This document shows positions 1 through 64,000 of a stretch of 64,000 nt of DNA, piece by piece (within the stretch, counting starts at the first letter, position 1; each line of letters starts with the position of its first letter). A program made the position numbers and the translations under genes. The stretch is taken from the NCBI GenBank assembly GCA_040878325.1, contig JBBDMM010000012.1, positions 1 to 64,000 on the forward strand. The letters are read 5' to 3'. A model generated the notes under the pieces. That model was not told where the DNA came from. It ran no database searches and saw only the letters and a list, made by a program, of their open reading frames with translations. Origin of the DNA: Acidimicrobiia bacterium (GTDB taxonomy: Bacteria; Actinomycetota; Acidimicrobiia; Spongiisociales; UBA11373).

Positions 1-63
<63 letters not shown>

Positions 64-784
64 AGATCACACTGCGTCCCCTGAGAGCAATCTCAGGGTG
101 TTTATCGGCTCATATCGGGGAAATCCTGTCACTGGCACGAACTACGGTGTCAGGACAATCCCGAGGGAAGTTCAGAGCCATGGAGTCATTCCTTCCATAC
201 CTTGCAGGATTCTTCGACGGAGACGGAAGCTTATGCTTTCAGATCGTTCGTCAACGCGAGTACCGGTTCGGGTTCTACATCCGAGCCTCCTTCTCGCTCC
301 ATCAGGCCACCACGGCCGAGGATGGGCTCGCGCTCATCCGGAGGGAGCTGGGAGGACCGGGCTACATGCGCCGCCGGCAAGGCGGTATGTCAGACCTGGT
401 CATCACGCAACGACCAACGATCTCCGAGATCCTTGACCAGGTCCGACCGTACGTCGTGTTCAAGCGACGTCAGGTCGAAGCTGGTCTGGCTCTTCTCGAG
501 AGGCTGCCGCCTCCTCGAGACCCCGTCGGATTCCTGGAGCTATGTGAATCGGTTGATGACTTCGCATCCCTAAACGCTTCGAAGTCGAGAACGGTCACGT
601 CCGTGATCGTCCGAGACGAATTCGAGCGCACGGGTGCTCTGAACCCCGTAACGACTGATCCTTGATGGAGAGACGGAGTACTCACCGGTGGTCATCCACC
701 AAATATATGAGTTCCGTAATACGCCGACCCCCCGAAAGGGGGTGGAGGGATAGTCTGCACCCTCAGTAATGAGGGATCAATGTG
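64..784 (+). mobile_element. Group I intron in 23S rRNA (insertion site L2593)
   Basis: A 721-base insertion splits 23S rRNA between ...GAACGT and CGTGAGACAG, the L2593 site also used by the Chlamydomonas chloroplast I-CreI intron. Group I hallmarks are visible. The upstream exon ends in U63 and the intron ends in G784. An internal guide GCGT at 74-77 can pair with ACGT 60-63, giving a U63-G74 wobble (P1). TCAC 67-70 can pair with GTGA 786-789 (P10). CTGAGA/TCTCAG closes a GCAA-looped hairpin near 81-97. AATCCCGAGGGAA (158-169) resembles the conserved P/Q core. GTCT 753-756 with AGAC 671-674 is a candidate P7, and hairpins at 727-743 (P8-like) and 760-775 (P9-like) follow. Self-splicing is inferred from family knowledge. 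Boundaries are firm; helix labels are tentative. Confidence 0.93.
180..665 (+). CDS. LAGLIDADG homing endonuclease, I-CreI family
   Basis: A 161-residue single-motif LAGLIDADG protein that should act as a homodimer and cut intron-less 23S genes to spread the intron. The motif LAGFFDGDGSL (residues 8-18) supplies the metal-binding Asp15, equivalent to I-CreI Asp20. Gln42 and Lys95 align with I-CreI Gln47 and Lys98. The C-terminal half (GPGYMRRR...; FLELCESVD; LNASKSRTVTS) also aligns with I-CreI almost residue by residue, so the protein looks intact. I chose ATG180 because GAGGGAAG lies nine bases upstream; an in-frame GTG at 147 would add 11 residues. That ribosome-binding site overlaps the putative intron core. 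The reading frame ends just before the 3' core elements, the usual arrangement for an intron ORF placed in a peripheral loop. Confidence 0.95.
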   Translation: MESFLPYLAGFFDGDGSLCFQIVRQREYRFGFYIRASFSLHQATTAEDGLALIRRELGGPGYMRRRQGGMSDLVITQRPTISEILDQVRPYVVFKRRQVEAGLALLERLPPPRDPVGFLELCESVDDFASLNASKSRTVTSVIVRDEFERTGALNPVTTDP

Positions 785-1088
785 CGTGAGACAGTTCGGT
801 CCCTATCCGTCGCAGGCGCAGGAGGTTTGAGGGGAGCTATCCCTAGTACGAGAGGACCGGGATGGACGTACCTCTGGTGTGCCAGTTGTCTTGCCAAGGG
901 CACGGCTGGTTAGCTACGTACGGCACGGATAAGCGCTGAAGGCATCTAAGTGCGAAGCCGGCCCCAAGATGAGACCTCCCACCGTTCGCGGTTAAGACCC
1001 CTGACAGAACATCAGGTTGATAGGCCGGAGGTGTAAGCGCAGCAATGCGTTCAGCCGACCGGTACTAATCGGTCGAGGGCTTGAGTCG
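785..1088 (+). rRNA. 23S rRNA, downstream exon
   Basis: The 3' exon resumes with CGTGAGACAGTTCGGTC. It runs through the sarcin-ricin loop (CTAGTACGAGAGGACCGG near 842-859) and the conserved 3' region to about GGTCGAGGGCTTGAG. The 3' end is placed by analogy with other bacterial 23S rRNAs and is good to a few bases. Joined to positions 1-63 it gives an uninterrupted mature sequence. Confidence 0.95.
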
Positions 1089-1144
1089 AATACAAGATGT
1101 GCGTGCTCGCTATGGAGTGCTCAGGGTGCTGAGCATTCGAAGGT

Positions 1145-1262
<118 letters not shown>

Positions 1263-1269
1263 TATTCAA

Positions 1270-1303
1270 AGAGAAGGCCGTCCCCTCGGGGGCGGCCTTC
1301 TCT
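1270..1303 (+). terminator. rRNA operon terminator hairpin
   Basis: AGAGAAGGCCG pairs with CGGCCTTCTCT across a GC-rich apical segment, giving a long stable stem eight bases after 5S rRNA. There is no long U tract; TCTCGTCTGG follows. Position and stem strength argue for the end of the rRNA operon. Confidence 0.85.
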
Positions 1304-1329
1304 CGTCTGGGGACCTCCGGGCAGGTCGT

Positions 1330-1335
1330 TACGAT
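1330..1335 (+). promoter_or_regulatory. -10 element (TACGAT) for a leaderless transcript
   Basis: TACGAT is followed by six bases and then ATG1342, so the transcript would begin at or next to the start codon. No Shine-Dalgarno sequence precedes this ATG. The same geometry recurs before ispH, garA and the small ORF at 38477. Confidence 0.5.
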
Positions 1336-1341
1336 GAACCA

Positions 1342-2346
1342 ATGAGTTCTTCGAGCGATCGCGGCGGCGGAGAGGGCGGCCGGCGTCACTCAGGAAAGCC
1401 GTCAGGATCGGATCCCCGCCGCAGCGGATCTGACCCCTCGCGGAGCAGCCGCACCGGTTCTGGTGCGGGTACGGGCCGATCGGGTACCGGCCGGGGCGGT
1501 TCCAGCGATCGTCGTACTGGCTCGGCCGCCGGTTCTGGGTCGGGCCGGTCGGGGAGCGGCCGAGGGGACGCCGCAGCAGGCGGGGCGAGGTCGAGTTCCG
1601 ATCGCCGGACCGGGTCGGGGACCGGCCGGGACTCAGGAAACGGTCGCACCCGGTCGTCGAGCCGGGATGACTCGCCCAAGTCGACCCTTCCCAAGCGGCG
1701 ACCATGGTCGCCCGAGGGCGAGTTGCCCAAGTGGATATCCGAGGAGCTGGCGCGGGTCACGCCGAAGAAGAACCTCCTGACGGCCACCGAACTTCTTCAA
1801 TCGTCGGCGAGAGCCTTCGCGAGCAGCAAGTACGGGCGGGCGCTTTCTGCGGCCGAGGAGGCCAAGGAGCTGTCGCCGCGCGACCCGACGATTCGTGAGC
1901 TGATCGGGCTCTCGGCCTACCGCATGGGTCGATGGGAACAGGCGCTTCGCGAGCTGCGGACTTTCCGGCGACTCACCGGGGACCCGACCCATCTGCCGGT
2001 GGAGATGGACGTGCTGCGTGCCCTGGAGCGCCCTGAGGATGTCGAGAGCGCGTGGAAGATGATGCGCGAAATGCGATCGGATCGGGAGACCCAGGATGAG
2101 GCGCGGGTCGTCTACGGATCCTTCCTGCTCGATCGGGGCGAGGACCACAAGGCATGGCAGATCACGAGTCCCCGCAGCCTTTCGGCCGAGCCCCGTGAGA
2201 GCGAACTCCGGGTGTGGTACGTGGCCGCCCGCGCCTCGGCGCGCCTCGGCGACCTACCCACTGCACATCAGCTCCTCGACGCGATCCGGGGCACCGACCC
2301 GGGTTTCCCGGGACTCGACGAGTTGGAGCGCGCGGTCGAGGGCTGA
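1342..2346 (+). CDS. TPR-domain protein with a long RGS-rich disordered N-terminus
   Basis: A 334-residue protein in two parts. Residues 1 to about 125 are low-complexity Arg/Gly/Ser sequence (repeats such as GSGRSGSGRGD) and are surely disordered and basic. The rest is alpha-helical with TPR-like pairs, for example LLQSSARAFASSKYGRALSAA and LIGLSAYRMGRWEQALRELR, which would bind partner proteins. No catalytic motif, signal peptide or membrane segment is seen. It follows the rRNA operon directly and is read from its own leaderless-type promoter. An RNA or ribosome-linked role is only a guess from the basic tail. Family known; function unknown. Confidence 0.8.
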   Translation: MSSSSDRGGGEGGRRHSGKPSGSDPRRSGSDPSRSSRTGSGAGTGRSGTGRGGSSDRRTGSAAGSGSGRSGSGRGDAAAGGARSSSDRRTGSGTGRDSGNGRTRSSSRDDSPKSTLPKRRPWSPEGELPKWISEELARVTPKKNLLTATELLQSSARAFASSKYGRALSAAEEAKELSPRDPTIRELIGLSAYRMGRWEQALRELRTFRRLTGDPTHLPVEMDVLRALERPEDVESAWKMMREMRSDRETQDEARVVYGSFLLDRGEDHKAWQITSPRSLSAEPRESELRVWYVAARASARLGDLPTAHQLLDAIRGTDPGFPGLDELERAVEG

Positions 2347-2358
2347 ACCCGGTCCGAA

Positions 2359-3273
2359 TCAATCCCGGAGTTCGAGCCAGCGCCTGATCCCGGCGGCCTG
2401 CATCGGCCAGAAGGTGTTCTTGTCGTATCGGGCGATCGTCGCCTCGTCATGGCCCTCGCCGCGGTAGCCGTCGAGCACCCACTGGCGCATCCGCTGGCTG
2501 AGATCGTCGTCGTCGCCGGCCGACTCCACCCACCGAACCCAGTCCCAGAGTCGCTCGATCGCCTGGTCGAGGGACGCCTGGGGGTCGCGGTCCGGCCCGA
2601 AGTGGGCGAAGCCGAGGAATGAGGGGCCACGCGCGGCGAGGCGGCGGAGGTGGGTTTCGACCAGGTGCGGGTCGAAGTCGGGTGGGGGGGTGACCGGCTG
2701 CACCATGTGCCCATGGGGGAATGCCAACCCGACGGCATCACCGACGAACGCACCCCCGGTCTCGTCTTCGACGAACACCAACTCGTGTTTGGCATGCCCG
2801 GGGGTGTACATGACCTCGATCGCCCTCGGGCCACCGAGGGGGATACGGCTGCCCTCATCGAGAACCAGGAGGCGAGCCGGGTCGATCGGCTCCATCGGGC
2901 CCCATAGGGCATCCATCCCCTCCTCCCCGTATATCCGGGTGGCGGAGGCGATCAGGCGTTCTGGTGACTCGAGGTGCCTCGCTCCGGCGGTGTGCACGCC
3001 GATCGCCGCGTTGGGGAAACGGGTGGCGAAATGACCGGCGCCGCCGGCATGGTCGAGGTGGATGTGGGTGACGACCATCGCCGCCACATCGTCCACCCCG
3101 ATCGACTCGAGCGCGTCGTAGAGGTGGTGGATCGACCGGGAGGGGCCACACTCGATCAGGACCCGATTGGGCGTGTCGAACAGGTAACACGCCAATCGCT
3201 CGGTGTCGTCGTGCATGAGCGCATCGATGAGGTAGAGATCGTGCCCCAGGGGCGTCACCGTCGGCGTCAGCAT
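2359..3273 (-). CDS. MBL-fold metallo-hydrolase
   Basis: A 304-residue metallo-beta-lactamase-fold protein. The metal motif HIHLDHAGG is clear at about residues 61-69 (HxHxDH), followed by the later ligands in GHAKHE, GDAVG and the C-terminal GFAHFGP. These are the ligands of the two-metal glyoxalase II-like superfamily. A C-terminal helical region resembles that of MBL proteins tagged as hydroxyacylglutathione hydrolase-like. I chose ATG3273 because the next upstream starts run into sequence antisense to SSB. The gene ends 12 bases from the end of the convergent TPR gene. Substrate cannot be told from sequence. Confidence 0.88.
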   Translation of the reverse strand: MLTPTVTPLGHDLYLIDALMHDDTERLACYLFDTPNRVLIECGPSRSIHHLYDALESIGVDDVAAMVVTHIHLDHAGGAGHFATRFPNAAIGVHTAGARHLESPERLIASATRIYGEEGMDALWGPMEPIDPARLLVLDEGSRIPLGGPRAIEVMYTPGHAKHELVFVEDETGGAFVGDAVGLAFPHGHMVQPVTPPPDFDPHLVETHLRRLAARGPSFLGFAHFGPDRDPQASLDQAIERLWDWVRWVESAGDDDDLSQRMRQWVLDGYRGEGHDEATIARYDKNTFWPMQAAGIRRWLELRD

Positions 3274-3345
3274 CGGCCGCAACCTAGTGCCTGTCACATG
3301 CGGTCGATACGTTGCCTGCCCGCACTTCCCCGGTAAGGAAGCCCC

Positions 3346-3663
3346 ATGGACCTCAATCTCGTGGTCGTCTCCGGACGCCTGGCGGCGCCCCCCGAGGTGC
3401 GTCAGTTCGAGAGCGGTGCTCGACTCGCCCGCTACCTCGTCACCGTCCGTTCGGAGGAACCGACCCGCCGTGTCGACGTGCTGCCGGTGACGATGTGGGA
3501 TCCCTCGGACGCGCTCTTGGACGCCCAGCCGGCGCCGGGGGTGCGGGTCTGGGTGGTCGGCTCGGTACAGCGCCGTTTCTGGAGCGGCGAGGAGGGCCGG
3601 CGCAGCCGGCTCGAGCTGATCGCAGACCAGGTCTGCATTCGCGACCCGAACGAGGAAGGCTGA
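3346..3663 (+). CDS. Single-stranded DNA-binding protein (OB fold), short form
   Basis: A 105-residue protein with an SSB-type OB fold. It opens with the typical first strand (MDLNLVVVSGRLAAPPEVR), has the RYLVTVRSE strand and ends at about the OB domain. The acidic C-terminal tail (DDD..PF) that lets SSB recruit partners is missing, so this is likely an accessory SSB and not the essential one. AAGGAAG lies seven bases upstream of ATG. It points away from the MBL gene and precedes the broken DUF2087 gene by 60 bases. Confidence 0.82.
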   Translation: MDLNLVVVSGRLAAPPEVRQFESGARLARYLVTVRSEEPTRRVDVLPVTMWDPSDALLDAQPAPGVRVWVVGSVQRRFWSGEEGRRSRLELIADQVCIRDPNEEG

Positions 3664-3722
3664 TCGTCGGGAGAAATGGGGGCGAAATCGGTGAGATCGA
3701 TGCCCGCGGTACCCTTGTGATC

Positions 3723-4252
3723 GTGCTCGATACCCCTGATTTCCTGCGCCTGGTGGTCGATCGGGTCCGCCTGGCCATCCTCGGTCATGCGGCCATCGGC
3801 CCCATCGACGTCGCCGGGCTGGCCAAGGCGCTCGGGGTCGACCAGCGTCGGGTACTGAAAGAGCTGGCCAGCCTCGAGGCCGCCGGGTTGATGGTCGACG
3901 GTGTCTTGATCGAAGAGGCACTGTGGGAGATCGCCGCGGCCGCCCCCAGGCTCGCCGAGGCCTCGCCTGAGGTGGTGGAGGGCTCCTGGTCCGCCGACGA
4001 AGTCAAGACTCTGCAGACCTTCTTCTCGGGTAGTCGTCTGTCGCGAATTCCGGAGAAGCGAGCAAAGCGGCTGGTCGTACTGGAGCGGCTCTCCCAGGAG
4101 TTCGAACCCGGGGCCAAGTACCCCGAGCGCCAGGTCAGCTTCATGTTGCAGCTCTTCCATCCGACTTTGCGGCACTGCGGCGCTATCTAGTGGATGAGGG
4201 GTTCCTGACCAGAGAAGACGGGGTCTACTGGCGATCGGGTGGCCGAACATGA
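3723..4252 (+). pseudogene. DUF2087-domain winged-helix protein, frameshifted
   Basis: The N-terminal part (from GTG3723; GTG3717 is also possible) encodes an ArsR-like helix-turn-helix (VAGLAKALGVDQRRVLKELASLEAAGL). A DUF2087 domain follows (GSRLSRIPEKRAKRLVVLERL; YPERQVSFMLQLFHP). At about 4161-4164 the frame breaks. Read on in the +2 frame, the sequence continues as DFAALRRYLVDEGFLTREDG and stops at 4252, the expected DUF2087 ending. One base is missing relative to the intact gene. In the original frame translation stops at 4190 after only a few wrong residues. It is either a recent mutation or a sequencing error. DUF2087 proteins are presumed transcription regulators. Confidence 0.8.
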
Positions 4253-4294
4253 TGGGGTCCAGGGCTTGGCAGGGGACCGAGATAGGGAGGGGAC

Positions 4295-4567
4295 ATGTGT
4301 AGGAGCATCGTGCAACTGCGAAAGCCGGAGGGAGTGACCGAGGACGAGCTCACGGCCGCGGCCCGGCAATTCGTGAGGAAGATCAGCGGCTTTCGCACGC
4401 CCTCGAAGGACAACGAAGAGGTCTTTGAGCGAGCGATCGGCGAGATCGCCGGCTCTAGCCGTCATCTCCTCGAGCATCTGATCGTCAGGGCTCCAGTTCG
4501 AGTCGAGGGCGGGGGTCAAGCCGAGATAGAGAGTTCGGAGGAGGCCTCGAGACTGGGTGAAGGGTGA
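4295..4567 (+). CDS. DUF2277 family protein
   Basis: A 90-residue protein matching the DUF2277 pattern: an MCRSIVQLRKPEG start, then AARQFVRKISGFRTPSKDNEEVFERA and a helical tail. Function is unknown for the family. A good ribosome-binding site (GGGAGGGG) precedes ATG. Its stop overlaps the GTG of the next gene (GTGA, 4564-4567), so the two are probably translated together. Confidence 0.85.
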   Translation: MCRSIVQLRKPEGVTEDELTAAARQFVRKISGFRTPSKDNEEVFERAIGEIAGSSRHLLEHLIVRAPVRVEGGGQAEIESSEEASRLGEG

Positions 4568-5092
4568 CCTTCGAGGGTGACTCGGCCCTCATCGTGCCGA
4601 TCCCTGCAGCAGATCCAGTTATCCACAGGTGGCGGGTGCTCCACGACTCGGCAGCAGCCGCCGGCGTGCTGGCCCACGTCACGGTGCTGTTTCCATTCGT
4701 TCCCCGGGCGGAGATCGATGGGGAGGTGGAGGCGACCGTCACGAGGGTGCTGGCGCCGTTCCCCGCTTTCGTTTGCCGACTTGCCGAGGTCAGGTGGTTT
4801 GGGGACGAGGTGGCCTATCTGGCCCCCGAGCCCGATGTGACCTTTCGCCGCGTCCTCACGGCGATGTGGGCCGCCTTTCCGGATCATCCTCCCTACGAAG
4901 GAGTCCACGCGGCTCCCACGCCTCATGTCACCATCGGCCACCAGGGACCAGGGCTCGACGAGGCGGTTCGGGCGGTGGAGGAAACAACTGCCGATCGAAT
5001 CGGTGGCCGATCGGGTGGAGTTGATCACCCTGACGGAGGGATGGTGGTCCACCACCGCAACCTTCCTGCTGCCGGGCGGGTCAGCCGGGTAG
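4564..5092 (+). pseudogene. 2'-5' RNA ligase-like 2H phosphoesterase, frameshifted
   Basis: The two H-x-T/S motifs of 2H phosphoesterases are present, HVTVLFPF near residue 39 and HVTIG near residue 122, so the catalytic core is readable. After the second motif the frame breaks at the AAA run 4982-4984. Skipping one A restores a family-like C-terminus (VELITLTEGWWSTTATFLLP) ending at TAG 5090-5092. Without the correction the protein runs on to 5157 through sequence that also encodes the convergent kinase. The enzyme class acts on 2'-5' or cyclic phosphodiester bonds of RNA or nucleotides. GTG4564 overlaps the DUF2277 stop. Confidence 0.8.
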
Positions 5093-5995
5093 CGCTTCGA
5101 GCAGTCGCCTGGCTTCATCCGCCGAAGGGAAGGAGGTCTGAGTGCCGGGCCGGGTGACGCTGGCGGCGGCACTCCGGTTGGCGAGCAATGCGGCGGCATG
5201 GTCGTCCAGCCCAATACCGAGCCCGAAGGCGAACGTGCCGACAAAGGCGTCACCGGCTCCGGTCGTGTCGATTGCGACGACCTCTGGCGCCGCGATCCGA
5301 TAGACCCGTCCGTCTTCGACCAGGGCGCATCCGGCTGCTCCCAGGGTCACGACGAGGCGACATCCGAGGGTGGTGGCCACCTCGAGGAGGCTCTGATCGC
5401 TCTCGGCACGATCGAACATCAGCGCGAACTCGACCTCGTTCGGCGCCACCCAGTCACACGCCTCGAGAAGTGCCGGGTCGATCGGCGCGGCCGGGGCCGG
5501 GTTGAGAATCGTGGTCGCCCCGCCGGCTCGTGCCGCGGCGAATGCGGCCGCAGTGACTTCCTGGGGAATCTCGAACTGGCCGATAACCACGTTCGGTCGG
5601 ATCGCCTCGACCGCTTCCACCGCCTGCTCCGCGGTGAGGGCATGATTTGCTCCAGGCACGATGATGATGCGATTGGTGCCGTCCGGTTCCACCCAGATGG
5701 GGGCGACGCCACTCGAGCCCGGCACCTGATGGACAAACGTGGTGTCGACGCCGCGCTTCGCCAAGTTGTCGCGCGCCATGGTTCCGTAGGCGTCGTCGCC
5801 GACGCAGTTCACCATCCACACTTCGGCGCCGAAGTTGCGGGCCATCACGGCCTGATTTGCCCCTTTGCCCCCGAATCCCATCTGGAAGCGATCACCGACG
5901 ATGGTTTCACCAGGGCCCGGTATGCGAGGCGCGTAGGCGACCAGGTCGATCATGGTCGACCCGACGACTGCGATGCGTATTGGGGAATCGGTCAT
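5081..5995 (-). CDS. PfkB-family carbohydrate/nucleoside kinase (ribokinase-like)
   Basis: A 304-residue PfkB kinase. The N-terminal signature GGKGANQA (about 41-48) and the C-terminal DTTGAGDAFVGTFAFGLGIG with the catalytic Asp are intact. Spacing and length fit ribokinase (RbsK) best; no ribose transporter genes are nearby. ATG5995 gives the expected MTDSPIRIAVVGS start. It is transcribed away from the queuosine-salvage hydrolase, with 47 bases between start codons, so the two share a control region. Because PfkB enzymes also phosphorylate nucleosides, it could make the 5'-phosphate used by its neighbour (inference). The 3' end overlaps the convergent 2H gene. Confidence 0.85.
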   Translation of the reverse strand: MTDSPIRIAVVGSTMIDLVAYAPRIPGPGETIVGDRFQMGFGGKGANQAVMARNFGAEVWMVNCVGDDAYGTMARDNLAKRGVDTTFVHQVPGSSGVAPIWVEPDGTNRIIIVPGANHALTAEQAVEAVEAIRPNVVIGQFEIPQEVTAAAFAAARAGGATTILNPAPAAPIDPALLEACDWVAPNEVEFALMFDRAESDQSLLEVATTLGCRLVVTLGAAGCALVEDGRVYRIAAPEVVAIDTTGAGDAFVGTFAFGLGIGLDDHAAALLANRSAAASVTRPGTQTSFPSADEARRLLEALPG

Positions 5996-6042
5996 CTCGC
6001 GGCTGGATAGTCTGGCATGCGCTCGCCGACGGAGGTTTGTCG

Positions 6043-7053
6043 ATGATTCCCCGAACACTGCCTGCATGGGAGCGCCCGGTGCTCGCGTCGGTCGCCGAGG
6101 TAGTGGGAGAGACGGAACATGTCCGCACCTCTTCGGCTGCCATCGAGACGGTCGCCGACTGGATGGCTTTCGAAACAACATTCGAGCCGCCGAGCGGCGG
6201 ACCCGCCGGCCCCTTCGATTGGGGCGACGACACCAACGACTTGATCGACGCCACGATGCTGAAGGCGTCGCTGGACTTCGCCTTCACTGACTTCGACACG
6301 AGCACCAAGTACGAGGTCGACTACCAGGGCCGCCACTGGTCGGACAGCGAGGCGATGTTCGCCAGCATCCATCAGGCCCTGGCCGCCGGGGTGCCGATGT
6401 TGGAGGGGGACTACCAGGCGAGCGTGCGCCGCGCTGACCTAGCCCAGATCTTCCGGGGAAACATCGAAATGCCGATGCTCGAAGAACGGGTCGAGATCCT
6501 CAACGAGGTGGGGGCGAGGCTCGTGGCCAATCACGGGGGCCGGTTCCACCGGTTCATCCAGTCGTGCCCGCAGGTCATGTATGCCGAAGGTGATGGGGTG
6601 CTGGAGCGCCTGATTGCGGAGTTCCCCCGCTTCGACGACGTAAGCGCCTACAAGGGCCGCGAAGTGGTGATATACAAACTGGCCCAACTCGCTCTCTGGT
6701 CCCTGCATCTCGCCGTCGGGCCCGGCAAAGGCTTCAGTCTGGGGGATCTCGACAACATGACGGCCTTCGCCGATTACATCGTTCCGGTGGGGCTGCGGGT
6801 GATGGGCATTCTCGAGTACTCCGAGGATCTCGAGCGCCGCATTCTGGAGGGCGACCTGATCCCGCGCGACTCCGACGAGGAGATCGAGATTCGCGCTCAC
6901 ACGGTCTACGCCACCGCCCTGCTCACCGAAGCGATCAACCAGCGTCGCGGGGAGGGCCGGCGCCTGGTGATCCCCCAGATCGACTACCGACTGTGGAGTG
7001 CCTATCACGCCACCACCTGGCCGCACCATCTGACGCGTACGGTGATGTACTGA
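6043..7053 (+). CDS. Queuosine 5'-phosphate N-glycosylase/hydrolase (DUF2419, Qng1-like)
   Basis: A 336-residue member of the queuosine-salvage family. Diagnostic segments are the mid-region FHRFIQSCPQVMYAEGDGVLERL, GREVVIYKLAQLALWSLHL, the FADYIVPVGLRVMGILEYS block and the C-terminal WPHHLTRTVMY. Family members release queuine from queuosine-5'-phosphate so that tRNA-guanine transglycosylase can reuse it. GGAGG lies eight bases before ATG6043. The gene is divergent from the PfkB kinase. It implies that the organism salvages queuine, although no tgt gene is in the window. Confidence 0.85.
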   Translation: MIPRTLPAWERPVLASVAEVVGETEHVRTSSAAIETVADWMAFETTFEPPSGGPAGPFDWGDDTNDLIDATMLKASLDFAFTDFDTSTKYEVDYQGRHWSDSEAMFASIHQALAAGVPMLEGDYQASVRRADLAQIFRGNIEMPMLEERVEILNEVGARLVANHGGRFHRFIQSCPQVMYAEGDGVLERLIAEFPRFDDVSAYKGREVVIYKLAQLALWSLHLAVGPGKGFSLGDLDNMTAFADYIVPVGLRVMGILEYSEDLERRILEGDLIPRDSDEEIEIRAHTVYATALLTEAINQRRGEGRRLVIPQIDYRLWSAYHATTWPHHLTRTVMY

Positions 7054-7096
7054 CGGGCCTCGCTTCGCTTCGGCGGCTCCGGCTCCGGCTCCGGCC

Positions 7097-7143
7097 ACAG
7101 CCCCAGCCAGAGAAGACCGACGTCTGGCCGGGGCTGGGGCTGT
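7097..7143. terminator. Bidirectional terminator-like inverted repeat
   Basis: ACAGCCCCAGCC (7097-7108) and GGCTGGGGCTGT (7132-7143) are perfect 12-base arms around a 23-base loop. They lie between two convergent genes. The GC-rich (GGCTCC)n run just before it also appears, inverted, near 33650, so this is also part of a dispersed repeat. Confidence 0.6.
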
Positions 7144-7152
7144 AGCGGGGGC

Positions 7153-7704
7153 TCATTCCTGCGGCGGTCTGTCCCAGTCCTGAACGTCCGTGCCCGCCTC
7201 GCGCGCGAGGATGTCGAGGGCGGCGGCTGCCCCGGCGCCGGCGGAGATGATGGCCTGGCTGCGGGTGGGCCTCGTGGCGCGGCCCACCGCGTAGACCCGG
7301 TCGAGCGACGTTCGTTGGTCCCGGTCGATCACGATCGCGGCCCCGTCGAACTCGAGGCCCAGCGCCTTGGCGAGCTCAGGGTTCTTCCCTTCGCTGAGGA
7401 TCAGGTACGAGGAGCGATGGGTCTCCCCGTCGTCGGTGGTGAGGGTGATCCCGTCGGGTGCCGCGGCTACGGACGCCACCCGGCGCGCATCCATGGTCGC
7501 CCCGTAGGCTTCTGCCTGCCCGCGGGCGATCCGCTGCAGGTCGGTGCCTGAGATTTCGGGAATACCGAGGTAGTTGTGGAGGTATGCGTATTGCATGGCG
7601 GAGGAATCGTCACCGAACACGGTCACCTGTTGACCGTTCTTGGCGAGGAAGAGGGCGGCACTGAGGCCGCCGGGTCCATCTCCGACTATCGAAACGGCAA
7701 CCAT
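7153..7704 (-). CDS. Short NAD(P)/FAD-dependent oxidoreductase (TrxR-like, no CxxC)
   Basis: A 183-residue flavoprotein with the FAD-binding glycine motif [18 protein letters not shown] at the N-terminus and the second FAD contact [10 protein letters not shown] near residue 140. It resembles the FAD half of thioredoxin reductase, but it lacks the inserted NADPH domain and the redox CxxC pair. It is therefore a minimal single-domain form, known from actinobacteria and archaea, of unclear function. Divergent from msrB (41 bases between starts), it fits a redox-stress cluster with msrB and thioredoxin. Confidence 0.78.
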
Positions 7705-7745
7705 TGGATCCCCTTCGCGTGACTACCGAGAGGAACACAGAAGCC

Positions 7746-8138
7746 ATGAAAGACCTTCCCACCACCGACGACCAGTGGCGCATGCGCCTCGCGCCGGAGC
7801 AGTTCCACATCTTGCGAGAAGCCGGCACTGAGCCGCCCTTCAGTGGGGCGTATTGGGACAGCCATGACCCGGGCACCTACAAGTGCGCCGGGTGCGGATC
7901 GGTGCTGTTCCGCTCCGATGCCAAGTTCGATAGCGGGAGCGGGTGGCCGTCGTTCGTCGATCCGGCCGAATCTGATGCAGTCACGACCCACGAGGACCGC
8001 GCTCACGGAATGGTTCGCACGGAGGTGCGCTGTGCCCGGTGCGGCGGCCACCTCGGTCATGTGTTCCCCGACGGTCCTGGACCCGGTGGGCTGCGGTACT
8101 GCATCAACTCGGCCGCACTCGATCTCGAGGCCGATTGA
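7746..8138 (+). CDS. msrB: Peptide-methionine (R)-S-oxide reductase MsrB
   Basis: A 130-residue MsrB that reduces methionine-R-sulfoxide in oxidised proteins, using thioredoxin. Zinc cysteines Cys47/Cys50 (CAGC) and Cys96/Cys99 (CARC), the GWPSF motif and the catalytic Cys119 in [10 protein letters not shown] are all present. I chose ATG7746 because it gives the usual MsrB N-terminus; an in-frame ATG at 7704 is possible. Its stop overlaps the TTG start of tag. Thioredoxin, its reductant, lies about 600 bases downstream on the other strand. Confidence 0.95.
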
Positions 8139-8758
8139 GCGACGTCGTCGTGGCCGCCGACGGCCGCCCCAAATGTCGGTGGCCGCTCGGTGACGAGCTG
8201 TACGAGCAGTACCACGATATGGAGTGGGGGAGGGGATGGGAGGACGATGTCGTCCTCTACGAGAAGATCGTTCTCGAGGGATTCCAGGCCGGCCTCTCCT
8301 GGATCACCGTTCTGCGCAAGCGAGAGGCCTTCCGAGAGGCGTTCGACCGGTTCGATCCCGTCGTCGTGGCGGCGTTCGGTGCTGCCGAGGTCGAACGACT
8401 CGTGGGGAATGCGGCGATCATCCGGCATCGGGGGAAAATCGCGTCGGCCATCAACAATGCGGCACGTGCGATCGAGACGATCGAGGAGTATGGCTCCCTG
8501 GCGACCTACCTCTGGGGATTCACCCCTAAGGCGCCGCCGAAGTCACCGCGGAGCTTCGAAGATCTCGCCGCGGTGACACCGGCGTCGACGGCGCTTAGCA
8601 AGGACCTGAAGCGACGGGGTTGGTCATTCGTCGGGCCGACGACGATGCACGCGTTCATGCAGGCCGCCGGGATGGTCAACGATCACCTGGAGGGTTGCTG
8701 GGCCCGGAATGAATGTGAGGCACGGCGATCCGAGCTGGTGGCCCGGCTCGGCCGATGA
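8135..8758 (+). CDS. tag: DNA-3-methyladenine glycosylase I
   Basis: A 207-residue Tag enzyme that removes 3-methyladenine from alkylated DNA. Family signatures are [20 protein letters not shown]-like N-terminal sequence (here KCRWPLGDE...YHDMEWG), [17 protein letters not shown], and the C-terminal [23 protein letters not shown] with the zinc ligands. TTG8135 overlaps the msrB stop (TTGA); GTG8150 is an alternative. It forms a two-gene repair operon with msrB. Confidence 0.93.
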
Positions 8759-9148
8759 TCAACCGGTCTCGGACTGGTCCTCGTGGCCGGCGTGCTGCTC
8801 GGCGATCTGGCGATGGACGTCGACCATGTCGACCTCGCGCACATTGGTGATGAGATCCTCGAGGACATGCTCGGGCAGGGCGCCTGCCTGGCTGTGGAGG
8901 ACGACGTTCTCGCGGAACACCATCAGCGTCGGGATCGAGCGGATGTTGAAGAACTCGGCGAGCTCGGCCTGGGCCTCGGTGTCGACCTTGCCGAAGACGA
9001 TGTCGGAGTGCTCGGTCGACGCCTTCTCGAAGGTGGGGGCGAATTGCCGGCACGGGCCGCACCACGCGGCCCAGAAGTCGACGATCACGGTGTCGGTGCC
9101 GGCAATCGTCGACTCGAAGTTGTCCTTGGTCAGTTCAATCGTCGCCAT
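8759..9148 (-). CDS. Thioredoxin
   Basis: A 129-residue thioredoxin with active site WCGPC at 29-33 and the cis-proline segment IRSIPTLMVF. It reduces protein disulfides and would supply electrons to MsrB. The C-terminus has about 20 extra residues (MVDVHRQIAEQHAGHEDQ) beyond the usual fold. ATG9148 gives the standard MATIELTKDNF start. It converges on tag with no gap between stops. Confidence 0.93.
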   Translation of the reverse strand: MATIELTKDNFESTIAGTDTVIVDFWAAWCGPCRQFAPTFEKASTEHSDIVFGKVDTEAQAELAEFFNIRSIPTLMVFRENVVLHSQAGALPEHVLEDLITNVREVDMVDVHRQIAEQHAGHEDQSETG

Positions 9149-9204
9149 CGAGCACGCCTTTCTCGGATCCCGAGAGCCAACCGTAGACGAAGGCCCGGCA
9201 TTCC

Positions 9205-9248
9205 CTGACTCCGGGGGGACTGGGGGCGTATAATACGTCACTGTGACG
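9205..9248 (+). promoter_or_regulatory. Promoter (CTGACT-18-TATAAT) with palindromic operator over the start codon
   Basis: CTGACT (9205-9210), an 18-base spacer and a perfect TATAAT (9229-9234) form the best-looking sigma-70-type promoter in the window. It lies eight bases before GTG9243, so the transcript should be leaderless. The 13-base palindrome CGTCACTGTGACG (9236-9248) covers the transcription start and the start codon. A near-identical palindrome occurs at 9628. A repressor bound here would block initiation. Confidence 0.7.
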
Positions 9249-9599
9249 AATATCACTCACTGTTCGTGGTGCGGGCGGGGGATGGCCCAGGGGGAGCAGG
9301 GGCGACCGCGCAAGTACTGCCGGCGCAGCCATCGTCAGCGGGCCTACGAAGCCCGCCTGCTCGCCGAGCGGATGGGGCTCGACCGGGGGGAGGCCCTGGT
9401 CTCCGCCGACGCCCTGCGGGCGCTCAACGATCGGATCTACATCCTCGAGTCGGCGCTGACCGACGTCGAGCGTGACCTCCGGGTGGAGGGCGATCACCGA
9501 GCGGCGTTCACCCACCTCTACGCCGCCGCGGCGACATTACGGGGGGCGACTCTCGAACCGTCTGCCCTGTTGGATCCATCCGCCCTCTTGGAGGGGTAG
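9243..9599 (+). CDS. Small zinc-finger-like protein, actinobacterial hypothetical
   Basis: A 118-residue protein with an N-terminal zinc-binding pattern CSWCGR...GRPRKYCRRSHRQ (three Cys plus His candidates, residues 7-33). A helical middle (LRALNDRIYILESALTDVERDL) and a short tail follow. The Cys/basic segment resembles small actinobacterial proteins thought to bind nucleic acid; no function is established. GTG9243 lies inside a palindromic operator and behind a perfect -10 box, implying tight, possibly autogenous control. Confidence 0.75.
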   Translation: MTNITHCSWCGRGMAQGEQGRPRKYCRRSHRQRAYEARLLAERMGLDRGEALVSADALRALNDRIYILESALTDVERDLRVEGDHRAAFTHLYAAAATLRGATLEPSALLDPSALLEG

Positions 9600-9627
9600 G
9601 TTTCCGGGTACGGGCATGCGCCTATTG

Positions 9628-9640
9628 CGTCACAGTGACG
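9628..9640. promoter_or_regulatory. Palindromic operator CGTCACAGTGACG
   Basis: This 13-base palindrome differs from the one at 9236-9248 only in the central base. It lies 44 bases upstream of the next start codon (9684). Shared sites suggest that both genes answer to the same dimeric regulator. Confidence 0.6.
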
Positions 9641-9683
9641 TAATTGGATTGTCGGAGACGCGCCGAGGGTATGGAGCCGTTGG

Positions 9684-10007
9684 ATGACACGGAACCGCCA
9701 CCACATCTACGAGGCGATCGTTCTCCGCCTGCGCAACGTCGACCCGAGGGTGTCGACTACCACCACCGAAGGTCTGCCCGGGCTCGCCGTTCAGGGGGCG
9801 TTCTTCGCCGGGTTCGATCCGGAGGATGGCTCGCTGGTCGTCAAGCTGCCAGAGCAGCGGGTGGCGTCACTGGTCGTCGCCGGCGTGGGGCACGAGGTCG
9901 CCCCTGGTGGCCGGATACACGGGGACTGGGTGGGTATCGACGATCCGGTTCGCTGGGACGGGTTCGCCGATGAGGCCCTGTCATTCGTGGCCAACACCGC
10001 CGCCTGA
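9684..10007 (+). CDS. YjbR/TfoX-like small protein
   Basis: A 107-residue alpha/beta protein. The order EAIVLRLRNVD...GAFFAGFDPEDGSLVVKLPEQRVASLV...HGDWVGIDDPVRWDGFADEALSFV looks like the compact MmcQ/YjbR or TfoX-N fold. In those families a small sheet carries FAGxD and VKLP motifs and a Trp-containing strand follows. Members are of uncertain or indirect regulatory function. An upstream palindrome (9628) links its control to the zinc-finger gene. Family assignment is moderate. Confidence 0.6.
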   Translation: MTRNRHHIYEAIVLRLRNVDPRVSTTTTEGLPGLAVQGAFFAGFDPEDGSLVVKLPEQRVASLVVAGVGHEVAPGGRIHGDWVGIDDPVRWDGFADEALSFVANTAA

Positions 10008-10010
10008 TGC

Positions 10011-10037
10011 AGTCACCGGTCTCCAGTCACCAGCAGG
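10011..10037. repeat. Intergenic repeat copy (CTGGTGACTGGAGAC type)
   Basis: The reverse strand reads CTGCTGGTGACTGGAGACC, matching motifs at 11024-11051 and 46667-46686. It lies just after a stop codon, like the other copies. Confidence 0.5.
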
Positions 10038-10120
10038 ACAATCAACCCACGCCCATAATCCACGTTATGTAAAGTTGGGCTGAATACTCGGATTGAGTCC
10101 CACAACGGGTCGGCCTGCCC

Positions 10121-10483
10121 CTATCCCCCGGGAGAGAGGAACTCGAGGCGGTTCCCGAAGGGGTCGTATGCATAGAAGCGGTCGAATCCCGGAAGCGGCT
10201 GGTCCTCCACCGTGTCGACGCCATTATCGGCGAGATGCCTGCGTACCCGGGCTAGGTCGCTTACCACGAAGGCAGGGTGGGCCTTCTTGGCTGGCCTGAA
10301 GTCCGGTTCCACTCCGAGGTGAATCCTCACCGTGGCCGTCTCGAACCAGCACCCGCCCCGCCCTGCCAGGTTCGCCGGCTTCGGCACCTGCGGGATCCCC
10401 AGAACCCCTTCATAGAACGCAACGGCCTCAGCCTCCCCACCGGCCGGCATCGCCAACTGAACATGGTGGAGACCCTCGATCAT
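10121..10483 (-). CDS. VOC-family (glyoxalase-like) protein
   Basis: A 120-residue vicinal-oxygen-chelate protein. It starts IEGLHHVQLAMPAGGEAEAVAFYEGVLG with the first metal His, and has the matching IHLGVEPDF and the C-terminal RFYAYDPFGNRLEFLSPG with the metal Glu. It is a single betaalphabetabetabeta pair typical of dimeric VOC enzymes or resistance proteins. Metal ligands look intact, so catalytic activity is possible; substrate unknown. It is followed on the same strand by nothing close; another VOC gene lies 45 bases upstream of it. Confidence 0.85.
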   Translation of the reverse strand: MIEGLHHVQLAMPAGGEAEAVAFYEGVLGIPQVPKPANLAGRGGCWFETATVRIHLGVEPDFRPAKKAHPAFVVSDLARVRRHLADNGVDTVEDQPLPGFDRFYAYDPFGNRLEFLSPGG

Positions 10484-10528
10484 CTCCGAAGTATCACGGA
10501 GGCCAAGTCGTCGTGCGCCACGGCCGCC

Positions 10529-10897
10529 TCAGTTGCCCGGCTCGAAGAGCTCGATCACGTTCCCGGCCGGGTCCTCCACCAGGATCTGGCGACCACCGCC
10601 CCCCACCACGAGGTCCCCGCGAAATGTCACGCCCTGGTCGCGCAACATGGACACCAGGCCGTCGAGATCGGCCGTCTGGATCTGGAAGCGGTTCCAGCCG
10701 CCCGGAGCGGGTTTGCCGCCAGCTGTGCCGGCTCCGCCGGCTCCGGGGGCGTTGAGAAGCAGGACCAAGTCGTCACGACGGAGGGCTGCGAACCCGGGGG
10801 CGGGATGCATGGTCACTGCGAAGCCGAGTCGATCCCGGTAGAACTCGATCGCCTCGTCGACGTCATCGACGATGTAGCGGATGCTTGTACTCATCAT
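10529..10897 (-). CDS. VOC-family protein
   Basis: A 122-residue VOC protein (SIRYIVDDVDEAIEFYRDRLGFAV ... RQILVEDPAGNVIELFEP). The first strand carries a Tyr where the metal His usually sits, while the final Glu is kept. ATG10897 has GAGGGGGG five bases upstream. The upstream spacer (10898-11057) carries repeats and no gene. It may be co-transcribed with the other VOC gene 45 bases downstream. Confidence 0.83.
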   Translation of the reverse strand: MMSTSIRYIVDDVDEAIEFYRDRLGFAVTMHPAPGFAALRRDDLVLLLNAPGAGGAGTAGGKPAPGGWNRFQIQTADLDGLVSMLRDQGVTFRGDLVVGGGGRQILVEDPAGNVIELFEPGN

Positions 10898-10986
10898 GTC
10901 CCCCCTCATGGGTGCTGGGTAGTCCAGGATTCTGGCCCCAGACGCTGATGTTCGCACTCGGCCACGCCCGAAGCGGAGGGCGAGCG

Positions 10987-11051
10987 GTCGGGAGGTCGGG
11001 AGGTCGGGAGGCGGGAGGCCTTCCTGCTGGAGGCTGGTGACTGGGGACTGG
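10987..11051. repeat. Intergenic repeat tract
   Basis: GGTCGGGA units repeat near 10987-11010. A GCGGGAGG block and CTGCTGGAGGCTGGTGACTG follow, then GGGACTGG up to the dinB stop. The last part matches motifs at 10011 and 46667. It fills the space between a VOC gene and dinB. Confidence 0.6.
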
Positions 11052-11057
11052 TCCCGC

Positions 11058-12284
11058 CTACTCCCCCATCGCATCGGTAGGCGACCGCTCCTCCGGCGAG
11101 TCCTTGAGTAGCGATCCCCGGGTGACCGCCGGCCGGCCGAAGCGCTCCCGGGCGCGGTCGATCGCCGCGTCGAGGTCCCGGGCGCGGAGGTGGGCAGTGG
11201 ATCCCGAGGTGGTGACTTGCTCCTCTCCCAGCGGAAGCACGAGCTGGAGGTGGGGCGCCTCCTCGAGGTGCGAGACGGAGAGTCCCACCAGGGTGATCCG
11301 ACGTGACGGGGCCCGCTCGGCGATCAGCGTGTCGACCAGTTCCACCGCACAGTGGAATATGGCGGAGGTCTCGGCGATCGGACCGGGGAGGACCCTCGCC
11401 CGGGTGAGAGCGGTCATGTCGTCGAGGCGCACCCGCACCGTCACCCGCCTCCCGGCCGTTTGCTTGCGGCGCAGGCGGGCGCCGACCCGGTCGGCGAGCG
11501 CCAGCAGGGTGGTGTGCCGCCGGTCGGGCTCGGTGGAGTCCCCGGCGCTCTGTGCCCCCACCGACCCGGCCTGGCGGTCGGTCTCGACCCGACGGCCGTC
11601 GTCGTTGCGGGAGCGGCGCCACAGGTCGTCGCCCCACGCCTCCCCGAACCACTCGATCACGGAGCCTCGCGGCATGGCCCGCAGCTCTCCGATGGTGCGG
11701 ACCCCGTAGCGGGCGAGACGCTCCTCCCCCACCGGGCCGACCCCCCAGATCATCGCGACCGGCAGCGGGTCGAGGAATCGCTCCTCATCGCCGGCGGGCA
11801 CCACCACCAAGCCGTCGGGCTTGGCCACCCGGCTGGCGATCTTGGCCAGGTGCTTGGTGGTGGCCACTCCCACCGATATGGGCAGGCTGACTTCGGCACG
11901 CACCCGGGCGCGGAGTTGGCGTCCGATCTCGTCGGGCGGGCCGAACAGGTGGACGCTGCCGGCGACGTCGAGGAACGCCTCGTCGATCGAGATCGGCTCG
12001 ACCAGCGGGGTGAACGCGTCGAAGATCTCCCGCACTGCCTTGCTTGCCTCGACGTAGGCCTCGAAGCGGGGCGGGACCACGATCAGGCCGGGGCACCGCC
12101 GTTTCGCCTCGACTCCGCCGATCGGGGTGGAAACCCCCTGCCGCTTCGCCTCGTAGGTGGCGGCGAGGATCACTCCCCCGCCTACCGCCACCGGCTTCCC
12201 CTTCAGTGTCGGGTCGTCCCGCACCTCGACCGAGGCGTAGAAGGAGTCGAGGTCGGCATGAAGGATGGTGGCCACGCTGCGCAC
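11058..12284 (-). CDS. dinB: DNA polymerase IV (Y family)
   Basis: A 408-residue translesion polymerase. Catalytic acidic residues are in HADLDSFYASVE (about 9-20) and SIDEAFLDV (about 99-107). The HhH region (PVAMIWGVGPVGEERLARYGVRTIGEL) and the little-finger domain (RRHTTLLALADRVGARLRR ... ITLVGLSVSHLEE) follow in the usual order. The C-terminus shows no obvious beta-clamp pentapeptide. GTG12284 starts MRSVATILHADLD. A TTGTGTC inverted repeat lies just upstream; no actinobacterial LexA box (TCGAAC-N4-GTTCGA type) is seen. Confidence 0.95.
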   Translation of the reverse strand: MRSVATILHADLDSFYASVEVRDDPTLKGKPVAVGGGVILAATYEAKRQGVSTPIGGVEAKRRCPGLIVVPPRFEAYVEASKAVREIFDAFTPLVEPISIDEAFLDVAGSVHLFGPPDEIGRQLRARVRAEVSLPISVGVATTKHLAKIASRVAKPDGLVVVPAGDEERFLDPLPVAMIWGVGPVGEERLARYGVRTIGELRAMPRGSVIEWFGEAWGDDLWRRSRNDDGRRVETDRQAGSVGAQSAGDSTEPDRRHTTLLALADRVGARLRRKQTAGRRVTVRVRLDDMTALTRARVLPGPIAETSAIFHCAVELVDTLIAERAPSRRITLVGLSVSHLEEAPHLQLVLPLGEEQVTTSGSTAHLRARDLDAAIDRARERFGRPAVTRGSLLKDSPEERSPTDAMGE

Positions 12285-12291
12285 TCTTCCA

Positions 12292-12315
12292 TTGTGTCAA
12301 CCATCAGCGACACAA
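12292..12315. promoter_or_regulatory. Inverted repeat TTGTGTC-N10-GACACAA upstream of dinB
   Basis: Seven-base perfect arms (12292-12298, 12309-12315) lie 8 to 31 bases before the dinB start codon, a suitable place for an operator. No regulator is identified. Confidence 0.4.
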
Positions 12316-12323
12316 ATGGCGCT

Positions 12324-12341
12324 AAAGGGTCAGACCTTTTT
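12324..12341. terminator. Hairpin AAAGG-GTCAGA-CCTTT with T run
   Basis: AAAGG and CCTTT pair around GTCAGA at the end of the DinB-family gene, and a run of T follows on the plus strand. The motif resembles the widespread intergenic AAAGGGGTCAGACC-type repeat; similar AAGGG(G)TCAG words lie at 12888 and 14406. Confidence 0.4.
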
Positions 12342-12818
12342 CATCTTCCCGGCGGCGCGACCCCACTCCCACCCGGACATCTCGGGCGGCTCGATGCCCA
12401 GGGTGGTGAGGATCGTGGCCACCTGGCTGCGGTGCTCGGTGCCGTGGTTGAACATCTGGGCGAGGATGACCACCGGCTCGACGTCGTACTGCTGCTGGGT
12501 GCCCACCCGGATGGGGTCGTCGCTGACCGACCCGGCGACCCCGACGAAGGTGGCGCCGGTCGCCTGTGCCAGTTCGGCGAGGCGGTCGAATCCCGGCCAT
12601 GGGTCGTCCCATTTGAGCTTGTCGACCGAATCCGGCGCCAGCCGGTTGGCGTAGCTGGTCTCTGACGAGACGATGTGCTGCAGCGTCGACCGGATCGAGC
12701 CGTAGACCCCCTCGACGGTGGCATCGAGGTGCTCGTCCGGGAGTCCGCGACATGCGTCGATGAGCGTCGTGTTGGCCCACTGGTTCTGGCGGAAGAATTC
12801 TGCGATGGGTTCAGGCAT
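12330..12818 (-). CDS. DinB-family four-helix protein
   Basis: A 162-residue DinB/YfiT-like four-helix-bundle protein (not the polymerase). Three putative metal histidines are visible: His48 in STLQHIVSSE, and two in FNHGTEHRSQVATIL. This superfamily includes low-molecular-weight-thiol (mycothiol or bacillithiol) S-transferases. The NQWANTTLIDACRGLPDEHLD start is typical. Role here: probable thiol transferase or detoxification, unproven. It ends 45 bases upstream of the dinB polymerase start, so the two may be co-transcribed. Confidence 0.85.
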   Translation of the reverse strand: MPEPIAEFFRQNQWANTTLIDACRGLPDEHLDATVEGVYGSIRSTLQHIVSSETSYANRLAPDSVDKLKWDDPWPGFDRLAELAQATGATFVGVAGSVSDDPIRVGTQQQYDVEPVVILAQMFNHGTEHRSQVATILTTLGIEPPEMSGWEWGRAAGKMKKV

Positions 12819-12905
12819 GGGATGAGGATACGGGTTTGGCTCTGATTCGGCGTCTGCGTTTGTCAGGGGTCGGCTAGGGAACCAGAAGGGATCAGTCCGA
12901 TTCGC

Positions 12906-13424
12906 CTAATCGAGCCCGATCTCGAGGGTCATGGGAACGGCTCGCTGCACGGCGTCCGATACGGGGCAGTGGAGAAACGCCCACTTGACGATCCCGTCGA
13001 GTTCCTCCGGCGAGGTGCCCACGGACGAGATCCGCACATGGACGCGAACGCTCAACGGGCCCGCCGGCACGGCGTCCTCGAGTCCGAGAATGCCGCGATC
13101 GTCCGACTCCGAGTCCACGGTCACTTCCAACGTCGAGAGGTCGATCTCCTTCACCGCTGCCCGCATCGCGATGAGAGTTGCCACACAACTAGAGATCGCG
13201 GCCCTGAGCATCCACCCCGGAGATGGGGCGGCGTCTCCACCTCCAACGCTTCGGGGCATGTCGGTGACCAATGTTTCCCCAGCGGCACCAGTCACGGTGG
13301 TACGGAGGCCGTCGGCGACTGCCCTCGCAACACTGTCCGTGTACCGGGCCTCATCGGGATGGGCAGATAGGTACTCGCTTGCAGCGGCTATCGAATCCCG
13401 AATGCTCTCGTCCACCAGCCTCAC
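12906..13424 (-). CDS. OsmC-family peroxiredoxin-like protein
   Basis: A 172-residue OsmC/Ohr-fold protein. The reactive cysteines are in AAISSCVATLIAMRAAV and FLHCPVSDAVQRAVPM, the expected pair for organic hydroperoxide reduction. PSPGWMLRAAISSC matches the family's helix start. GTG13424 follows AAGGGGA. It stands alone, flanked by about 90-base spacers, and fits the redox and stress character of this segment. Confidence 0.87.
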   Translation of the reverse strand: MRLVDESIRDSIAAASEYLSAHPDEARYTDSVARAVADGLRTTVTGAAGETLVTDMPRSVGGGDAAPSPGWMLRAAISSCVATLIAMRAAVKEIDLSTLEVTVDSESDDRGILGLEDAVPAGPLSVRVHVRISSVGTSPEELDGIVKWAFLHCPVSDAVQRAVPMTLEIGLD

Positions 13425-13522
13425 TCCCCTTCCCGAAGATCAGGAGGTTGGACCCTAGGCGCGAAACTGTTGAGTGTCCGACTCTGTGTACCGAGGTCGA
13501 GGAGCGCTCCGCGTTGGGACGT

Positions 13523-14305
13523 CTACCGGTGTTCGCCAACGAGGCGATCGATCTCGTACCGCATCGCGGTGACGGTCCTCCTGGCTGCCTGACGGTCATC
13601 CCAGCTACCTAACCCGCCCCCGACGTACAGGTCACGGGCCCGGGCGAGTGGCTCGCTCACCTCGGGCGCAAGTCGGCCGATCGCCCATTCAGCCGCGTCG
13701 GTCTTCGACATGATGCGACCAGTCACCGTCGTTACCCAGACGCGCGCAAACGTGAGAGTGACGTTCCTGGTGTCCTGCTCCAGGTCGTCGAGGAGTGCAG
13801 GCAACTCATCGGTCATAGCCCTGATGAGATCGCCACTGGGCACCGGATCGAGGAGTTCTCGGGGAGGCGGACCCTCGATTGCCCTCCCCGATTCACGCAC
13901 CATGGTCACCACGACCGCGAGGTCGGGAGATGCCGACGGAGCGAGACTCACATCGTCCGCAAGGAATCGTTCGCGCAACCATTCACCGTATTGAAGATCC
14001 ATGAGTGGTGGGTACTTCCACGGCCGGATATCGCTTTGCGCTACGACCGTCACCTCGAGTGGCCGCCAATCGGGCGAACGTGTTGCGCGCCCCGATATCG
14101 GCATCAGGCGATCGATCAAGCCGCGCTTCTCGTCCCGAGTGAGCCGTCGGCTTGTCACGACCAGTAGGTCGAGGTCGCTGTCGGGCTTCAGACCGCCGGC
14201 CACCGCCGAGCCGTAGAGGTAGATCCCGAGATTGTCGGCAACCGGGATGGACGCGCGCACCGCTTCGACAGCCGCAGCGATCTGGTCGTCGACGGGATCG
14301 TTCAT
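13523..14305 (-). CDS. AadA-like aminoglycoside nucleotidyltransferase family
   Basis: A 260-residue protein with an N-terminal nucleotidyltransferase domain. GS32-33 and D44xD46 lie in LYGSAVAGGLKPDSDLDLLV, the segment that in AadA-type enzymes binds Mg-ATP. The C-terminal helical domain (NVTLTFARVWVTTVTGRIMSKTDAAEWAI) matches the DUF4111 region of ANT(3'')/ANT(9) enzymes. In that family it adenylylates streptomycin/spectinomycin. Here it is chromosomal, with no integron or transposon near, so it may be an intrinsic enzyme with another substrate. Base composition is like its neighbours. Confidence 0.82.
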   Translation of the reverse strand: MNDPVDDQIAAAVEAVRASIPVADNLGIYLYGSAVAGGLKPDSDLDLLVVTSRRLTRDEKRGLIDRLMPISGRATRSPDWRPLEVTVVAQSDIRPWKYPPLMDLQYGEWLRERFLADDVSLAPSASPDLAVVVTMVRESGRAIEGPPPRELLDPVPSGDLIRAMTDELPALLDDLEQDTRNVTLTFARVWVTTVTGRIMSKTDAAEWAIGRLAPEVSEPLARARDLYVGGGLGSWDDRQAARRTVTAMRYEIDRLVGEHR

Positions 14306-14384
14306 CCCGGCGATCCTAGGAAACTCCAGTTCGGAGCCCCCGCCGGGCGCTACCGATTCGCCGATGTGCCGACGTGTGAATTGG

Positions 14385-15374
14385 TCAGGGGTCGCAGAGC
14401 GAACTGAAAGGGGTCAGTTGGATCGCGTCCTCGACGCCGGTGAGGGCACCCTGTTCGATGGACAGGCGGAGGGAGGTCGGGCCATCGATCGGGCCATCAC
14501 ATCTCCGGATGGCCTCCAGGATCTCTTGGAACGCCTCGGGCCAGTGGAGTTCGTACCTCGCCTTCTCTTCACCCCCCGTCTCGATCCCGATCTCGAGCCC
14601 TGGACTCGATGCGGGGACCCGCATCGGCACCGATATGAGTTCGCCCTCCACGGCTGCGCTCCCGCTGATTCCGAGATCCCCCAGTCCGGCGTCGACGATC
14701 ACGGTGACGTCGTCGCGACGTAGGCCCGCGTCCATCTCAACCCGTAGCGTGACTTGATACTCGGCCTCGGGCGTCCCCCATGGCGCTTCGGCCTCGCACA
14801 GCCGGTAGATAGCCCCCGAAGGCTCGTCGAGCGGCGCCTGACCGTATCGAAGCCCGCCACTGGTGAACACGTGCGGCACCGCCACCTCGTTGGGGAGCGC
14901 CGCGCTAAGGATGAAGCCCGACGGATCGACGGGAACAAACCTCGCCGAAACGGCTGTGGAGTCCTCCCCCTGCTCCTCGATCGTCCCGACGCACACATGA
15001 CGAATCGCCGGTTCGCGAACCTGGCCGAACAAGACCCTCGTAAGCCTCAAATCGCATCCCGGGTTCTGCTCAGTCGGGGGCCGAGCCAGCCACCCGCACT
15101 CGGTCGTCGCAGCCAGGACCCTCTCCCCGTCGAAGCAACTCCGCTCGACCGTGCTTTGGAGGCCAGCCTGGTGGATGGCGACCGCCAGACAGCCACCTCC
15201 TTCGTCGTGCAGTTCAAACGTTGTCTCGCCAACATCCATTGCCAGTACGACGGGATCAGTGGTGGGCTCAGCAGGTTCCGGCCGCCCCATGAGCTGGTCC
15301 GCATGCCCGCGGCCGCACGCCACGAGCAGCAGTCCGGCGGCGAGGATCAAGACAATGGGAGTTCGGACACTCAT
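14385..15374 (-). CDS. Hypothetical lipoprotein
   Basis: A 329-residue protein with a lipoprotein signal (TPIVLILAAGLLLVAC, lipobox LVAC, Cys20), so it should be anchored outside the cell membrane. The mature part is beta-rich with several Cys residues (CLAVAI, CFDGER, CGWLA, CDLRL, CVGTIE), which may form disulfides. I do not recognise a family. It diverges from the protein kinase gene; 142 bases separate the starts. Confidence 0.75.
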   Translation of the reverse strand: MSVRTPIVLILAAGLLLVACGRGHADQLMGRPEPAEPTTDPVVLAMDVGETTFELHDEGGGCLAVAIHQAGLQSTVERSCFDGERVLAATTECGWLARPPTEQNPGCDLRLTRVLFGQVREPAIRHVCVGTIEEQGEDSTAVSARFVPVDPSGFILSAALPNEVAVPHVFTSGGLRYGQAPLDEPSGAIYRLCEAEAPWGTPEAEYQVTLRVEMDAGLRRDDVTVIVDAGLGDLGISGSAAVEGELISVPMRVPASSPGLEIGIETGGEEKARYELHWPEAFQEILEAIRRCDGPIDGPTSLRLSIEQGALTGVEDAIQLTPFSSLCDP

Positions 15375-15516
15375 CAGTCAGGAGTTTGCCATCGGAACGC
15401 CCGTGGCGAGGGTCGTGCCATCCCTTGGGCCCGACGACGGCCCTGGGTCGCCGTCGCCATGACAACCGACGGGTCCTCGGCCGTCTTGGGCAGGGCGTTG
15501 CCTACCCTATCTATCA

Positions 15517-17253
15517 GTGGAAGCGCCGCGTATCCTCTCGGATCGTTACGCCCTCATCTCTCATCTCGCTCGTGGCGGGATGGCCGACGTGTGGATTGCC
15601 GAGGACCGCGTCCTGGAACGCCGGGTCGCGGTCAAGATCCTGCATCGGCAGTTCGCCGAGGATCCGGGGTTTGTGGAACGTTTTCGGCGCGAGGCGCAAG
15701 CCGCTGCTGCCCTGTCCCACCCCAACATCGTCGCTGTCCACGACTGGGGTCAGGACGGTGACACCTACTTCATGGTCATGGAATTCGTCGAGGGCCGGGA
15801 CTTGCGCACCGTCATTGGTAGCGAAGGCGCCCTCGCGTCGCAACGCGTGGCCGAGATCGGATCTGCCGTCGGCATGGCGTTGTCGGTGGCCCACAACCAG
15901 GGGCTGGTGCACCGTGACATCAAGCCGGCCAATGTGCTGCTCACCCCCGAGGGTGCGGTCAAGGTGGCCGATTTCGGCATCGCCCGGGCCCTGGATGACT
16001 CCGACCAGCTGACCCAGGCCGGAGCGGTCATCGGCACCGCCGCCTACTTCTCTCCCGAGCAGGCCCAGGGACATCCGGCAGATCTTCGCAGCGACGTCTA
16101 CTCACTGGGCGTCGTCCTGTACGAGCTGGTCACCGGTTCACCCCCTTTCTCCGGCGAGACCCCCCTCGCCACCGCCATCCAGCACATACAGCGGCTCCCC
16201 GAACGACCCTCGCGGCTCAAGCCGGACGTCCCGCCGGGGCTCGAGGCCATCGTCCTCAAGGCGATGGCTAAGGCCCCCGCCGACCGCTACCAGAGCGCCG
16301 CCGAGATGGTGGAGGACCTCGACCGGCTGCGAGCCGGCGAGACACCCCAGGCTGCTCTCCTCAACGAGGCACCCACTGAGGCGATGTCGCCGGTGCTCGG
16401 CCTCCCCTCCATGCCGACCGAGGCTCAGGAATCGCACGATCCTCCGCCGCCAGCCCACCGAGCGGTGGTGGGTGCTGCGCCGCGTACCTTCAAGCGCACC
16501 AACGCCCGCACCGTCGGGATGATCGCCGCCGCGGCGCTAGTGCTCATCGGGATCTTCCTCGCGGTGCGCGCTGACAAACCCGGGGGCGAAGGGGCACTGG
16601 TCCCGGAACAGGGTGCGGTGGCGACCACCGGCGCCCCCGATCCGGGGGTCTCGACCGTGCCGAACGTGGCGGACACGACCATCGCCTCCTCGGGTCGGAT
16701 GACCCTGTACCTGCATCACGACCCGACGCCGCCCATCGGGAGTACCGACGCTGAGCAGCGGCTGCCCATGGACAGCACGTCGCCCACTGCCACCACCCTG
16801 CACAACTACGACGCCGACCGGGACGACTTACCCGGGCTATTGATCAAGAAGGGCGGGAGCGAAGACCGCTACAGCTTCCCCGGCGGGAACTTCCAGAACT
16901 GGCGGTATACGGTTCCGCCGGGAGGGCTGGTGCTGGCGGGCAACGTCGAGGTGACGCTCTTCTCGGCCATGAAGGACTTCACGACTGACAAGCGCGGGCA
17001 CATCCAGGTATTCCTGCGGGACTGCACGGGCAACTCCTGCACGACCATCGTCTCGGGTTCCCTGGACCGGGGCCAGTGGAACGACGCTTCAGGGTGGAGC
17101 GAGGACACGATCGTCCTGTCGGACGTGAACTACACAGTCGCCGCCGGACGACAACTGGAGTTGAAGATCTTTGTGGACGACGACTCCGACGACGACATGT
17201 GGTTCGCCTACGACACCACCACCCACCAGGCCCGGCTGGCCTGGACTGACTGA
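15517..17253 (+). CDS. Transmembrane Ser/Thr protein kinase, PknB type with non-PASTA ectodomain
   Basis: A 578-residue receptor kinase. The kinase domain (about 10-272) is complete: Gly loop LARGGMADVW, Lys40 in VAVKIL, HRDIKPAN 132-139, DFG 152-154 and the activation-loop GTAAYFSPEQ. A Pro/Ala-rich juxtamembrane follows. One membrane helix spans about 332-351, and a 225-residue extracellular part begins with a Thr/Pro linker. No PASTA repeats are seen. The ectodomain looks like a beta-sandwich (LVLAGNVEVTLFSAMKDF ... DVNYTVAAGRQLELKIFVDDDS) ending in acidic residues, perhaps binding sugar or calcium. GTG15517 follows TACCCT by eight bases (leaderless type). GarA at 36.5 kb is a plausible substrate class. 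Confidence 0.9.
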   Translation: MEAPRILSDRYALISHLARGGMADVWIAEDRVLERRVAVKILHRQFAEDPGFVERFRREAQAAAALSHPNIVAVHDWGQDGDTYFMVMEFVEGRDLRTVIGSEGALASQRVAEIGSAVGMALSVAHNQGLVHRDIKPANVLLTPEGAVKVADFGIARALDDSDQLTQAGAVIGTAAYFSPEQAQGHPADLRSDVYSLGVVLYELVTGSPPFSGETPLATAIQHIQRLPERPSRLKPDVPPGLEAIVLKAMAKAPADRYQSAAEMVEDLDRLRAGETPQAALLNEAPTEAMSPVLGLPSMPTEAQESHDPPPPAHRAVVGAAPRTFKRTNARTVGMIAAAALVLIGIFLAVRADKPGGEGALVPEQGAVATTGAPDPGVSTVPNVADTTIASSGRMTLYLHHDPTPPIGSTDAEQRLPMDSTSPTATTLHNYDADRDDLPGLLIKKGGSEDRYSFPGGNFQNWRYTVPPGGLVLAGNVEVTLFSAMKDFTTDKRGHIQVFLRDCTGNSCTTIVSGSLDRGQWNDASGWSEDTIVLSDVNYTVAAGRQLELKIFVDDDSDDDMWFAYDTTTHQARLAWTD

Positions 17254-17319
17254 CAGCGCGCCTTCAGGAGATAGACCGCTGGCGAGGTAAGAGGCACTTC
17301 GGCACCCCTGACTTCGCCG

Positions 17320-18102
17320 CTACTCCACCAGGTCGATCGTGCCGTCTCGGCGGCCGGATTCGGCGAAGGTCTTGAATGCCACCAGGGCGGCCAGGAACCA
17401 TCCTGCGCCGATCGCCAACTCGAGGCCGAACTGGCGCATTGCCTCCACTGACGGGCCGCTCTCGAGCACAGAGCGCACCCCGAGCAGGCCGTGGTGGAGG
17501 GGAAGGAAGTCGGCCAGGGTCTGCACCCACTGCGGGAACACCTCGCTGGGCACGTTGACACCGCCGATGGCGACGATTCCCCAGAAGACGATGTTGAACA
17601 GGATGTTGCCGATGCGGGGGCGACGGATGGCACACGCCGCCAGGAAGAGGCCGAGCCCGTACGAGCCCAGGGAGACCACCAGCAACGCGGGTGGCAGCCA
17701 CCACCACTGGCCGTCGAATCCGAGGAACGGTGCGAGCAGGGCGAAGATCAGCGTCCCCTCCCCCACTCCCTGGGCGATGTAGAACGACGACCTTCCGGCG
17801 AACACCGGCAGCATCGACCGGGGCGCCGCCACCAGCAACGGGAGGGTCCCCAGGCCGCGTTCCCAGGCGGTGTCGGGGCCGACCGCCATCCCGTGGAGCG
17901 CCGGCATCGCCGCCACGTTGCCGATGAAGGCGAACATGATCAGCGCGGGGCTGTCGAGCAGCAGGCCCATCGCTGCGAAGAAGAGCACCTGGGCGGTGGC
18001 CCGCACCATCCAGCCGAACATCCACGACGCCCAGGTGTACTGGGCTTTGGTGTCCTCGAACCCCACCAGGGCGGCATGAGCGGTGACGCGGAGTGCGCTC
18101 AT
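17320..18102 (-). CDS. ABC-2 type exporter permease
   Basis: A 260-residue membrane protein with about six hydrophobic segments (ATAQVLFFAAMGLLL; LIMFAFIGNVAAMPALHGM; WWLPPALLVVSLGSYGLGLFLAAC; NILFNIVFWGIVAIGG). This is the pattern of ABC-2 permeases. ATG18102 overlaps the stop of the preceding permease (ATGA). It is the last gene of the APC-ATPase-permease-permease unit and would form the channel with the other permease. Cargo unknown. Confidence 0.83.
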   Translation of the reverse strand: MSALRVTAHAALVGFEDTKAQYTWASWMFGWMVRATAQVLFFAAMGLLLDSPALIMFAFIGNVAAMPALHGMAVGPDTAWERGLGTLPLLVAAPRSMLPVFAGRSSFYIAQGVGEGTLIFALLAPFLGFDGQWWWLPPALLVVSLGSYGLGLFLAACAIRRPRIGNILFNIVFWGIVAIGGVNVPSEVFPQWVQTLADFLPLHHGLLGVRSVLESGPSVEAMRQFGLELAIGAGWFLAALVAFKTFAESGRRDGTIDLVE

Positions 18103-18866
18103 TGGACCGAGATCTCCCCGGTGATCCGCACCCGGCGCATCACCACCCGGATCAGCCGATTCGCCACCACGAAGCCGGCGAGTCCCAGTCCGGCGAGGAT
18201 CACCAGCCGGCCGGGGACTCCCTCGATCGTCGGTTGGGTGATCCCGTCGCGGACCAGGTCGCTCCCCCACGACAGGAACACCGCCCGGCCCAGCGGTTGC
18301 ACCCACACCGGGAGCAGCGCCAGTGGCACGAAGACCCCGCCCAGCAGCAGGAACGGATATGACGCCGAGCTCTGCAGGGTGTTGGCCGCCCGGCTGAGGA
18401 TCGTCATAGAGGTGATGATCGCCGCGGTGCCGGTGGTGCCGACCACGATGAGGACCATCGTCACCGCCAGCAGCCACGGGTGCTGCACATCGATCTGAAT
18501 CCCGTAGGTGAGCCAGGCGGTGGCCAGAGCGATCGGGATCACGCTCAGGGCCAGAGTCATCACCGCCGCCACCCGGGCGGGCACCACGATCCCGTATGGG
18601 GTGGGGGCGGCGGCGTGGAGCTCGAGGCGCCCTTGCCACCGATCGTCGCGCACCACCGAGCCGCCGGTCCACACCCCGGTGTTCCACATGGTGATGAGCG
18701 TCGGGGCGATGATGGCGTAGGCGACCAGGTCGGGGCGGTCGAAGGCGTTCACCACCGAGAGGAAGAGGATGGTCTGGGCCGGGGTGGTCAGCTGGGCCAT
18801 CCAGAAGTTAGGGGTGCGGAACGCCAGGCCCAACTGCATCCGAAAGGCGGCGATCGCCGCTCTCAC
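18099..18866 (-). CDS. ABC-2 type exporter permease
   Basis: A 255-residue permease with six predicted membrane helices. It has the ABC-2 signature region (TTPAQTILFLSVVNAF; WNTGVWTGGSVVRDDRWQGRLELHAAAPTPYG; SYPFLLLGGVFVPLALLPVW). GTG18866 overlaps the ATPase stop. The conserved DRWQGRLELHAAAPT resembles drug/daunorubicin-type exporters in which two permeases pair with one ATPase. Confidence 0.85.
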   Translation of the reverse strand: MRAAIAAFRMQLGLAFRTPNFWMAQLTTPAQTILFLSVVNAFDRPDLVAYAIIAPTLITMWNTGVWTGGSVVRDDRWQGRLELHAAAPTPYGIVVPARVAAVMTLALSVIPIALATAWLTYGIQIDVQHPWLLAVTMVLIVVGTTGTAAIITSMTILSRAANTLQSSASYPFLLLGGVFVPLALLPVWVQPLGRAVFLSWGSDLVRDGITQPTIEGVPGRLVILAGLGLAGFVVANRLIRVVMRRVRITGEISVQ

Positions 18867-19816
18867 AGCTCCATCCCTCTTCCCCCCATCACATGGAGGT
18901 AGACCTCCTCGAGCGAGGGCGAACCGGTGCGCACCGAGGTGATTCCGGCGCCCACCACCACCTCCAGGACGGCGTGGGCGACGCCGTCGGCTTCGGGTTG
19001 AATCCGGGTCCAGCCGTCCGCCCGGGTCTCCACCGAGGCGACCCCGTTCGTGGTCCGGAACCGGTCGACGAGTCCGGCGGGCAGCTCATGGACCTCAACC
19101 CATTCGAACCGGTTGAGCCAGCGGCCGAGCACGGCGGGCCGTTCGGTGGTGAGGAGCTTCCCCCGGTCGATCAGTGACACCCGGTCGCACACCGCCTCCG
19201 CTTCGGCCATGTCGTGGGTGGTGAGAAACACCGTCTTGCCCTCCGCCCGGATCTCCCCCACCAGCTCCCGAAACCGCAGCGAGGCCATCGGGTCGAGGCC
19301 CACCGTGGGCTCGTCGAGGAAGAGCACCTCCGGGTCGCCCACCAGCCCGCGCGCCAGGTGGAGGCGCTGCCGCATCCCCCGGGAGAACTCCTCCACCCGA
19401 TCGTCAGCGCGCTCGGCGAGCCCGACCCGCTCCAGCAACGAGCCGATCCGGGTGCGAGCGGTGGTCGTCGGCACGTCGTAGAGGGCGGCCCAGTAGTCGA
19501 GGTTCTGACGGGCGGTGAGCCGGGTGTAGAGGCCCCGGTCGCCGCCGAACACCAGGCCGATCCGCCGGCGCACCTGCTCCACCTGATCGACGACGTCGAA
19601 GCCGAGGACCGTGGCGGTGCCATCGGTCGGGATCAGGATGGTGGTGAGGATCTTCACCAGAGTGGTCTTGCCGGCGCCATTCGGTCCGAGCAGGCCGTGG
19701 ATCTCGCCCTTCTCCACCTTCAGGTCGATTCCGTCGAGCGCCATCACCGGGCCCGACTTGGATCGGCGGGCGCGGAACTCCCGCCGCAGTGCTTTGGTCA
19801 CGACAACGGCGCTCAT
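18863..19816 (-). CDS. ABC transporter ATP-binding protein (DrrA-like)
   Basis: A 317-residue ATPase. Walker A GPNGAGKT (about 48-55), signature FSRGMRQRLHLARGL, Walker B VLFLDEPTVGLDP and the H-loop TTHDM are intact. The C-terminal 90 residues fit the regulatory extension of DrrA-type exporter ATPases. ATG19816 overlaps the APC permease stop by four bases. It powers the two downstream ABC-2 permeases. Confidence 0.93.
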   Translation of the reverse strand: MSAVVVTKALRREFRARRSKSGPVMALDGIDLKVEKGEIHGLLGPNGAGKTTLVKILTTILIPTDGTATVLGFDVVDQVEQVRRRIGLVFGGDRGLYTRLTARQNLDYWAALYDVPTTTARTRIGSLLERVGLAERADDRVEEFSRGMRQRLHLARGLVGDPEVLFLDEPTVGLDPMASLRFRELVGEIRAEGKTVFLTTHDMAEAEAVCDRVSLIDRGKLLTTERPAVLGRWLNRFEWVEVHELPAGLVDRFRTTNGVASVETRADGWTRIQPEADGVAHAVLEVVVGAGITSVRTGSPSLEEVYLHVMGGRGMEL

Positions 19817-21087
19817 GATCGGGGATTCTTGCTCAATCGGCGGGCGACGGCATGCCAGACGAGCCCGATCACGATCACCGCCAGCCCCGCCATCCAGGCG
19901 ACGGTGTCGACCCAGAAGGCGAGGCCAAGGCACCCGCCCAGGCCCAGCCAGGGCACCGCCACCGGGTAGCGGCGGGACTCTGCGGGCAGGCGGATGGCGG
20001 CCAGGTTGGTGATCGCGTAGTAGACGAGCACCGTGAACGCGCTGAAGGCCCAGGTGCTTCGGACCGTACCGAACCCGGCAAGCAGGGCGATGATCACCCC
20101 CACCAGGGGCACCGCCACTATCGGGGTCCTTCCGGTGGAATCGATGCGGGCCACGGCCCCGGGGAGGTCACGGCGCCGGCCCATCGCCAGGGCCACCCGG
20201 GACAGGCCCAGAACCAGGTTGAGGAGCACCGCGAGCATGGCGGTGATCGCCGCCACCCCGACTATCCGGGCGCTTCCGGGGGCACCAAAGCCCCGGGCGA
20301 CCACCTCGAGCGGGGCGGCGGTTCCTCCGGTGGCATCGGCCAGGCTGTCTGCGCCGGCCGCACCGACCCCGACGGTGGTGACCGCCCCGTAGAGGAGCAC
20401 GGTGGCGATCAGCGCAATGATGATCGCCCGCGGAATGGTCCGGGAAGGATCACGCACCTCCTCACCGAGGGTGGCGATGCGGCCGTACCCGGTGTACGCC
20501 ACGAACATCAGCGCGGTGGCCTCCAGAACGCCGGCCGCTCCCCCACTCATGAAGGGCGAGAAGTTGTCCAAGTCGAACTCCATGGCCCCGGCGATGGTGA
20601 ACCAACCCAATCCGAAGAGGGTCACCGCCACGATCACCGCATTCGCCAACGCCGACCGGCGCACTCCGAGAGTGACCAAGCCGGTTACGACCAGCACGGT
20701 CGTCACCGCCACCACCGGCCCCCCGTCGCCGATGCCGGTCAGCCGGTTCAGGTATCCGGCGAATCCCAGGGCCGCTGCTGCGGCCGATGCCGACTTGGCG
20801 GCGAGGAACATCCAGCCGGCGGTGAAGCCCAGGGCCGGCGAGAGATAGCGGTAGCCGTACTCGTAGGTGCCGCCACTGGTCGGGTGTGAGGCCGCCAACT
20901 GGGCGCTGCTCAGGCCGTTGAACGTCGCCAGCAGGCCGGCGAGGGCAATTGCCACGACCACCGCCGGACCTGCAGCCTCGGCGGCGAGCCCGGTGCCCAC
21001 GAACACCCCGGTACCGACGATGGACCCGAGTCCGAGGAGCACGGCCGCACCCACTCCGAGTTCACGATTGAGGGTGTCGGTGGGCAC
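19813..21087 (-). CDS. APC-family amino acid/polyamine permease
   Basis: A 424-residue membrane transporter with about 12 hydrophobic segments. The first helix carries the substrate/Na-site motif GLGSIVGTGVFVGTG, and the unwound sixth-helix region is ALMFVAYTGYGRIATLGEEVRDPSRTIPRAI. Both are hallmarks of the APC superfamily. I chose GTG21087 (VPTDTLNREL); an ATG at 21120 is possible, and neither has a clear ribosome site. It is the first gene of a four-gene overlapping unit with an ABC exporter, an odd partnership for an APC carrier. Confidence 0.87.
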   Translation of the reverse strand: MPTDTLNRELGVGAAVLLGLGSIVGTGVFVGTGLAAEAAGPAVVVAIALAGLLATFNGLSSAQLAASHPTSGGTYEYGYRYLSPALGFTAGWMFLAAKSASAAAAALGFAGYLNRLTGIGDGGPVVAVTTVLVVTGLVTLGVRRSALANAVIVAVTLFGLGWFTIAGAMEFDLDNFSPFMSGGAAGVLEATALMFVAYTGYGRIATLGEEVRDPSRTIPRAIIIALIATVLLYGAVTTVGVGAAGADSLADATGGTAAPLEVVARGFGAPGSARIVGVAAITAMLAVLLNLVLGLSRVALAMGRRRDLPGAVARIDSTGRTPIVAVPLVGVIIALLAGFGTVRSTWAFSAFTVLVYYAITNLAAIRLPAESRRYPVAVPWLGLGGCLGLAFWVDTVAWMAGLAVIVIGLVWHAVARRLSKNPRS

Positions 21088-21202
21088 CCGGCGAGGGTAG
21101 CGAGGAGGGCTCCACGGCATCGTGGCGACGAGCAGGGCCCTTTTCCTGTGACCCGGTGCCACCGGGAGGCGATACCGTGACACCGACTCAGGAGGTCAAT
21201 CG

Positions 21203-21874
21203 ATGTTCCGGCGTCTCGTCCTCCCCTTCGTGCTTCTGCTGGTGGTGGCTGCGTGCGGTGACGATGAGGCCGTGATCTCGACCACCACTTCGCCGCCTGG
21301 GGCGACCACTACCCATCCGCCCCCCACCACGACCGCTCCTGCCACCACGACGGTTCCGCCCCAGACCACCACCGCAGTTCCGGTGACCACGACCGCACCG
21401 TTCACGGAGGGTCCGTACGTGCTCGAGGACGCCGGCCTCTTCCCGCCGCCGGTGCTCGCCCAGAGTGAGGGTCCCAGCGGTTCGGGGTGCGTCCCGGGCA
21501 GCAACACCGTGATCCCCGACGGCATCTGGTACGGGTATGTGCTCGCCACCACCGGAAGCGTGATCACCTTCGACATGGCCTGCTGGTTCTGGGGCGAAAT
21601 CGCCTACACCGAGGGCGCTAAGGATGGCGAGGAAGTCAACAACGACTACTACGTCCGGAACCAGAACCCTTTGACCTTCCAGGTCCCGATCGGGCCGAGC
21701 GCAACCATGTACTGGCTGGACAGCAGTTCGGGGAACTTCGTGCCCGAGCCGATGCCGATGGCCGATTGGCCGGGACCGGACGAGGACTGGCCATGCCCCG
21801 GCGAGGACTGCGGGGTCTGGCTCTACATCAACGACGGCGTCATCACCGAGGCGATCGAGCAGTATCGGCCTTGA
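21203..21874 (+). CDS. Hypothetical lipoprotein with Thr/Pro-rich linker
   Basis: A 223-residue protein with lipobox VVAAC (Cys18) followed by a 50-residue Thr/Pro tract, a typical cell-wall-spanning linker. The C-terminal domain is beta-rich and acidic (GIWYGYVLATTGSVITFDMACWFWG ... WPCPGEDCGVWLYIND). AGGAGG lies eight bases before ATG. Two related lipoprotein layouts occur at 38.5 and 42.2 kb. Function unknown. Confidence 0.8.
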   Translation: MFRRLVLPFVLLLVVAACGDDEAVISTTTSPPGATTTHPPPTTTAPATTTVPPQTTTAVPVTTTAPFTEGPYVLEDAGLFPPPVLAQSEGPSGSGCVPGSNTVIPDGIWYGYVLATTGSVITFDMACWFWGEIAYTEGAKDGEEVNNDYYVRNQNPLTFQVPIGPSATMYWLDSSSGNFVPEPMPMADWPGPDEDWPCPGEDCGVWLYINDGVITEAIEQYRP

Positions 21875-21875
21875 T

Positions 21876-22706
21876 TCAGGCGATCAGCGAGGGACGGGTT
21901 ATCCGGTGCACCGCCGCGGCGTACTCCAGCACCTGATCTGCCCACTGCGGGTCGCCGACCAGGGGGGCGGTCGGTAGTTCGGTGCCTTGCCACCCATCGG
22001 TGTGCCACCGGGCGTGACCCGGCAAGGGAGTGTCGGTGAGGTGGTCGGTGAACGGCCAGGGGTTCGAGTAGAAGTAGGGCTGGTCGGCCGGGTCGTAGCC
22101 CAGATTCAGCTGGGCGGGAGCGAGCTCGCCGTCCTCGCCCTCGACCATCCTCGACCCGAACCACTCGAAAGACATGTCGAGGTGGTGAGACCAGAGCAGG
22201 ATCGGGCCGGGTTGTCCCTCCAGCGTCGCCCTATGCCGTTCGAACACCGGATGAATCGCCTGGAGAGTGTCCAGCAGCCATCCGGCAGCCGCAGGGTCGT
22301 ATTCGATGGATTCGTCGGACGCAAACTTCTCGCGGTCGAAGTTGTCGGCGAGCCCGAGCCCGACCATCTCGGCGAGGAGCCGGTCACCGAACTCGGTGGC
22401 GGTTCCGGAGCCGATGGGGAGCCCGCCGCGGGTACCTCCGATGGTCTCCCACCAGACCGTGTGTTGCGCCAGATCCGCTCCCAGCGTGAGCATCTCGCCC
22501 GAGGGCAGAGCCACCGGCGCAGTGGTCAGCCCGGTGGGCACCATACGGAGCCCGATGTGCCACCAGTGTGGCTGCGGCTCGGCATGCGCCCGGGGCACGG
22601 AGGCGATCGCCAGGAGGCGCCCATGCAGGGCACTCCGGGTCGAGGGCCAGGATTCGGGGGCTTCGGCGAGAGCCTGATGGCGCTCCCGGTCGGCGGCGTC
22701 CTGCAT
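21876..22706 (-). CDS. DUF5996 family protein
   Basis: A 276-residue soluble protein whose layout fits DUF5996. It has WPSTRSALHGRLLAIAS at the start, PHWWHIGLRMVPTGLTTAPVALPSG, a helical DRLLAEMVGLGLADNF segment, YDPAAAGWLLDTLQAIHPVFERHRATLEGQPGPILLWSHHLDMSFEWFGSR, and a Trp-rich end. No catalytic role is established. Its stop lies two bases from the convergent lipoprotein stop. Confidence 0.75.
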   Translation of the reverse strand: MQDAADRERHQALAEAPESWPSTRSALHGRLLAIASVPRAHAEPQPHWWHIGLRMVPTGLTTAPVALPSGEMLTLGADLAQHTVWWETIGGTRGGLPIGSGTATEFGDRLLAEMVGLGLADNFDREKFASDESIEYDPAAAGWLLDTLQAIHPVFERHRATLEGQPGPILLWSHHLDMSFEWFGSRMVEGEDGELAPAQLNLGYDPADQPYFYSNPWPFTDHLTDTPLPGHARWHTDGWQGTELPTAPLVGDPQWADQVLEYAAAVHRITRPSLIA

Positions 22707-22776
22707 CCGGCGACTGTACCCATGGCGTCCGAGGGGGTCGCTCCCCTATCGTCCCGTCAGGCGAAGGGAGGTCTGG

Positions 22777-23277
22777 ATGTCACCGGAGGTGTTCAACACC
22801 GCGATGGCCGTGCTGCGCGGTGTCGTGGGAGTCGTGTTCCTGGCTCACGGAGCCAAACACTTCAAGAGCCGCGAAAAGACGATGCGCTGGGTGGAGTCGA
22901 TCGGGCTGAAGAGCCCGGGGATCCAGTGGGCGTTCATGACCTTCGCCGAGATCGGGATCGGCCTGGGCTTCCTCGCCGGGTTCCTCACCTCATTTGCCGC
23001 CGCCGGCCTGGTGGCGATGATGTTCGTGGCCTACTGGACCGTGCACCGGTTCGCAGGTTTCTGGGTCACCGCCCGACCTGACGAGGGCTGGGAGTACGTG
23101 TTCGTCCTGGTTGGAGCGGCGATCGCGGTCGCCCTGCTCGGCCCCGGCGAATGGTCGCTGGACCATGCCATCGAAATCGCCGACGACTTCGACGGGGTCA
23201 CCGGAGCCGTGATCGTGACCGGGGGCTTCCTCGCCGCCATCGGCCAGCTGGCGATGTTCTACCGGAGGAAGAGGTAG
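22777..23277 (+). CDS. DoxX-family membrane protein
   Basis: A 166-residue protein with four hydrophobic helices (AVLRGVVGVVFLAHGAKHF; FMTFAEIGIGLGFLAGFLTSF; VFVLVGAAIAVALLG; GAVIVTGGFLAAIGQLAMFY). The HGAKHF motif at the end of helix 1 is typical of DoxX proteins. These sit in the inner membrane, sometimes with redox partners. GGAGG is six bases before ATG. Confidence 0.85.
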   Translation: MSPEVFNTAMAVLRGVVGVVFLAHGAKHFKSREKTMRWVESIGLKSPGIQWAFMTFAEIGIGLGFLAGFLTSFAAAGLVAMMFVAYWTVHRFAGFWVTARPDEGWEYVFVLVGAAIAVALLGPGEWSLDHAIEIADDFDGVTGAVIVTGGFLAAIGQLAMFYRRKR

Positions 23278-23340
23278 CCGGCCGACCGAAGGTCGGCCCA
23301 AGGCGGCCGGAGGCCGCCCAAGAGCCAAGTAGCAAGACCC
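23278..23340. terminator. Convergent-gene hairpins in a repeat-like spacer
   Basis: Two small hairpins occupy the spacer between doxX and algH: GCCGACC/GGTCGGC and GGCGGCC/GGCCGCC. They are followed by AGAGCCAAG and CAAGAC, words that recur at 32509-32526. They probably end transcription from both sides. Confidence 0.45.
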
Positions 23341-23345
23341 GAGGC

Positions 23346-23879
23346 TCAGTTGAGGGCGGGGTCCTCTGGGTATTGGAGGTAGGCGGGGAAGAGGCCTCCC
23401 TTGCGGTGGAGGGCGCTAGCGCGGATCTGGCTGGGGTCGGCGGCGAAGGCGTCGTCGGGATGAGCCGGGACGACGATCCAGTCGAGGGATGCGATCTCAC
23501 TCTCGAGCTGACCTGCGGCCCACCCCGAGTAGCCGGCGAAGACCCGCACCCGACCGATGGAGTCGGGATCTGACCCTTCCAGGTCGATAAGCCCGGCGGT
23601 CCCCACCACCGGCGTCCAGCCGCTGACCGTCGTATCCCCTTCCGCGACCACGATTGCCACCTCCACCTGCACCGGTCCCCCGAGGAAGACCATCGCGGGG
23701 TCGGCGGCGTTGCCCGACCAGTCGGGCAGATGATCTTCGACGGCGATCCCCGTGGGTCGATCCAGCACCACGCCGACCGCACCAGCTTCGTCGTGGGCGC
23801 ATACGAGCACCACGGTGTCGACGAAGTTGGGGTCTCCCATGACCGGCGTGGCGATCAGCAGGTTCCCGACGAGGGACAT
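23346..23879 (-). CDS. YqgE/AlgH family protein
   Basis: A 177-residue YqgE/AlgH protein. Motifs are the start VGNLLIATPVMGDPNFVDTVVLVCAHDEAGAVGVVLDRPTG (family: LLIA.P...D..F..TV), VFLGGPVQVE and RVFAGYSGWAAGQLESEI. This is a widely conserved family of uncertain biochemical role, once linked to alginate control. ATG23879 gives the normal N-terminus. Confidence 0.92.
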   Translation of the reverse strand: MSLVGNLLIATPVMGDPNFVDTVVLVCAHDEAGAVGVVLDRPTGIAVEDHLPDWSGNAADPAMVFLGGPVQVEVAIVVAEGDTTVSGWTPVVGTAGLIDLEGSDPDSIGRVRVFAGYSGWAAGQLESEIASLDWIVVPAHPDDAFAADPSQIRASALHRKGGLFPAYLQYPEDPALN

Positions 23880-23901
23880 CCCCTGATCATTGCAGCCAGC
23901 G

Positions 23902-24387
23902 CTATCGGCCGTTGGACGGCGACTGAATGCCGTCGACCGGCACCACTTCGGATCGACGATGGGCCGAAGGGTCGGGGCATCGCAGCGACTCGAGGGTGGC
24001 CAGCTCGGATTCGAGTGTCTCGAGTCGGCGCGCCAGGTTGCCTCCGGCGGGGGTTCGGTCGACTCCCAGCACCTGCAGGCGGGTGAGCTCGTCTTCGGCT
24101 TCGGCGAGCTCCTCGGTCAATGCCTCGATTCGGGCGGCGCTGTCGGAGGCGCCTGCGGGTGTAGCCGTTGGCTGCTCCATCGAGGCCTGGTAGGCCATCT
24201 CAGCCTCGACCAGGCGATCCATCGCGTTGAAGAGGTCATGGTCACGCGCGGCCAGCCGGAGCTTCCAGTCCGACGCATTTTCCGGGCCGGGCCGCCGCCG
24301 CCGACGCCCCAGCAGGAATCCGCCGGCAAGGCCAAGAACGCCGGCACCCGCGCCGATCCCGATCTGAATGATGAGTGCCTCTTCCAC
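23902..24387 (-). CDS. Membrane-anchored coiled-coil protein
   Basis: A 161-residue protein with one N-terminal membrane helix (IIQIGIGAGAGVLGLAGGFLLG), a basic stop-transfer RRRRRP and a coiled coil (IEALTEELAEAEDELTRLQVLG ... LARRLETLESELATLESL). It has the same layout as the larger protein just upstream on the same strand, so the pair may assemble together. No known family. Confidence 0.7.
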   Translation of the reverse strand: MEEALIIQIGIGAGAGVLGLAGGFLLGRRRRRPGPENASDWKLRLAARDHDLFNAMDRLVEAEMAYQASMEQPTATPAGASDSAARIEALTEELAEAEDELTRLQVLGVDRTPAGGNLARRLETLESELATLESLRCPDPSAHRRSEVVPVDGIQSPSNGR

Positions 24388-24445
24388 CGGTCACAGCCTC
24401 CAATTGGGATGTCACAGGTACCGGGTCGATGACGAGCCGCTCGCC

Positions 24446-26206
24446 TTATCCGGCGAGCTCTCGCGCCTGCTCGATCCAGCGGTCGTCGAGGATGCGCCTG
24501 CCGTATACGGGAAGAACAGCACCCACCAGCTCCACATCTTGGTCGGTGAACTGCGCTATTCGGCGGAATTCGGTGATTCCCATCCCGTGGAGGATGTCCC
24601 GGATCTTCGGGCCGATTCCCCGGATGAGGGTCAGGTCGTCCGGGCCGGTCCTCTCCGGAGGACTCGTAATCCGGGCGATCAGAAGTTCCTTCTCCTCGAC
24701 CACCACTCGCAGCCGGCCGATCCGCTCGAGTAGCGGTGCCGTCGCAGAATCCACCGCCCTCGCCACTCGCTCGCGCAGCAGCCGATCCCATTCTGCGTAG
24801 GTGCGGGTTGTCGCCTCGATCTTGGGCTGCTCGGAGGCTTCGAGGGAGATCCGGCGCTGCATCCGGGCCGACCGCTCCCGTTCGGTGGCCAGAGTCCCCT
24901 TCACTCGCTCGAGCTCTCCCCGCAGCGCGGCCGCCTCGTCATGTCGCTCCAGTTCGACGATCCTCGTGCGGGCCTCGGTGAGGTCGGACTGGAGCCCCCC
25001 TAGATGCTCGAGGACGGCGAGGGCCTCGCCGTGCGCACCCTGAACCCCTATCAGATCTCGCTCGGCGCGGGCGAGCGCGAAAGCGGCATCGTCCCTGGCC
25101 TCGGCAACCGCCTTCACCTCTTCCTCCAGCTGCACGATCCGCCGCTCTCGAGCTTCGACCTCGACATAGAGGCGCTCCATCGAGCCGATCTTGTCATTGA
25201 GTCGGCGGAGCTCGGAGTCGCGGGCCGCCGACAGCGCGGCCAGTCGAGCCTCGAGGTCGGCGATCTGCGCGTCGCGAACCACCAGGCGGGCGGCACCCCG
25301 ATCGGTTTCACGGGCCGCCCGTTCGAACTCGGATGCCCGACCCGTCTGGCGAGCCACTTCCGCGGCGGCGGCGGCGACGCGGCGATCGGCCTCCTCCCGG
25401 ATCTCCTCGATGGACAGCCGCATCCGATCGGCTTCGCTGCGGGCCGTCGCCAACTCCGCGCGGAGGCTCGCCTGCGAACGCTCGTCGACGCCGAGGCGAA
25501 GGGTGAGCTCGGCGATCTGATGGCGCAAGTGCGCTGCCTCCACATCCGGCTCGGGTACGGGGATGGCGGCAAGGGCGGTCTCGAGCTCGGTGATGCGAGC
25601 CGTGGCCGTCGCCAACTCGTCCTCGAGGAGAAGGTGATCGGAGCGAGAGCCGAGGCTTTGGGCCACTTCGAGACGGTGGCGAAGATCCCGCTCGGCGGCA
25701 GCGTGAGTGGCGACCGCATTGCGCATATCGGCCAGTTCGGCGTCGAGGTGCCCGATGCGGTCATCATCGAGCGGTGGCGGCGGAGTCGCCCTGGCCGACG
25801 CGGCGCGTTCGGTCTCGAGGTGGGCGAGCTGTTGCTCTGCGGCCTCGAGCAGGGAGCGGACGGCGGAGATCTCCGCGTCGGCGCTGGCGAGGGCGTCGCG
25901 GACGTCGTCGGCGCCGGCTTCGAGGAGCAGTGCTTCTCGTTCAGAAGCATCGAGGCGGCGCCTCAGCGCGTCGGCGTCAGCCCTCACCTGGGCGAGGAGC
26001 GCAGCCGCAGCCCCCGCCGACCAGGCAGCCTCGCGCTCGCCTGCGGACACGATTTGAATTGGTGGAGGCACTCGAGGCTCGCCGGGCGGGATCGGCGGCG
26101 GGCCGGCGCCATCCCTTTTCCGGCGCGACCGCAGGTAGAGGATCGAGAACCCGCCGAGGAGCACGACTACGGCGACTGCAACGGCGATCGAAACGTCCAC
26201 GGGCAC
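24446..26206 (-). CDS. Large membrane-anchored coiled-coil protein with C-terminal helix-hairpin-helix
   Basis: A 586-residue protein. A membrane helix at about 5-25 (SIAVAVAVVVLLGGFSILYL) is followed by a basic linker, about 430 residues of coiled coil rich in Ala/Glu/Arg, and a helix-hairpin-helix end (LTLIRGIGPKIRDILHGMGI). The HhH motif normally contacts DNA backbone without sequence preference. It could thus tether DNA, for example the nucleoid or a chromosome region, to the membrane (inference). GTG26206 overlaps no gene. The downstream partner at 23902 has a similar anchor. Confidence 0.75.
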   Translation of the reverse strand: MPVDVSIAVAVAVVVLLGGFSILYLRSRRKRDGAGPPPIPPGEPRVPPPIQIVSAGEREAAWSAGAAAALLAQVRADADALRRRLDASEREALLLEAGADDVRDALASADAEISAVRSLLEAAEQQLAHLETERAASARATPPPPLDDDRIGHLDAELADMRNAVATHAAAERDLRHRLEVAQSLGSRSDHLLLEDELATATARITELETALAAIPVPEPDVEAAHLRHQIAELTLRLGVDERSQASLRAELATARSEADRMRLSIEEIREEADRRVAAAAAEVARQTGRASEFERAARETDRGAARLVVRDAQIADLEARLAALSAARDSELRRLNDKIGSMERLYVEVEARERRIVQLEEEVKAVAEARDDAAFALARAERDLIGVQGAHGEALAVLEHLGGLQSDLTEARTRIVELERHDEAAALRGELERVKGTLATERERSARMQRRISLEASEQPKIEATTRTYAEWDRLLRERVARAVDSATAPLLERIGRLRVVVEEKELLIARITSPPERTGPDDLTLIRGIGPKIRDILHGMGITEFRRIAQFTDQDVELVGAVLPVYGRRILDDRWIEQARELAG

Positions 26207-26262
26207 GGGCCGAGTGTACGGAACCCGCCCGCCGCCGGGGTGGGCGGAGTAGCTTCGGACGG

Positions 26263-26757
26263 ATGCGGGTGCGCCTGGCGACGCGGTCTGACCTTCTGGC
26301 GATAGGGAGGGTCGCCGATGCGGCGGCGTGGGAGACCTACTCCGGCCTGCTCAAGCCCGATACGATCGCCCGCCTGCTGTCTCTCCAGTATTCGCCCGCC
26401 GCGGTGCGGCGTCGTCTTCTCCGAGGCGGGATACGAGTGGCAGATGCGGGCCGAGCGGGAGTACTTGGCTTCGCCGACGCCGATGTCGACTCAGGGCAGA
26501 TTCGCCTCGGCGCGATGTCCACCGAGCCCGCCTACCGGCGGAGCGGGGTCGCCAAAGCGTTGCTGGCGTCGGTACGGGCGTCCCACCCGTGGCATCCGGT
26601 TTGCGCCGACGTCCTGCTCGGGAATCTCGATGGCGAGCGCTTCTACGAGTCGCAGGGCTTCGCGCCCGGCGAGGTGATCGAGGGGCGTCTGTTCGACGAG
26701 GAGGTCGTCGAGAGACGATGGTGGCTTGCTCCCCCGATCAGGGGAGCCTCGATTTGA
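26263..26757 (+). CDS. GNAT-family N-acetyltransferase
   Basis: A 164-residue GNAT protein: N-terminal MRVRLATRSDLLAIGRVADAAAW, the acetyl-CoA-binding motif A at TEPAYRRSGVAKALLASVRA (consensus Q/RxxGxG/A) and the FYESQGF segment of motif B. Substrate unknown. It lies 31 bases upstream of adenosine deaminase, which seems to have its own promoter. Confidence 0.83.
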   Translation: MRVRLATRSDLLAIGRVADAAAWETYSGLLKPDTIARLLSLQYSPAAVRRRLLRGGIRVADAGRAGVLGFADADVDSGQIRLGAMSTEPAYRRSGVAKALLASVRASHPWHPVCADVLLGNLDGERFYESQGFAPGEVIEGRLFDEEVVERRWWLAPPIRGASI

Positions 26758-26780
26758 TGGTCCCAATACCTGGCTAGATT
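26754..26780 (+). promoter_or_regulatory. Candidate promoter for adenosine deaminase (TTGATG-15-TAGATT)
   Basis: TTGATG (26754-26759) and TAGATT (26775-26780) are separated by 15 bases, a little short. TAGATT lies eight bases before ATG26789, consistent with a leaderless mRNA. Confidence 0.4.
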
Positions 26781-26788
26781 CCCGCCCG

Positions 26789-27823
26789 ATGTCAGATCTA
26801 CGCAAGTGGCCCAAGGTCGTGCTCCACGACCATCTCGATGGCGGGGTCAGGCCGCAGACCATGATCGACCTGGCGCCCACCGTCGGCTACCGCGACCTCC
26901 CGTCCACCGATCCGGATCTCCTGAAGCAGGCTCTGTATCAGGGCGACGCCACGTCGCTCGAGGAGTACCTCGCCGCCTTCCGGTTCACCTTTGGGGTCAT
27001 GCAGACCCCCGAGGCGATGCGCCGCGTGGCATTCGAGTCGGTCGAAGACCTGGCAGCAGAAGGAGTGGTCTACGCCGAGATCAGGTTTGCACCCAGCCTC
27101 CATCTGCGGGGGGGCATGACGCGGGGCGAAGCGATTGCCGCAGTGCTGGAGGGTTTCGCCGACGCCGAAGAGGCGTTCGGCGTGCCGGCGCGGGCGATCA
27201 TCGACGTGATGAGACAGGATTCCGACTCGATGGACGTGGCGGCGGCGGCAGTGGAGTTCGTTGGACGCGGTGTCGTTGCGATCGACCTGGCCGGGCCCGA
27301 GGAAGGGAATCCGGCGGCTGCCCATGCGAGGGCGATCGAATTGGGGCGATCCGCCGGGCTGCACGTCACGATCCATGCCGGGGAAGGGGCCGGGGTCGAT
27401 TCGATCGCCGGAGCGCTGGCCGTCGGCGCCGAGCGGATCGGCCACGGAGCTCGGATCATCGAAGACACCGAGTGCGTCTCCGGAGAGATCGTCGCCATGG
27501 GAGACGTGGCGATAGAGGTGCACGATCGTCGCATCCCCCTGGAGCTGTGCCCGACATCCAACCTTCACACCAAGATGTACCCGACGGCAGCCGATCATCC
27601 ATTCGGGGCGCTATATCGCGCCGGATTCGTGACGACCCTCAACACCGACAATCGGTTGATGAGCGGGATCGACATGACCCACGAGTTCGAGGTGATCGAA
27701 CAGGACCATGGGTTCGTGGAGGAGGACTTTCGCAGGGTGACCCTGGCCGCCGTCGACGCAGCGTTCTGCGATGAAGCGACCCGGGAGCGGGCACGGGCTC
27801 GGGTCGAATCCGGCTACCAGTAA
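26789..27823 (+). CDS. add: Adenosine deaminase
   Basis: A 344-residue zinc enzyme that converts adenosine to inosine. Metal and catalytic motifs are all present: HDHLDGGVRPQT (residues 13-24), HAGEG with the proton-shuttling Glu, HGARI, and NTDNRLMSG with the metal Asp. The second Asp of the usual TDDP is Asn, as in mycobacterial Add (from memory). With hpt at 34.2 kb the organism can salvage adenosine through hypoxanthine. Confidence 0.94.
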   Translation: MSDLRKWPKVVLHDHLDGGVRPQTMIDLAPTVGYRDLPSTDPDLLKQALYQGDATSLEEYLAAFRFTFGVMQTPEAMRRVAFESVEDLAAEGVVYAEIRFAPSLHLRGGMTRGEAIAAVLEGFADAEEAFGVPARAIIDVMRQDSDSMDVAAAAVEFVGRGVVAIDLAGPEEGNPAAAHARAIELGRSAGLHVTIHAGEGAGVDSIAGALAVGAERIGHGARIIEDTECVSGEIVAMGDVAIEVHDRRIPLELCPTSNLHTKMYPTAADHPFGALYRAGFVTTLNTDNRLMSGIDMTHEFEVIEQDHGFVEEDFRRVTLAAVDAAFCDEATRERARARVESGYQ

Positions 27824-27832
27824 CCCATCGAC

Positions 27833-28636
27833 CTACTGGGCCTCGATCCAGGCGGCCACGGTGTCGATGGCGGTCACGCCGCCCTCCTCGTTGAAGCTCT
27901 CATGTCGGAAGGATGGGAAGAGCACCCTGTTCACTCCCGGCAGAGCGACGAGAGGGGCGCTGATCGGTGGAGGGATGATGGAATCGGCGCCGCCGTGGAT
28001 CACCAGCGTCGGGATCCTCAACTCGGCCACCTGACTTCGTACCCGGCCGGCAGCCAGGAGTGCTTCCCGCCCCAGCCCGAGGGTGGTGCTGTGGTGGTTG
28101 AGCGGGTCGGCGAAGTACCGCTCCCCCACGGTCGCATCTCGGGACAGGCGAGAACCATCGAGGCCGTTCGGAATCTCCTTGTGGGGAACCAGTTGGCCGA
28201 GAATCCGCGCCGCGACCTTCTTGTAGAGCGGCATGGCCGAATCGATGGCCGGCGCCGAGAGCACCAGCAGGTCGGGCTGAGGCCGTTCCGAGAGCGCATA
28301 CGAGGCGGCGATCAGACCACCGAGTGAGTGACCCATCAGCACCACTGGAACGCCCAGGAGCCGAGCGGCATCGAGGTCGCCGACCAGGTCGTCGAGGTAG
28401 TCGTCCCATCGATCGAGGGCGGCGCGCCGCCCGCCGGACCGGCCGAAGCCTCGCAGATCGGTCGCCCGCACATCGTGCCCCCGGGCCGCCAAACCTGCGC
28501 CCACGTGCTCGTAGCGACCTGAATGCTCGGCGAGTCCGTGGACGAGCACAACGGCGGATCGAGGCTCGGGAACGGCCGCCCAATGCCTGGTGAACAGCTC
28601 GAGGCCGTCGTGCCCGGCTCGCGAACCGGTCGTCAT
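27833..28636 (-). CDS. Alpha/beta hydrolase (monoacylglycerol lipase-like)
   Basis: A 267-residue alpha/beta hydrolase with oxyanion motif LVHGLAEHSGRYEH, nucleophile elbow GHSLGG (Ser at about 114), the acid Asp in HGGADSIIP, and the catalytic His in FRHESFNEEGG. The layout fits lysophospholipase/monoacylglycerol lipase. ATG28636 overlaps the gcvPB stop (ATGA), so it is translated with the glycine cleavage genes, though it has no known link with them. Confidence 0.88.
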   Translation of the reverse strand: MTTGSRAGHDGLELFTRHWAAVPEPRSAVVLVHGLAEHSGRYEHVGAGLAARGHDVRATDLRGFGRSGGRRAALDRWDDYLDDLVGDLDAARLLGVPVVLMGHSLGGLIAASYALSERPQPDLLVLSAPAIDSAMPLYKKVAARILGQLVPHKEIPNGLDGSRLSRDATVGERYFADPLNHHSTTLGLGREALLAAGRVRSQVAELRIPTLVIHGGADSIIPPPISAPLVALPGVNRVLFPSFRHESFNEEGGVTAIDTVAAWIEAQ

Positions 28637-30126
28637 GATTCGCGCTCCATGTCCCAGGTGAGAACCGGCTTGCGGGCTGCGAGCGCGTCGTCGGGTCGTG
28701 ACACCGGCGTCTGGTGCGGGGCATGGTGGAGGGATTCCGCATCGGTGACGGCGAGGCGGACGATCGCGAGCAACGCCTCGCCAATGGCCTCGACCGTCTC
28801 CGGGGACTCGGTCTCGGTCGGTTCGATCATCAACGCTTCCTCGACGATCAGGGGGAAGTAGACCGTCGGGGCATGGATCCCGTAGTCGAGGAGGGCCTTG
28901 GCGACGTCCATCGCCCGCACCCCGGTGCGTCTCTTGAGATCGGCCGCCGAGGCGACGAACTCATGCATGCAGGGTGCCGGATAGGGAATCTCGTACGGCC
29001 CGGACACGAGACTGGCGAGATACCGGGCATTGAGCACCGATCGCTCGGCGACCCGCCGCAGACCCGGCCCACCCAGTGCTCGCATGTAGGTCAGCGCCCG
29101 CAGCACGACGAGGAAGTTGCCGTGGTGGCCATGAACCCGTCCGATCGAGGCTGCCGGCATCTCCCATTCCAGCCGGTCGGCGCCTCGCCGGGGCAGCGGC
29201 CCGGGGAGGAACTGAACCAACCGATCGACCACGGCCACCGGCCCTGCCCCGGGCCCGCCTCCGCCGTGCGGAGTGGCGAACGTCTTGTGGAGATTGGAGT
29301 GGACGATGTCGAAGCCCATGTCCCCGGGTCGGGCCACCCCGAGAATGGCGTTGAGGTTGGCGCCGTCGTAGTAGACCAGCCCGTCGACTTCGTGGATGAG
29401 GCGGGCCATCTCGACGATGTCCTCCTCGAAGAGGCCCAAAGTGTTGGGGTTGGTGAGCATCAGGCCGGCGACGTCATCGGTCACCGCGGCTCGAAAGGCC
29501 TCCAGGTCGACCATGCCCCGCTCGTCACTGGGAAGGTGGGTCACCTGGTACCCGGCCAGGGTCACCGACGCCGGGTTGGTGCCGTGAGCCGAATCCGGGA
29601 TGAGGATGGCTCCTGGTCGCCGACCCTGGGCGCGGTGGTAGGCGCGCATGATCAGCAGGCCGGTCAACTCGCCGGCGGCGCCGGCCGGGGGCTGGAAGGT
29701 GGCCCGGGACATCCCGGTGAGCCGGCACAGGATCTCCTCGGCCTCGAGCAGCACCGCCAGGGCACCCTGTGCCGTGTGGGCCGGCTGCGACGGATGGAGG
29801 TTGCGAAAGGCGGGATGCTCCGCCGCCCAGTCGCACACCTTCGGGTTGTATTTCATGGTGCACGAGCCAAGCGGGTACGCCCCGAGATCCACCGCAAAGT
29901 TGCGGTGCGCCAGCCGCGTGAAATGCGCCACCAGGTCCCGCTCCGCCACCTCGGGCAGCGGCGGGGGCGCCGACGCCATTTCGGGGTGATCGATGATCGA
30001 GTCGGGCACATCGAGTGCCGGCAGCGACCACGCTCGCCGGCCCGGGGAGGACAGGTCCCGCAGGGTCGGCTCGGCGCCGCCGCCCATCAGCGGAATCGAC
30101 GTGGCCCGACCGCCGGCTTCAGCCAT
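28633..30126 (-). CDS. gcvPB: Glycine dehydrogenase (decarboxylating) subunit 2
   Basis: A 497-residue PLP enzyme subunit. The PLP lysine lies in NLHKTFATPHGGGGPGAGP, and the DLGAYPLGSCTMKYNP and NPASVTLAGYQVT motifs are as in GcvPB. With GcvPA it forms the P protein that decarboxylates glycine and passes aminomethyl to GcvH. It overlaps gcvPA by eight bases. Most actinobacteria I know of carry a single fused GcvP, so the split form is notable. Confidence 0.95.
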   Translation of the reverse strand: MAEAGGRATSIPLMGGGAEPTLRDLSSPGRRAWSLPALDVPDSIIDHPEMASAPPPLPEVAERDLVAHFTRLAHRNFAVDLGAYPLGSCTMKYNPKVCDWAAEHPAFRNLHPSQPAHTAQGALAVLLEAEEILCRLTGMSRATFQPPAGAAGELTGLLIMRAYHRAQGRRPGAILIPDSAHGTNPASVTLAGYQVTHLPSDERGMVDLEAFRAAVTDDVAGLMLTNPNTLGLFEEDIVEMARLIHEVDGLVYYDGANLNAILGVARPGDMGFDIVHSNLHKTFATPHGGGGPGAGPVAVVDRLVQFLPGPLPRRGADRLEWEMPAASIGRVHGHHGNFLVVLRALTYMRALGGPGLRRVAERSVLNARYLASLVSGPYEIPYPAPCMHEFVASAADLKRRTGVRAMDVAKALLDYGIHAPTVYFPLIVEEALMIEPTETESPETVEAIGEALLAIVRLAVTDAESLHHAPHQTPVSRPDDALAARKPVLTWDMERES

Positions 30127-31453
30127 CGGCGATCACCTCCCCCAGTGCCTCGGCATACCCGTCGAGTTCGGCGCGGGTGCGCTTCTCGGTGACGGCGACC
30201 AGCAGCCCTCCCGGGAACTCGGGATAGTGGTCGGACAGGGGGATTCCGGCGAGGAAGCCCCGCTCCGCCATCGCGGCGATGGCGTCTTGCGGATCGATGG
30301 GCAGCAGCACAGGGAACTCTCGGCCGAAGGGAGCGTCGACCGCAAGGTGAATCCCGCGGATGTCGGCCAGACGGTCCGCCAGGTATCGCGCTTTCAGCAT
30401 CGACTGTCGGCCGACCTCGGCGAGCCCGTGCGGCCCGAGCCAGGCGAGGTGGATCGCGGCGGCGATCGCGTTGAGGGTTTGGTTCGTGCAGATGTTCGAC
30501 GACGCCTTCTCGCGGCGAATGTCCTGCTCGCGGGTCCGGAGCGTCAGTGTGTAGGCGTGCCGCCCCTCCTGGTCGACGGTGGCGCCGACCAGGCGCCCGG
30601 GGATGCGGCGGATCAGGTCCATCGTGGTGGCGAAGATGCCGACGACGGGACCCCCAAAGGACATCGGATTGCCGAGCGGTTGCCCCTCGGCAAAGGCGAT
30701 GTCACAGCCGGCCGCGCCCGGGGTTCGGAGCACACCGAGCAGCATGGGATCGACCTCGGCGATGGCGAGGGCACCGGTGGCCCCGGCGACCTTCACCGCC
30801 GCGTCGTAGTCCTCGATCACTCCGAGACTGTTTGGCTGCGAGAACACCACCGCCGCAGGCTCCGGAGCGGCATCCGACGCCCACGCGGTGCGGCCACCGA
30901 CCATCGGATGTTCCACGACTTCCAACTCTCGTGCCCGGGCGAACGTCGCGATCATCTCGCGGGTCTGCGGATGTACTCCTCGCGAAACCCACACACCCTT
31001 ACGCCCGGTGTGACCCACCGCCAGGTTCACCGCCTCGAGGCCCGCGGATGCGCCGTCGTAGAGGGATGCGTTGGCGGCGGGCAGGCCGGTGAGGTTGGCG
31101 ATCATCGACTGATACTCGAACAGCGCCTGGAGGACACCCTGGGCCACCTCGGGCTGATAGGGGGTGTAGGAGGTGACGAACTCAGGGCGCATGGTGAGCG
31201 CCCTGACCACCGGGGGGAGGTGATGGTCGTAGATTCCCCCGCCGGCGAAGCAGATCAGCCCCGGCGTGTTCATGGCACCGAGGGCGTCGACGTGGCGCAT
31301 CACCTCCAACTCGGAGAGAGGCTCGGGAAGCCCCAGGTCGCCGTCGACAAGGACATCACCCGGCAGGTGGGCGAACAGGTCGGAAGGTTGGTCGAACCCG
31401 AGCGCGGACAGCATCCGGGAGACATCGGCCTCGGTATGCGGCGTGAAGTCCAT
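30119..31453 (-). CDS. gcvPA: Glycine dehydrogenase (decarboxylating) subunit 1
   Basis: A 444-residue partner of GcvPB. It begins MDFTPHTEADVSRMLSALG, has GAGIYDHHLPPVV-like FAGGGIYDHHLPPVVRAL, YTPYQPEVAQGVLQALFEYQ and the C-terminal substrate region SSNICTNQTLNAIAAAIHL, all typical of GcvPA. ATG31453 overlaps the gcvT stop by one base (TGATG). It acts in the cytoplasmic glycine cleavage complex. Confidence 0.95.
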   Translation of the reverse strand: MDFTPHTEADVSRMLSALGFDQPSDLFAHLPGDVLVDGDLGLPEPLSELEVMRHVDALGAMNTPGLICFAGGGIYDHHLPPVVRALTMRPEFVTSYTPYQPEVAQGVLQALFEYQSMIANLTGLPAANASLYDGASAGLEAVNLAVGHTGRKGVWVSRGVHPQTREMIATFARARELEVVEHPMVGGRTAWASDAAPEPAAVVFSQPNSLGVIEDYDAAVKVAGATGALAIAEVDPMLLGVLRTPGAAGCDIAFAEGQPLGNPMSFGGPVVGIFATTMDLIRRIPGRLVGATVDQEGRHAYTLTLRTREQDIRREKASSNICTNQTLNAIAAAIHLAWLGPHGLAEVGRQSMLKARYLADRLADIRGIHLAVDAPFGREFPVLLPIDPQDAIAAMAERGFLAGIPLSDHYPEFPGGLLVAVTEKRTRAELDGYAEALGEVIADG

Positions 31454-32496
31454 CAGGTCACCAGGAACGGAGGATCGACCCTCGACGCCTCGACCCATTC
31501 GCCCCGGATCTCGACCTCGACCGGTGCATCTCCGTCACCCGGGTCGGGGCTGAGGAACCCCATCCCGATGCCGACCTCGAGGGTGGGGCTGAAGTTGCCG
31601 CTGCTGACCGTGCCTGCGGACCCACCCGACCGCAGGAGGTACCCATGGCGCGGCACCCGCCGATCGCCGAGGGCGAATCCCACCAGCCGCTTGGGCAGGC
31701 CCTCCTCTCGTTGGCGGAGGAGGGCGTCTCTCCCGATGAAGTCGTGGTCCCAACCGACGACCCACTCGAGGTCTGCCTCGAGTGGAGTGGTTTCCCGGTC
31801 CAGGTCCTGACCCCAGAGCGGGTACCCCATTTCGAGGCGCAGCGTGTCCCGAGCCCCCAGGCCGCACGGCTCGGCTCCGGCGGCGATGAGCCGTTCGAGC
31901 ACTCCGGTGGCTTCCGAGGCCGCGACGAGGATCTCGGCCCCCTTCTCTCCTGTGTATCCGGTGCCTGCAGCGATGATGGCCCCCGGCTGGATCACCCGGA
32001 AGCGCACGGGATGCGCGCCGATCGCCTGGTCGAGGACGCCGGCGCTGAGGGGGCCCTGCACGGCAAGCAGGGCGGTGCCCTCCCTGATGTCCTCCACGGT
32101 GGTGGCATTGTCGGTTTCGGCGACGAATCGGGCGATCACCTCGTCGGCGTTGCCGGCGTTGGGCAGCACGATGAAGTCGTCCGGAGCCAGCCACCACACG
32201 ATGATGTCGTCCACCACTCCCCCGGCCTTCTCGAGGAGCATCGTGTATTGGGCTCGCCCGGGCTCGACCCGGTCGATGTCGTTGCAGAGCAGCGCGGAGA
32301 CCAGGTCCCGCGCCCGAGGGCCTTGCAACCGGAATCGGCCGAGGTGGGACACATCGAACACCCCACAGCTGCTGCGCACCGCCCGATGCTCGGCGAGGGT
32401 TCCCTGGTACTGCAGCGGCATCAACCATCCGCCAAAGTCGGTGAAACGGGCTCCGAGGCGCTCGTGAGCCTGGTGCAGCGATGATCGGGCGGGCAC
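31453..32496 (-). CDS. gcvT: Glycine cleavage system aminomethyltransferase (T protein)
   Basis: A 347-residue T protein that moves the methylene from aminomethyl-GcvH to tetrahydrofolate. Motifs are LGARFTDFGGWLMPLQYQG-like start, the FDVSHLGRFRLQGP strand, TGYTGEKGAEIL, GLGARDTLRLEMGYPLWGQDLD and the C-terminal barrel. GTG32496 is the best start (VPARSSLHQAHERLG), although it has no visible ribosome site. A palindrome lies 18 bases upstream. gcvPA and gcvPB follow; gcvH is 4.5 kb away in the same orientation. I saw no glycine riboswitch. Confidence 0.93.
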   Translation of the reverse strand: MPARSSLHQAHERLGARFTDFGGWLMPLQYQGTLAEHRAVRSSCGVFDVSHLGRFRLQGPRARDLVSALLCNDIDRVEPGRAQYTMLLEKAGGVVDDIIVWWLAPDDFIVLPNAGNADEVIARFVAETDNATTVEDIREGTALLAVQGPLSAGVLDQAIGAHPVRFRVIQPGAIIAAGTGYTGEKGAEILVAASEATGVLERLIAAGAEPCGLGARDTLRLEMGYPLWGQDLDRETTPLEADLEWVVGWDHDFIGRDALLRQREEGLPKRLVGFALGDRRVPRHGYLLRSGGSAGTVSSGNFSPTLEVGIGMGFLSPDPGDGDAPVEVEIRGEWVEASRVDPPFLVT

Positions 32497-32513
32497 GAAA
32501 CGCAGGTTAGAGC

Positions 32514-32531
32514 CAAGAGTCAAGACTCTTG
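32514..32531. promoter_or_regulatory. Palindrome CAAGAGTC-AA-GACTCTTG upstream of gcvT
   Basis: Perfect eight-base arms with a two-base centre lie 18 bases before the gcvT start codon. The centre is too short for a good hairpin loop, which favours an operator. Parts (AGAGCCAAG, CAAGAC) also recur at 23320, so it may belong to the intergenic repeat family. Confidence 0.45.
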
Positions 32532-32538
32532 AATCTTC

Positions 32539-32970
32539 CTATCCCGCTTCGCTGGCTCCCAGTTTCACCACGTCGACAGGGCCGGGAATCCTGGTGGGGG
32601 CCGGAGCCTCCTCGAGGGCGTCTGGTGGCTCGAGGTCGTACTTGATGAGAAGGTGGAGGAAGTCACGCTGGTAGAAGATCTTGCAGTTGACATGCGGGTG
32701 GTTCTCGCGCAGAAGGCGAACCTTGCGGTTCTTCTTGGTGACGAGCTTCTGATTCATCGTCGTGATCTCGATGAAAAGGTCCTCGTCGGGCAGGTAGAAG
32801 TCGGGGGTGAACCATCCGACCGCATCACCCTGGACTTCGAACTCGATCGGGAAGGACTTCGGCTCGTATTCCCAGGCGATCCCGTAGAAGTCGAGGAGTC
32901 GGGCGAACTGTCGCTCGCTGTCGTGGGCGAACTCGACCAGGTCGGCCGGGGTCTGGAAGTCGACGGTCAG
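32539..32970 (-). CDS. PD-(D/E)XK nuclease-like protein, probable CTG start
   Basis: A 143-residue protein with a restriction-endonuclease-like core. An N-terminal Glu lies in AHDSERQFARLLDFYGIAWEYEP, then TPDFYLPDEDLFIEIT (the PD...ExT core) and KKNRKVRLLREN supply the expected acidic and lysine residues. This layout is known from DUF559- and Vsr-like nucleases; cutting activity is inferred only. There is no ATG, GTG or TTG near the natural beginning. CTG32970 lies one base after the MerR stop with GGAGG six bases upstream. The alternative GTG33096 would overlap merR by over 120 bases. Co-translation with the MerR regulator is likely. Confidence 0.72.
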   Translation of the reverse strand: MTVDFQTPADLVEFAHDSERQFARLLDFYGIAWEYEPKSFPIEFEVQGDAVGWFTPDFYLPDEDLFIEITTMNQKLVTKKNRKVRLLRENHPHVNCKIFYQRDFLHLLIKYDLEPPDALEEAPAPTRIPGPVDVVKLGASEAG

Positions 32971-32971
32971 G

Positions 32972-33445
32972 TCAGGCCTCCAGGCTGGCGGGTAGCGAGG
33001 CGGCTGGTTCGACTGTCTCCGGGAACAGCCTGAGGATGTCGCCTTCGAGCTCCTGCTGGACGGGGCCAACGGCGATGCCGAACACACCCTGGCCACGGCG
33101 GAAGACGTCGACCAGCTCGTCGGCGCTGTGGGCGGCGTAGATCGTGGTGCCGTCCGACAGCAGCGTGACCCCTTCCAGCGGAGTCTGGCTTTGGAGCTGG
33201 TCGCGCAGCAGGTCCATGGCCTGGCGGATCTTCTTGAGGCTCATCCCTGCATCGAGGAGTCGCTTCACCACCCGGAGCTGAACGATGTCTCCGAAGGCGT
33301 AGAGGCGCTGGGATCCCGATCCGCTGGCGGTCTGCAGAGAGGGCTTGAGTAGGTCGGTGCGGGCCCAATAGTCGAGTTGCCGATAGGTGATCCCGACGAT
33401 CTTGCAGACCTGCGGGGCGCGGTACCCCTGTTGTACGTCAACCAC
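32972..33445 (-). CDS. MerR-family regulator
   Basis: A 157-residue MerR protein with the winged helix GYRAPQVCKIVGITYRQLDYWARTDLLKPSL and the recognition/wing QRLYAFGDIVQLRVVKRLLDAGMSLKKIRQAM, plus a C-terminal effector part without metal-binding Cys. By size and place (after DUF151) it matches mycobacterial Rv1830-type regulators. A TTGACA-17-TAACTT promoter and a 14-base palindrome lie upstream, so it may control itself. The nuclease-like gene follows at once. Confidence 0.9.
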   Translation of the reverse strand: MVDVQQGYRAPQVCKIVGITYRQLDYWARTDLLKPSLQTASGSGSQRLYAFGDIVQLRVVKRLLDAGMSLKKIRQAMDLLRDQLQSQTPLEGVTLLSDGTTIYAAHSADELVDVFRRGQGVFGIAVGPVQQELEGDILRLFPETVEPAASLPASLEA

Positions 33446-33483
33446 GACGCCTCCTGACCTTCCCAGAGCTTACACCACCGTAA

Positions 33484-33497
33484 TTCCCGATCGGGAA
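33484..33497. promoter_or_regulatory. Palindromic operator TTCCCGATCGGGAA
   Basis: A perfect 14-base palindrome between the -10 box and the merR start codon, 39 bases before GTG33445. This is a repressor-like position, and it may be the site of the MerR protein itself. Confidence 0.55.
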
Positions 33498-33508
33498 CTA
33501 CCGGCATG

Positions 33509-33537
33509 AAGTTAGGAAGCGCGGGGGTGGTTGTCAA
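33509..33537 (-). promoter_or_regulatory. merR promoter (TTGACA-17-TAACTT)
   Basis: On the minus strand TTGACA (33537-33532) is followed by 17 bases and TAACTT (33514-33509). The match and spacing are near consensus for housekeeping sigma. The predicted start lies about 55 bases upstream of the merR start codon, so this mRNA has a leader holding the palindrome at 33484. Confidence 0.65.
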
Positions 33538-33555
33538 CAACCCCTGTGGATAAGG

Positions 33556-33672
33556 AGAGCCTCGCTGGGCTCGGCCGCCACGGCTACAGCCCCAGCCACA
33601 GCCAGACCGATCGAGGCTGTCCGAGTGTCCGGAGCAATTCTGGCTGGAGCCGGAGCCGGAGCCGGAGCCGTA
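33556..33672. repeat. Intergenic mosaic repeat with (GGAGCC)n
   Basis: Contains GAGCCTCGCTGGGCTCGGCC, CTACAGCCCCAGCCACAGCC and a CCGGAGCCGGAGCCGGAGCC run. Each is related to a part of the spacer at 7055-7143, where the GGCTCC run is inverted. It separates DUF151 from the merR promoter. No gene is seen here. Confidence 0.55.
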
Positions 33673-33680
33673 CTTCCGAA

Positions 33681-34166
33681 CTACCCGAAATCCTCCGGCG
33701 TGACGTCCTGGAGGAACGAGCGGAAGCGGGCGACCTCGTTCTCCTCGTCCTCGTCACGAATCTCCACGCCGGCCTCGTCCAAGACCGCCGGCAGAACCGA
33801 GATCGTGGCTCCGGTGCGAGCGGCGAGGGCGATCGAGTCCGAGGGTCGGGCGGACACGACGATCTCATCGCCGTCCCGGACCAGCACGAGGTCGGCGTAA
33901 TAGATGCCGTCGCGCAGTTCGGTGACCACCACCCGGTCGACCCTGGCACCGAGCGCCGCGGTGATCTCTGCGAGCAGATCGTGAGTCATCGGGCGCTGGG
34001 GCTCCACACCCTCGATCGCGAGGGCAATTGCCGTCGCCTCGTTGGTTCCGATCCAGATGGGGAGGAACCGGGTACCGCCAATCTCCCGCAGCAGGGCGAT
34101 CGGAGTGTTGGTCGGCAGCTCGATCCGCACTCCCACCAGTTCGACGGGGATGCTCTCGTTACTCAC
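33681..34166 (-). CDS. DUF151 bifunctional nuclease family protein
   Basis: A 161-residue DUF151 protein: ELVGVRIELPTNTPIALLREIGGTRFLPIWIGTNEATAIALAIEG at the start, then RPMTHDLLAEITAALG and the SARPSDSIALAARTGATI motif. Plant and mycobacterial relatives are reported to act on DNA/RNA or in secondary-metabolite and stress control; the role here is unproven. It lies four bases after hpt and is the Rv1829-type member of the garA-ftsR neighbourhood. The acidic RDEDEENE tail is typical. Confidence 0.92.
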   Translation of the reverse strand: MSNESIPVELVGVRIELPTNTPIALLREIGGTRFLPIWIGTNEATAIALAIEGVEPQRPMTHDLLAEITAALGARVDRVVVTELRDGIYYADLVLVRDGDEIVVSARPSDSIALAARTGATISVLPAVLDEAGVEIRDEDEENEVARFRSFLQDVTPEDFG

Positions 34167-34170
34167 CCGA

Positions 34171-34743
34171 TCAGACTATCACTGGCCCCTCGAAGACCGC
34201 GCGGGCCAGGACCCCCGGATCGTCTCGAAACTCGGCGAGATCCAGCACCGCCCATAGGGACGGCACATTGCGGTAGCGGCCGTCCCAGTCGAGCCCGTAT
34301 CCGAGCAGGAACTCGTCTCCCACCTCGAAGCCGCGATAGGCCAGGTCCACGTCCACGATGCGCCGGGTGGTCTTGTCGAGCAGTGTGGCGGTCGCCAGCG
34401 ATGCCGGGCCCCGCGTCTCGAGCAGCCCGAGCAGGTAGCTCAGGGTGAGGCCGGTGTCGACCACGTCCTCGACGATGATCACATCGCGTCCGGCGATCGA
34501 GGTCGCAGAATCCATGGCGATGCCCACCCTCCCCTCCTCGCCGAAGCGGGTGAGGCTCAGGAAGTCGATCTCGATCTCCGGAGGCAGATGGCGCGAGAGG
34601 TCGGCGAGGAAGGGAACTGCGCCGTTGAGTATGCCGAGCAACACCGGCTCCCGGCCCCGGTAGTCGGCGCCGATCTCCTTCCCCAGCTCGGCAACGCGAT
34701 CCATCAGCGCCTGCTGGGTCACCACCTCGGTGAGAACGGTCAC
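34171..34743 (-). CDS. hpt: Hypoxanthine phosphoribosyltransferase
   Basis: A 190-residue purine salvage enzyme making IMP/GMP from hypoxanthine/guanine and PRPP. The PRPP loop VIIVEDVVDTGLTLSYLL (EDVVDTGxT), the GILNGAVPFLADL first loop and the base-binding LLDK are all in place. GTG34743 overlaps the dacA stop (GTGA). With add it links adenosine breakdown to nucleotide reuse. Confidence 0.95.
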   Translation of the reverse strand: MTVLTEVVTQQALMDRVAELGKEIGADYRGREPVLLGILNGAVPFLADLSRHLPPEIEIDFLSLTRFGEEGRVGIAMDSATSIAGRDVIIVEDVVDTGLTLSYLLGLLETRGPASLATATLLDKTTRRIVDVDLAYRGFEVGDEFLLGYGLDWDGRYRNVPSLWAVLDLAEFRDDPGVLARAVFEGPVIV

Positions 34744-35777
34744 GCGCCACCTCCCAGGACCACCGGAAGCAAGAGCCTGAAGGCGTCGTCGAGGGAATCC
34801 GTCAAAGGGGTGCTGGTCGGTGCTCCCGGGTTTCCGCCGTCGAGCGGCCCGGCCGCGGCGACTCGAGGGAGGTACCACTCGGGGAAGTCGATGGTGAGAT
34901 CGGTGCCGGACGCCGCGGCGAAGAAGCGGTCACGAGGCCCCAGAGCAGTCTGTCCCCATGCGATCAACTCGCGGGTCATCTGCCGCCGATTGCGCGAGCC
35001 GAGAACCACGACGAGGTAGCCGTCGTCCTGGCCCTCGGTGTACGACAGGAAGGTCTGTCCGGCCGCAAGGGTGTCCCCGGTCTTCAGGCCATAGAGCCCG
35101 GGGAACACACCGAGGTCGCGGTTGGTGGCGGTCAGCTCCATTGGTCGCCCGCCGGGATCGAAAGAGATCGCCTTGATCCTCGAAAGCCGCAGTATCTCCG
35201 GATAGGCCAGCCCGGCGCGGCCGAGAAAGATGAGGTCGCGCGCGGTCGACAGGTGGCCGGCGGTGTCGAGGCCATGGGGGTTGACAAACACTGTCCGGGT
35301 CATTCCCAGGGCCTCTGCCCTGTCGTTCATCAGCGCGACGAAGGCGGGGAGGTTGCCGGAGACATGCTCGGCGAGGGCCACCGCCGCGTCGTTGCCGGAC
35401 TGCACCAGAATGTTCACCATCAGGTCGCGGACGGTCCACACCTCGCCCTGTCTGACGTCGGGTTGACCGACGTAGCCGATGGGGGTGGCGTCAGCGGCGG
35501 CGCTGATCACGACCGTGTTGGTGAGGGCCGCCCGTTCGGCCACCAGGATCGCCGTCATCAGTTTGGTGATCGAGGCCGGCGCCCGTTGGGTGTCCGGGTT
35601 GAAGGAGCCGAGCTCGGCATCCTCTCCCACCGACCACACCATCCACGAGGTTGCATCCACCGTGGGCGGCGCCTCGATCGGAAAGCAAACCATCGGAGGG
35701 GTCGGCACCTGAATGGGCCGCAGGCCGTTCGATGGGCCGAGCACCGTTGCGAGGGCGATCGCGGCAAGGAACGACAT
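34740..35777 (-). CDS. D-alanyl-D-alanine carboxypeptidase (PBP5-like)
   Basis: A 345-residue serine carboxypeptidase that trims peptidoglycan stem peptides outside the membrane. The three penicillin-binding motifs are present: SITK (catalytic Ser), SGN and KTG. The N-terminus (MSFLAAIALATVLG) looks like a signal peptide. The family C-terminal domain is short or absent. The start overlaps the ftsR stop, placing a cell-wall enzyme in the operon of a division regulator. Confidence 0.92.
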   Translation of the reverse strand: MSFLAAIALATVLGPSNGLRPIQVPTPPMVCFPIEAPPTVDATSWMVWSVGEDAELGSFNPDTQRAPASITKLMTAILVAERAALTNTVVISAAADATPIGYVGQPDVRQGEVWTVRDLMVNILVQSGNDAAVALAEHVSGNLPAFVALMNDRAEALGMTRTVFVNPHGLDTAGHLSTARDLIFLGRAGLAYPEILRLSRIKAISFDPGGRPMELTATNRDLGVFPGLYGLKTGDTLAAGQTFLSYTEGQDDGYLVVVLGSRNRRQMTRELIAWGQTALGPRDRFFAAASGTDLTIDFPEWYLPRVAAAGPLDGGNPGAPTSTPLTDSLDDAFRLLLPVVLGGGA

Positions 35778-36466
35778 CAGCGGCCCAGTGTCTCGCGCAG
35801 CTCCGACCTCACCAGGGCCTCCTGCATCTCGCGGGCCGCCTGGGCGACGTCGGCGAGGACCTCAGCCGCCTGGCGGCGGCTGGCGGGGCTGGCATGGCGC
35901 AGCAAAGGGCCTACCAGCTGCCGGAAGAGATCCACTTCCCGGTTGGCGGCGAGCCGGATGCCGCGCAAGTGCCGCGCCTCGAGCCCATGGGTGATCAGGC
36001 GATGGGCCGCCTGCACCACCGCCAGATCCTCGTCGGTGAACTCGGCCGAACCAACTGACGGGACCTCGAGTACCCCGTGCTCGATCAACTCGTCGACCAG
36101 TCCAATCGGCACCCCGGCCGACCGAGCCAGTTCGTCCCGGTCGAGCTTGATCTCGGACGCGGCGAAGTAGGTTTCCGGTGGCGGACCGGCGGGAGGTGCC
36201 ATCGTCGGCTCTTCGCCCCGCTCCCAGGCGCTGAGTTTCCCCTTGATCACCCTTAGGGGGAGGAAGTGGTCCCGTTGCTGGCGGAGGATGTAGCGGACTC
36301 GCTCGACGTCGACCTCGCGGTAGGAGCGATATCCCGACGCGGTTCGCGGAGGATGAATGAGACCTTCGCTCTCGAGGAAACGGAGCTTCGAGATCGTCAC
36401 CGAGGGGAACTCGCCTCGAAGGAGATCGGCGACGTCCCCGATGGTCAACTGCTTCTGTTTGGTCAT
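35777..36466 (-). CDS. ftsR: MerR-family regulator, FtsR/Rv1828-like
   Basis: A 229-residue MerR protein: HTH LTIGDVADLLRGEFPSVTISKLRFLESEGLIHPPRTASGYRSY, then YILRQQRDHFLPLRVIKGKLSAWE and a long C-terminal domain with a second helical module (LARSAGVPIGLVDELIEHGVLE). Length, layout and position directly after a GarA-type FHA gene match Rv1828/FtsR, which controls ftsZ in corynebacteria. ATG36466 overlaps the garA stop (ATGA). Confidence 0.87.
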   Translation of the reverse strand: MTKQKQLTIGDVADLLRGEFPSVTISKLRFLESEGLIHPPRTASGYRSYREVDVERVRYILRQQRDHFLPLRVIKGKLSAWERGEEPTMAPPAGPPPETYFAASEIKLDRDELARSAGVPIGLVDELIEHGVLEVPSVGSAEFTDEDLAVVQAAHRLITHGLEARHLRGIRLAANREVDLFRQLVGPLLRHASPASRRQAAEVLADVAQAAREMQEALVRSELRETLGR

Positions 36467-36876
36467 GCGCCGCGAGCCACCACCAGGTGGAAGCGACCGA
36501 TGATCACTTCGTCCCCCGGTTCGAGGGCGGCCCCCTCGGTACGCCGGGCATTCACGTATGTTCCGTTCGTCGATCCGCGGTCGCGCACCCACAGGTGGCC
36601 GCCTTCGACGACGAACTCGGCGTGCTGGCGCGACACGGTGACATCGTCGAGAAAGATCGGTGCCTGCGGATCGCGTCCCGCCGCGGTCATCCCCTCGGGG
36701 AGGCTCCAATGGAGGCCACGCTGGGGGCCTGAGGCCACGATCAACGCGTAACCGGCCAGGCCGGGAATTCCGGCAGCTGCCTCGCGGTCTCGGAGCGAGT
36801 GGATCTCGGCAAAAGGATCGATCTGCTCGGTGCGATCGCGGTCGTCCTCGGGGTGCGAAGAGGGGGTTTCGGGCAC
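36463..36876 (-). CDS. garA: FHA-domain protein, GarA/OdhI-like
   Basis: A 137-residue protein: a 40-residue tail, then a forkhead-associated domain with GRDP, VSRQHAEF and GSTNGTYV phosphothreonine-binding motifs. In actinobacteria GarA/OdhI, phosphorylated by PknB/PknG, restrains 2-oxoglutarate dehydrogenase and adjusts glutamate metabolism. The usual ETTSVF phosphorylation motif is absent; the tail has DRTEQIDPF with Thr16 as the only nearby candidate. GTG36876 follows TACCAT by six bases, suggesting a leaderless transcript shared with ftsR. Confidence 0.85.
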   Translation of the reverse strand: MPETPSSHPEDDRDRTEQIDPFAEIHSLRDREAAAGIPGLAGYALIVASGPQRGLHWSLPEGMTAAGRDPQAPIFLDDVTVSRQHAEFVVEGGHLWVRDRGSTNGTYVNARRTEGAALEPGDEVIIGRFHLVVARGA

Positions 36877-36948
36877 GGCGCAATGGTACTGCTGTACTCT
36901 CGATTACCGGTTGAGGGTGCGAGGAGTCGTCGAGGCGATCGCCCTCTT

Positions 36949-36976
36949 GCTGTCGGCTGTGGGCTGTCGGCTGTGG
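36949..36976. repeat. Tandem 14-base repeat (two copies)
   Basis: GCTGTCGGCTGTGG occurs twice head to tail in the spacer just after the gcvH stop. It resembles the repeated words found in the other spacers. No gene lies in this 106-base gap. Confidence 0.7.
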
Positions 36977-36982
36977 GCTCTC

Positions 36983-37360
36983 TCAGGCGATCAGCGCCCG
37001 GTAGCCGTCATGGTCGAGGAGGCCCTCGAAGGCAGAGGCGTCGTCGGGCTGGAGCACGATGAACCATCCGCCGCCGTAGGGGTCCTGGTTGATGACCTCG
37101 GGCGACGACGTGAGGGCGCTGTTGACCCGCACGATGGTGCCGGCCATCGGGGCGTAGATCTCCGCCAGGGACTTGGTCGATTCGACCTCCGCGAACCGTT
37201 CCCCGGAGCCGATCCGGTTGCCGACCGCGGGCAGGTCGACGAACACCACGTCACCAAGCGCATCCTGGGCGTAGTCGGTGATACCGACCCGCACGTTCCC
37301 CCCTTCGAGCAGCGCCCATTCGTGCTGGTCCGTATAGCGACGGTCTTCGGGAACGTTCAC
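36983..37360 (-). CDS. gcvH: Glycine cleavage system H protein
   Basis: A 125-residue lipoyl carrier of the glycine cleavage system. The lipoylation motif is EVESTKSLAEIYAP, Lys63. The N-terminal RRYTDQHEWALLEGGNVRVGITDYAQDALGDVVFV is canonical. GTG37360 is the start. Unlike many genomes, gcvH sits apart from gcvT-gcvPA-gcvPB, next to pgsA and garA, as in mycobacteria. Confidence 0.96.
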   Translation of the reverse strand: MNVPEDRRYTDQHEWALLEGGNVRVGITDYAQDALGDVVFVDLPAVGNRIGSGERFAEVESTKSLAEIYAPMAGTIVRVNSALTSSPEVINQDPYGGGWFIVLQPDDASAFEGLLDHDGYRALIA

Positions 37361-37429
37361 CCACTTCTCCTGGCTCGATTTCCGTGTCGCAGGATACCGA
37401 CCGGTACGCGGCCGCCGGGCCGCTCACCC

Positions 37430-37978
37430 CTATCGGCCCCTGGCCCGCAGAGCCCGTCGGACGTCGCCGGCGTACTGCACGGCAACCACGTAATAGAGCA
37501 CGAGCGAGGGGATCACCACGACCCATGCAAACCAGGCCCACGGGTCGGCGCCGGTGCCCGCGTACATGTAGAAGGCCGGTATCGCAAAGTAGAGGCCGAA
37601 AGTAGCCACCTTGCCGAGCCGGCGGACGTCGATGCGGCCGCGACCAGCGATGGCAACCAGCAACGCCCCGATGGCCACTACGGCCTCGCGTGCAATGAGC
37701 AGTGCGGCGATGAGCCATGGGAGTGCCCCCGAGATCCAACCGACGATCACCGCCGCGGCCACGGCCATTCGGTCGGCGAGCGGATCGAGCACCTTGCCCA
37801 CCGCAGATACCTGATCGAGGCGGCGAGCCAGGTACCCGTCGACCCAATCGGTGGCACCGATGAAGCCGAGCAGGAGCGCGGCGCCTGTGTATTCGTCTCT
37901 GCCAAGCACCAACCACACGAAAACGGGAACCAGAAGCACCCGAACGAAGCTCACTGCGTTGGGGAGCGTGAAGATCAC
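37430..37978 (-). CDS. pgsA: CDP-alcohol phosphatidyltransferase (PgsA-like)
   Basis: A 182-residue membrane enzyme with the CDP-alcohol motif DWVDGYLARR...G...D...D (D-x2-DG-x2-AR-x8-G-x3-D-x3-D), complete. About five or six membrane helices follow (AVAAAVIVGWISGALPWLIAALLIAREAVVAIGALL). It most likely makes phosphatidylglycerol phosphate from CDP-diacylglycerol; another alcohol acceptor is possible. GTG37978 overlaps the stop of the DUF6941 gene (GTGA). Confidence 0.88.
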   Translation of the reverse strand: MIFTLPNAVSFVRVLLVPVFVWLVLGRDEYTGAALLLGFIGATDWVDGYLARRLDQVSAVGKVLDPLADRMAVAAAVIVGWISGALPWLIAALLIAREAVVAIGALLVAIAGRGRIDVRRLGKVATFGLYFAIPAFYMYAGTGADPWAWFAWVVVIPSLVLYYVVAVQYAGDVRRALRARGR

Positions 37979-38382
37979 TGCGCCGGGCGCACCCGGAACG
38001 GGATGCGAGCCAACTCGGCGCCTTCCTGCTCCACCACGAAGACGTAGCCGCCCTCTCGCGGGAATCGCACGTTGCCGAAAGCGCCGACCAGCGGGACGAC
38101 GGTAGACGCTCCTGCCGGAAGCGACGATGGTGCTCCGACCCGCAGGTTGCCCTGCGACTCGACCCCCAATTCCGCCCCGTCCTCGTCGAGCAGGACGATC
38201 CGCAGGGGTAGGTCCCGGTTGCGATCCCCGGGGCCGACCTCTGCCACGAGCACCACTGCCAGGCTCCGGTACACGACGGGGAACGAGCGCGCGGTGATCG
38301 TGTCGAATGCTCCACCGAGGACATACAGCTTGCCCGCAGTGACCTGGGCGGCATCGGCCAGCATCGCCGACGTGAGCCTCAT
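37975..38382 (-). CDS. DUF6941 family protein
   Basis: A 135-residue beta-sandwich-like protein matching DUF6941: the start MRLTSAMLADAAQVTAGKLYVLGGAFDTI, the middle VLLDEDGAELG and the end PREGGYVFVVEQEGAELARIPFRV. Function unknown; such proteins are often found in actinobacteria. It overlaps a 32-codon ORF upstream and pgsA downstream, all by four bases. Confidence 0.78.
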   Translation of the reverse strand: MRLTSAMLADAAQVTAGKLYVLGGAFDTITARSFPVVYRSLAVVLVAEVGPGDRNRDLPLRIVLLDEDGAELGVESQGNLRVGAPSSLPAGASTVVPLVGAFGNVRFPREGGYVFVVEQEGAELARIPFRVRPAQ

Positions 38383-38477
38383 CGGGAGAACCCCTCGTAG
38401 ATGCGCCCGACCCCGAAAGCGACGCGGTCATTCCAGTCGAGCGCCTCGGCGCAATGGTGGTCGGTCCCCCGCAGCAT
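38379..38477 (-). CDS. Putative 32-residue small protein
   Basis: An ATG-started ORF of 32 codons plus stop, ending in ATGA overlap with the DUF6941 start. A -10-like TACAGT lies six bases before its ATG, the leaderless pattern seen elsewhere in the window. The product (MLRGTDHHCAEALDWNDRVA...) has a DHHC motif, probably by chance. It may be a real leader peptide or the translation entry for the pgsA unit; conservation is untested. Confidence 0.45.
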   Translation of the reverse strand: MLRGTDHHCAEALDWNDRVAFGVGRIYEGFSR

Positions 38478-38507
38478 GGCCGGACTGTAGTTAACCCGAC
38501 CGCGCCG

Positions 38508-39158
38508 CTATCCCTCGGCGGCCTCCCAGGTCGCCGACGACTTGATCGCACTCTGTGCGTGGAGGAACAATCCGGCATGCTCCTGCCGGGCGTCGAGCAG
38601 ACCGGCCAGATCGAGTGATGCCCAGTCGATCGCCTCAGCGGCCGCCCGGTCGAGATCGAGCACGGTGAGACCCGGAGGCGGAGTATCGCCCTCGAACTCG
38701 AATGGCTCCTGGCACACGTCGAACGACTCGAGTCCGGGCCAGGTCTCGAACACTGCGGGGAGAAACACCCGGGCGACGGGCACGATTTCGGCCGCGTACT
38801 CGTCTGGCGACTTGGCGGCGAGTGGCGTGAGGTAGACGGCGAGGTGGGTGGCCTCGGGCGACTCCTCATACGTCTCTAGGTCGATGAGGGCGGCTCGTCC
38901 GAGCCGATAGCCGAGAGGCTCGAGGAGGGGATCGAAGATCGCGGCGAGAGTGTCGAAATCCGTCGTCGGCAGGTCAGTGCCACCGGAGGGAAGTGTCAGG
39001 GTGACGGTGGTGGCGGTGGTGGTAACAACAGTTGATGACGTCGACGCGGGAAGCCCGGTGGTCGTCGGGGAGGCGTCGGTGGTCGATGACGGTGAGGCCG
39101 CGTCGTCTCCGCAACCGGCGAGGACAAGGAGCAGGAAAACCGCGGCAAGAATGCGCAT
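38508..39158 (-). CDS. Hypothetical lipoprotein with Thr-rich linker
   Basis: A 216-residue protein with lipobox VLAGC (Cys16), a Ser/Thr-rich spacer of about 40 residues and an alpha/beta mature domain (FDPLLEPLGYRLGRAALIDLE ... HLAVYLTPL). The layout is like the lipoproteins at 21.2 and 42.2 kb but sequences differ. No family recognised. It diverges from the septum-formation-like gene. Confidence 0.75.
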   Translation of the reverse strand: MRILAAVFLLLVLAGCGDDAASPSSTTDASPTTTGLPASTSSTVVTTTATTVTLTLPSGGTDLPTTDFDTLAAIFDPLLEPLGYRLGRAALIDLETYEESPEATHLAVYLTPLAAKSPDEYAAEIVPVARVFLPAVFETWPGLESFDVCQEPFEFEGDTPPPGLTVLDLDRAAAEAIDWASLDLAGLLDARQEHAGLFLHAQSAIKSSATWEAAEG

Positions 39159-39219
39159 CGTCGGGGATCATAACCCGGCGGTGCAATACACTCGTTGGGC
39201 CCAGGAAGTGAGCAATCCT

Positions 39220-39690
39220 ATGCGGCTGGTGAGAATTGCGATGCTGCTGACCCTCGTCGCGGCTGCGTGCGGCGACGACTCGCCGAGCCGTGACGAGTTC
39301 GGGAGAGTGGATCGCCCCCAGGAGCTCGCGGTCCCGCAGCTGCAAACCGGCGACTGCTTCAACGATCCGGAGGCCGATCAGCTGGGGGCGATGGAAGTGG
39401 TCGAGGTGGTGCCCTGCGAGCACCCCCACGACACCGAGATCTTCTACTCCTTCACGCTCACGGCAGGTCAAATGCCGGACGTCGACACGATTAGGGAACT
39501 TGCTGCCGGTCAGTGCTTCCCGGCCTTCGATGCGTTCGTCGGCATCCAATTCGAGCTGTCCGCCCTCGATGTGTTTCCTCTCACGCCCACCGCGCAGCAG
39601 TGGGACGACGGGCACCGCACTGTGCACTGCGTGCTATTCAATTACGACCTGAGCGAGCTGGTCGGCTCCGCCCGCGGCACCGCACGATGA
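39220..39690 (+). CDS. Septum-formation-domain lipoprotein
   Basis: A 156-residue lipoprotein (MRLVRIAMLLTLVAAAC, Cys17). Its mature domain has the pattern of the actinobacterial 'septum formation' family: LQTGDCFNDPEA, VVEVVPCEHPHDTEIFYSF, AAGQCFPAFDAFVG and TPTAQQWDDGHRTVHCVLF. The four conserved Cys likely form two disulfides outside the cell. The name comes from a family annotation; the role is unproven. GTG39208 is an alternative start. A fragment of a paralogue lies at 42021-42227. Confidence 0.8.
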   Translation: MRLVRIAMLLTLVAAACGDDSPSRDEFGRVDRPQELAVPQLQTGDCFNDPEADQLGAMEVVEVVPCEHPHDTEIFYSFTLTAGQMPDVDTIRELAAGQCFPAFDAFVGIQFELSALDVFPLTPTAQQWDDGHRTVHCVLFNYDLSELVGSARGTAR

Positions 39691-39716
39691 CCCGGTGCCG
39701 GTTCGCCCGGTGGGCC

Positions 39717-40907
39717 TCAGGAAACGACCCCAAGGGATCGTCCGACTAGCCCGAAAGCCTCGACGCACCGGTCTAGATCTTCATCGGTGTGTCCTGCCGA
39801 CACCATCGCCCTGATCCTCGCGGTCCCCCGCGGCACCGTCGGGTAGGCGATCGCCTGGGCGAACACCGACCGCTCCTCGAACAGCTGGCGGGAGAACCCC
39901 TGAGCCACCGCCTCGTCCCCAAGGATCACCGGGGTGATCGGCGTCTGGGTATGGCCCGTATCGAACCCGAGCGATTGCAAAGCGCTGCGGAACCGTTCGG
40001 CATTGGCCCACAGTCGGTCGACCCGCTCGGTTGATCCCTCCATCACATCGACGGCCGCGATGCACGCAGCCGCGTCGGGGGGCGTGACCGCCGAGGAGAA
40101 GAGAAATGGTCGCGCTCTCTGGCGGAGCCAGTCGACCAGCACCTGGGGACCGGCGACGTACCCCCCCATCACCCCGAACGCCTTGGACATCGTGCCCACT
40201 TCCACTTCGACCCGGCCGTGGAGGCCGAAGTGGTCGACGATGCCGCGGCCACCATTGCCGAGCACCCCCTCGCCATGGGCATCGTCGACCATCACCATGG
40301 CCTCGTGCCGATCGGCCGCAGCGACGATGTCGTCGAGCGGGGCGATGTCCCCGTCCATCGAGAACACGCCGTCGGTGATGACGAGTATCCGGTTGGCTCC
40401 AGCCTGCCGCGCCTCGGTGAGCACCCGGTCGAGATCGTGCATGTCAGTGTGCTGGTACACGAACCGCGCTGCCTTGCAGAGCCGAACTCCGTCGACGATC
40501 GAGGCGTGGTTGAGTGCGTCCGACACCACGGCATCCCCCTCGCCCACCAGAGCCGCGACCGTGCCGAGGTTCGCCACGAAGCCCGACTGCAGCGATATGG
40601 CCGCCTCGACCCCCTTGAAGCGAGCGAGCCGGTCTTCGAGCTCGGTGTGGATCGCCATCGTTCCGGCGATGCTCCTGACGGCGCCGGGGCCGATGCCGTG
40701 ACGGTCGAGCGCGGCCTTCGCCGCCGCCACCAGCCGCGGGTCGTTGGCCAGGCCCAGGTAGTTGTTGGAGCAGAAGTTGAGAACGCTGCGCCCGTCGATG
40801 TCGAGCCAGGAGCCCTGGGCGCCGTCGATCTGGCGGATGGTGTTGTAGAGGCCCTGCTGCTTCAGCGAGGCGATCTCGTCGCGCAAGAACCCGATCTTGT
40901 CGGTCAC
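39717..40907 (-). CDS. kbl: Glycine C-acetyltransferase (2-amino-3-ketobutyrate CoA ligase)
   Basis: A 396-residue PLP enzyme that cleaves 2-amino-3-ketobutyrate with CoA to glycine and acetyl-CoA. The [15 protein letters not shown] start, [25 protein letters not shown] and the PLP lysine in [14 protein letters not shown] are canonical. GTG40907 overlaps the tdh stop, so the two threonine-degradation enzymes are made together. The glycine formed can feed the gcv system about 8 kb away. Confidence 0.95.
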
Positions 40908-41968
40908 GGTGTCTCCAGCGGGCCGTCGGCATCGGCCGGGTCGACGAACATGACGACCTTGCCACACTCGCCAGAGCCCATCAGGTCGAAGGCAGCGTCG
41001 AAGTCCTCGAGCCGGAATCGGTGGGTGACCAACGGCGTGAGGTCGACTCCCCCACTGCGCAGGAGGGCGTTGCCCTCGTACCAGGTGTCCCACAGGCGTC
41101 GCCCGACGATGCCATGGACGGTCGCACCCTTGAAGACGATGGCGTCATCGAGGTCGAACTGGAACGGTTTCGAGGAGAGTCCGAGCAGGGCGGCGTGGCC
41201 CCCGGGTTTGAGCACCTCGAACCCTTCGAGGATGGCGCTCTCTGCCCCGCTCATCTCGAGGAGGACGTCGACGCCCTCGCCGTCGGTGGCGCTGAGGATT
41301 CCGGCCACGATCTGGTCGCGCCGGGGATTGAGCGTCAGGGTCGCCCCCATCTTCGCGGCGAGCGTCAGTCGGTAATCGCTCACGTCGGTCGAGATGACGC
41401 TGCGCGCCCCGAGCGCTCGTGCCACCGCCACCGCCATGATCCCCACCGGTCCCGCTCCAGTCACCAGGACCTTGCGGCCGGCGACCGGTGGTGTCGAGGC
41501 GGCGTGGACGGCGTTCCCGAAGTTCTCGAGCAGGGTGGCGATCGAATATGGCGTGCCCGGGGGGTTCGGCCAAGCGTTCACCGCGGGGATGGTCACATAT
41601 TCGGCAAAGGCACCGTCCCGGTGCACTCCGAGGATCCTGGTCTGGGGGCACAGATGGCCCCGCCCGGTGCGGCACCAGGCGCAGTCGCCGTCGACCACGT
41701 GGGATTCGAGGGAGACGAGGGTGCCGATCGCCGGAGCCGTCACGCCGGGCCCGTGGGCCTCGACGATTCCGCAGATCTCATGGCCGACGACGAGTGGTGG
41801 GAGGACGTGCTGTGCCGCCCAGGAATCCCAGGCGCGGATGTGGAGGTCGGTGCCACAGATAGAAGTTGCCTTGACCCTGACGAGCACCTCGCCCGCCGCC
41901 GGCACCGGGGTAGGTCGGTCGACCATTTCGAGGCCGGGGCCCGGACCTGCTTTGACGACGGCTCGCAT
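40904..41968 (-). CDS. tdh: L-threonine 3-dehydrogenase
   Basis: A 354-residue zinc alcohol dehydrogenase-family enzyme. Catalytic Zn site is [16 protein letters not shown] (Cys38), [12 protein letters not shown] and the structural [12 protein letters not shown]. The NAD fold glycine motif is [19 protein letters not shown]. The CGTDLHI motif and the TDH-specific [11 protein letters not shown] segment support threonine as substrate. ATG41968. It works with Kbl. Confidence 0.95.
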
Positions 41969-42020
41969 CAACCGTGAGGGTATCGGACGGCGAAGCGGGC
42001 CGTGGCTCGAGGCCCCGCGA

Positions 42021-42227
42021 TCAGCGGGCGGCGCCGCGCATCGAGCCCGAGAGCTTGGAGAGATCGACCGCGTAGATGGCGCACAGTGCACCGCGGTCCC
42101 CCCCCGCCGCCCAGGATTCCGCGGTGGGCACGATCGAAAAGACGTCGAGGTCGATGGTAGCGAGAAGGTCCCTGCTCCCGAGTATGTGGCAGGCCGAGTG
42201 CCCCACTGAGGGCTGTTCACAGGACAC
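42021..42227 (-). pseudogene. Truncated paralogue of the septum-formation-domain protein
   Basis: The 68-codon frame ends with LDVFSIVPTAESWAAGGDRGALCAIYAVDLSKLSGSMRGAAR-like sequence (written here in pieces: LDVFSIVPT, LCAIYAVDLSKL, GSMRGAAR). This parallels the end of the gene at 39220-39690 (LDVFPLTPT, HCVLFNYDLSEL, GSARGTAR). The start MSCEQPSVGHSA matches the PCEHPH segment. The signal peptide, first third and middle of the domain are missing, so it is a decayed duplicate. Confidence 0.65.
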
Positions 42228-42248
42228 GAGAGAACATATGCTCTGCGA

Positions 42249-43247
42249 GTGAGGCGCGCCACTCTTCTCGTGGTCATCTTCGTGGTCTTGGCGGGGTGCG
42301 GCGACGACTTGGCGCCGACGGGAGGTGGCGGGGTCACGACCACCCTGGAGTCACACGACAACACGATGATGCCGGCAACGACTTCCACGTTTCCCACAGT
42401 CGGCACGACCACGACCGGCGGATACACCTTGGACGAGGGGGGCAACCGGATAGTCGAGGCGAAGTCGGGTCCCGTCGGGTTCACCTGTTCGAATGCAGTC
42501 TTTCCCGGCGGCGCGGCCCCGCAACCGGTGGCGTCGGCGATCGATGTGGCTTCCTTGGTCGCCAATGCCGGCCCTCCCGGAGTCGATCAAGACGACTTCT
42601 TCGACCTCTATGCCTGGTCGATCTACTTCGAGGCCGCTGACTGGGTGTCGCTCCTCGGTGTTCCGCTGTTCCGCGACGAACACCCCGATTGGTACGTAGG
42701 CGCATACGGCAATGCCGAGTTTGTCGGTGGGCACGGGCATTGGGCACAGCTCGCTAGCGGCTGGTGCGATGTGAAGCCGCATCCCGGCACGTTGCCCGTC
42801 GGTGTCAGGTCTCTGGTCGAGTTGTGGTCTGAGGACTACCGAGAGTTCACGGTGCAGAGGACGGTCGAGGGGCCGTCGGACGGCGACTGGGAGGTGATCG
42901 AGGAGATGATGCGATCGGCGTGGGTCCATCTGGTGTACCCGCCGCTGCCGTCGGACTGGAGGCTCGCCGGCTCCCCCGATCCAGGATCGCATCGGGTATC
43001 GATCGAGGTCCAGGAGAGGAACTGCGCCAGCGGTCAACCGCCGGTGGACCGCGGCATCGAAGTGTTGTCGGTGCCCTACGGGGATGGTCTGGCGCTCGTC
43101 GTGATCATCGAGCCCGTCGAGGGTGGGGCACTATGCCCCGGGAACCCCTGGTATCCGATCGCTGTCGATCTGGGCGAGCCACTCGGCACTCGGGCTCTCT
43201 ACGAGGCCAGGACGTGGCCACCCACGATGATGTGGTCTCAGCCCTAG
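42249..43247 (+). CDS. Hypothetical lipoprotein
   Basis: A 332-residue protein with lipobox VLAGC (Cys17), a Thr/Gly-rich linker and a large Trp-rich mature domain (FFDLYAWSIYFEAADWVSLLG; GHWAQLASGWCDVKPHPGTLPVG; GALCPGNPWYPIAVDLGEPLG). The final part resembles the closing strand of GerMN-like or other surface domains, but I cannot assign it. GTG42249 is the start. Confidence 0.75.
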   Translation: MRRATLLVVIFVVLAGCGDDLAPTGGGGVTTTLESHDNTMMPATTSTFPTVGTTTTGGYTLDEGGNRIVEAKSGPVGFTCSNAVFPGGAAPQPVASAIDVASLVANAGPPGVDQDDFFDLYAWSIYFEAADWVSLLGVPLFRDEHPDWYVGAYGNAEFVGGHGHWAQLASGWCDVKPHPGTLPVGVRSLVELWSEDYREFTVQRTVEGPSDGDWEVIEEMMRSAWVHLVYPPLPSDWRLAGSPDPGSHRVSIEVQERNCASGQPPVDRGIEVLSVPYGDGLALVVIIEPVEGGALCPGNPWYPIAVDLGEPLGTRALYEARTWPPTMMWSQP

Positions 43248-43306
43248 GACGCCACCCATAGGCATGCGGCATGAAGGGGACTCCCAAGCGGCTCAGCTGG
43301 ATCCGT

Positions 43307-43336
43307 GGCTTGGAGTTCCCTAGGGACCTCCAAGCC
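43307..43336 (+). terminator. Terminator-like hairpin
   Basis: GGCTTGGAG (43307-43315) pairs with CTCCAAGCC (43328-43336) across a 12-base loop, 60 bases after the lipoprotein stop. No U tract follows. The remainder of the 223-base gap up to the tRNA shows no gene. Confidence 0.55.
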
Positions 43337-43470
43337 ACCCGATAGGCGGCCGCCGTTCCTGTGTGTCACGGCCGCCATGGGGTTGGGGCCCCATCTGGTG
43401 GAGGAGGGCCGACCGGCGTCTGTTCGGCGGTTCGGCGGCGTAGCCGCCGAAGTCGGCCCGGGCAGAGATA

Positions 43471-43547
43471 TGGTCGGGCTGGCCGGATTTGAACCGGCGA
43501 CCTCTTGGCCCCCAGCCAAGCGCGCTGCCAAGCTGCGCCACAGCCCG
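43471..43547 (-). tRNA. tRNA-Pro (GGG), CCA encoded
   Basis: Read on the minus strand, CGGGCTG pairs with CAGCCCG (acceptor). The anticodon stem CTTGG/CCAAG encloses CTGGGGG with anticodon GGG. The T arm is GCCGG-TTCAAAT-CCGGC. The sequence continues A-CCA, so the 3' end is encoded. It reads CCC (and CCU by wobble) codons. Confidence 0.95.
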
Positions 43548-43580
43548 TGTGGACGAGCATGGTACCGCCCGCCAGAGTGA

Positions 43581-43700
43581 TCAGAGTGCCCGGTCGATGA
43601 CCCAGGCGGCGATCTGGACTAGGCGCACCACCAGGTAGAGGGCGGCGGCGCCGACCAGGATCTTGAATCCCAGCGGAGTCCGTTCGGTCCCCGTCGTCAT
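43581..43700 (-). CDS. 39-residue single-span membrane protein
   Basis: A 39-residue ORF whose ATG overlaps the stop of the acyl-CoA carboxyltransferase gene (ATGA, 43697-43700). It encodes MTTGTERTPLGFKILVG followed by a hydrophobic helix of about 20 residues (AAALYLVVRLVQIAAWVI) and DRAL. It is not an AccE-type epsilon subunit, which is longer and soluble. The overlap and clear membrane helix argue that it is translated. Function unknown; it may anchor or modulate a membrane-near process. Confidence 0.65.
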   Translation of the reverse strand: MTTGTERTPLGFKILVGAAALYLVVRLVQIAAWVIDRAL

Positions 43701-45223
43701 ACCGGCGGCACCCCATGGCGCCGCTCCGAGAAGGAACGATCCTTGTTCGAGGCGTAGGCAAGCCGGGTGATCAACTCGTTGCGAAGATCCTGCGGTTCGA
43801 CGATCGCATCCAGGACGAGATCGGACGCCAGGCGGAGCAAGTCGACGTCCGCCTCGTACTCTGCCCGCTTCTCGGCCACGAAGAGCTCGCGCTCCGCAGG
43901 ATCGGCGATCGCCTGGATGGCGTTGTAGTAGACCGCGTTGATCGCCGCCTCAGGGCCCATCACCGCGATCTCGGCACCAGGCAGGGCGATGGTGGCATCC
44001 GGGTGAAAGCCCGGCCCGGCGAAGGCGTAGAGGCCGGCCCCGTAGGCCTTGCGTACCACCACGGAGATCTTCGGCACGGTTGCCTCGGCGATCGCGGTCA
44101 GCATCTTGGCGCCGGCGCGAATGATCCCCTGCCGCTCCACTTCTGTGCCGATCATGAAACCCGGAACGTCGGCGAGGAACACCAGCGGGATGTTGAACGC
44201 GTCGCACAGCCAAATGAACCGGGCTGCCTTGTCGGCGGAGTCGACGAAGAGCACTCCTCCCAGGTGGTTCGGTTGAGAGGCCACCACCCCGACCGGGCGG
44301 CCTCCCAGCCGGGCGAGCACGGTGATGACCTCAGGGGCGAACAGCTCCTTCACCTCGAGCAGGCTGTCGTCGTCGAAGATGCCGGCGAGAAGCCGCTTCA
44401 TGTCGTATCCCTGGCGGGAGTCCTCTGGAAGCACCGATGCCGGGTCGACATCCCCGGGTTCATCGAAGTCGTAGAGCGGTGGGTCGGCCTTGAAGTCTGC
44501 CGGGAAGTACGAGAAGTAGGTACGGGCCCAAGAAATCGCCTCCTCGTCGCTGGACACGAGGGCGTCGCCACAACCGCTGACGGTGCAATGCATGCGGGCA
44601 CCGCCGAGTGCCTCGAGGTCGGTGATCTCGCCGATCACCATCTCCGCCATTCGGGGCGAGCCGAGGTACATCGACGCGCGCCCTTCGACCATGATCACGA
44701 CGTCGCAGAAGGAGGGGATATACGCCCCGCCGGCGGCCGACGGGCCGAACAGGCAGCAGATTTGGGGCACCCGTCCGCTGAGCCGCACCTGATTCCAGAA
44801 GATCTTGCCGGCGCCGCGCCGACCGGGGAACAGGTCGACCTGGTCGGTGATCCTCGCCCCGGCCGAATCGACCAGATAGAACACCGGGAGCCGCTCGTCA
44901 TAGGCGGACTCGAGCGCTCGAATCATCTTCTCGACCGTCCTCGCCCCCCAGGAGCCGGCCTTGACGGTGGGGTCGTTGGCGATGACCATCACGGGCCGCC
45001 CGTCCACGGTTCCCCGTCCGGTGACCACCGCATCGGCGGCTAGATCGTCGGCCAACGCGTTGGCGAGCAGGCCGTCTTCGACGAATGAGTCGGGGTCGCA
45101 CAGCAGCGACACCCGATCTCGTACGAACAGCTTGCCCTGCTCGGCAATCTTCTCGTGGTACTTCTCGGGGCCCCCGCCCAGAGCCTGCTCTGCGGCCTTC
45201 TGGAGCCGTTCCTTCTCGGTCAT
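43697..45223 (-). CDS. Acyl-CoA carboxylase carboxyltransferase (beta) subunit
   Basis: A 508-residue carboxyltransferase of the PccB/AccD/MmdA family. It moves CO2 from biotin to acetyl-, propionyl- or methylmalonyl-CoA. The N-terminal RDRVSLLCDPDSFVEDG, acyl-CoA site (DSAGARITDQ; GPSAAGGAYIPSFCD) and biotin site (FLADVPGFMIGTEVERQGIIRAGAKM; GAGLYAFAGPGFHPDATIALP) are intact. The alpha (biotin) subunit is not in the window. Its stop region overlaps der by four bases upstream and the 39-residue ORF downstream. Confidence 0.92.
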   Translation of the reverse strand: MTEKERLQKAAEQALGGGPEKYHEKIAEQGKLFVRDRVSLLCDPDSFVEDGLLANALADDLAADAVVTGRGTVDGRPVMVIANDPTVKAGSWGARTVEKMIRALESAYDERLPVFYLVDSAGARITDQVDLFPGRRGAGKIFWNQVRLSGRVPQICCLFGPSAAGGAYIPSFCDVVIMVEGRASMYLGSPRMAEMVIGEITDLEALGGARMHCTVSGCGDALVSSDEEAISWARTYFSYFPADFKADPPLYDFDEPGDVDPASVLPEDSRQGYDMKRLLAGIFDDDSLLEVKELFAPEVITVLARLGGRPVGVVASQPNHLGGVLFVDSADKAARFIWLCDAFNIPLVFLADVPGFMIGTEVERQGIIRAGAKMLTAIAEATVPKISVVVRKAYGAGLYAFAGPGFHPDATIALPGAEIAVMGPEAAINAVYYNAIQAIADPAERELFVAEKRAEYEADVDLLRLASDLVLDAIVEPQDLRNELITRLAYASNKDRSFSERRHGVPPV

Positions 45224-46536
45224 GCGGGGTCTCTCCGGGCTCGCCTACGAGGTATCAAGCGTATCGGCGTACCCAGAAAGTCGTAGGTGTCTCGCAGCCG
45301 ACCCTCGATGAAGCGCAGGTAGTCGGGCCCGATCTCTCCGCCGCGGACAAACAGCACGATCGTGGGAGGTTCGGTGCCGGCCTGGACCGCATACATGATC
45401 CTGGCGCGTCTCCCCTTCCTGGTGGGCGGCGGGTGCGCCTCCTGCCATTCGAGGAGGAGCCGGTTGAGGTCGGGGGTCGGAATCCTCTGCGCCCTCGCCT
45501 CGAGTACTGCGGCGACGGCTTCGCCGAGGCGGTGGAGTCGGGCGCCGGTCAGGGCCGACAGTCGCAGGACCGGTGCCCAGGAAATGAACGCAAGGCGGTC
45601 GCCCACCCCGTCCTCGGTGATGGCCTTCTGCTCGGTGTCGGTGACGTCCCATTTGTTGAGGATCACCACGATGCCGGCGCCACTGGCTTCGATCTCCTCG
45701 GCGAGGCGCTGCTCCTGATGGGTCACTCCGGCCGTCCCGTCGATCACCAGGAGAGCCACGTCAGCCTGTGCCAGGGCCTCCTTGGCCCGGATCACCGAAT
45801 AGAACTCGACCGACTCATCGACCCGTGCCTGACGGCGAATCCCCGCGGTGTCGACGATCTTGTAGCGGGTGCCGTCGATTTCGGTGACCGCATCGATCGG
45901 ATCGCGGGTCGTGCCGGGAACTGCACTGACCACCACCCGTTGCTCTCCCAGCAACCTGTTGAGGAGCGTGGACTTGCCGACGTTGGGACGACCGAGGATC
46001 GCAATCGTCGGCATCCGTTCGGCCGCCGGTACTTCGACCTCCGGGAGGCGTTCGACCACCGCATCGAGCAGGTCACCGAAGTTTCTGCCATGCAGCGCAC
46101 TCACCGGGTGCGGGTCGCCCAGGCCGAGGGCCCACAGGTGGTCAAGGTCGAGCTCGCCCTTCGGGCCGTCCACTTTGTTCGCGACGAGAAGCACGGGAGT
46201 AGCCGACTTCTGCACCACCCGGGCAATTGCCAGGTCGTCATCGCCGAGGGGATTGGTGGCGTCGGCGACGAAGAGCACCAGGTCGGCGCTGCCAACCGCC
46301 GCCTCCGCCTGGGCGCGAATGTCCGCGGTCAGTTCGCCCGTGCCGGTCTCCCACCCTCCGGTGTCGATGACCAGGAACGGCACGCCATTCCAGTCGGCGG
46401 TGAATTCCCGGCGATCACGAGTCACCCCGGGAAGTTCTTGGACGACGGCGGCCCGACGGTTGAGGACGCGGTTCACCAAGGTCGACTTCCCCACATTGGG
46501 ACGACCAACCACGGCGACCACAGGCAGACGGGACAT
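45220..46536 (-). CDS. der: Ribosome-assembly GTPase Der
   Basis: A 438-residue protein with two GTPase domains. Walker motifs are GRPNVGKST near residue 10 and again near 185, with DTGGWE, NKVD, DTAGIRR and NKWD. A KH-like C-terminal domain (RIMYAVQAGTEPPTIVLFV) follows. It acts in 50S assembly. ATG46536. Part of the conserved cmk-der gene neighbourhood, but here ispH, cmk, aroA and others lie on the far side of ispH. Confidence 0.96.
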   Translation of the reverse strand: MSRLPVVAVVGRPNVGKSTLVNRVLNRRAAVVQELPGVTRDRREFTADWNGVPFLVIDTGGWETGTGELTADIRAQAEAAVGSADLVLFVADATNPLGDDDLAIARVVQKSATPVLLVANKVDGPKGELDLDHLWALGLGDPHPVSALHGRNFGDLLDAVVERLPEVEVPAAERMPTIAILGRPNVGKSTLLNRLLGEQRVVVSAVPGTTRDPIDAVTEIDGTRYKIVDTAGIRRQARVDESVEFYSVIRAKEALAQADVALLVIDGTAGVTHQEQRLAEEIEASGAGIVVILNKWDVTDTEQKAITEDGVGDRLAFISWAPVLRLSALTGARLHRLGEAVAAVLEARAQRIPTPDLNRLLLEWQEAHPPPTRKGRRARIMYAVQAGTEPPTIVLFVRGGEIGPDYLRFIEGRLRDTYDFLGTPIRLIPRRRARRDPA

Positions 46537-46547
46537 GGGAGCAGGAT

Positions 46548-46690
46548 AAGGGGCCTCGCTTCGTTCGGCCCGCAATGCTCAATGCGCAATGCGCGACGGT
46601 ACGGCGTGGAGGAGGTCCCTAGCCATTCTTCTCTTGCGGGAGGCGGATGGCGGATGGCCCCCCCGGCGACTGGAGACTGGTGACTCCGGA
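46548..46690. repeat. Intergenic mosaic repeat between der and ispH
   Basis: The 173-base divergent spacer contains GGGCCTCGCTTCGTTCGGCCC (like 7055) in two halves, GCAATGCTCAATGCGCAATG (direct repeats of CAATGC), GGCGGATGGCGGATGG, and ACTGGAGACTGGTGACT (like 10011 and 11030). No gene is seen. ispH's -10 box lies at its end. Confidence 0.55.
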
Positions 46691-46697
46691 GGCGCCT

Positions 46698-46703
46698 TAC
46701 CAT
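46698..46703 (+). promoter_or_regulatory. -10 element (TACCAT) for leaderless ispH
   Basis: TACCAT is followed by six bases and GTG46710. The same box and spacing precede garA on the other strand. No ribosome-binding site is visible before the GTG. Confidence 0.5.
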
Positions 46704-46709
46704 CCGCCT

Positions 46710-47756
46710 GTGGTCGAAACAGTTCTTCTTGCCGAGCCACGCGGATTCTGCGCCGGGGTGGAGATGGCCATCAAGGCCCTCACCTGGATGGTGCGCGTGT
46801 TCGATCCCCCGGTGTACTGCTATCACGAGATCGTCCACAACGCCTCGGTTGTCGAGATGTTCACCGCCGCCGGGGTGAGGTTCGTCGACTCGATCGACGA
46901 GGTCCCGTTGGGCGCTCCGATCATGCTGTCTGCCCACGGTTCGTCCCCCGAAGTCGTGGCTGCGGCAACCGGCCGCAGTGCGGTCATGGTCGATGCGGTA
47001 TGCCCGCTGGTGACCAAGGTCCACCACGAGATTCGAACCAGGGCAGAGGCCGGATACGACATCATCTATGTCGGTCACGCCGGGCACGATGAGGCGACCG
47101 GGGCGGTCGCCGAGGCCCCCCATGCTGCCACCCTCGTCGACCCCGAACAGGGCCTCGGCTCATTCGAGCCGTCCGATCCGACCAGGGTCGCCCTGGTCGC
47201 GCAGACGACCTTGGGGCTCTTCGAATGGGAGTCGGTGCTCGACGATGCCTCGGCGCGGTTCCCCGACCTGTGGACCGCCCGGCGCAGCGACCTCTGTTAC
47301 GCCACTACCAACCGACAGGCCGCCGTCAAGGAGCTGGCCCGACGCTGCGATGTCGTGCTCGTGGTCGGATCCGACAACTCTTCGAACACCCGTGCTCTGG
47401 TGAGGGTGGCTCGCTCCGAAGGGGCCTCCGCCCACCGGGTGGATGGTCCCGAATCGGTCGACCCGAGCTGGCTCGAGGGGGCGTCTGTGGTCGGAGTCAC
47501 GGCCGGGGCGTCGGCGCCGGACAAGAGCGTTCGAGACGTGATCGCGGTGATCGCGCCCTCAAAGGGTGTCCAGACGCTTCGGGTCACCGAAGAGGGCGAG
47601 TACTTCCCTCCGCCTCCCCAGCTGCGGGCGTTCCTCAAAGGGCTGCAGGGTGCGGTCGAGGCCGGCGTGACCGCCCGCTTCCCGGGGCTTCCCGGGCCGT
47701 TGGACGACGACCGGTCATGGGGCGCCACTGAGGCGTTGGAGATGCTCCGGGCCTGA
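46710..47756 (+). CDS. ispH: 4-hydroxy-3-methylbut-2-enyl diphosphate reductase
   Basis: A 348-residue Fe-S enzyme, the last step of the MEP isoprenoid pathway (HMBPP to IPP and DMAPP). The three cluster cysteines are in PRGFCAGV (Cys14), DAVCPLVTKVH and SDLCYATTNRQ. Substrate-binding SAHGSSPEV and GSDNSSNTRAL are intact. It converges with cmk and ends seven bases from it. Confidence 0.96.
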   Translation: MVETVLLAEPRGFCAGVEMAIKALTWMVRVFDPPVYCYHEIVHNASVVEMFTAAGVRFVDSIDEVPLGAPIMLSAHGSSPEVVAAATGRSAVMVDAVCPLVTKVHHEIRTRAEAGYDIIYVGHAGHDEATGAVAEAPHAATLVDPEQGLGSFEPSDPTRVALVAQTTLGLFEWESVLDDASARFPDLWTARRSDLCYATTNRQAAVKELARRCDVVLVVGSDNSSNTRALVRVARSEGASAHRVDGPESVDPSWLEGASVVGVTAGASAPDKSVRDVIAVIAPSKGVQTLRVTEEGEYFPPPPQLRAFLKGLQGAVEAGVTARFPGLPGPLDDDRSWGATEALEMLRA

Positions 47757-47762
47757 ATCGCG

Positions 47763-48407
47763 TCAGACCCGACCGACCAGATCGAGCACTTGTCCCACCA
47801 CCTGGGCGATGGTGAGGTAGGTCGTGTCGATCGTCACCGCATCATCGGCGGGCTTGAGCGGTGAAGTCACCCGGGAAGAGTCGGCTTCGTCGCGTCGCTC
47901 GATCTGTTCGAGGATCCCTTCGAAGGTGTGGCCTGCCGCCTCCGGATCGGCGGCACGCCGCCGTGCCCGGATCCCGGGATCGGCCGTCAGGAACACCTTC
48001 ACCGGGGCGTCGGGAAAGACCACGGTGCCGATGTCCCGACCCTCCACCACGGCATCTCCACCGTGGCGGGCCACCCAGGCGCGCTGAAGGTCGACCACCG
48101 CCACCCTGATCGCCGGATGTGCCGCGACCACGCTGACGACGGCGGTGATCTCGGCGCCCCGCAGGTCGGCCGACACATCGTGCCCGTCGAGAAGGAGGCG
48201 GCCGTCGGCGAAGTCGACCTCTACCGCTCGCAGCGACTCGAGGACCGCGTCGGGATCGGCGGGGTCCTTACCCGAGCGCAGCGTGACCAGCGTTGCCATC
48301 CGGTAGTAGGCGCCGGTATCGAGGTATGGAACGCCGAGGGCGGCTGCCACCGCCCGGGACACCGTGCTCTTGCCGACGCCGCTCGGCCCATCTATCGCGA
48401 CGACCAC
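47763..48407 (-). CDS. cmk: Cytidylate kinase
   Basis: A 214-residue kinase making CDP from CMP (and dCMP). P-loop GPSGVGKST (about 7-15), DTGAYYR, EGRDIGTVVFPDA and RRAADPEA lid are present. I chose GTG48407 (VVVAIDGPSGVG) because GGAGG lies four bases before it and it matches the family N-terminus. GTG48440 would add 11 residues. It overlaps the end of aroA by 16 bases. Confidence 0.94.
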   Translation of the reverse strand: MVVAIDGPSGVGKSTVSRAVAAALGVPYLDTGAYYRMATLVTLRSGKDPADPDAVLESLRAVEVDFADGRLLLDGHDVSADLRGAEITAVVSVVAAHPAIRVAVVDLQRAWVARHGGDAVVEGRDIGTVVFPDAPVKVFLTADPGIRARRRAADPEAAGHTFEGILEQIERRDEADSSRVTSPLKPADDAVTIDTTYLTIAQVVGQVLDLVGRV

Positions 48408-49648
48408 ATGGCCTCCAGCGCGTGTTCGACTCCCGGCCACGATACGCCCGCAACTCCGAATCCATCGACCTCGACCTCGACGCCGCTGCCCGCGGCAACC
48501 GCCGCCGCCATCGCGATCCGGTGATCTCCCCGCGAATCGACGGTCCCACCGGTGAGGGGGACCGGCTCTATCTCGAAACCGTCCGAGGTGACCCGGGCGC
48601 GACCGCCGAGTCCGCGGATCATGGCCACGATGGCAGCGATCCGATCGGTCTCCTTTGCCCGGAGCTCGGCGGCATCGGCAACCACCGTGGGCCCAGCTGC
48701 GTAGGCGGCGGCCACTGCGAGTGCCGGAAGCTCGTCGATCGCCTGAACCGTCTCGACACCTCGCACCTCGACCCCGGCCAACCCCGATCCGGTCACCTCG
48801 ACGTCACCGACCGGGTCGCCCAGAACCCGTTCGGTCTCGAAGGCCGTCACCTCCGCCCCCATCCGCTTCAGGATCGCGAGGAGGCCGATCCGGCCGGGGT
48901 TCAAAGTCACTCTCTCCGTCAGCACGGTGGATCCCCGGTTGACCGCGGCCGACACCCACAGGAATGCTGCCGACGATGAATCGCCGGGCAGATCGATCTC
49001 GAGCGGGGGCACCGCTCCGGGGTTGACGACGAAGGGAGCGTCACCGGAACCGAGGCCGAGCGCCGCCAGCCACCGTTCGGTGTGATCGCGGTATCCGGGC
49101 GGCGATGAGATCGAGGTGGCTCCCGAGGCCTGCAGCGCCGCAAGCGCCGCCGCGGTTCGCAGCTGGGCGCTTGGAATGGCGATTTCTACGTGGGCCCCGT
49201 GGAGCATCGCTCCAATGACCGTGACCGGCGGCCGGCCATCGGCGCCCACCGATACCCCGGCGCCGAGCGAGCGCAGCGCGGTGGCCAACCGCTCCATCGG
49301 CCGACTCATGAGCGACCGATCGCCCTCAAAGGTGGTGGCGAACGGTCGACCGGCGACGGCGCCGGCGAGCAGCCTCATCGTGGTGCCCGAGTTCCCGGCG
49401 TCGACAGCCCCAGCGGGCTGAGTCCAGCCATCGATACCAGAGGATGCCACCTCATCCGGTCCTACGGTCACCCCGAAGAGCCGCAATGCGGCTCGGGTGG
49501 ATTCCACATCCGCTCCCCCTCCCAGGTGGAGGATCCGTGATTTGCCCCTGGCCATCGCCGCCAGGATGAGCGACCGATGAGACATCGACTTGTCGCCCGG
49601 CACCATCACCGTGGCGTGAAACGGCGCGGAGGGGCCCGAGAACCTCAC
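48392..49648 (-). CDS. aroA: 3-phosphoshikimate 1-carboxyvinyltransferase (EPSP synthase)
   Basis: A 418-residue shikimate-pathway enzyme. MVPGDKSMSHRSLILAAMA (PEP/S3P site Lys), DAGNSGTTMRLLAG, the GDRSLMSRPMERL loop, LPGDSSSAAFLWVSA and RAKETDRI are the standard motifs. GTG49648 overlaps the rluB stop (GTGA). It is placed between rluB and cmk, where mycobacteria have no aroA, so it is an insertion relative to that order. Confidence 0.95.
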   Translation of the reverse strand: MRFSGPSAPFHATVMVPGDKSMSHRSLILAAMARGKSRILHLGGGADVESTRAALRLFGVTVGPDEVASSGIDGWTQPAGAVDAGNSGTTMRLLAGAVAGRPFATTFEGDRSLMSRPMERLATALRSLGAGVSVGADGRPPVTVIGAMLHGAHVEIAIPSAQLRTAAALAALQASGATSISSPPGYRDHTERWLAALGLGSGDAPFVVNPGAVPPLEIDLPGDSSSAAFLWVSAAVNRGSTVLTERVTLNPGRIGLLAILKRMGAEVTAFETERVLGDPVGDVEVTGSGLAGVEVRGVETVQAIDELPALAVAAAYAAGPTVVADAAELRAKETDRIAAIVAMIRGLGGRARVTSDGFEIEPVPLTGGTVDSRGDHRIAMAAAVAAGSGVEVEVDGFGVAGVSWPGVEHALEAMWSSR

Positions 49649-50364
49649 GGCTCTCTCTCGGCCGTTCGGTAGAGGGATCGCACTTCTTCGATGGAGAGCA
49701 CTCGCCACTTCCCCGGGGGCAGCACGGGGTCGCGGATGGGTCCGATGGCGATGCGGACGAGCCCGATGACCTGATGGCCGACCGCATCCAGCATCCGCCT
49801 GATCTCGCGCTTACGGCCCTCACCCATCACCATCTCGATGAGGGTCTCGCCCCCGTGACGATCGATGACGCGGGCCTCGATCGCGGCGGCAGGACCGTCG
49901 TCGAGCTCCACTCCCTCGGTGAGAGCCCGCGCCGCGCTCTTCGCCAGGTCGCCGGCGACGCGCACCAGATAGGTCTTGGTGACGCCGTTACGTGGATGGG
50001 TGACGGCGTCGGTGAGGTCGCCGTCATTGGTGACGATGATGAGTCCCTCACTGTCGGAATCGAGCCTTCCCACCGGATAGACCCTGGTTGCGTCAGGAAC
50101 CAGATCCACGACGGTCGGTCGTCCCTGAGGGTCGGTGGTGGTGCTCACCACCCCGGTTGGCTTGTACACCAGGTAGTGGACCAAGCCCGGGCGAATCGGC
50201 AGGGGAACGCCATCGACCAGGACCCGAGCCGAGTCGGGATCGACCTTCTGGCCGAGGTGGGCAGGTTCACCATCGACCATGACCCTGCCTTGGCGGACCA
50301 GGTCCTCAGCCGCGCGGCGGGACGCGATCCCCGAGTGGGCGATCAGCTTCTGGAGTCGCTCGAT
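49645..50364 (-). CDS. rluB: 23S rRNA pseudouridine synthase RluB-like, non-canonical start
   Basis: A 239-residue RsuA/RluB-family pseudouridine synthase. The N-terminal S4 domain is ERLQKLIAHSGIASRRAAEDLVRQGRVMVDG. The catalytic Asp lies in YPVGRLDSDSEGLIIVTNDGDL, and the GEGRKREIRRMLDAVG motif follows. No ATG, GTG or TTG exists at the natural start. ATC50364 lies four bases after GGAGG and directly before ERLQK, and may be the true start. It overlaps scpB by 22 bases. Confidence 0.88.
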   Translation of the reverse strand: MERLQKLIAHSGIASRRAAEDLVRQGRVMVDGEPAHLGQKVDPDSARVLVDGVPLPIRPGLVHYLVYKPTGVVSTTTDPQGRPTVVDLVPDATRVYPVGRLDSDSEGLIIVTNDGDLTDAVTHPRNGVTKTYLVRVAGDLAKSAARALTEGVELDDGPAAAIEARVIDRHGGETLIEMVMGEGRKREIRRMLDAVGHQVIGLVRIAIGPIRDPVLPPGKWRVLSIEEVRSLYRTAEREP

Positions 50365-50921
50365 GGATCCTCCGGTCGGAAGGGCCGTTCCAACGCCTCG
50401 ACCACCTCGGCTGGGGGTACGTGGTCGGCGAGGGGCGGGAGGTCGGAGACCGAGTTGAGTCCCAACTTCTCGAGAAAGAGGTCGGTGGTCGCGTAGAGAA
50501 AGGCTTGCCCTGAGCCGGGGGCGGTGCCGACGATCTCGACCAATCCGCGTTGCTCCAGGGTGCGGAGCGCCTGTTCGGAGTCGACGCCTCTGATCTCGCC
50601 GACCTGTCCTCGTGACACCGGCTGGCGATACGCGACGACCGCCAGAGACTCGAGTGCTGCACGCGAGATACGGGTGGCGGTGGGTGACGCCGCAAAGCGT
50701 TCCAGGTACGGACGCAGGTCCGGTCGGGTGTAGAGGCGCCACCCACCGGCCGCCTCCTTGAGCACCAGTCCGCTGCCGGATGCCGACAGTCGATCGCCAA
50801 GAGCCTTGAGGGCCTCCCGGACATCGGCTGGAGGCAGTTCGAGCACTTCGGAGAGCTCAGGCTCCGGAATCGGACTCTCCGCCACGAACAGAATCGACTC
50901 CAGGGCGGCCACCGCATCCAT
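50343..50921 (-). CDS. scpB: Segregation and condensation protein B
   Basis: A 192-residue ScpB with paired winged helices (AALESILFVAESPIPEPELSEVL; ISRAALESLAVVAYRQPVSRGQVGEIRGVDSEQALRTLEQRGLVE). It is the kite subunit of the SMC condensin complex. ATG50921 overlaps the scpA stop (TGATG); GTG50924 is also possible. It is followed by rluB. Confidence 0.95.
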   Translation of the reverse strand: MDAVAALESILFVAESPIPEPELSEVLELPPADVREALKALGDRLSASGSGLVLKEAAGGWRLYTRPDLRPYLERFAASPTATRISRAALESLAVVAYRQPVSRGQVGEIRGVDSEQALRTLEQRGLVEIVGTAPGSGQAFLYATTDLFLEKLGLNSVSDLPPLADHVPPAEVVEALERPFRPEDPSSDSRS

Positions 50922-51697
50922 CACGGCGCCTCCATCGGTCGATCCCATTCCGACACAAGATCCCCGTGGCCCGACTGCGTGCGGCGAAGGGTGATCGGAG
51001 CGGATAGGTCAGACTGCCTGGCTTCGACCAGTCCCCACCGGGCGAGTTCGAGGACCGCCAGAAAGTACGCAACGACCTCGACCGCCCGGTGAAGGTGGCT
51101 GGTGACCCTTTCGAAGTCGGTCTCCAGTTCCGCGTCGAGCCGCCGGCGGAGGTCGGCCATCGCCTCGGTGACCGAGGGCAGGTCCAGGTCGAGGTGATCC
51201 AGATCTGGCTGGGCATGAGGGCGGGCGAGGACGCGCTCGGCGAGATCGGCAAAATCCCGCGGGCTGAGCCCGATCCGCACCTGCGCCGGCGGAGGCGTGA
51301 TCGCCTCGTCGAGGCCGGCGATCCGGGGAACCAGAAGCTCGGTTGCCTCGAAGCGATGAGCGAGCACCGCCGCCACGTCCTTGAAGGTGAGGTTGGCCAG
51401 GAGTCGGGACAGCAGGCGGTCGCGCTCCTCGGCCAGGAGCAGTTCCTCGTCGAGATCCACCTCGAGATCGCCGGGGAGAAGGCTGCGGGCCTTCAACTGC
51501 ACCAGCGTCGCGGCAATCACCAGGAACTCGGAGGTGACTTCGAGGTCGAAAGTGCGCATCAGGTCGATGTACGCGAGGTAGTCGGCGACCAGGTCGCGGA
51601 GGCTCAAGTCGGTTACTTCCAGCCGATGGGAAGTGATCAGCTGGAGAAGGAGGTCGAGGGGCCCCTCGTAGATCGGCGTCCGCACTTCGAAGCTCAT
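50921..51697 (-). CDS. scpA: Segregation and condensation protein A
   Basis: A 258-residue ScpA kleisin: YEGPLDLLLQLITSHRLEVTDLSLRDLVADYLAYI at the start, DLEVTSEFLVIAATLVQLKARSLLP in the middle and a winged-helix end (HRAVEVVAYFLAVLELARWGLVEARQ). It bridges SMC heads with ScpB. ATG51697 has no ribosome site but follows TACCAT by nine bases; a strong AAGGAGG lies 42 bases upstream with no canonical start near it. Confidence 0.93.
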   Translation of the reverse strand: MSFEVRTPIYEGPLDLLLQLITSHRLEVTDLSLRDLVADYLAYIDLMRTFDLEVTSEFLVIAATLVQLKARSLLPGDLEVDLDEELLLAEERDRLLSRLLANLTFKDVAAVLAHRFEATELLVPRIAGLDEAITPPPAQVRIGLSPRDFADLAERVLARPHAQPDLDHLDLDLPSVTEAMADLRRRLDAELETDFERVTSHLHRAVEVVAYFLAVLELARWGLVEARQSDLSAPITLRRTQSGHGDLVSEWDRPMEAP

Positions 51698-51717
51698 GGG
51701 GATGGCATGGTATTCGG

Positions 51718-51740
51718 GGTCAGCGATCGATTCGCTGACC
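51718..51740. promoter_or_regulatory. Inverted repeat GGTCAGCGA-N5-TCGCTGACC before scpA
   Basis: Perfect nine-base arms around TCGAT, 21 bases upstream of the scpA start codon and just upstream of a TACCAT box. It could be an operator or a short mRNA hairpin. Confidence 0.45.
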
Positions 51741-51767
51741 TCCTTAGCCCGCGCTTCGACAGCCGCG

Positions 51768-52244
51768 TCATTCGTTGTCCGCTGCCACCAGCAGCTCCCA
51801 GTCGGTGGCACCGAGGCCCGGCGGCCGGTCTCCGTGATGGCTGCGGGCGAACTCGACGACATGGGGAGCGCTGCCTGCTCGGGAGAGGTCGCGCGCGCCG
51901 GCCTCGGCGTGGTCGAGATACCGCGCATATCGGCCGCGCACCGGGAGCCTCATGAGAGACAACGCCGAGGCGATCGAACGGCCCGCCACGCCCAGCGAAG
52001 CATGCCGTTTGCCCACATCGTGCAGGAGGGCGGCCGCCGCCAGGTCGGGTCGTCCGTGGTCGAGTACGACCCGTGCCGTGTCCAGCGCATGAGCCTGATC
52101 GATGACCGGCTGAGCCCAGAACAGCCGGGCTTCGCCATTCCCCAGGATCCCGGCGATCAGTGCCTGGTCTTCAGGGGACGGACGGCGTGCGCCGAGGCTG
52201 CTGATGAATCGCTTCACCAGGTGCAGGGGGTGGCCCGGCCTCAT
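51768..52244 (-). CDS. HD-domain phosphohydrolase-like protein
   Basis: A 158-residue protein with the HD metal motif HALDTARVVLD...AALLHDVGKRHASLG and a further Asp/His helix (YARYLDHAEAGARDL; FARSHHGD). HD proteins usually hydrolyse phosphodiesters or nucleotides. Similar genes are often annotated as HDIG proteins. ATG52244 overlaps the site-2 protease stop; scpA follows by 70 bases. Confidence 0.82.
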   Translation of the reverse strand: MRPGHPLHLVKRFISSLGARRPSPEDQALIAGILGNGEARLFWAQPVIDQAHALDTARVVLDHGRPDLAAAALLHDVGKRHASLGVAGRSIASALSLMRLPVRGRYARYLDHAEAGARDLSRAGSAPHVVEFARSHHGDRPPGLGATDWELLVAADNE

Positions 52245-52883
52245 ATGACCAGCCGGATGATCCACTGAATGGCGGAGCCCACGAACGACAGGGAGTCCTC
52301 GAACACGAAGAGCAGCAAGATGAGGACGAGAAACCCGTATTGCGAGACCCGGTTGTACACCTCCCGGCCTCTGTGTCCGAGCACCAGGGGGAGCAGCCGG
52401 CTGCCGTCGAGAGGCGGGATCGGGAGCATGTTGAAGACGGCCAGGGCGGCGTTCACGACCAGCACGCCGATGAGAACGTCTGTCATCAATCCCTCGGTGG
52501 TGCGGAACACCCGGCCGTCGACTTCGATGAACGGCCCGAGCCGCCCGACGGCGAAGGCGATGAGCAGGTTGGTCGCCGGGCCCGCCAGCGCAGTGATCGC
52601 CATCCCCCCCCACCGGGTGCTGGAAGCGACCCGGGTTGACGGGCACTGGCTTCGCCCAGCCAAAGACGTTCTGGCGGGCGAAGGCGAGGAGGGCGGGCAG
52701 CAGGAGCGACCCGAACGGGTCGATGTGCTTCACCGGGTTGAGGGTCAGGCGTCCGGCATCCCGAGCGGTGGGGTCGCCGAGCCGATACGCCACAAAGCCA
52801 TGGGCGACCTCGTGAAGGATCACCGACGGGATGAGGATCGCGATGAAGAGCGCCGCATCGAGAAAGGCGTTCTCGTGGATCAT
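52241..52883 (-). pseudogene. Site-2 protease (M50 family), frameshifted
   Basis: The first part (from ATG52883) has the zinc motif HEVAH in FIAILIPSVILHEVAHGFVAYRLG and DPFGSLLLPALL. The frame then breaks at an eight-base C/G run (52604-52611). The next frame continues with GGMAITALAGPATNLLIAFAVGR and the second catalytic region FNMLPIPPLDGSRLL (Asp), ending at 52241. Removing one base of the run joins the two into a normal protein of about 213 residues of the intramembrane zinc protease family. It could be a homopolymer sequencing error or a phase-variable switch. Confidence 0.85.
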
Positions 52884-52985
52884 CGGCGTCCCCGGGGCGT
52901 TTCGGCGTCGTCACCGCTGACTGCGACGACCGCCCGGGTCCTACCGCTCCCCGCGCCGGGCGGGCCAACGGCGAGCACCAGTTGT

Positions 52986-53333
52986 TCAGACCGCCTTGAG
53001 GGCGGCACAGTCGACGCAGTAGATCGATGAGGGCCTGAAGTCGAGGCGGGCGGCCCCGATCTCCTTGCCGCAGTTGGCACAGGTGCCATACGTACCCTCG
53101 GCAAGGCTGGCGAGAGCCTGGTCGATCTCGTCGACTGACCGCTTGAGGCTCTCGACCAGGCCGAGGACCTCGGTGCGCTCTGCGGTGGCGGCTCCGGCGT
53201 CGGCGAAACCTTCGCCGAAGTCCATGTCGCGGCTGAGGTCGCCGGACTCGGACGCACCGAGTTCCGAGAGCTGATGCACGATCTGCTCTCGTTCGGCTCG
53301 TAGCCGAGCCTCGATTTCGTCGTTGGAGCCCAT
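52986..53333 (-). CDS. DksA/TraR-type zinc-finger protein
   Basis: A 115-residue protein: an N-terminal coiled coil (NDEIEARLRAEREQIVHQLSELG) and a C4 zinc finger, CANCGKEIGAARLDFRPSSIYCVDC. DksA/TraR proteins insert into the RNA polymerase secondary channel. This short form with an acidic DMDFGEGFADAG segment is common in actinobacteria and its role is less clear. The 100-base gap downstream to the protease start has no gene. Confidence 0.85.
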   Translation of the reverse strand: MGSNDEIEARLRAEREQIVHQLSELGASESGDLSRDMDFGEGFADAGAATAERTEVLGLVESLKRSVDEIDQALASLAEGTYGTCANCGKEIGAARLDFRPSSIYCVDCAALKAV

Positions 53334-53343
53334 TGCCGCCCTC

Positions 53344-54233
53344 TCAGCCGCGTGGATGGGTCGTCGCATAAACCTCCAGGAGGTGGCGCGGCGACACCCG
53401 TGTGTAGATCTGAGTTGTCGAAATGCTAGCGTGCCCCAGGATCTCCTGGACGGTGCGCAGATCCGCCCCTCCCTCCACCATGTGCGTCGCCGCGCTGTGG
53501 CGCAGCACGTGGGGCGAGACGGATTCGGGCCGTAATCCGGCCCGAATCGCGTGGGTTCTGACGACATTCCACACCGCCTGCCTGCTGAGGCGATGTCCTC
53601 GCAGGCTCAGGAAGACCGCACTTCCTGCAGGCCCGGGGCGGCGCAGCCGGGCCCGATCCGGCAGCCACTCCCGGATCGCTCGCCGGGCGGCGGTGCCAAC
53701 GGGCACCATCCGTTGCTTCGAGCCCTTGCCGGTGACAACGGCCGTCCCCTCCTCCAGGTCGAGGTCGAGCTCATCGATGGCGACCGCTTCGGCGACCCGG
53801 GCTCCGGTGGCGTAGAGGAACTCGAGGAGGGCTCTGTCGCGCCTTCCCGCGGGGGTCGACTCGTCCGGGGACGTGAGCAGCCGTTCCACCTCATCGACCG
53901 TCAACGCCTTGGGCAGTGATCGCGGCCGTCGGGGAGACTCCACCAAGACCGTCGGATCCGTGTCGGCCGCCCCTTCCGCCACCAGAAACCGATGGAGTCC
54001 CCTCATGGCGGCGATTCGCCGGGCGATGGTGGTGGGCGCCAGGCCGGCTTCAGTGAGATGCTGCACGAATCCCGCGGCCAGCTCTGGGCTGGGGTCACGC
54101 CCCTTCAGAAACGCCGAGTAACGGTCGAGGTCGCGTCGATATGCGGTGATAGTTGCCGAAGCCAGCCCCCGGTCGGAGGTGAGCGACGCCAGAAAGTCTT
54201 CGATGTCGCTGGCGAGTGCCCTGTCGGGCGGCA

Positions 54234-54234
<1 letters not shown>
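53344..54234 (-). CDS. xerD: Tyrosine recombinase XerD
   Basis: A 296-residue recombinase that resolves chromosome dimers at dif. The SAM-like N-terminal domain is IEDFLASLTSDRGLASATITAYRRDLDRY. Catalytic residues are Arg in YATGARVAEA, Lys in GKGSKQR, HVLRHSAATHM, GHASISTTQIYTRVS with the nucleophilic Tyr. ATG54234 overlaps the pyrG stop by one base. Its place after pyrG matches the mycobacterial order, so it is the housekeeping Xer and not a mobile-element integrase. Confidence 0.94.
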
Positions 54235-55916
<1,682 letters not shown>

Positions 55917-55985
55917 TCACCCTTTGGTTCGGGATGCTCGAGACCTATCCAATCACCTTAGGTGGTGAGCGACCGAACGACGACC

Positions 55986-57596
55986 TCACCCGGGCTTGCG
56001 GGTGCCGGCCAATGCGAGCAACTCCTCTGCGTGGCCCTGGCCGCGCTCGCTGTCTTCGATGCCGCTGAGCATCCGCGCCAGCTCGGTGAGCCGCTCGGAC
56101 CCTTCGACCCTACGTACCACCGCACTGACGCCTTCCCGGTCGACGACGAAGTGGGAGTCGGCGAAGGCTGCGATCTGGGGAAGGTGGGTGACGACGAAGA
56201 CCTGGCGCCCCTGGGCGAGGTGGGCCAGCAACTCCCCCAGCGCCAGGGCGGTCGCCCCGCCCACGCCGGCGTCGATCTCGTCGAATGCCACGACATCGGC
56301 GTCCGCCACCCCTGCGGCGACCCGCACCGAGAGCACCAGTCTGCTCAGCTCTCCCCCCGACGCGACCTTGGACACCGGTCCCGGGGTGAGCCCGGAGTCG
56401 GAGGCAAACGACAAGCCGAGCCGATCGGCTCCGTTGGGGCCGGGAGCGGCAGGCTCGACGTCGATGGTGAGGACCGGGTCACGGAAGCCGAGGCGCTTCA
56501 GCAGCTCGAGTGCCCGACCCGACAGCACCCCGGCGGCACGGTTGCGGGCGGCCGCGAGCTCCTGCCCCGATTCGATCGCCGCATCGGTAGCCGCGGCGAT
56601 CTCGTCGTCGATGGTCTCGGCTCGCTCAGCGAGGGCCGCGAGGCGGGTGGCGCGATCGCGCCCGCTCGAGCCGTACGCGATCACATGCTCGACCGACGGC
56701 CCGTACTTTCGTTTCAGGTCGGACACCACCGCCGCCCGGTCCTCCATCTGCCGCAGCGCCGCCGGATCGTGCTCCACTGCCTCACCCGCCGAACGCAGTT
56801 CGAGCCCCACATCCTCGACCTCGACGATGGCGGACTCGATCCGGCGTACTAGAGCCTCCAGCCCGGGGTCGAGCTGGCTGGCAGCGCGCATTCGCTCCAA
56901 AGCCGATCGGAGCAGATCGGCGGCCTTTCCCTCGTCATCGAGCAGGTCGGATGCCTCGCCCAGCGCCTGGGTGATCTCGCCGGCATGCCGCACCCTCGAA
57001 AGGGTCGATCTGAGCTGTTCGTCCTCCCCCGGCTGGAGCCGGGCGGTCTCGATCTCGGTGGCTTCGTGCTCGGCTACCTCGCGATCGCGCACCAGGGCGC
57101 GGACGTCGCCACCCAACGCCTCCCGATCAGAACGGAGGCTCTTGAGCCGGGCCCACGCGGCGCCGTAACGGCCGGCGGCGTCCTTGGCGGCCTGGTCGAA
57201 CGAGCCATCCACCAGGCGGCGCAGCGAGGCATCGCGGCCGAGCGAAAGATGCTCGTGTTGCGCAACGATTTCGACCAGGGAATCGAGCCGCTCTCCGAGC
57301 ACCTTGGCGGGCACCATCGAACCGTCGAGGTATGCCCGGGAGGTCCCGGCGGCGACCCTGCGGGCAACGACCGTCTCGTCGCCTCCCATCGTGAATCGGC
57401 CCTCCACCCTCGTTTCGTCGCCGTGGGGGCCGATCCGGTCGCTGCTGGCCGAGTCGCCGCGCAACAGCCGCAGTGCTCCCAGCAGGAGAGTCTTCCCCGC
57501 GCCGGTCTCGCCGGTGATGGCCACCAGCCCCCCACCGGGTTCTATCCGCGAGGACGCGATGATCCCGAGGTTTTCGACAAAGAGTTCGTCAAGCAT
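55986..57596 (-). CDS. recN: DNA repair protein RecN
   Basis: A 536-residue SMC-like ATPase for double-strand-break repair. Walker A GETGAGKT (about 28-35), a split coiled coil, the ABC signature VASGGELSRLVLSVRV and Walker B VVAFDEIDAGVGG are present, with D-loop/His HLPQIAAFAD. It overlaps nadK by eight bases. Confidence 0.95.
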   Translation of the reverse strand: MLDELFVENLGIIASSRIEPGGGLVAITGETGAGKTLLLGALRLLRGDSASSDRIGPHGDETRVEGRFTMGGDETVVARRVAAGTSRAYLDGSMVPAKVLGERLDSLVEIVAQHEHLSLGRDASLRRLVDGSFDQAAKDAAGRYGAAWARLKSLRSDREALGGDVRALVRDREVAEHEATEIETARLQPGEDEQLRSTLSRVRHAGEITQALGEASDLLDDEGKAADLLRSALERMRAASQLDPGLEALVRRIESAIVEVEDVGLELRSAGEAVEHDPAALRQMEDRAAVVSDLKRKYGPSVEHVIAYGSSGRDRATRLAALAERAETIDDEIAAATDAAIESGQELAAARNRAAGVLSGRALELLKRLGFRDPVLTIDVEPAAPGPNGADRLGLSFASDSGLTPGPVSKVASGGELSRLVLSVRVAAGVADADVVAFDEIDAGVGGATALALGELLAHLAQGRQVFVVTHLPQIAAFADSHFVVDREGVSAVVRRVEGSERLTELARMLSGIEDSERGQGHAEELLALAGTRKPG

Positions 57597-58422
57597 CGTG
57601 GAGGTGGAACTTCTCTTTGACGGTCCTGGCGAAGTTGTTCGAGCTCAGACGCACCAGGCGCACCGGATTGGGGCCGCGCGAGACGCGAACGACCTCTCCA
57701 GGAGCCAGCTCGGTCTGTACCCTGCCGTCCACGTTCACCCGGGCGGGCCGGTCCGAGGAAACCCGCAGATCGAGGGTGGTGTCGGCCCCGAACACGATCG
57801 CGCGGCCGAAGAGGTTGTGGGGGGCAACCGCGGTCAGGACGAGCGAATCCAGTTCCGGATCTACCAGCGGCCCGCCCGCCGAGAACGTGTAGGCCGTGGA
57901 CCCGGTGGGCGTGGCCACGATGATCGCGTCGGCTCGATACTCGGCCAGGTGCTGGGGACCCACCGATACCGCGATGCCTACGACGTTCTGTGACAACACC
58001 TTCTCGACCACGACATCGTTGAGCGCGTCCACCGCATCCCCACCGGGGAGTTCGGCACGCAGGGTCATCCGGGGCGAGATGCGGTACTCCCCCGCCAGGA
58101 GGGCATCGAGGGCGGCCCCCACCCGGGTCGGGTCGACCTCGGCCAGAAAGCCCACGTTGCCGGCGTTCACCCCGAGAATCGGGAGCCCGGCATCCCGGGC
58201 GATCCGCGCCGCCTGGAGCACCGTTCCGTCACCGCCGATCGCCACGACAAAGTCGGCCGACAAGGCTTCCTTCGCGCCCCGCGGAGTGGCCACGGGGACG
58301 CGATCGGCGTCGATCTCCGAGACGGCCACCTCGATGCCGCGGTCTCTCGCGGCAGCGGCCACCCCGGCGGCGATCTCCGAGGAGGTGTCCCGCGTCGGGT
58401 GGAGGACGAGGGCGAGCTTCAT
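57589..58422 (-). CDS. nadK: NAD kinase
   Basis: A 277-residue enzyme making NADP from NAD. The catalytic GGDGT is at residues 63-67, ALNDVVVEK and the PTGSTAYTFSAGGPLVDP motif are canonical. The C-terminal strand end (LRLSSNNFARTVKEKFHLHD) is usual. ATG58422 overlaps the tlyA stop (ATGA). Part of the conserved tlyA-nadK-recN unit. Confidence 0.96.
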   Translation of the reverse strand: MKLALVLHPTRDTSSEIAAGVAAAARDRGIEVAVSEIDADRVPVATPRGAKEALSADFVVAIGGDGTVLQAARIARDAGLPILGVNAGNVGFLAEVDPTRVGAALDALLAGEYRISPRMTLRAELPGGDAVDALNDVVVEKVLSQNVVGIAVSVGPQHLAEYRADAIIVATPTGSTAYTFSAGGPLVDPELDSLVLTAVAPHNLFGRAIVFGADTTLDLRVSSDRPARVNVDGRVQTELAPGEVVRVSRGPNPVRLVRLSSNNFARTVKEKFHLHDA

Positions 58423-59192
58423 GCGAGTGCCGCCGCCACCAGGTTGTCTTCATCCTCGACCTGACCGCCGATTGATGCGGCGACGAGGAATTCGCGGTTC
58501 CCCTTAGCGCCGAAGACCGGCGAAGGCATCGCCGCACGGGGGGCGATGCCGGCGGCGGCGAGCGCCTGAACGACCGAACGGACGGCGGCGGAGTGTGACT
58601 CGGGGTCACGAACGATCCCCCCGCGGCCCACCAGGTCTCGCCCCACCTCGAACTGCGGCTTCACGAGGACAACGTAGTCGGTGCCGGTCGCGCCGGAGGC
58701 TCGTAGCTGGGGGGCGAGGGAGGCCGCCGAGATGAATGAGACGTCCATGGTGACGAGATCGAACGGCGCCCCCAGATCGGCCGGGTCGACGGAGCGAAAG
58801 TGCGTCCGGTCGGCCACCCGGACCCGCGAGTCGGTGGCCAGGCGGGATAGCAACTGCCCGTAGCCGACGTCGAGTGCCACCACGGATGCCGCGCCCCGCT
58901 GCAGGAGGACATCGGTGAATCCTCCAGTCGAGGCGCCGACATCGAGCGCGTGCCGCCCGGCCACCTCGATACCGAAGCCTTCGAGTGCCGCGTCCAGCTT
59001 GGCGCCGGCGCGGCTCGCCCACCGATCGCCGGGCTCGATGATGATCGGCTCGTCCTCGGCGACCATCGTCGAGGGCTTGGCCGAGGGACGACCGCCGACC
59101 ACGACCGACCCGACCTCGATCAAGCGCTGCGCCTCGGTGCGCGAGCCAGCGAACCCGCGACGGACCAACTCGGCGTCAAGCCTCCGTCGCAG
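58419..59192 (-). CDS. tlyA: TlyA-family rRNA 2'-O-methyltransferase, probable CTG start
   Basis: A 257-residue TlyA: N-terminal S4 domain (RRRLDAELVRRGFAGSRTEAQRLIEVGSVVVGG) and a SAM-dependent methyltransferase (ALDVGASTGGFTDVLLQRG; VALDVGYGQL; VKPQFEVGRDLVG). Family members methylate 16S and 23S rRNA and affect capreomycin sensitivity. The family start lies at CTG59192, which follows GGAGG by six bases. TTG59168 would cut into the S4 domain, and ATG59315 would add 41 unrelated residues. Overlaps the small upstream gene by 17 bases. Confidence 0.9.
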   Translation of the reverse strand: MRRRLDAELVRRGFAGSRTEAQRLIEVGSVVVGGRPSAKPSTMVAEDEPIIIEPGDRWASRAGAKLDAALEGFGIEVAGRHALDVGASTGGFTDVLLQRGAASVVALDVGYGQLLSRLATDSRVRVADRTHFRSVDPADLGAPFDLVTMDVSFISAASLAPQLRASGATGTDYVVLVKPQFEVGRDLVGRGGIVRDPESHSAAVRSVVQALAAAGIAPRAAMPSPVFGAKGNREFLVAASIGGQVEDEDNLVAAALA

Positions 59193-59319
59193 GGTCGTCC
59201 TCCTCGGACTCGAGGAGCGCGGACAGCTCGCCGGCGATGGTGTCGGCGAGGTCCGGAGCGTCGGCTGGATCCGTTGCCTCCAGGCTCGCGAGGTTTTCTT
59301 CGATGGGCGTATCATCCAT
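59176..59319 (-). CDS. Small acidic protein upstream of tlyA
   Basis: A 47-residue acidic protein (MDDTPIEENLASLEATDPAD...) from ATG59319; ATG59328 adds three residues. In mycobacteria a small conserved ORF sits at the same place between the HAD gene and tlyA, which supports it being real. A GATAAT box lies just upstream. Its stop lies past the presumed tlyA CTG start. Confidence 0.65.
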   Translation of the reverse strand: MDDTPIEENLASLEATDPADAPDLADTIAGELSALLESEEDDPATEA

Positions 59320-59358
59320 GGGGGTCATTATCCCTGTGTCCCACGACAGGAACAGCCA

Positions 59359-60084
59359 TTGCTGCCGATCCGCGACGTCAACCCCACGAGGATCAGACCC
59401 CTGGTCACCTGGACGATCATCGCCGTCAACGCCATCGTGTACTTCGGATGGCAGCCCCAGGACGTCGATGCGGCCACCGAGTTCGTCTACGAACGGGCCG
59501 CGATCGCATGTGAACTGACGACTGGGGCGCCGCTGAGCCTCGACGAAATCAACACTGGACGCTGCTCCGACGGACCCGAACAGCCCTTCTTCCAAGGCAA
59601 GAACGTCTGGCTGTCTGCCCTCGTGTCGATGTTCCTTCACGGGAGCATCGCCCATATCCTGTTCAACATGTGGAGCCTGTGGATCTTCGGGAACAACGTC
59701 GAAGAGGCCTTCGGCCACTTGGGGTACTTGCTGTTCTACTTGGCGGCGGGGGTGGCGGCGACCGTGGGGTTTGTCGTTGTCAACCCGGAGTTGACGGTCC
59801 CGCTGGTGGGCGCATCAGGGGCGATCGCCGGCATGATGGGGGCGTACCTCGTGCTCTTCCCCAGTCACCAGGTGATGTCCCTGGTGCTCTTTCGGATCGT
59901 CGCAATACCGGCAATCTTGTTCCTCGGAATCTGGTTTCTCAGCCAGTTCTTCTTCAGCTCGGAGGGGGTGGCGTGGGAAGCCCATGTCGCCGGGTTCGCC
60001 TTCGGTGCCCTGCTGGCGTTGCCGTTCAGGCGGCTGCTGTTGAGACGCACCCTGGCCGGTGAGCGGCACTCCTCGGCGTGGTAG
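59359..60084 (+). CDS. Rhomboid-family intramembrane serine protease
   Basis: A 241-residue membrane protein with six or so helices. The catalytic Ser lies in LVGASGAIAGMMGAYLV (GxSG) and the His in EAHVAGFAFGALLALPF, and HGSIAHILFNMWSLWIFG is the classic rhomboid loop-helix. TTG59359 follows AGGA by eight bases (CTG59362 is adjacent). It lies on the opposite strand, inserted between the HAD gene and tlyA. Confidence 0.9.
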   Translation: MLPIRDVNPTRIRPLVTWTIIAVNAIVYFGWQPQDVDAATEFVYERAAIACELTTGAPLSLDEINTGRCSDGPEQPFFQGKNVWLSALVSMFLHGSIAHILFNMWSLWIFGNNVEEAFGHLGYLLFYLAAGVAATVGFVVVNPELTVPLVGASGAIAGMMGAYLVLFPSHQVMSLVLFRIVAIPAILFLGIWFLSQFFFSSEGVAWEAHVAGFAFGALLALPFRRLLLRRTLAGERHSSAW

Positions 60085-60088
60085 CCCG

Positions 60089-60886
60089 TCACCGCCCCAG
60101 GATGGCCGGCAGCGCTGCGACCGATGGGATCACATGATCCGGCGTCGATTCGGCAGGCAATCCATCGGCGTCGGTAACCACGCCCGTCAGCACCAGCACC
60201 GTCTTCCAACCGGCCAACCGGCCACACGCGATGTCGGTGTCGGGGCGGTCGCCCACCATCCATGTAGGTCCGCCTCCGAGGCGTCGCTCGATGGCAGCCC
60301 GCATCGGTGCAAACGGCTTCCCGGCGAACTCCGGGGGGCGGCCGCCGGCCCGCTCGACGGCGGCGATGATCGCCCCCGCTCCCGGCACCGGGACCGAGTT
60401 GGTGGGGAAGGTCGCATCGGGGTTGGTCCCGATGAATCGGGCACCGAGGATCACCGCCTGGGCTGCCCGCCGGATGCGGTCGTAAGAGATCGCCCGATCG
60501 AGGCCGACCATCACCGTTCTCGCCTCGGATGGATCCTCGGTCACCGAGACTCCGTGGGCAATGAGGGTTCCCACCAACCCCGCTTCTCCGATCGGCAGCA
60601 CCGGTTCGTCGCCTTCCTGGAGCATGGAGGCAGCGGCATCGGCCGAAGTGATCACCGCATCAGGAGAAGCGGTGAAGCCGGTGATGGCCTCGAGCCGATC
60701 GGCGACGACTTCCGCCGTCTTGGTCGAGTTGTTGGTGGCAAACAGCAACTTGAAGCCCCTGGAACGGAGCCGCTGAAGGGTCTTGCGGGCGCCCGCGACG
60801 GGCTGGTCGCCGACATACAGGCAGCCGTCGAGGTCGAAGACCACGTTGCCGGGCTCGTCCCCCCCGGCTAGAACTCGTCGGGCCAA
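60089..60886 (-). CDS. HAD-IIA family hydrolase (NagD/PGP-like)
   Basis: A 265-residue phosphatase. Motif I is VVFDLDGCLYVGD, motif II FATNNSTKT, the IIA cap lies in the middle, and GKPFAPMR/MVGDRPDTDIACG supplies motifs III and IV. Relatives dephosphorylate 4-nitrophenyl phosphate, phosphoglycolate or sugar phosphates; mycobacterial Rv1692 is a glycerol-3-phosphate phosphatase (from memory). TTG60886 is the start, overlapping the divergent DUF1015 start by one base. Confidence 0.88.
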   Translation of the reverse strand: MARRVLAGGDEPGNVVFDLDGCLYVGDQPVAGARKTLQRLRSRGFKLLFATNNSTKTAEVVADRLEAITGFTASPDAVITSADAAASMLQEGDEPVLPIGEAGLVGTLIAHGVSVTEDPSEARTVMVGLDRAISYDRIRRAAQAVILGARFIGTNPDATFPTNSVPVPGAGAIIAAVERAGGRPPEFAGKPFAPMRAAIERRLGGGPTWMVGDRPDTDIACGRLAGWKTVLVLTGVVTDADGLPAESTPDHVIPSVAALPAILGR

Positions 60887-61890
60887 TGCTCTCCCCGTTT
60901 CCAGGTTTCATACCCACCGGTCCCGGCCCTCACTCCAGCGCCGGCATGGCCGCGCTCGCCAGGAGGATTCGGGACGAGGCGGGACGGTACCAGCCCGGCT
61001 CGGCGCTCGGCCGCGCGGTGTCCCTGGGGGATCTGGAGGGCCCGATCGGCCCGGCGTTGTTTCGCTACGAGATCCATCAGCCGGGTGGAATGACCGTGGT
61101 GGGGTTGGTGGGAATCACCCGGGCGGCCGACCTGGTCCCTCACGAGGGCACCGTCTTCGGAATCTCCGACCATCCCGCTCCGGCGGTCGAGATCCGGCCG
61201 ATCCTGGCGATCGTAGATGAGCCGCTGCCTCTCGCCCCAGCGCTTGGGCCCCGGGTCGAGGTGGTCGACCCCACCGGAACCCGCCACACCCTGGCTGCGG
61301 TCGAACACGAAGGGTGGGAGCTCCATCGCCCGGTGGTGGCCGATGGCCACCACCGCCGGCGGGCGGTGATGGTGACACGGGGCGACGACACCACCGTTCT
61401 GACGATGGTCGTGGGCGACTCTGGCTCCGGTCTCCGGGCCGGCACCTTCCATCGAGTCTTTGGCGACGCAGGCGAGTTGCCCCCGACCGCCGCTGACGCC
61501 TTCGAGATCGAGCCGGTCCCGGAGCCGACGGTGACCGATGGAGCCCTGGTCTGGGTCGCAGGGCACTCGGGGCAGGTCGTCGAGCTGCGCCCCCGGGCAG
61601 ATGCGCTGGCGACGGTACCCGAGGTACTGCGGGGATCCCCGGCTGCTGTAGCCGAAGCCCTTCTCTACCCGCTACTCGGTGTGCACGAGAATGATGCGCT
61701 CCACATCGCATCCTGGGAGTTGGCTGTCGAGGGGGTTCCAGGTCGGGGAGGAGCGCTGCTTCTCCCCGACGTCGACGTGGGAACAGTGCTGAGTGCGGCG
61801 CGGGCAGGGCGGATGCTCCCCCCGAAGGCGAGTCGGTTCCATCCCAAGCCGCTGCGGGGGATGGTGCTCCGAGAGTTCGCTGGTGAGTAG
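60886..61890 (+). CDS. DUF1015 family protein
   Basis: A 334-residue protein of the DUF1015 family: the IADGHHR-type motif as VVADGHHRRRAVMV, and the C-terminal LPPKASRFHPKPLRGMVLR characteristic of the family. Usual members are about 400 residues, so this is a short form. The family is linked in other bacteria to serine/phosphoserine or D-3-phosphoglycerate genes; no such context exists here. Starts are divergent from the HAD gene. Confidence 0.78.
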   Translation: MLSPFPGFIPTGPGPHSSAGMAALARRIRDEAGRYQPGSALGRAVSLGDLEGPIGPALFRYEIHQPGGMTVVGLVGITRAADLVPHEGTVFGISDHPAPAVEIRPILAIVDEPLPLAPALGPRVEVVDPTGTRHTLAAVEHEGWELHRPVVADGHHRRRAVMVTRGDDTTVLTMVVGDSGSGLRAGTFHRVFGDAGELPPTAADAFEIEPVPEPTVTDGALVWVAGHSGQVVELRPRADALATVPEVLRGSPAAVAEALLYPLLGVHENDALHIASWELAVEGVPGRGGALLLPDVDVGTVLSAARAGRMLPPKASRFHPKPLRGMVLREFAGE

Positions 61891-61904
61891 TCGATCGCTG
61901 CTGG

Positions 61905-63251
61905 CTATCGCCTGTCGACTATCTCCCCGAACCGGGCGACCGTTGTAGCCAGCAGTTGGGCCGTGAGTTCGAGCGAGTCCTCGCTGACCCTCTCGTCGTG
62001 GCCGTGGAACATCCGGAGAAAGTCACCGAAGGAGACCTTTCGGTCGAACAGTGAGACTCCGTATGCCACGGTTCCCTTGGGGCGAAAGAATCGAGCGTCG
62101 GTGCCCACCGGAATCATGGCCGGGACAAGGTGAGCCTCTGGCTGGATCCCATGCAACGCATCCGTCAGGGCTTCCCACAGCGGCCCGGCCGGCGCCGAAC
62201 CGCCTGCAAGGGTTGCCTCGATGGTTTCGATCTGGATCTCGTCGATTCCCGGGCCGATCGCCTTGCGGAAGTGGTCGTGAACGTCGACCACGTCCTGGCC
62301 GGGAAGCACTCGCACGTCGACCTCGGCGACGGCGTGGTCTGGCACCACGTTGGCCTTCACCCCCGACCGGAGTGTGTTGGGACTGATGGTCAAGTGGGTG
62401 CAGGCGTGAATCCACCTGGCGAGGCCGAGGTCGTCGATGGCAATGCGATCGATGGCACCACCGATTCGGTCGATATCGAGTAACTCCTCGGCGAGACCAT
62501 CCGGCGGAGCCCACGCCTCGACGAACCTCCGCCATTCATCGCTGATCGAGGCCGGCGGCGGAGCCGAGGCGAGCCGGGCCATCGCGTCGGCCATCGGCAC
62601 CAGCGCGTTCCGAGTGCCGTATGGCTGGCTGCCATGACCGGGGACCCCGGTGGTGTGGAGCCGGCGCCATTGAGGCCCCTTCTCGGCAACGGTGACCGGC
62701 AGCCCCGGACCGGTGGTCCCGTCCAGCAGAGGAGTCCCGATCTCGGTGAGGAGGTAGTCACACGCGACCTCGTCCCAATGATCGGACACCAAGAGGCGAG
62801 CCCCGCGGCGGCCTCCGGCCTCTTCGTCCGCCACCGCGAGGAAGAGCAGGTCGCCGGGTAGCTGCCGCGTTTCGCCGCGCCGGTGTTGCGCAAACACCGC
62901 GGCCATTGCCGCCGTCTGATTGAGCATGTCGACCGCCCCCCGCCCCCAAACGAAGCCATCGCGGCGCTCGCCACCGAAGGGATCGACACTCCATCCCTCC
63001 GCCGACACCGGTACGACGTCGGTGTGACCCATGAGCATCAAGGACGGGGCCGCGGGATCGGTCCCCGGCACTCGCCAGATCGCGCTCATGCGCCCCGGAT
63101 GCGGTTCAAAGGTCCAATCTGCCGTGCCCAAATAGGCCTCGAGGGTCGCCACGGAGCGGGCCTCGCCCCCGGAGTCCGGCGTCCCGTCGTTGACGCAGGC
63201 GTTCCGTATCAGCGCCACCAGCAACTCGACCAGGTCGCCCCGAGGAATCAT
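61905..63251 (-). CDS. M20/M25/M40 family metallopeptidase
   Basis: A 448-residue zinc peptidase. Metal motifs: GHTDVVPV (His, Asp), WGRGAVDMLNQTA, VADEEAGGRRGA (Glu-Glu) and the C-terminal ligand region HGHDERV. The dimerisation lid (DHAVAEVDVRVLPGQDVVDVHDHF) is normal. Probably a dipeptidase or aminoacylase in the cytoplasm. It converges with DUF1015, with 14 bases between stops. Confidence 0.9.
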   Translation of the reverse strand: MIPRGDLVELLVALIRNACVNDGTPDSGGEARSVATLEAYLGTADWTFEPHPGRMSAIWRVPGTDPAAPSLMLMGHTDVVPVSAEGWSVDPFGGERRDGFVWGRGAVDMLNQTAAMAAVFAQHRRGETRQLPGDLLFLAVADEEAGGRRGARLLVSDHWDEVACDYLLTEIGTPLLDGTTGPGLPVTVAEKGPQWRRLHTTGVPGHGSQPYGTRNALVPMADAMARLASAPPPASISDEWRRFVEAWAPPDGLAEELLDIDRIGGAIDRIAIDDLGLARWIHACTHLTISPNTLRSGVKANVVPDHAVAEVDVRVLPGQDVVDVHDHFRKAIGPGIDEIQIETIEATLAGGSAPAGPLWEALTDALHGIQPEAHLVPAMIPVGTDARFFRPKGTVAYGVSLFDRKVSFGDFLRMFHGHDERVSEDSLELTAQLLATTVARFGEIVDRR

Positions 63252-63306
63252 CTGCGGTCGTCCCCGGGCAGTGCCCTCCGGGCGCCAGACGGAATCGTCG
63301 CCCCGG

Positions 63307-63780
63307 TCATCCGTCGCTCCGGTGCATCACGATCGACCGGGCCTTGAAGCCATTCGACTCGAAGAAGTTCTTCGAAGCCCGGTGCCCTGGCGAAACGTGG
63401 GCGTCGAAATCATGGATTCCTCGCCCTTCTGCATCGCTCAGAAACAGGGCGATCATCGCCTCCCCTACCCCAACCCCCCGGGCCCCGGCGAGGGTGAAGA
63501 TGAGGTGTACCGCGGCGACGCGGCGGCCCCCGGCCTGCGGCAAGAGTGCTTCGTCGCGCGCCATCAAGAAGCCGACTGGAACCTGGTCGATTTCGCCGAG
63601 ATACAGGTGGGCCGTTGGATCCCCGAGCAATGATTCAAAAGACCCGATCACCGGGTGAGGCAGCCCGTCCGCCGACGACCAGATCGGCTTGATCGCATCC
63701 ATTTCGGCCGCGAGGTCGAAATAGAGATTCTCCAAGATGGGCAGGTCGTCCCGGGTGGCGGATCTGGAGGTGGGTCCCAC
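63307..63780 (-). CDS. GNAT-family N-acetyltransferase
   Basis: A 157-residue GNAT: RSATRDDLPILENLYFDLAAEM at the start, HLIFTLAGARGVGVGEAMIALFL (motif A, RGVGVG) and SPGHRASKNFFESNGF (motif B). Substrate unknown. It lies 55 bases upstream of the M20 peptidase on the same strand, so the two may share an mRNA. Confidence 0.85.
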   Translation of the reverse strand: MGPTSRSATRDDLPILENLYFDLAAEMDAIKPIWSSADGLPHPVIGSFESLLGDPTAHLYLGEIDQVPVGFLMARDEALLPQAGGRRVAAVHLIFTLAGARGVGVGEAMIALFLSDAEGRGIHDFDAHVSPGHRASKNFFESNGFKARSIVMHRSDG

Positions 63781-63869
63781 GGGAACAAGGCTAAATCGGT
63801 CGCAGAAGAAGGTGTGTCGTGAAGCCCGGCTGGGCCAAAGGGGCGAGCCAGCGACCTATTCGCTGACCC

Positions 63870-64000
63870 CTAGGCGCAGTCGCGGCAGAGCTGCTTCCGC
63901 TTGTCGGCCAGTTGGCTGGAACGCTTCACCAGGAAGCACGAACGGCAGACGAACTCTCCCAACCCCGCGGTCTCGGCTGGGGTGTCGAGTTCGATGGCTT
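63870..64000 (-). CDS. DUF4193 family protein, C-terminal part (runs off the window)
   Basis: The last 42 codons of a minus-strand gene, read from the window edge to TAG at 63870-63872. They encode FVCRSCFLVKRSSQLADKRK followed by QLCRDCA, the two CxxC pairs of the zinc-ribbon-like DUF4193 end. Family members are small actinobacterial proteins. The N-terminal part lies beyond 64000. Between here and the GNAT start (63780) there is no other gene. Confidence 0.82.
   Translation of the reverse strand, partial: AIELDTPAETAGLGEFVCRSCFLVKRSSQLADKRKQLCRDCA

Follow-up and report, generated by a model that had tools for sequence, protein, structure and literature searches.

The insertion and its ribosomal RNA context

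The window, by which we mean the whole 64,000-nucleotide stretch that was analysed, opens on the 3' end of a 23S rRNA gene (positions 1-1089), in which homology to the Rfam LSU model is broken by an insert of 721 nt at 64-784 (Table 1). The junctions read GAACGT, ending at position 63, then AGATC...AATGTG, ending at position 784, then CGTGAGACAG. We take the insert to lie between positions 2593 and 2594 of the 23S rRNA in E. coli numbering, that is, at site L2593. A preliminary description of this DNA had proposed an intron with these boundaries and an ACGT^ insertion site, and 23S homology breaks exactly there.

The host genome (2.2 Mb in 18 contigs, 98.9% complete) can be placed through its neighbors. 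The same-order genomes G194, G037, G020 and G263 share sequence with the Acidimicrobiia loci L010, L007, L008 and L009, which places the window in the class Acidimicrobiia. No uninterrupted L2593 site occurs in this genome's assembly. The contig begins a mere 63 bases before the intron, so an additional rRNA operon lacking it could conceivably have been collapsed or lost in assembly. Several MAG contigs (the window as well as L007, L008, L011 and L012) start within conserved 23S sequence, 20-130 bases short of the L2593 intron. Assemblies thus tend to break just upstream of this intron, so that such introns are easily missed.

Table 1. Features of the interrupted rRNA region at the start of the window, with the evidence for each.
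Feature	Position	Strand	Evidence
23S rRNA 5' exon segment (contig start)	1-63	+	cmscan RF02541; Rfam model 2557 to L2593 site
Group I intron L2593, 721 nt, terminal G784	64-784	+	23S homology break; covarying helices, 8 related introns
P1, ACGUAG 60-65/CUGCGU 72-77	60-77	+	invariant, 8 introns
P1 guide GCGU 74-77, pairing exon ACGU 60-63; U63-G74 wobble at 5' splice site		+	invariant, 8 introns
P2 hairpin, 79-86/91-98	79-98	+	8 pairs, 5 changed on both sides, 100% paired
P3 5' strand UCGGC, partner 723-727	105-109	+	5 pairs, 3 changed on both sides, 100% paired
P4, 115-119/160-164; P5, 124-132/147-155	115-164	+	three distal P5 pairs only 79% paired
P6, 165-167/644-646; loop L6 holds endonuclease gene	165-646	+	GGG/CCC invariant, 8 introns
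Endonuclease gene, 161 aa, ATG180, stop TGA 663-665	180-665	+	ORF, PF00961, phmmer, AlphaFold2
P7 5' strand GACU, partner AGUC 752-755; G-binding helix	653-656	+	invariant, 8/8 introns
P7.1, 659-661/667-669; P7.2, 673-677/713-717; extensions typical of group IA	659-717	+	single-sequence folds
P3 3' strand GCCGA	723-727	+	eight-intron covariation
P8 hairpin CCCCC-GAAA-GGGGG	729-742	+	5 pairs, 3 changed on both sides
P7 3' strand AGUC	752-755	+	eight-intron comparison
P9 hairpin, 760-765/770-775	760-775	+	6 pairs, 4 changed on both sides
23S rRNA 3' exon	785-1089	+	cmscan RF02541
5S rRNA, rrn operon context	1146-1262	+	cmscan RF00001, 113.8 bits

Secondary structure of the insert

RF00028, the general group I model of Rfam, failed to match the insert under permissive filters and at E-values up to 10, and gave no gathering-level match to six related introns in L007-L012. 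The preliminary description had named a covariance search without a group I core as grounds for rejecting the intron. Nominally, then, this result speaks against it, while covariation in eight introns speaks for the core. To obtain these relatives, genome contigs were scanned with the protein encoded in the insert, which yielded 14 related loci; L007-L012 are Acidimicrobiia or Actinomycetes MAGs with an insert at the same site, and L031 was added from a search of the class. Eight introns were aligned after removing the coding part, and a group I structure comprising P1-P9 was drawn by hand.

Standard pairs make up 97.9% of the 388 cells of this hand-drawn structure, as against 35-49% when the partners are slid, a control biased in the structure's favor by its having been drawn from the same sequences. 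Both sides have changed in 22 of the 49 pairs, compared with a mean of 10.1 after shuffling; none of 500 shuffles reaches 22. RNAalifold alone recovers P1-P6, P8 and P9, the P3/P7 pseudoknot being something that the method cannot draw. Among the eight introns P3 and P8 covary and P4 covaries at one pair, while P1, P6 and P7 do not vary at all; these last are conserved and neither support nor contradict the fold. The group I core P3-P8, including the P3/P7 pseudoknot, is present in the eight introns. Because its helices are supported by covariation in these relatives, the failure of RF00028 appears to be a limitation of a general model that is insensitive to ORF-bearing introns of the P7.1/P7.2 type. 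A covariance model of the intron 3' half, made from 11 such introns with the window itself as a member, scores the window at 135 bits.

The silence of RF00028 would also be in keeping with an intervening sequence that is not an intron: RNase III might excise it and leave the 23S rRNA in unligated fragments, or it might stay in the ribosome. Such elements are known from bacterial 23S genes (Tsurumaki et al. 2024, PMC11270868). We give this explanation almost no credence in view of the complete group I core, the covarying P3, P8 and P9, the P3/P7 pseudoknot, the guide pairing and the terminal G. Furthermore, the insert occupies a site known for introns within the conserved peptidyl-transferase region, and 721 nt retained there would presumably be hard to tolerate.

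At the splice sites, the P1 guide at 74-77 and the terminal G784 of the preliminary description hold up well: the guide pairs with ACGU at 60-63, placing a U-G at the splice site, and both the U63-G74 pair and the last base G784 are invariant among the compared introns. The P10 candidate fared less well. A pairing of CAC 68-70 with GUG 786-788 is possible but weak, and CAC is missing in L010 and L031.

MAFFT did not align P7.1 and P7.2, so the segments were folded one by one. P7.1 forms a hairpin in all eight (loosely in L011), and a P7.2 stem is found in six, the segments of L012 and L031 having ended before the P7.2 3' strand. The occurrence of P7.1 and P7.2 between the P7 5' strand and the P3 3' strand assigns the predicted ribozyme to the group IA type. 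The finer subgroup of the L2593 intron is presumably IA3.

The endonuclease

The gene sits within loop L6, and its last codons span the 3' strand of P6 and the 5' strand of P7 and extend into P7.1. Its product matches PF00961 (LAGLIDADG_1) at 30.9 bits, above the cut-off of 23.1, and this significant family match, together with a single LAGLIDADG motif in a protein of ~160 aa, identifies it as a member of the I-CreI family. Searches with phmmer match I-CreI chains at an E-value of about 3e-23; the top match, at 4e-42, is a fused two-copy engineered I-CreI. The likeness to I-CreI that had been proposed extends to the active site, as Asp15, Gln42 and Lys95 align with the catalytic Asp20, Gln47 and Lys98. 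Across 13 proteins Gln42 and Lys95 never vary, and Asp15 is found in all save one incomplete row. An AlphaFold2 model (pLDDT 91.6) has I-CreI as its best match among solved structures (Z 21.0, rmsd 1.4 over 150 residues), followed by I-CvuI and I-MsoI. The latter two belong to the same family (Z 20.6 and 19.5, respectively) but share only 28-30% identity. The endonuclease is therefore predicted to adopt the I-CreI fold.

The closest pair, L012/L031, has a dN/dS ratio of 0.11, and many other pairs fall at 0.2-0.3, with most dS values near saturation. Part of this coding constraint could act on the RNA, since the 3' end of the gene overlaps the ribozyme core. The joined-exon site, TAGAACGTCGTGAGACAGTTCG, differs at 3 of 22 positions from what we take to be the native 22-bp site of I-CreI. 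In L010 (1754-2224), the endonuclease frame lacks an ATG, GTG or TTG near the aligned start, and the nearest candidate starts lie upstream, inside the ribozyme core.

Two further introns in the same 23S gene

The upstream part of the 23S gene is found at the start of contig C1 (L005, G000), the last 16 bases of which, read in the 23S orientation, equal positions 1-16 of the window. Two more insertions occur there, both on the minus strand. The first, at L1923 (1381-1660), is a group I intron of 280 nt without a long sense ORF; its guide GCGGUU pairs with exon AACCGU, and RF00028 recognizes it at about 52-55 bits. The second, at L1951 (595-1352), is an intron of 758 nt with a LAGLIDADG_1 ORF. 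The stretch CCCCGTAACGACTGATCC, common to the L1951 and L2593 introns, suggests that their ribozymes are related. As judged from sequence, then, three group I introns (L1923, L1951 and L2593) reside in one 23S gene; multiple introns in one 23S gene are also known from cyanobacteria.

Distribution in the Acidimicrobiia and beyond

An uninterrupted L2593 site, allowing at most 2 mismatches, is present in 174 of 395 genomes of the class; the rest lack the site for various reasons, probably mostly because 23S is absent from MAGs. Six of the 395, this genome included, encode the endonuclease with an identity of at least 50%, and the covariance model of the intron 3' half finds the same six plus others. 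For instance, the L2593 intron of G001, a sister species in the same genus, ends at a contig end and is 90% identical over 101 bases, next to an exon 99% identical to that of the window. In G313 (L060) and G297 (L061), the L2593 introns measure 370 and 314 nt; ribozyme parts have been kept, and the endonuclease gene has been deleted down to a C-terminal remnant. Model matches in G171 and G168 sit at L1951. Outside the class, the phylum genomes G443 and G454 carry intron and protein at L2593, as G635 probably does, judging from its 3' exon. The same pair occurs at L2593 in a different host, the CPR bacterium of L013 (Woesebacteria). Searches of phage and plasmid records for relatives that might point to a vehicle found none, and contigs of IMG/VR gave only LAGLIDADG matches that were weak, at 26-30% identity, and one match of 18 residues.

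Within the class, the site may be uninterrupted, hold an intron whose endonuclease gene is intact or, in two genomes, hold an intron with a gene remnant. Such patchy presence and gene decay fit the known cycle of gain, decay and loss, or homing cycle, described for group I introns (Haugen et al. 2007, PMC1995217). The same observations bear on whether the intron in the window is a fixed, immobile relic, with its endonuclease inactive or turned into a splicing helper. The same-genus genome carries the intron too, the gene has been deleted in relatives, and some LAGLIDADG proteins are known to be maturases (PMC1995217). Against this stand the intact frame, the conserved catalytic residues and the low dN/dS, although the constraint could partly be on the RNA. 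We regard the relic as a doubtful reading that keeps some weight, and favor a mobile intron.

Two side observations concern other insertion sites. L059 (G001) and L009 have another group I-like insert near L2604, ~11 nt downstream of the one at L2593; it measures 286 nt in the former and 749 nt in the latter. The homing site expected for L2593 is interrupted in its right half by this L2604 insert, so that competition between the two elements is possible. In the CPR, three introns (L014, 2858-3569; L015, 2862-3581; L016, 2832-3626) have the same architecture as the L2593 intron but are inserted in the sarcin-ricin loop. They carry I-CreI-like proteins 31-36% identical, and likely represent a switch of site.

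Known systems and origin

Introns with LAGLIDADG genes at L2593 have been published from Thermosynechococcus elongatus, Synechococcus lividus C1 and Synechococcus sp. C9 (Haugen et al. 2007, PMC1995217). As described there, the cyanobacterial intron has a short P2, a short P5 and a P7.1/P7.2 extension. It resembles the insert in the window in site, in length (744-748 nt as against 721) and in these structural traits, and its single-motif LAGLIDADG proteins have 159-189 aa, compared with 161 here. The host phylum differs, and the likeness is one of published description rather than of sequence. LAGLIDADG_1 proteins have also been reported from CPR bacteria, in insertions at position 2593 of the 23S gene; other CPR insertions lie at 2604 and 2657 (PMC11270868). 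Text searches of open papers, which make up part of the literature, gave no report for Acidimicrobiia or Actinobacteria.

These reports bear on how novel the element is. Its identity as a group I intron at L2593 with an I-CreI-family endonuclease in an actinomycetote host stands as first described; its standing as a surprising first bacterial case does not. The cyanobacterial and CPR reports speak against that claim, as do the further Acidimicrobiia, the other actinomycetotes and the Woesebacterium. The element is genuine, ordinary in kind and new in host.

A further known counterpart is the chloroplast 23S intron of Chlamydomonas reinhardtii, which encodes I-CreI. It occupies the same site, and its protein shares 36% identity and the catalytic residues with that of the window. 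In contrast, the window intron resides in a GC-rich bacterial chromosome, and its protein is not a close relative of the algal one. Could the likeness to I-CreI stem from recent horizontal transfer, with a green-algal chloroplast as donor or as recipient? Site, endonuclease family and fold are the same, and frequent transfers among organelles and bacteria have been inferred (PMC1995217). Nevertheless, the window protein shares 50-65% identity with others from Acidimicrobiia, compared with 36% for I-CreI and 30% for I-MsoI, which stand together on long branches; the same-genus genome shares the intron 3' end; and L2593 copies occur in phylum genomes outside the class. Such a transfer is thus very improbable. 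In particular, a recent plastid donor is unlikely, as the pair seems to have been resident in the class long enough to diverge this far.

The preliminary description had suggested long-range transfer or old shared ancestry, and apart from making a recent plastid donor unlikely our results choose neither. In a protein tree, which covers no cyanobacterial sequences, the root and most inner forks are unsupported, and I-CreI and I-MsoI are joined; with support this poor, the tree does not decide the direction of transfer. Endonuclease identities roughly track 23S similarity, in two groups. This pattern is compatible with long residence plus losses, or with transfers mostly among near relatives.

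Proposed mechanism and implications

We are highly confident that 64-784 is a mobile group I intron of group IA type at L2593 of an acidimicrobial 23S gene, for which splicing, cleavage and homing are inferred. The transcript would fold into a P1-P9 ribozyme, in which an external guanosine held in P7 would attack after U63; the freed exon would then attack after G784, giving an intact 23S rRNA. The L6 gene product would dimerize as I-CreI does and cut the same conserved site in 23S alleles that lack the intron, whereupon double-strand-break repair would copy the intron into the cut allele. By splitting the site, the intron would protect its own host.

A broader proposal is that the Acidimicrobiia, along with more Actinomycetota, form an unrecognized reservoir of multi-intron 23S genes, in which uninterrupted, active and decaying stages of L2593 homing coexist and L2604 introns, lying within the homing site expected for L2593, possibly compete for overlapping sites; we hold the case for and against it to be evenly balanced. 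The present intron extends a known mobile element to the Actinomycetota. Because the general group I model of Rfam misses this type, ORF-bearing introns with P7.1/P7.2 are probably under-counted. Haugen et al. held that wider sampling was required to settle how such introns move (PMC1995217), and toward such sampling the class offers many new intron sequences, decayed ones included, as well as new natural relatives of I-CreI for enzyme studies.

Follow-up and report, generated by a model that had tools for sequence, protein, structure and literature searches.

A divergent gene pair of a ribokinase-type kinase and Qng1 in Acidimicrobiia, probably kept in nucleoside scavenging

A gene for a ribokinase-type PfkB kinase and a gene for Qng1, a queuosine-nucleotide N-glycosidase of the DUF2419 family, stand divergently side by side in the window (the whole 64-kb stretch of DNA that was analysed), and their pairing across the class is not chance. 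From the sequence and modelled fold of the kinase and from the gene neighbourhoods of related genomes, we think it probable that this enzyme makes ribose-5-phosphate and is kept together with Qng1 in nucleoside scavenging. The original prediction, in which the kinase was a queuosine kinase supplying the substrate of Qng1, is weakened rather than refuted, since the ribokinase of T. maritima phosphorylates some nucleosides.

Organization of the gene pair

The locus comprises the following features:

5081..5995, minus strand: PfkB-family kinase, ribokinase type, 304 aa (PfkB PF00294, E=6.3e-63)
5996..6042, no strand: divergent intergenic stretch of 47 bp, start codon to start codon, with the ATG starts as chosen
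6031..6035, plus strand: Shine-Dalgarno-like GGAGG, 7 bases ahead of the Qng1 ATG, read from the sequence
6043..7053, plus strand: Qng1/DUF2419 (PF10343) queuosine-nucleotide N-glycosidase, 336 aa (E=9.3e-53)

The kinase had been described as divergent from Qng1 with 47 bases between them, and with the ATG starts chosen here the gap at 5996-6042 is exactly that long; the two genes may be co-regulated from it. A comparison of the divergent intergenic regions at 6 loci (24 were asked for) revealed no obvious common element. Riboswitch control of the pair was rejected after an Rfam run on the window and five loci; within the 64-kb window no riboswitch was matched, the matches there being to rRNA and tRNA only. 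An antisense open reading frame across the kinase (5198-6010, plus strand) had no Pfam match and was taken as spurious. The genome from which the window derives (2.21 Mb in 18 contigs) gave no PF00294 match other than this kinase in a whole-genome profile search, so that adjacency by chance would be expected at about 2 in 2,200 genes, the gene number being assumed.

Downstream of Qng1, the gene at 7153-7704 encodes a thioredoxin-reductase-like protein of 183 aa, far below the 300-residue family model; it adjoins msrB (7704-8138) and lies near a thioredoxin gene (8759-9256), and a similar short protein of 184 aa is encoded at L079, a locus of a related genome. At the start of the window, positions 1-1089 hold the 3' part of a 23S rRNA gene (model positions 2557-2925) split by approximately 720 bases, with the break falling between the conserved UUAGAACGU stretch and ACAGUUCGGUCC. 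Within the inserted bases lies a LAGLIDADG_1 open reading frame (147-665); the insert resembles an intron or intervening sequence of the rRNA that encodes a homing endonuclease, and it matched no Rfam intron family at E<=1.

Conservation of the pairing in the class

The original prediction had proposed counting conserved PfkB-DUF2419 adjacency across genomes, and the count bears the conservation out. PF10343 was matched in 93 of 395 class genomes, with at least 150 bits in 68 of them (strong Qng1). When the window kinase was searched against the same 395 genomes, with the best five candidates at most scored per genome, 69 contained an orthologue of at least 220 bits, and the other ribokinase-like matches listed reached 188 bits at most; the cut of 220 bits was placed at this gap in the scores, a second copy or fragment in G065, at 188 bits, lying between. 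The orthologue was present in 54 of the 68 genomes with strong Qng1. Both genes shared a contig in 51/68 and were adjacent in 44/68 (42 divergent and 2 tandem, with a 4-bp overlap in the tandem pair of L088); in 7 same-contig pairs they stood about 6.4 kb apart, still divergent, and in 3 genomes they were on different contigs. Genomes with the pair belong to seven families (f1, f2, f3, f6, f7, f12 and f39), between which the flanking genes differ. Family f12 contributes 25 of the 51 same-contig pairs, and the Fisher value for co-occurrence, 2e-39, overstates independence, as these are related draft genomes.

Each gene is also found alone. Thirteen of the 69 kinase genomes (11 of them reduced genomes of f12, all drafts) had no Qng1 match at all, and in 2 further genomes the only Qng1 was weak and unlinked. 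Conversely, 14 genomes encoded strong Qng1 and no kinase orthologue: three (f42) with a close Qng1 (56-57%), nine with more distant Qng1 groups or from other families, and G317 (f7) and G386; the absence from G317 may reflect an assembly gap. Outside the class, PF10343 was matched in 15 of 396 genomes of the phylum, 12 of them over the cut-off.

We considered whether the pair might reflect inherited gene order alone, with no functional tie. Conserved flanks within f1 would agree with this: L079 has the oxidoreductase gene of window 7153-7704 together with a DNA-3-methyladenine glycosylase-like gene, and L080 has thioredoxin-like, glycosylase-like and MsrB-like genes. However, the flanks vary between families, the pair occurs in divergent, tandem and operon-split arrangements, and the two genes are present or lacking together within f1 and f39; f1 genomes had both kinase and strong Qng1 (4/4) or neither (0/10 with either), and the corresponding counts for f39 were 7/7 and 0/2. 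We judge inherited order alone to be a very improbable account.

The kinase retains a ribose site

PF00294 spans the whole window kinase at 213 bits (cut-off 25.8), and the best NCBIfam models are ribokinases. TIGR02152, the best of these models, which matched 42 of 42 aligned kinases, scored 279.8 bits on the window kinase, 20 short of its curated equivalog cut-off of 299.65; we therefore call the enzyme ribokinase-type and claim no certified RbsK equivalog. The ribose-binding positions of E. coli RbsK, which we take to be 14-16, 42-46, 143 and 255 (UniProt P0A9J6), were located in the window kinase by alignment: D17, G43-K44-G45-A46-N47, E142 and D249 correspond to D16, GKGAN 42-46, E143 and D255 of RbsK. 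Eight of the ten ribose-site residues are thus identical, the changes being N14 to M and A15 to I; ten is also the number given for RbsK in the available part of PMC13432705. The eight residues are kept in 37 of 37 kinases of the linked clade. Position 14 (E. coli numbering) is Met in 23 of these 37, the window kinase included, and Asn in 14; Met is also found there in the aligned human chain 5byc.

Two nucleoside kinases, E. coli PsuK and Gsk, were aligned to RbsK for comparison. PsuK has Val43 and Asn143, and Gsk has Thr43, its letter at 143 being alignment-dependent. The loss of Lys43, and of Glu143 in PsuK, that marks these two kinases is absent from the window kinase, which has K44 and E142. 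In a maximum-likelihood tree the linked kinases were united in a single clade (100/94) that excluded both E. coli RbsK and 28 generic ribokinases from the class; this separation leaves room for an altered substrate.

The AlphaFold2 model of the window kinase (pLDDT 96.9) was nearest to ribokinases in Foldseek. When the Foldseek hits were re-examined with VIA-align, the highest Z was 43.2, to the Thermus ribokinase, followed by two entries of E. coli ribokinase bound to ribose and ADP (42.8 and 42.5), compared with 34.4-34.8 for the rows of adenosine, AIR, BthNK, MJ0406 and pseudouridine (PUKI) kinases, which share the same fold; as these rows only re-examine Foldseek hits, absence from them excludes nothing.

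These data bear directly on the proposed role of the enzyme as a queuosine (7-deazaguanosine) kinase, which would convert the imported nucleoside to queuosine-5'-phosphate, from which Qng1 would yield queuine and ribose-5-phosphate by the logic of PsuK and PsuG. Against this proposal stand the retention of Lys43 and Glu143 in all 37 linked kinases aligned, unlike PsuK and Gsk, the ribokinases as nearest folds, and the persistence of the kinase in genomes without Qng1, as counted above. The window kinase is moreover the sole PfkB protein of a genome that encodes a nucleoside hydrolase. In its favour are the strength of the pairing, down to the tandem overlap in L088, and the nucleoside activity of a ribokinase: in the accessible portion of PMC10248530, the T. 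maritima enzyme is D-ribose-specific among sugars, and also phosphorylates uridine, thymidine and some deoxynucleosides. On balance we regard a queuosine kinase as unlikely.

The linked kinase stands in for a generic ribokinase in four families

In four families (f1, f6, f7 and f39; best five candidates at most scored per genome), a second ribokinase-like match (E<=1e-30) was found in 0 of 26 genomes with a linked kinase, whereas a generic ribokinase was present in 15 of 19 genomes without one. Families f2 and f3 speak against strict replacement, with two matches in 3 of their 7 linked genomes (G156, G278 and G315). Apart from these exceptions, the distribution fits a linked kinase that has assumed the phosphorylation of ribose, and this substitution is a further point against a queuosine kinase.

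Nucleoside importer and hydrolase genes neighbour the pair in sister lineages

In f7 (L070-L075; genes of L070 named by Pfam, those of L071-L075 by similarity) the 6.4 kb between kinase and Qng1 codes for a LacI-type regulator followed by the parts of an ABC importer (BMP/PnrA-like binding protein, ATPase and two permeases). The kinase points away from this series, which continues through Qng1 and an MFS gene to an IU-nucleoside hydrolase gene. G753 (contig of L008; L256) is arranged alike, kinase and LacI being transcribed divergently. In two reduced f12 genomes, G163 and G011, the kinase is divergent from Qng1 and the hydrolase gene directly follows Qng1, and at L078 it is a nucleoside hydrolase gene that faces away from the kinase, Qng1 being on a separate contig. 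On the kinase side in G163 (L087, 155-3485) lie two phosphorylase-superfamily genes, a CbiQ-type transporter gene and a sub-threshold match to an ECF substrate component, together possibly a nucleoside or queuine importer; an MFS transporter gene also lies on this side.

Genes for BMP protein, ATPase and permease occurred near Qng1 at 13 of 48 loci scanned (L002-L009 and L070-L109, some from shared contigs). Operons for a BMP-type nucleoside ABC importer stand next to Qng1 at L008, L009, L070-L075, L096, L097, L102, L104 and L105, the last five belonging to divergent Qng1 groups. The importer beside Qng1 is a candidate for the import of queuosine or related nucleosides, and such importer genes in several lineages also suit the proposed queuosine kinase. 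The genome of the window encodes a complete BMP importer (L254: G000:C2) and one IU-nucleoside hydrolase, both away from the kinase-Qng1 locus.

We read the locus as one for nucleoside scavenging, with Qng1 as a part of it. The original prediction had placed the pair in a salvage module; this part is upheld by the importer and hydrolase genes at the locus in sister lineages, but salvage of queuine in its simple form is not, because the arrangement of tgt in this genome, described next, points elsewhere.

The Q pathway in the genome of the window

A genome search for tgt, which had been suggested along with the prediction, located the gene at G000:C1:66817-67869. It adjoins queA, a gene detected in 19 of 21 selected genomes. 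The encoded TGT keeps GGLSVGE, which we take to be the preQ1-type motif, and the position of tgt beside queA would suit a TGT using preQ1. Past the active-site Asp, this TGT (L039:1450-2592) reads DHLVGLP and other members DVCVGLP or a similar stretch; the E. coli enzyme differs here, with DECTPYP. For queC, the genome gave nothing better than a sub-cut-off match of 21 bits that covered 60 of 210 positions, and in the 18 genomes searched all matches were partial and of at most 34 bits; we read them as other PP-loop ATPases. Going by its genes, the organism most likely inserts imported preQ0 or preQ1 and completes Q with QueA. In the available text of PMC11130926, the importer encoded next to an Acidobacteriota qng1 carried preQ0/preQ1, which its authors had not expected, and ABC_tran and MFS are among the Q-salvage neighbours and candidates.

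Qng1 retains two active-site residues

The window Qng1 scored 180 bits against PF10343 (cut-off 25) and aligned along its whole length with Qng1 of S. thermophilus (7u07, 7uk3). The active-site residues D298 and W302 of the latter, as given in the accessible part of PMC11592518, are kept as D314 and W318. A mobile or plasmid origin of Qng1 was rejected, as tblastn searches of plasmid and phage collections gave no match.

It could be argued that Qng1 acts mainly on the nucleoside and frees ribose for its paired ribokinase, so that queuosine would be turned into queuine and ribose-5-phosphate in two steps with no nucleoside kinase. Such a route would account for the pairing and the ribose signature together; however, the primary substrate of the S. 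thermophilus enzyme is queuosine-5'-monophosphate (PMC11592518, same part), and our analysis gave no sign of an altered preference. We consider a mainly nucleoside-cleaving Qng1 improbable.

Discussion

Under the ribokinase reading that we favour, the conserved divergent pair would form part of nucleoside scavenging. The kinase would convert D-ribose to ribose-5-phosphate, the ribose coming from nucleoside hydrolases and perhaps also from Qng1 acting on the nucleoside; Qng1 would act on queuosine-5'-phosphate and, less strongly, on queuosine, releasing queuine (or a 7-deazaguanine related to it) along with the sugar. Ribose-5-phosphate would then come from both enzymes, and the freed base would be recovered.

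Several observations count against this ribokinase reading, namely the location of the genome's own hydrolase and BMP importer away from the locus, the sub-cut-off TIGR02152 score, Met14 and the separate clade. In addition, Qng1 acting on the substrate it prefers already yields ribose-5-phosphate, which a ribokinase does not take, so that a nucleoside kinase ahead of Qng1 better explains the tight and repeated pairing, the 4-bp overlap included. In terms of the pathway, the pair is directly intelligible only with a kinase step preceding Qng1. The Qng1-paired clade would in that case consist of ribokinase-derived queuosine kinases, perhaps acting also on ribose, and together with the BMP importer and Qng1 it would make up a full queuosine scavenging route like that of PsuT, PsuK and PsuG, an arrangement we hold to be doubtful. 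PsuT-PsuG-PsuK of E. coli provides the precedent in the available part of PMC9247573, and a kinase step in mammalian queuosine salvage was inferred from work of the 1980s (Gunduz and Katze, as related in the accessible portion of PMC4425180).

In the open-licence PMC, no paper was found on a queuosine kinase gene or on a PfkB gene beside Qng1, the phrase 'queuosine kinase' returned 0 papers, and no named enzyme for queuosine phosphorylation was found; the word 'kinase' is absent from PMC11130926. For the step from free queuosine nucleoside to the substrate of Qng1, the kinase-Qng1 pair together with the importer and hydrolase of the sister lineages supplies a circumscribed set of genes that can be tested directly. 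Should the kinase prove to be only a ribokinase, the locus would still link Qng1 to general nucleoside scavenging in bacteria with tgt and queA, and the purpose of Qng1 in such bacteria would become the question. The recurring linkage of BMP importer and Qng1 marks out this importer family as a candidate for the uptake of queuosine or nucleosides related to it.

Comparison with known systems

The uriR-rbsK1-uriT-uriH genes form the uridine-utilisation operon of Corynebacterium glutamicum, and L070 likewise brings together LacI, ribokinase, MFS and nucleoside hydrolase genes; the C. glutamicum operon differs in having, to our knowledge, neither Qng1 nor a BMP importer. With RbsK (TIGR02152; E. 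coli RbsK and human RBKS) the window kinase shares the PfkB fold, the GGKGAN and DTTGAGD motifs and the ribose site (D16, 42-46, E143 and D255), and ribokinases are its top matches in both sequence and fold, but it belongs to a well-supported clade of its own, scores under the TIGR02152 cut-off and is encoded beside Qng1 rather than in an rbs operon. The likeness to PsuK-PsuG of E. coli, which serve pseudouridine degradation, lies in a gene for a PfkB kinase that neighbours genes for a nucleotide glycosidase and a transporter; PsuK, however, is without the ribokinase Lys43 and Glu143, both of which the window kinase has, and Qng1 is no PsuG. Finally, the window Qng1 resembles Qng1/DUF2419 of S. 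thermophilus over its full length, active-site D and W included, and differs from the known queuosine-5'-phosphate hydrolase in its setting, as Qng1 of this type sits in genomes that encode tgt and queA.
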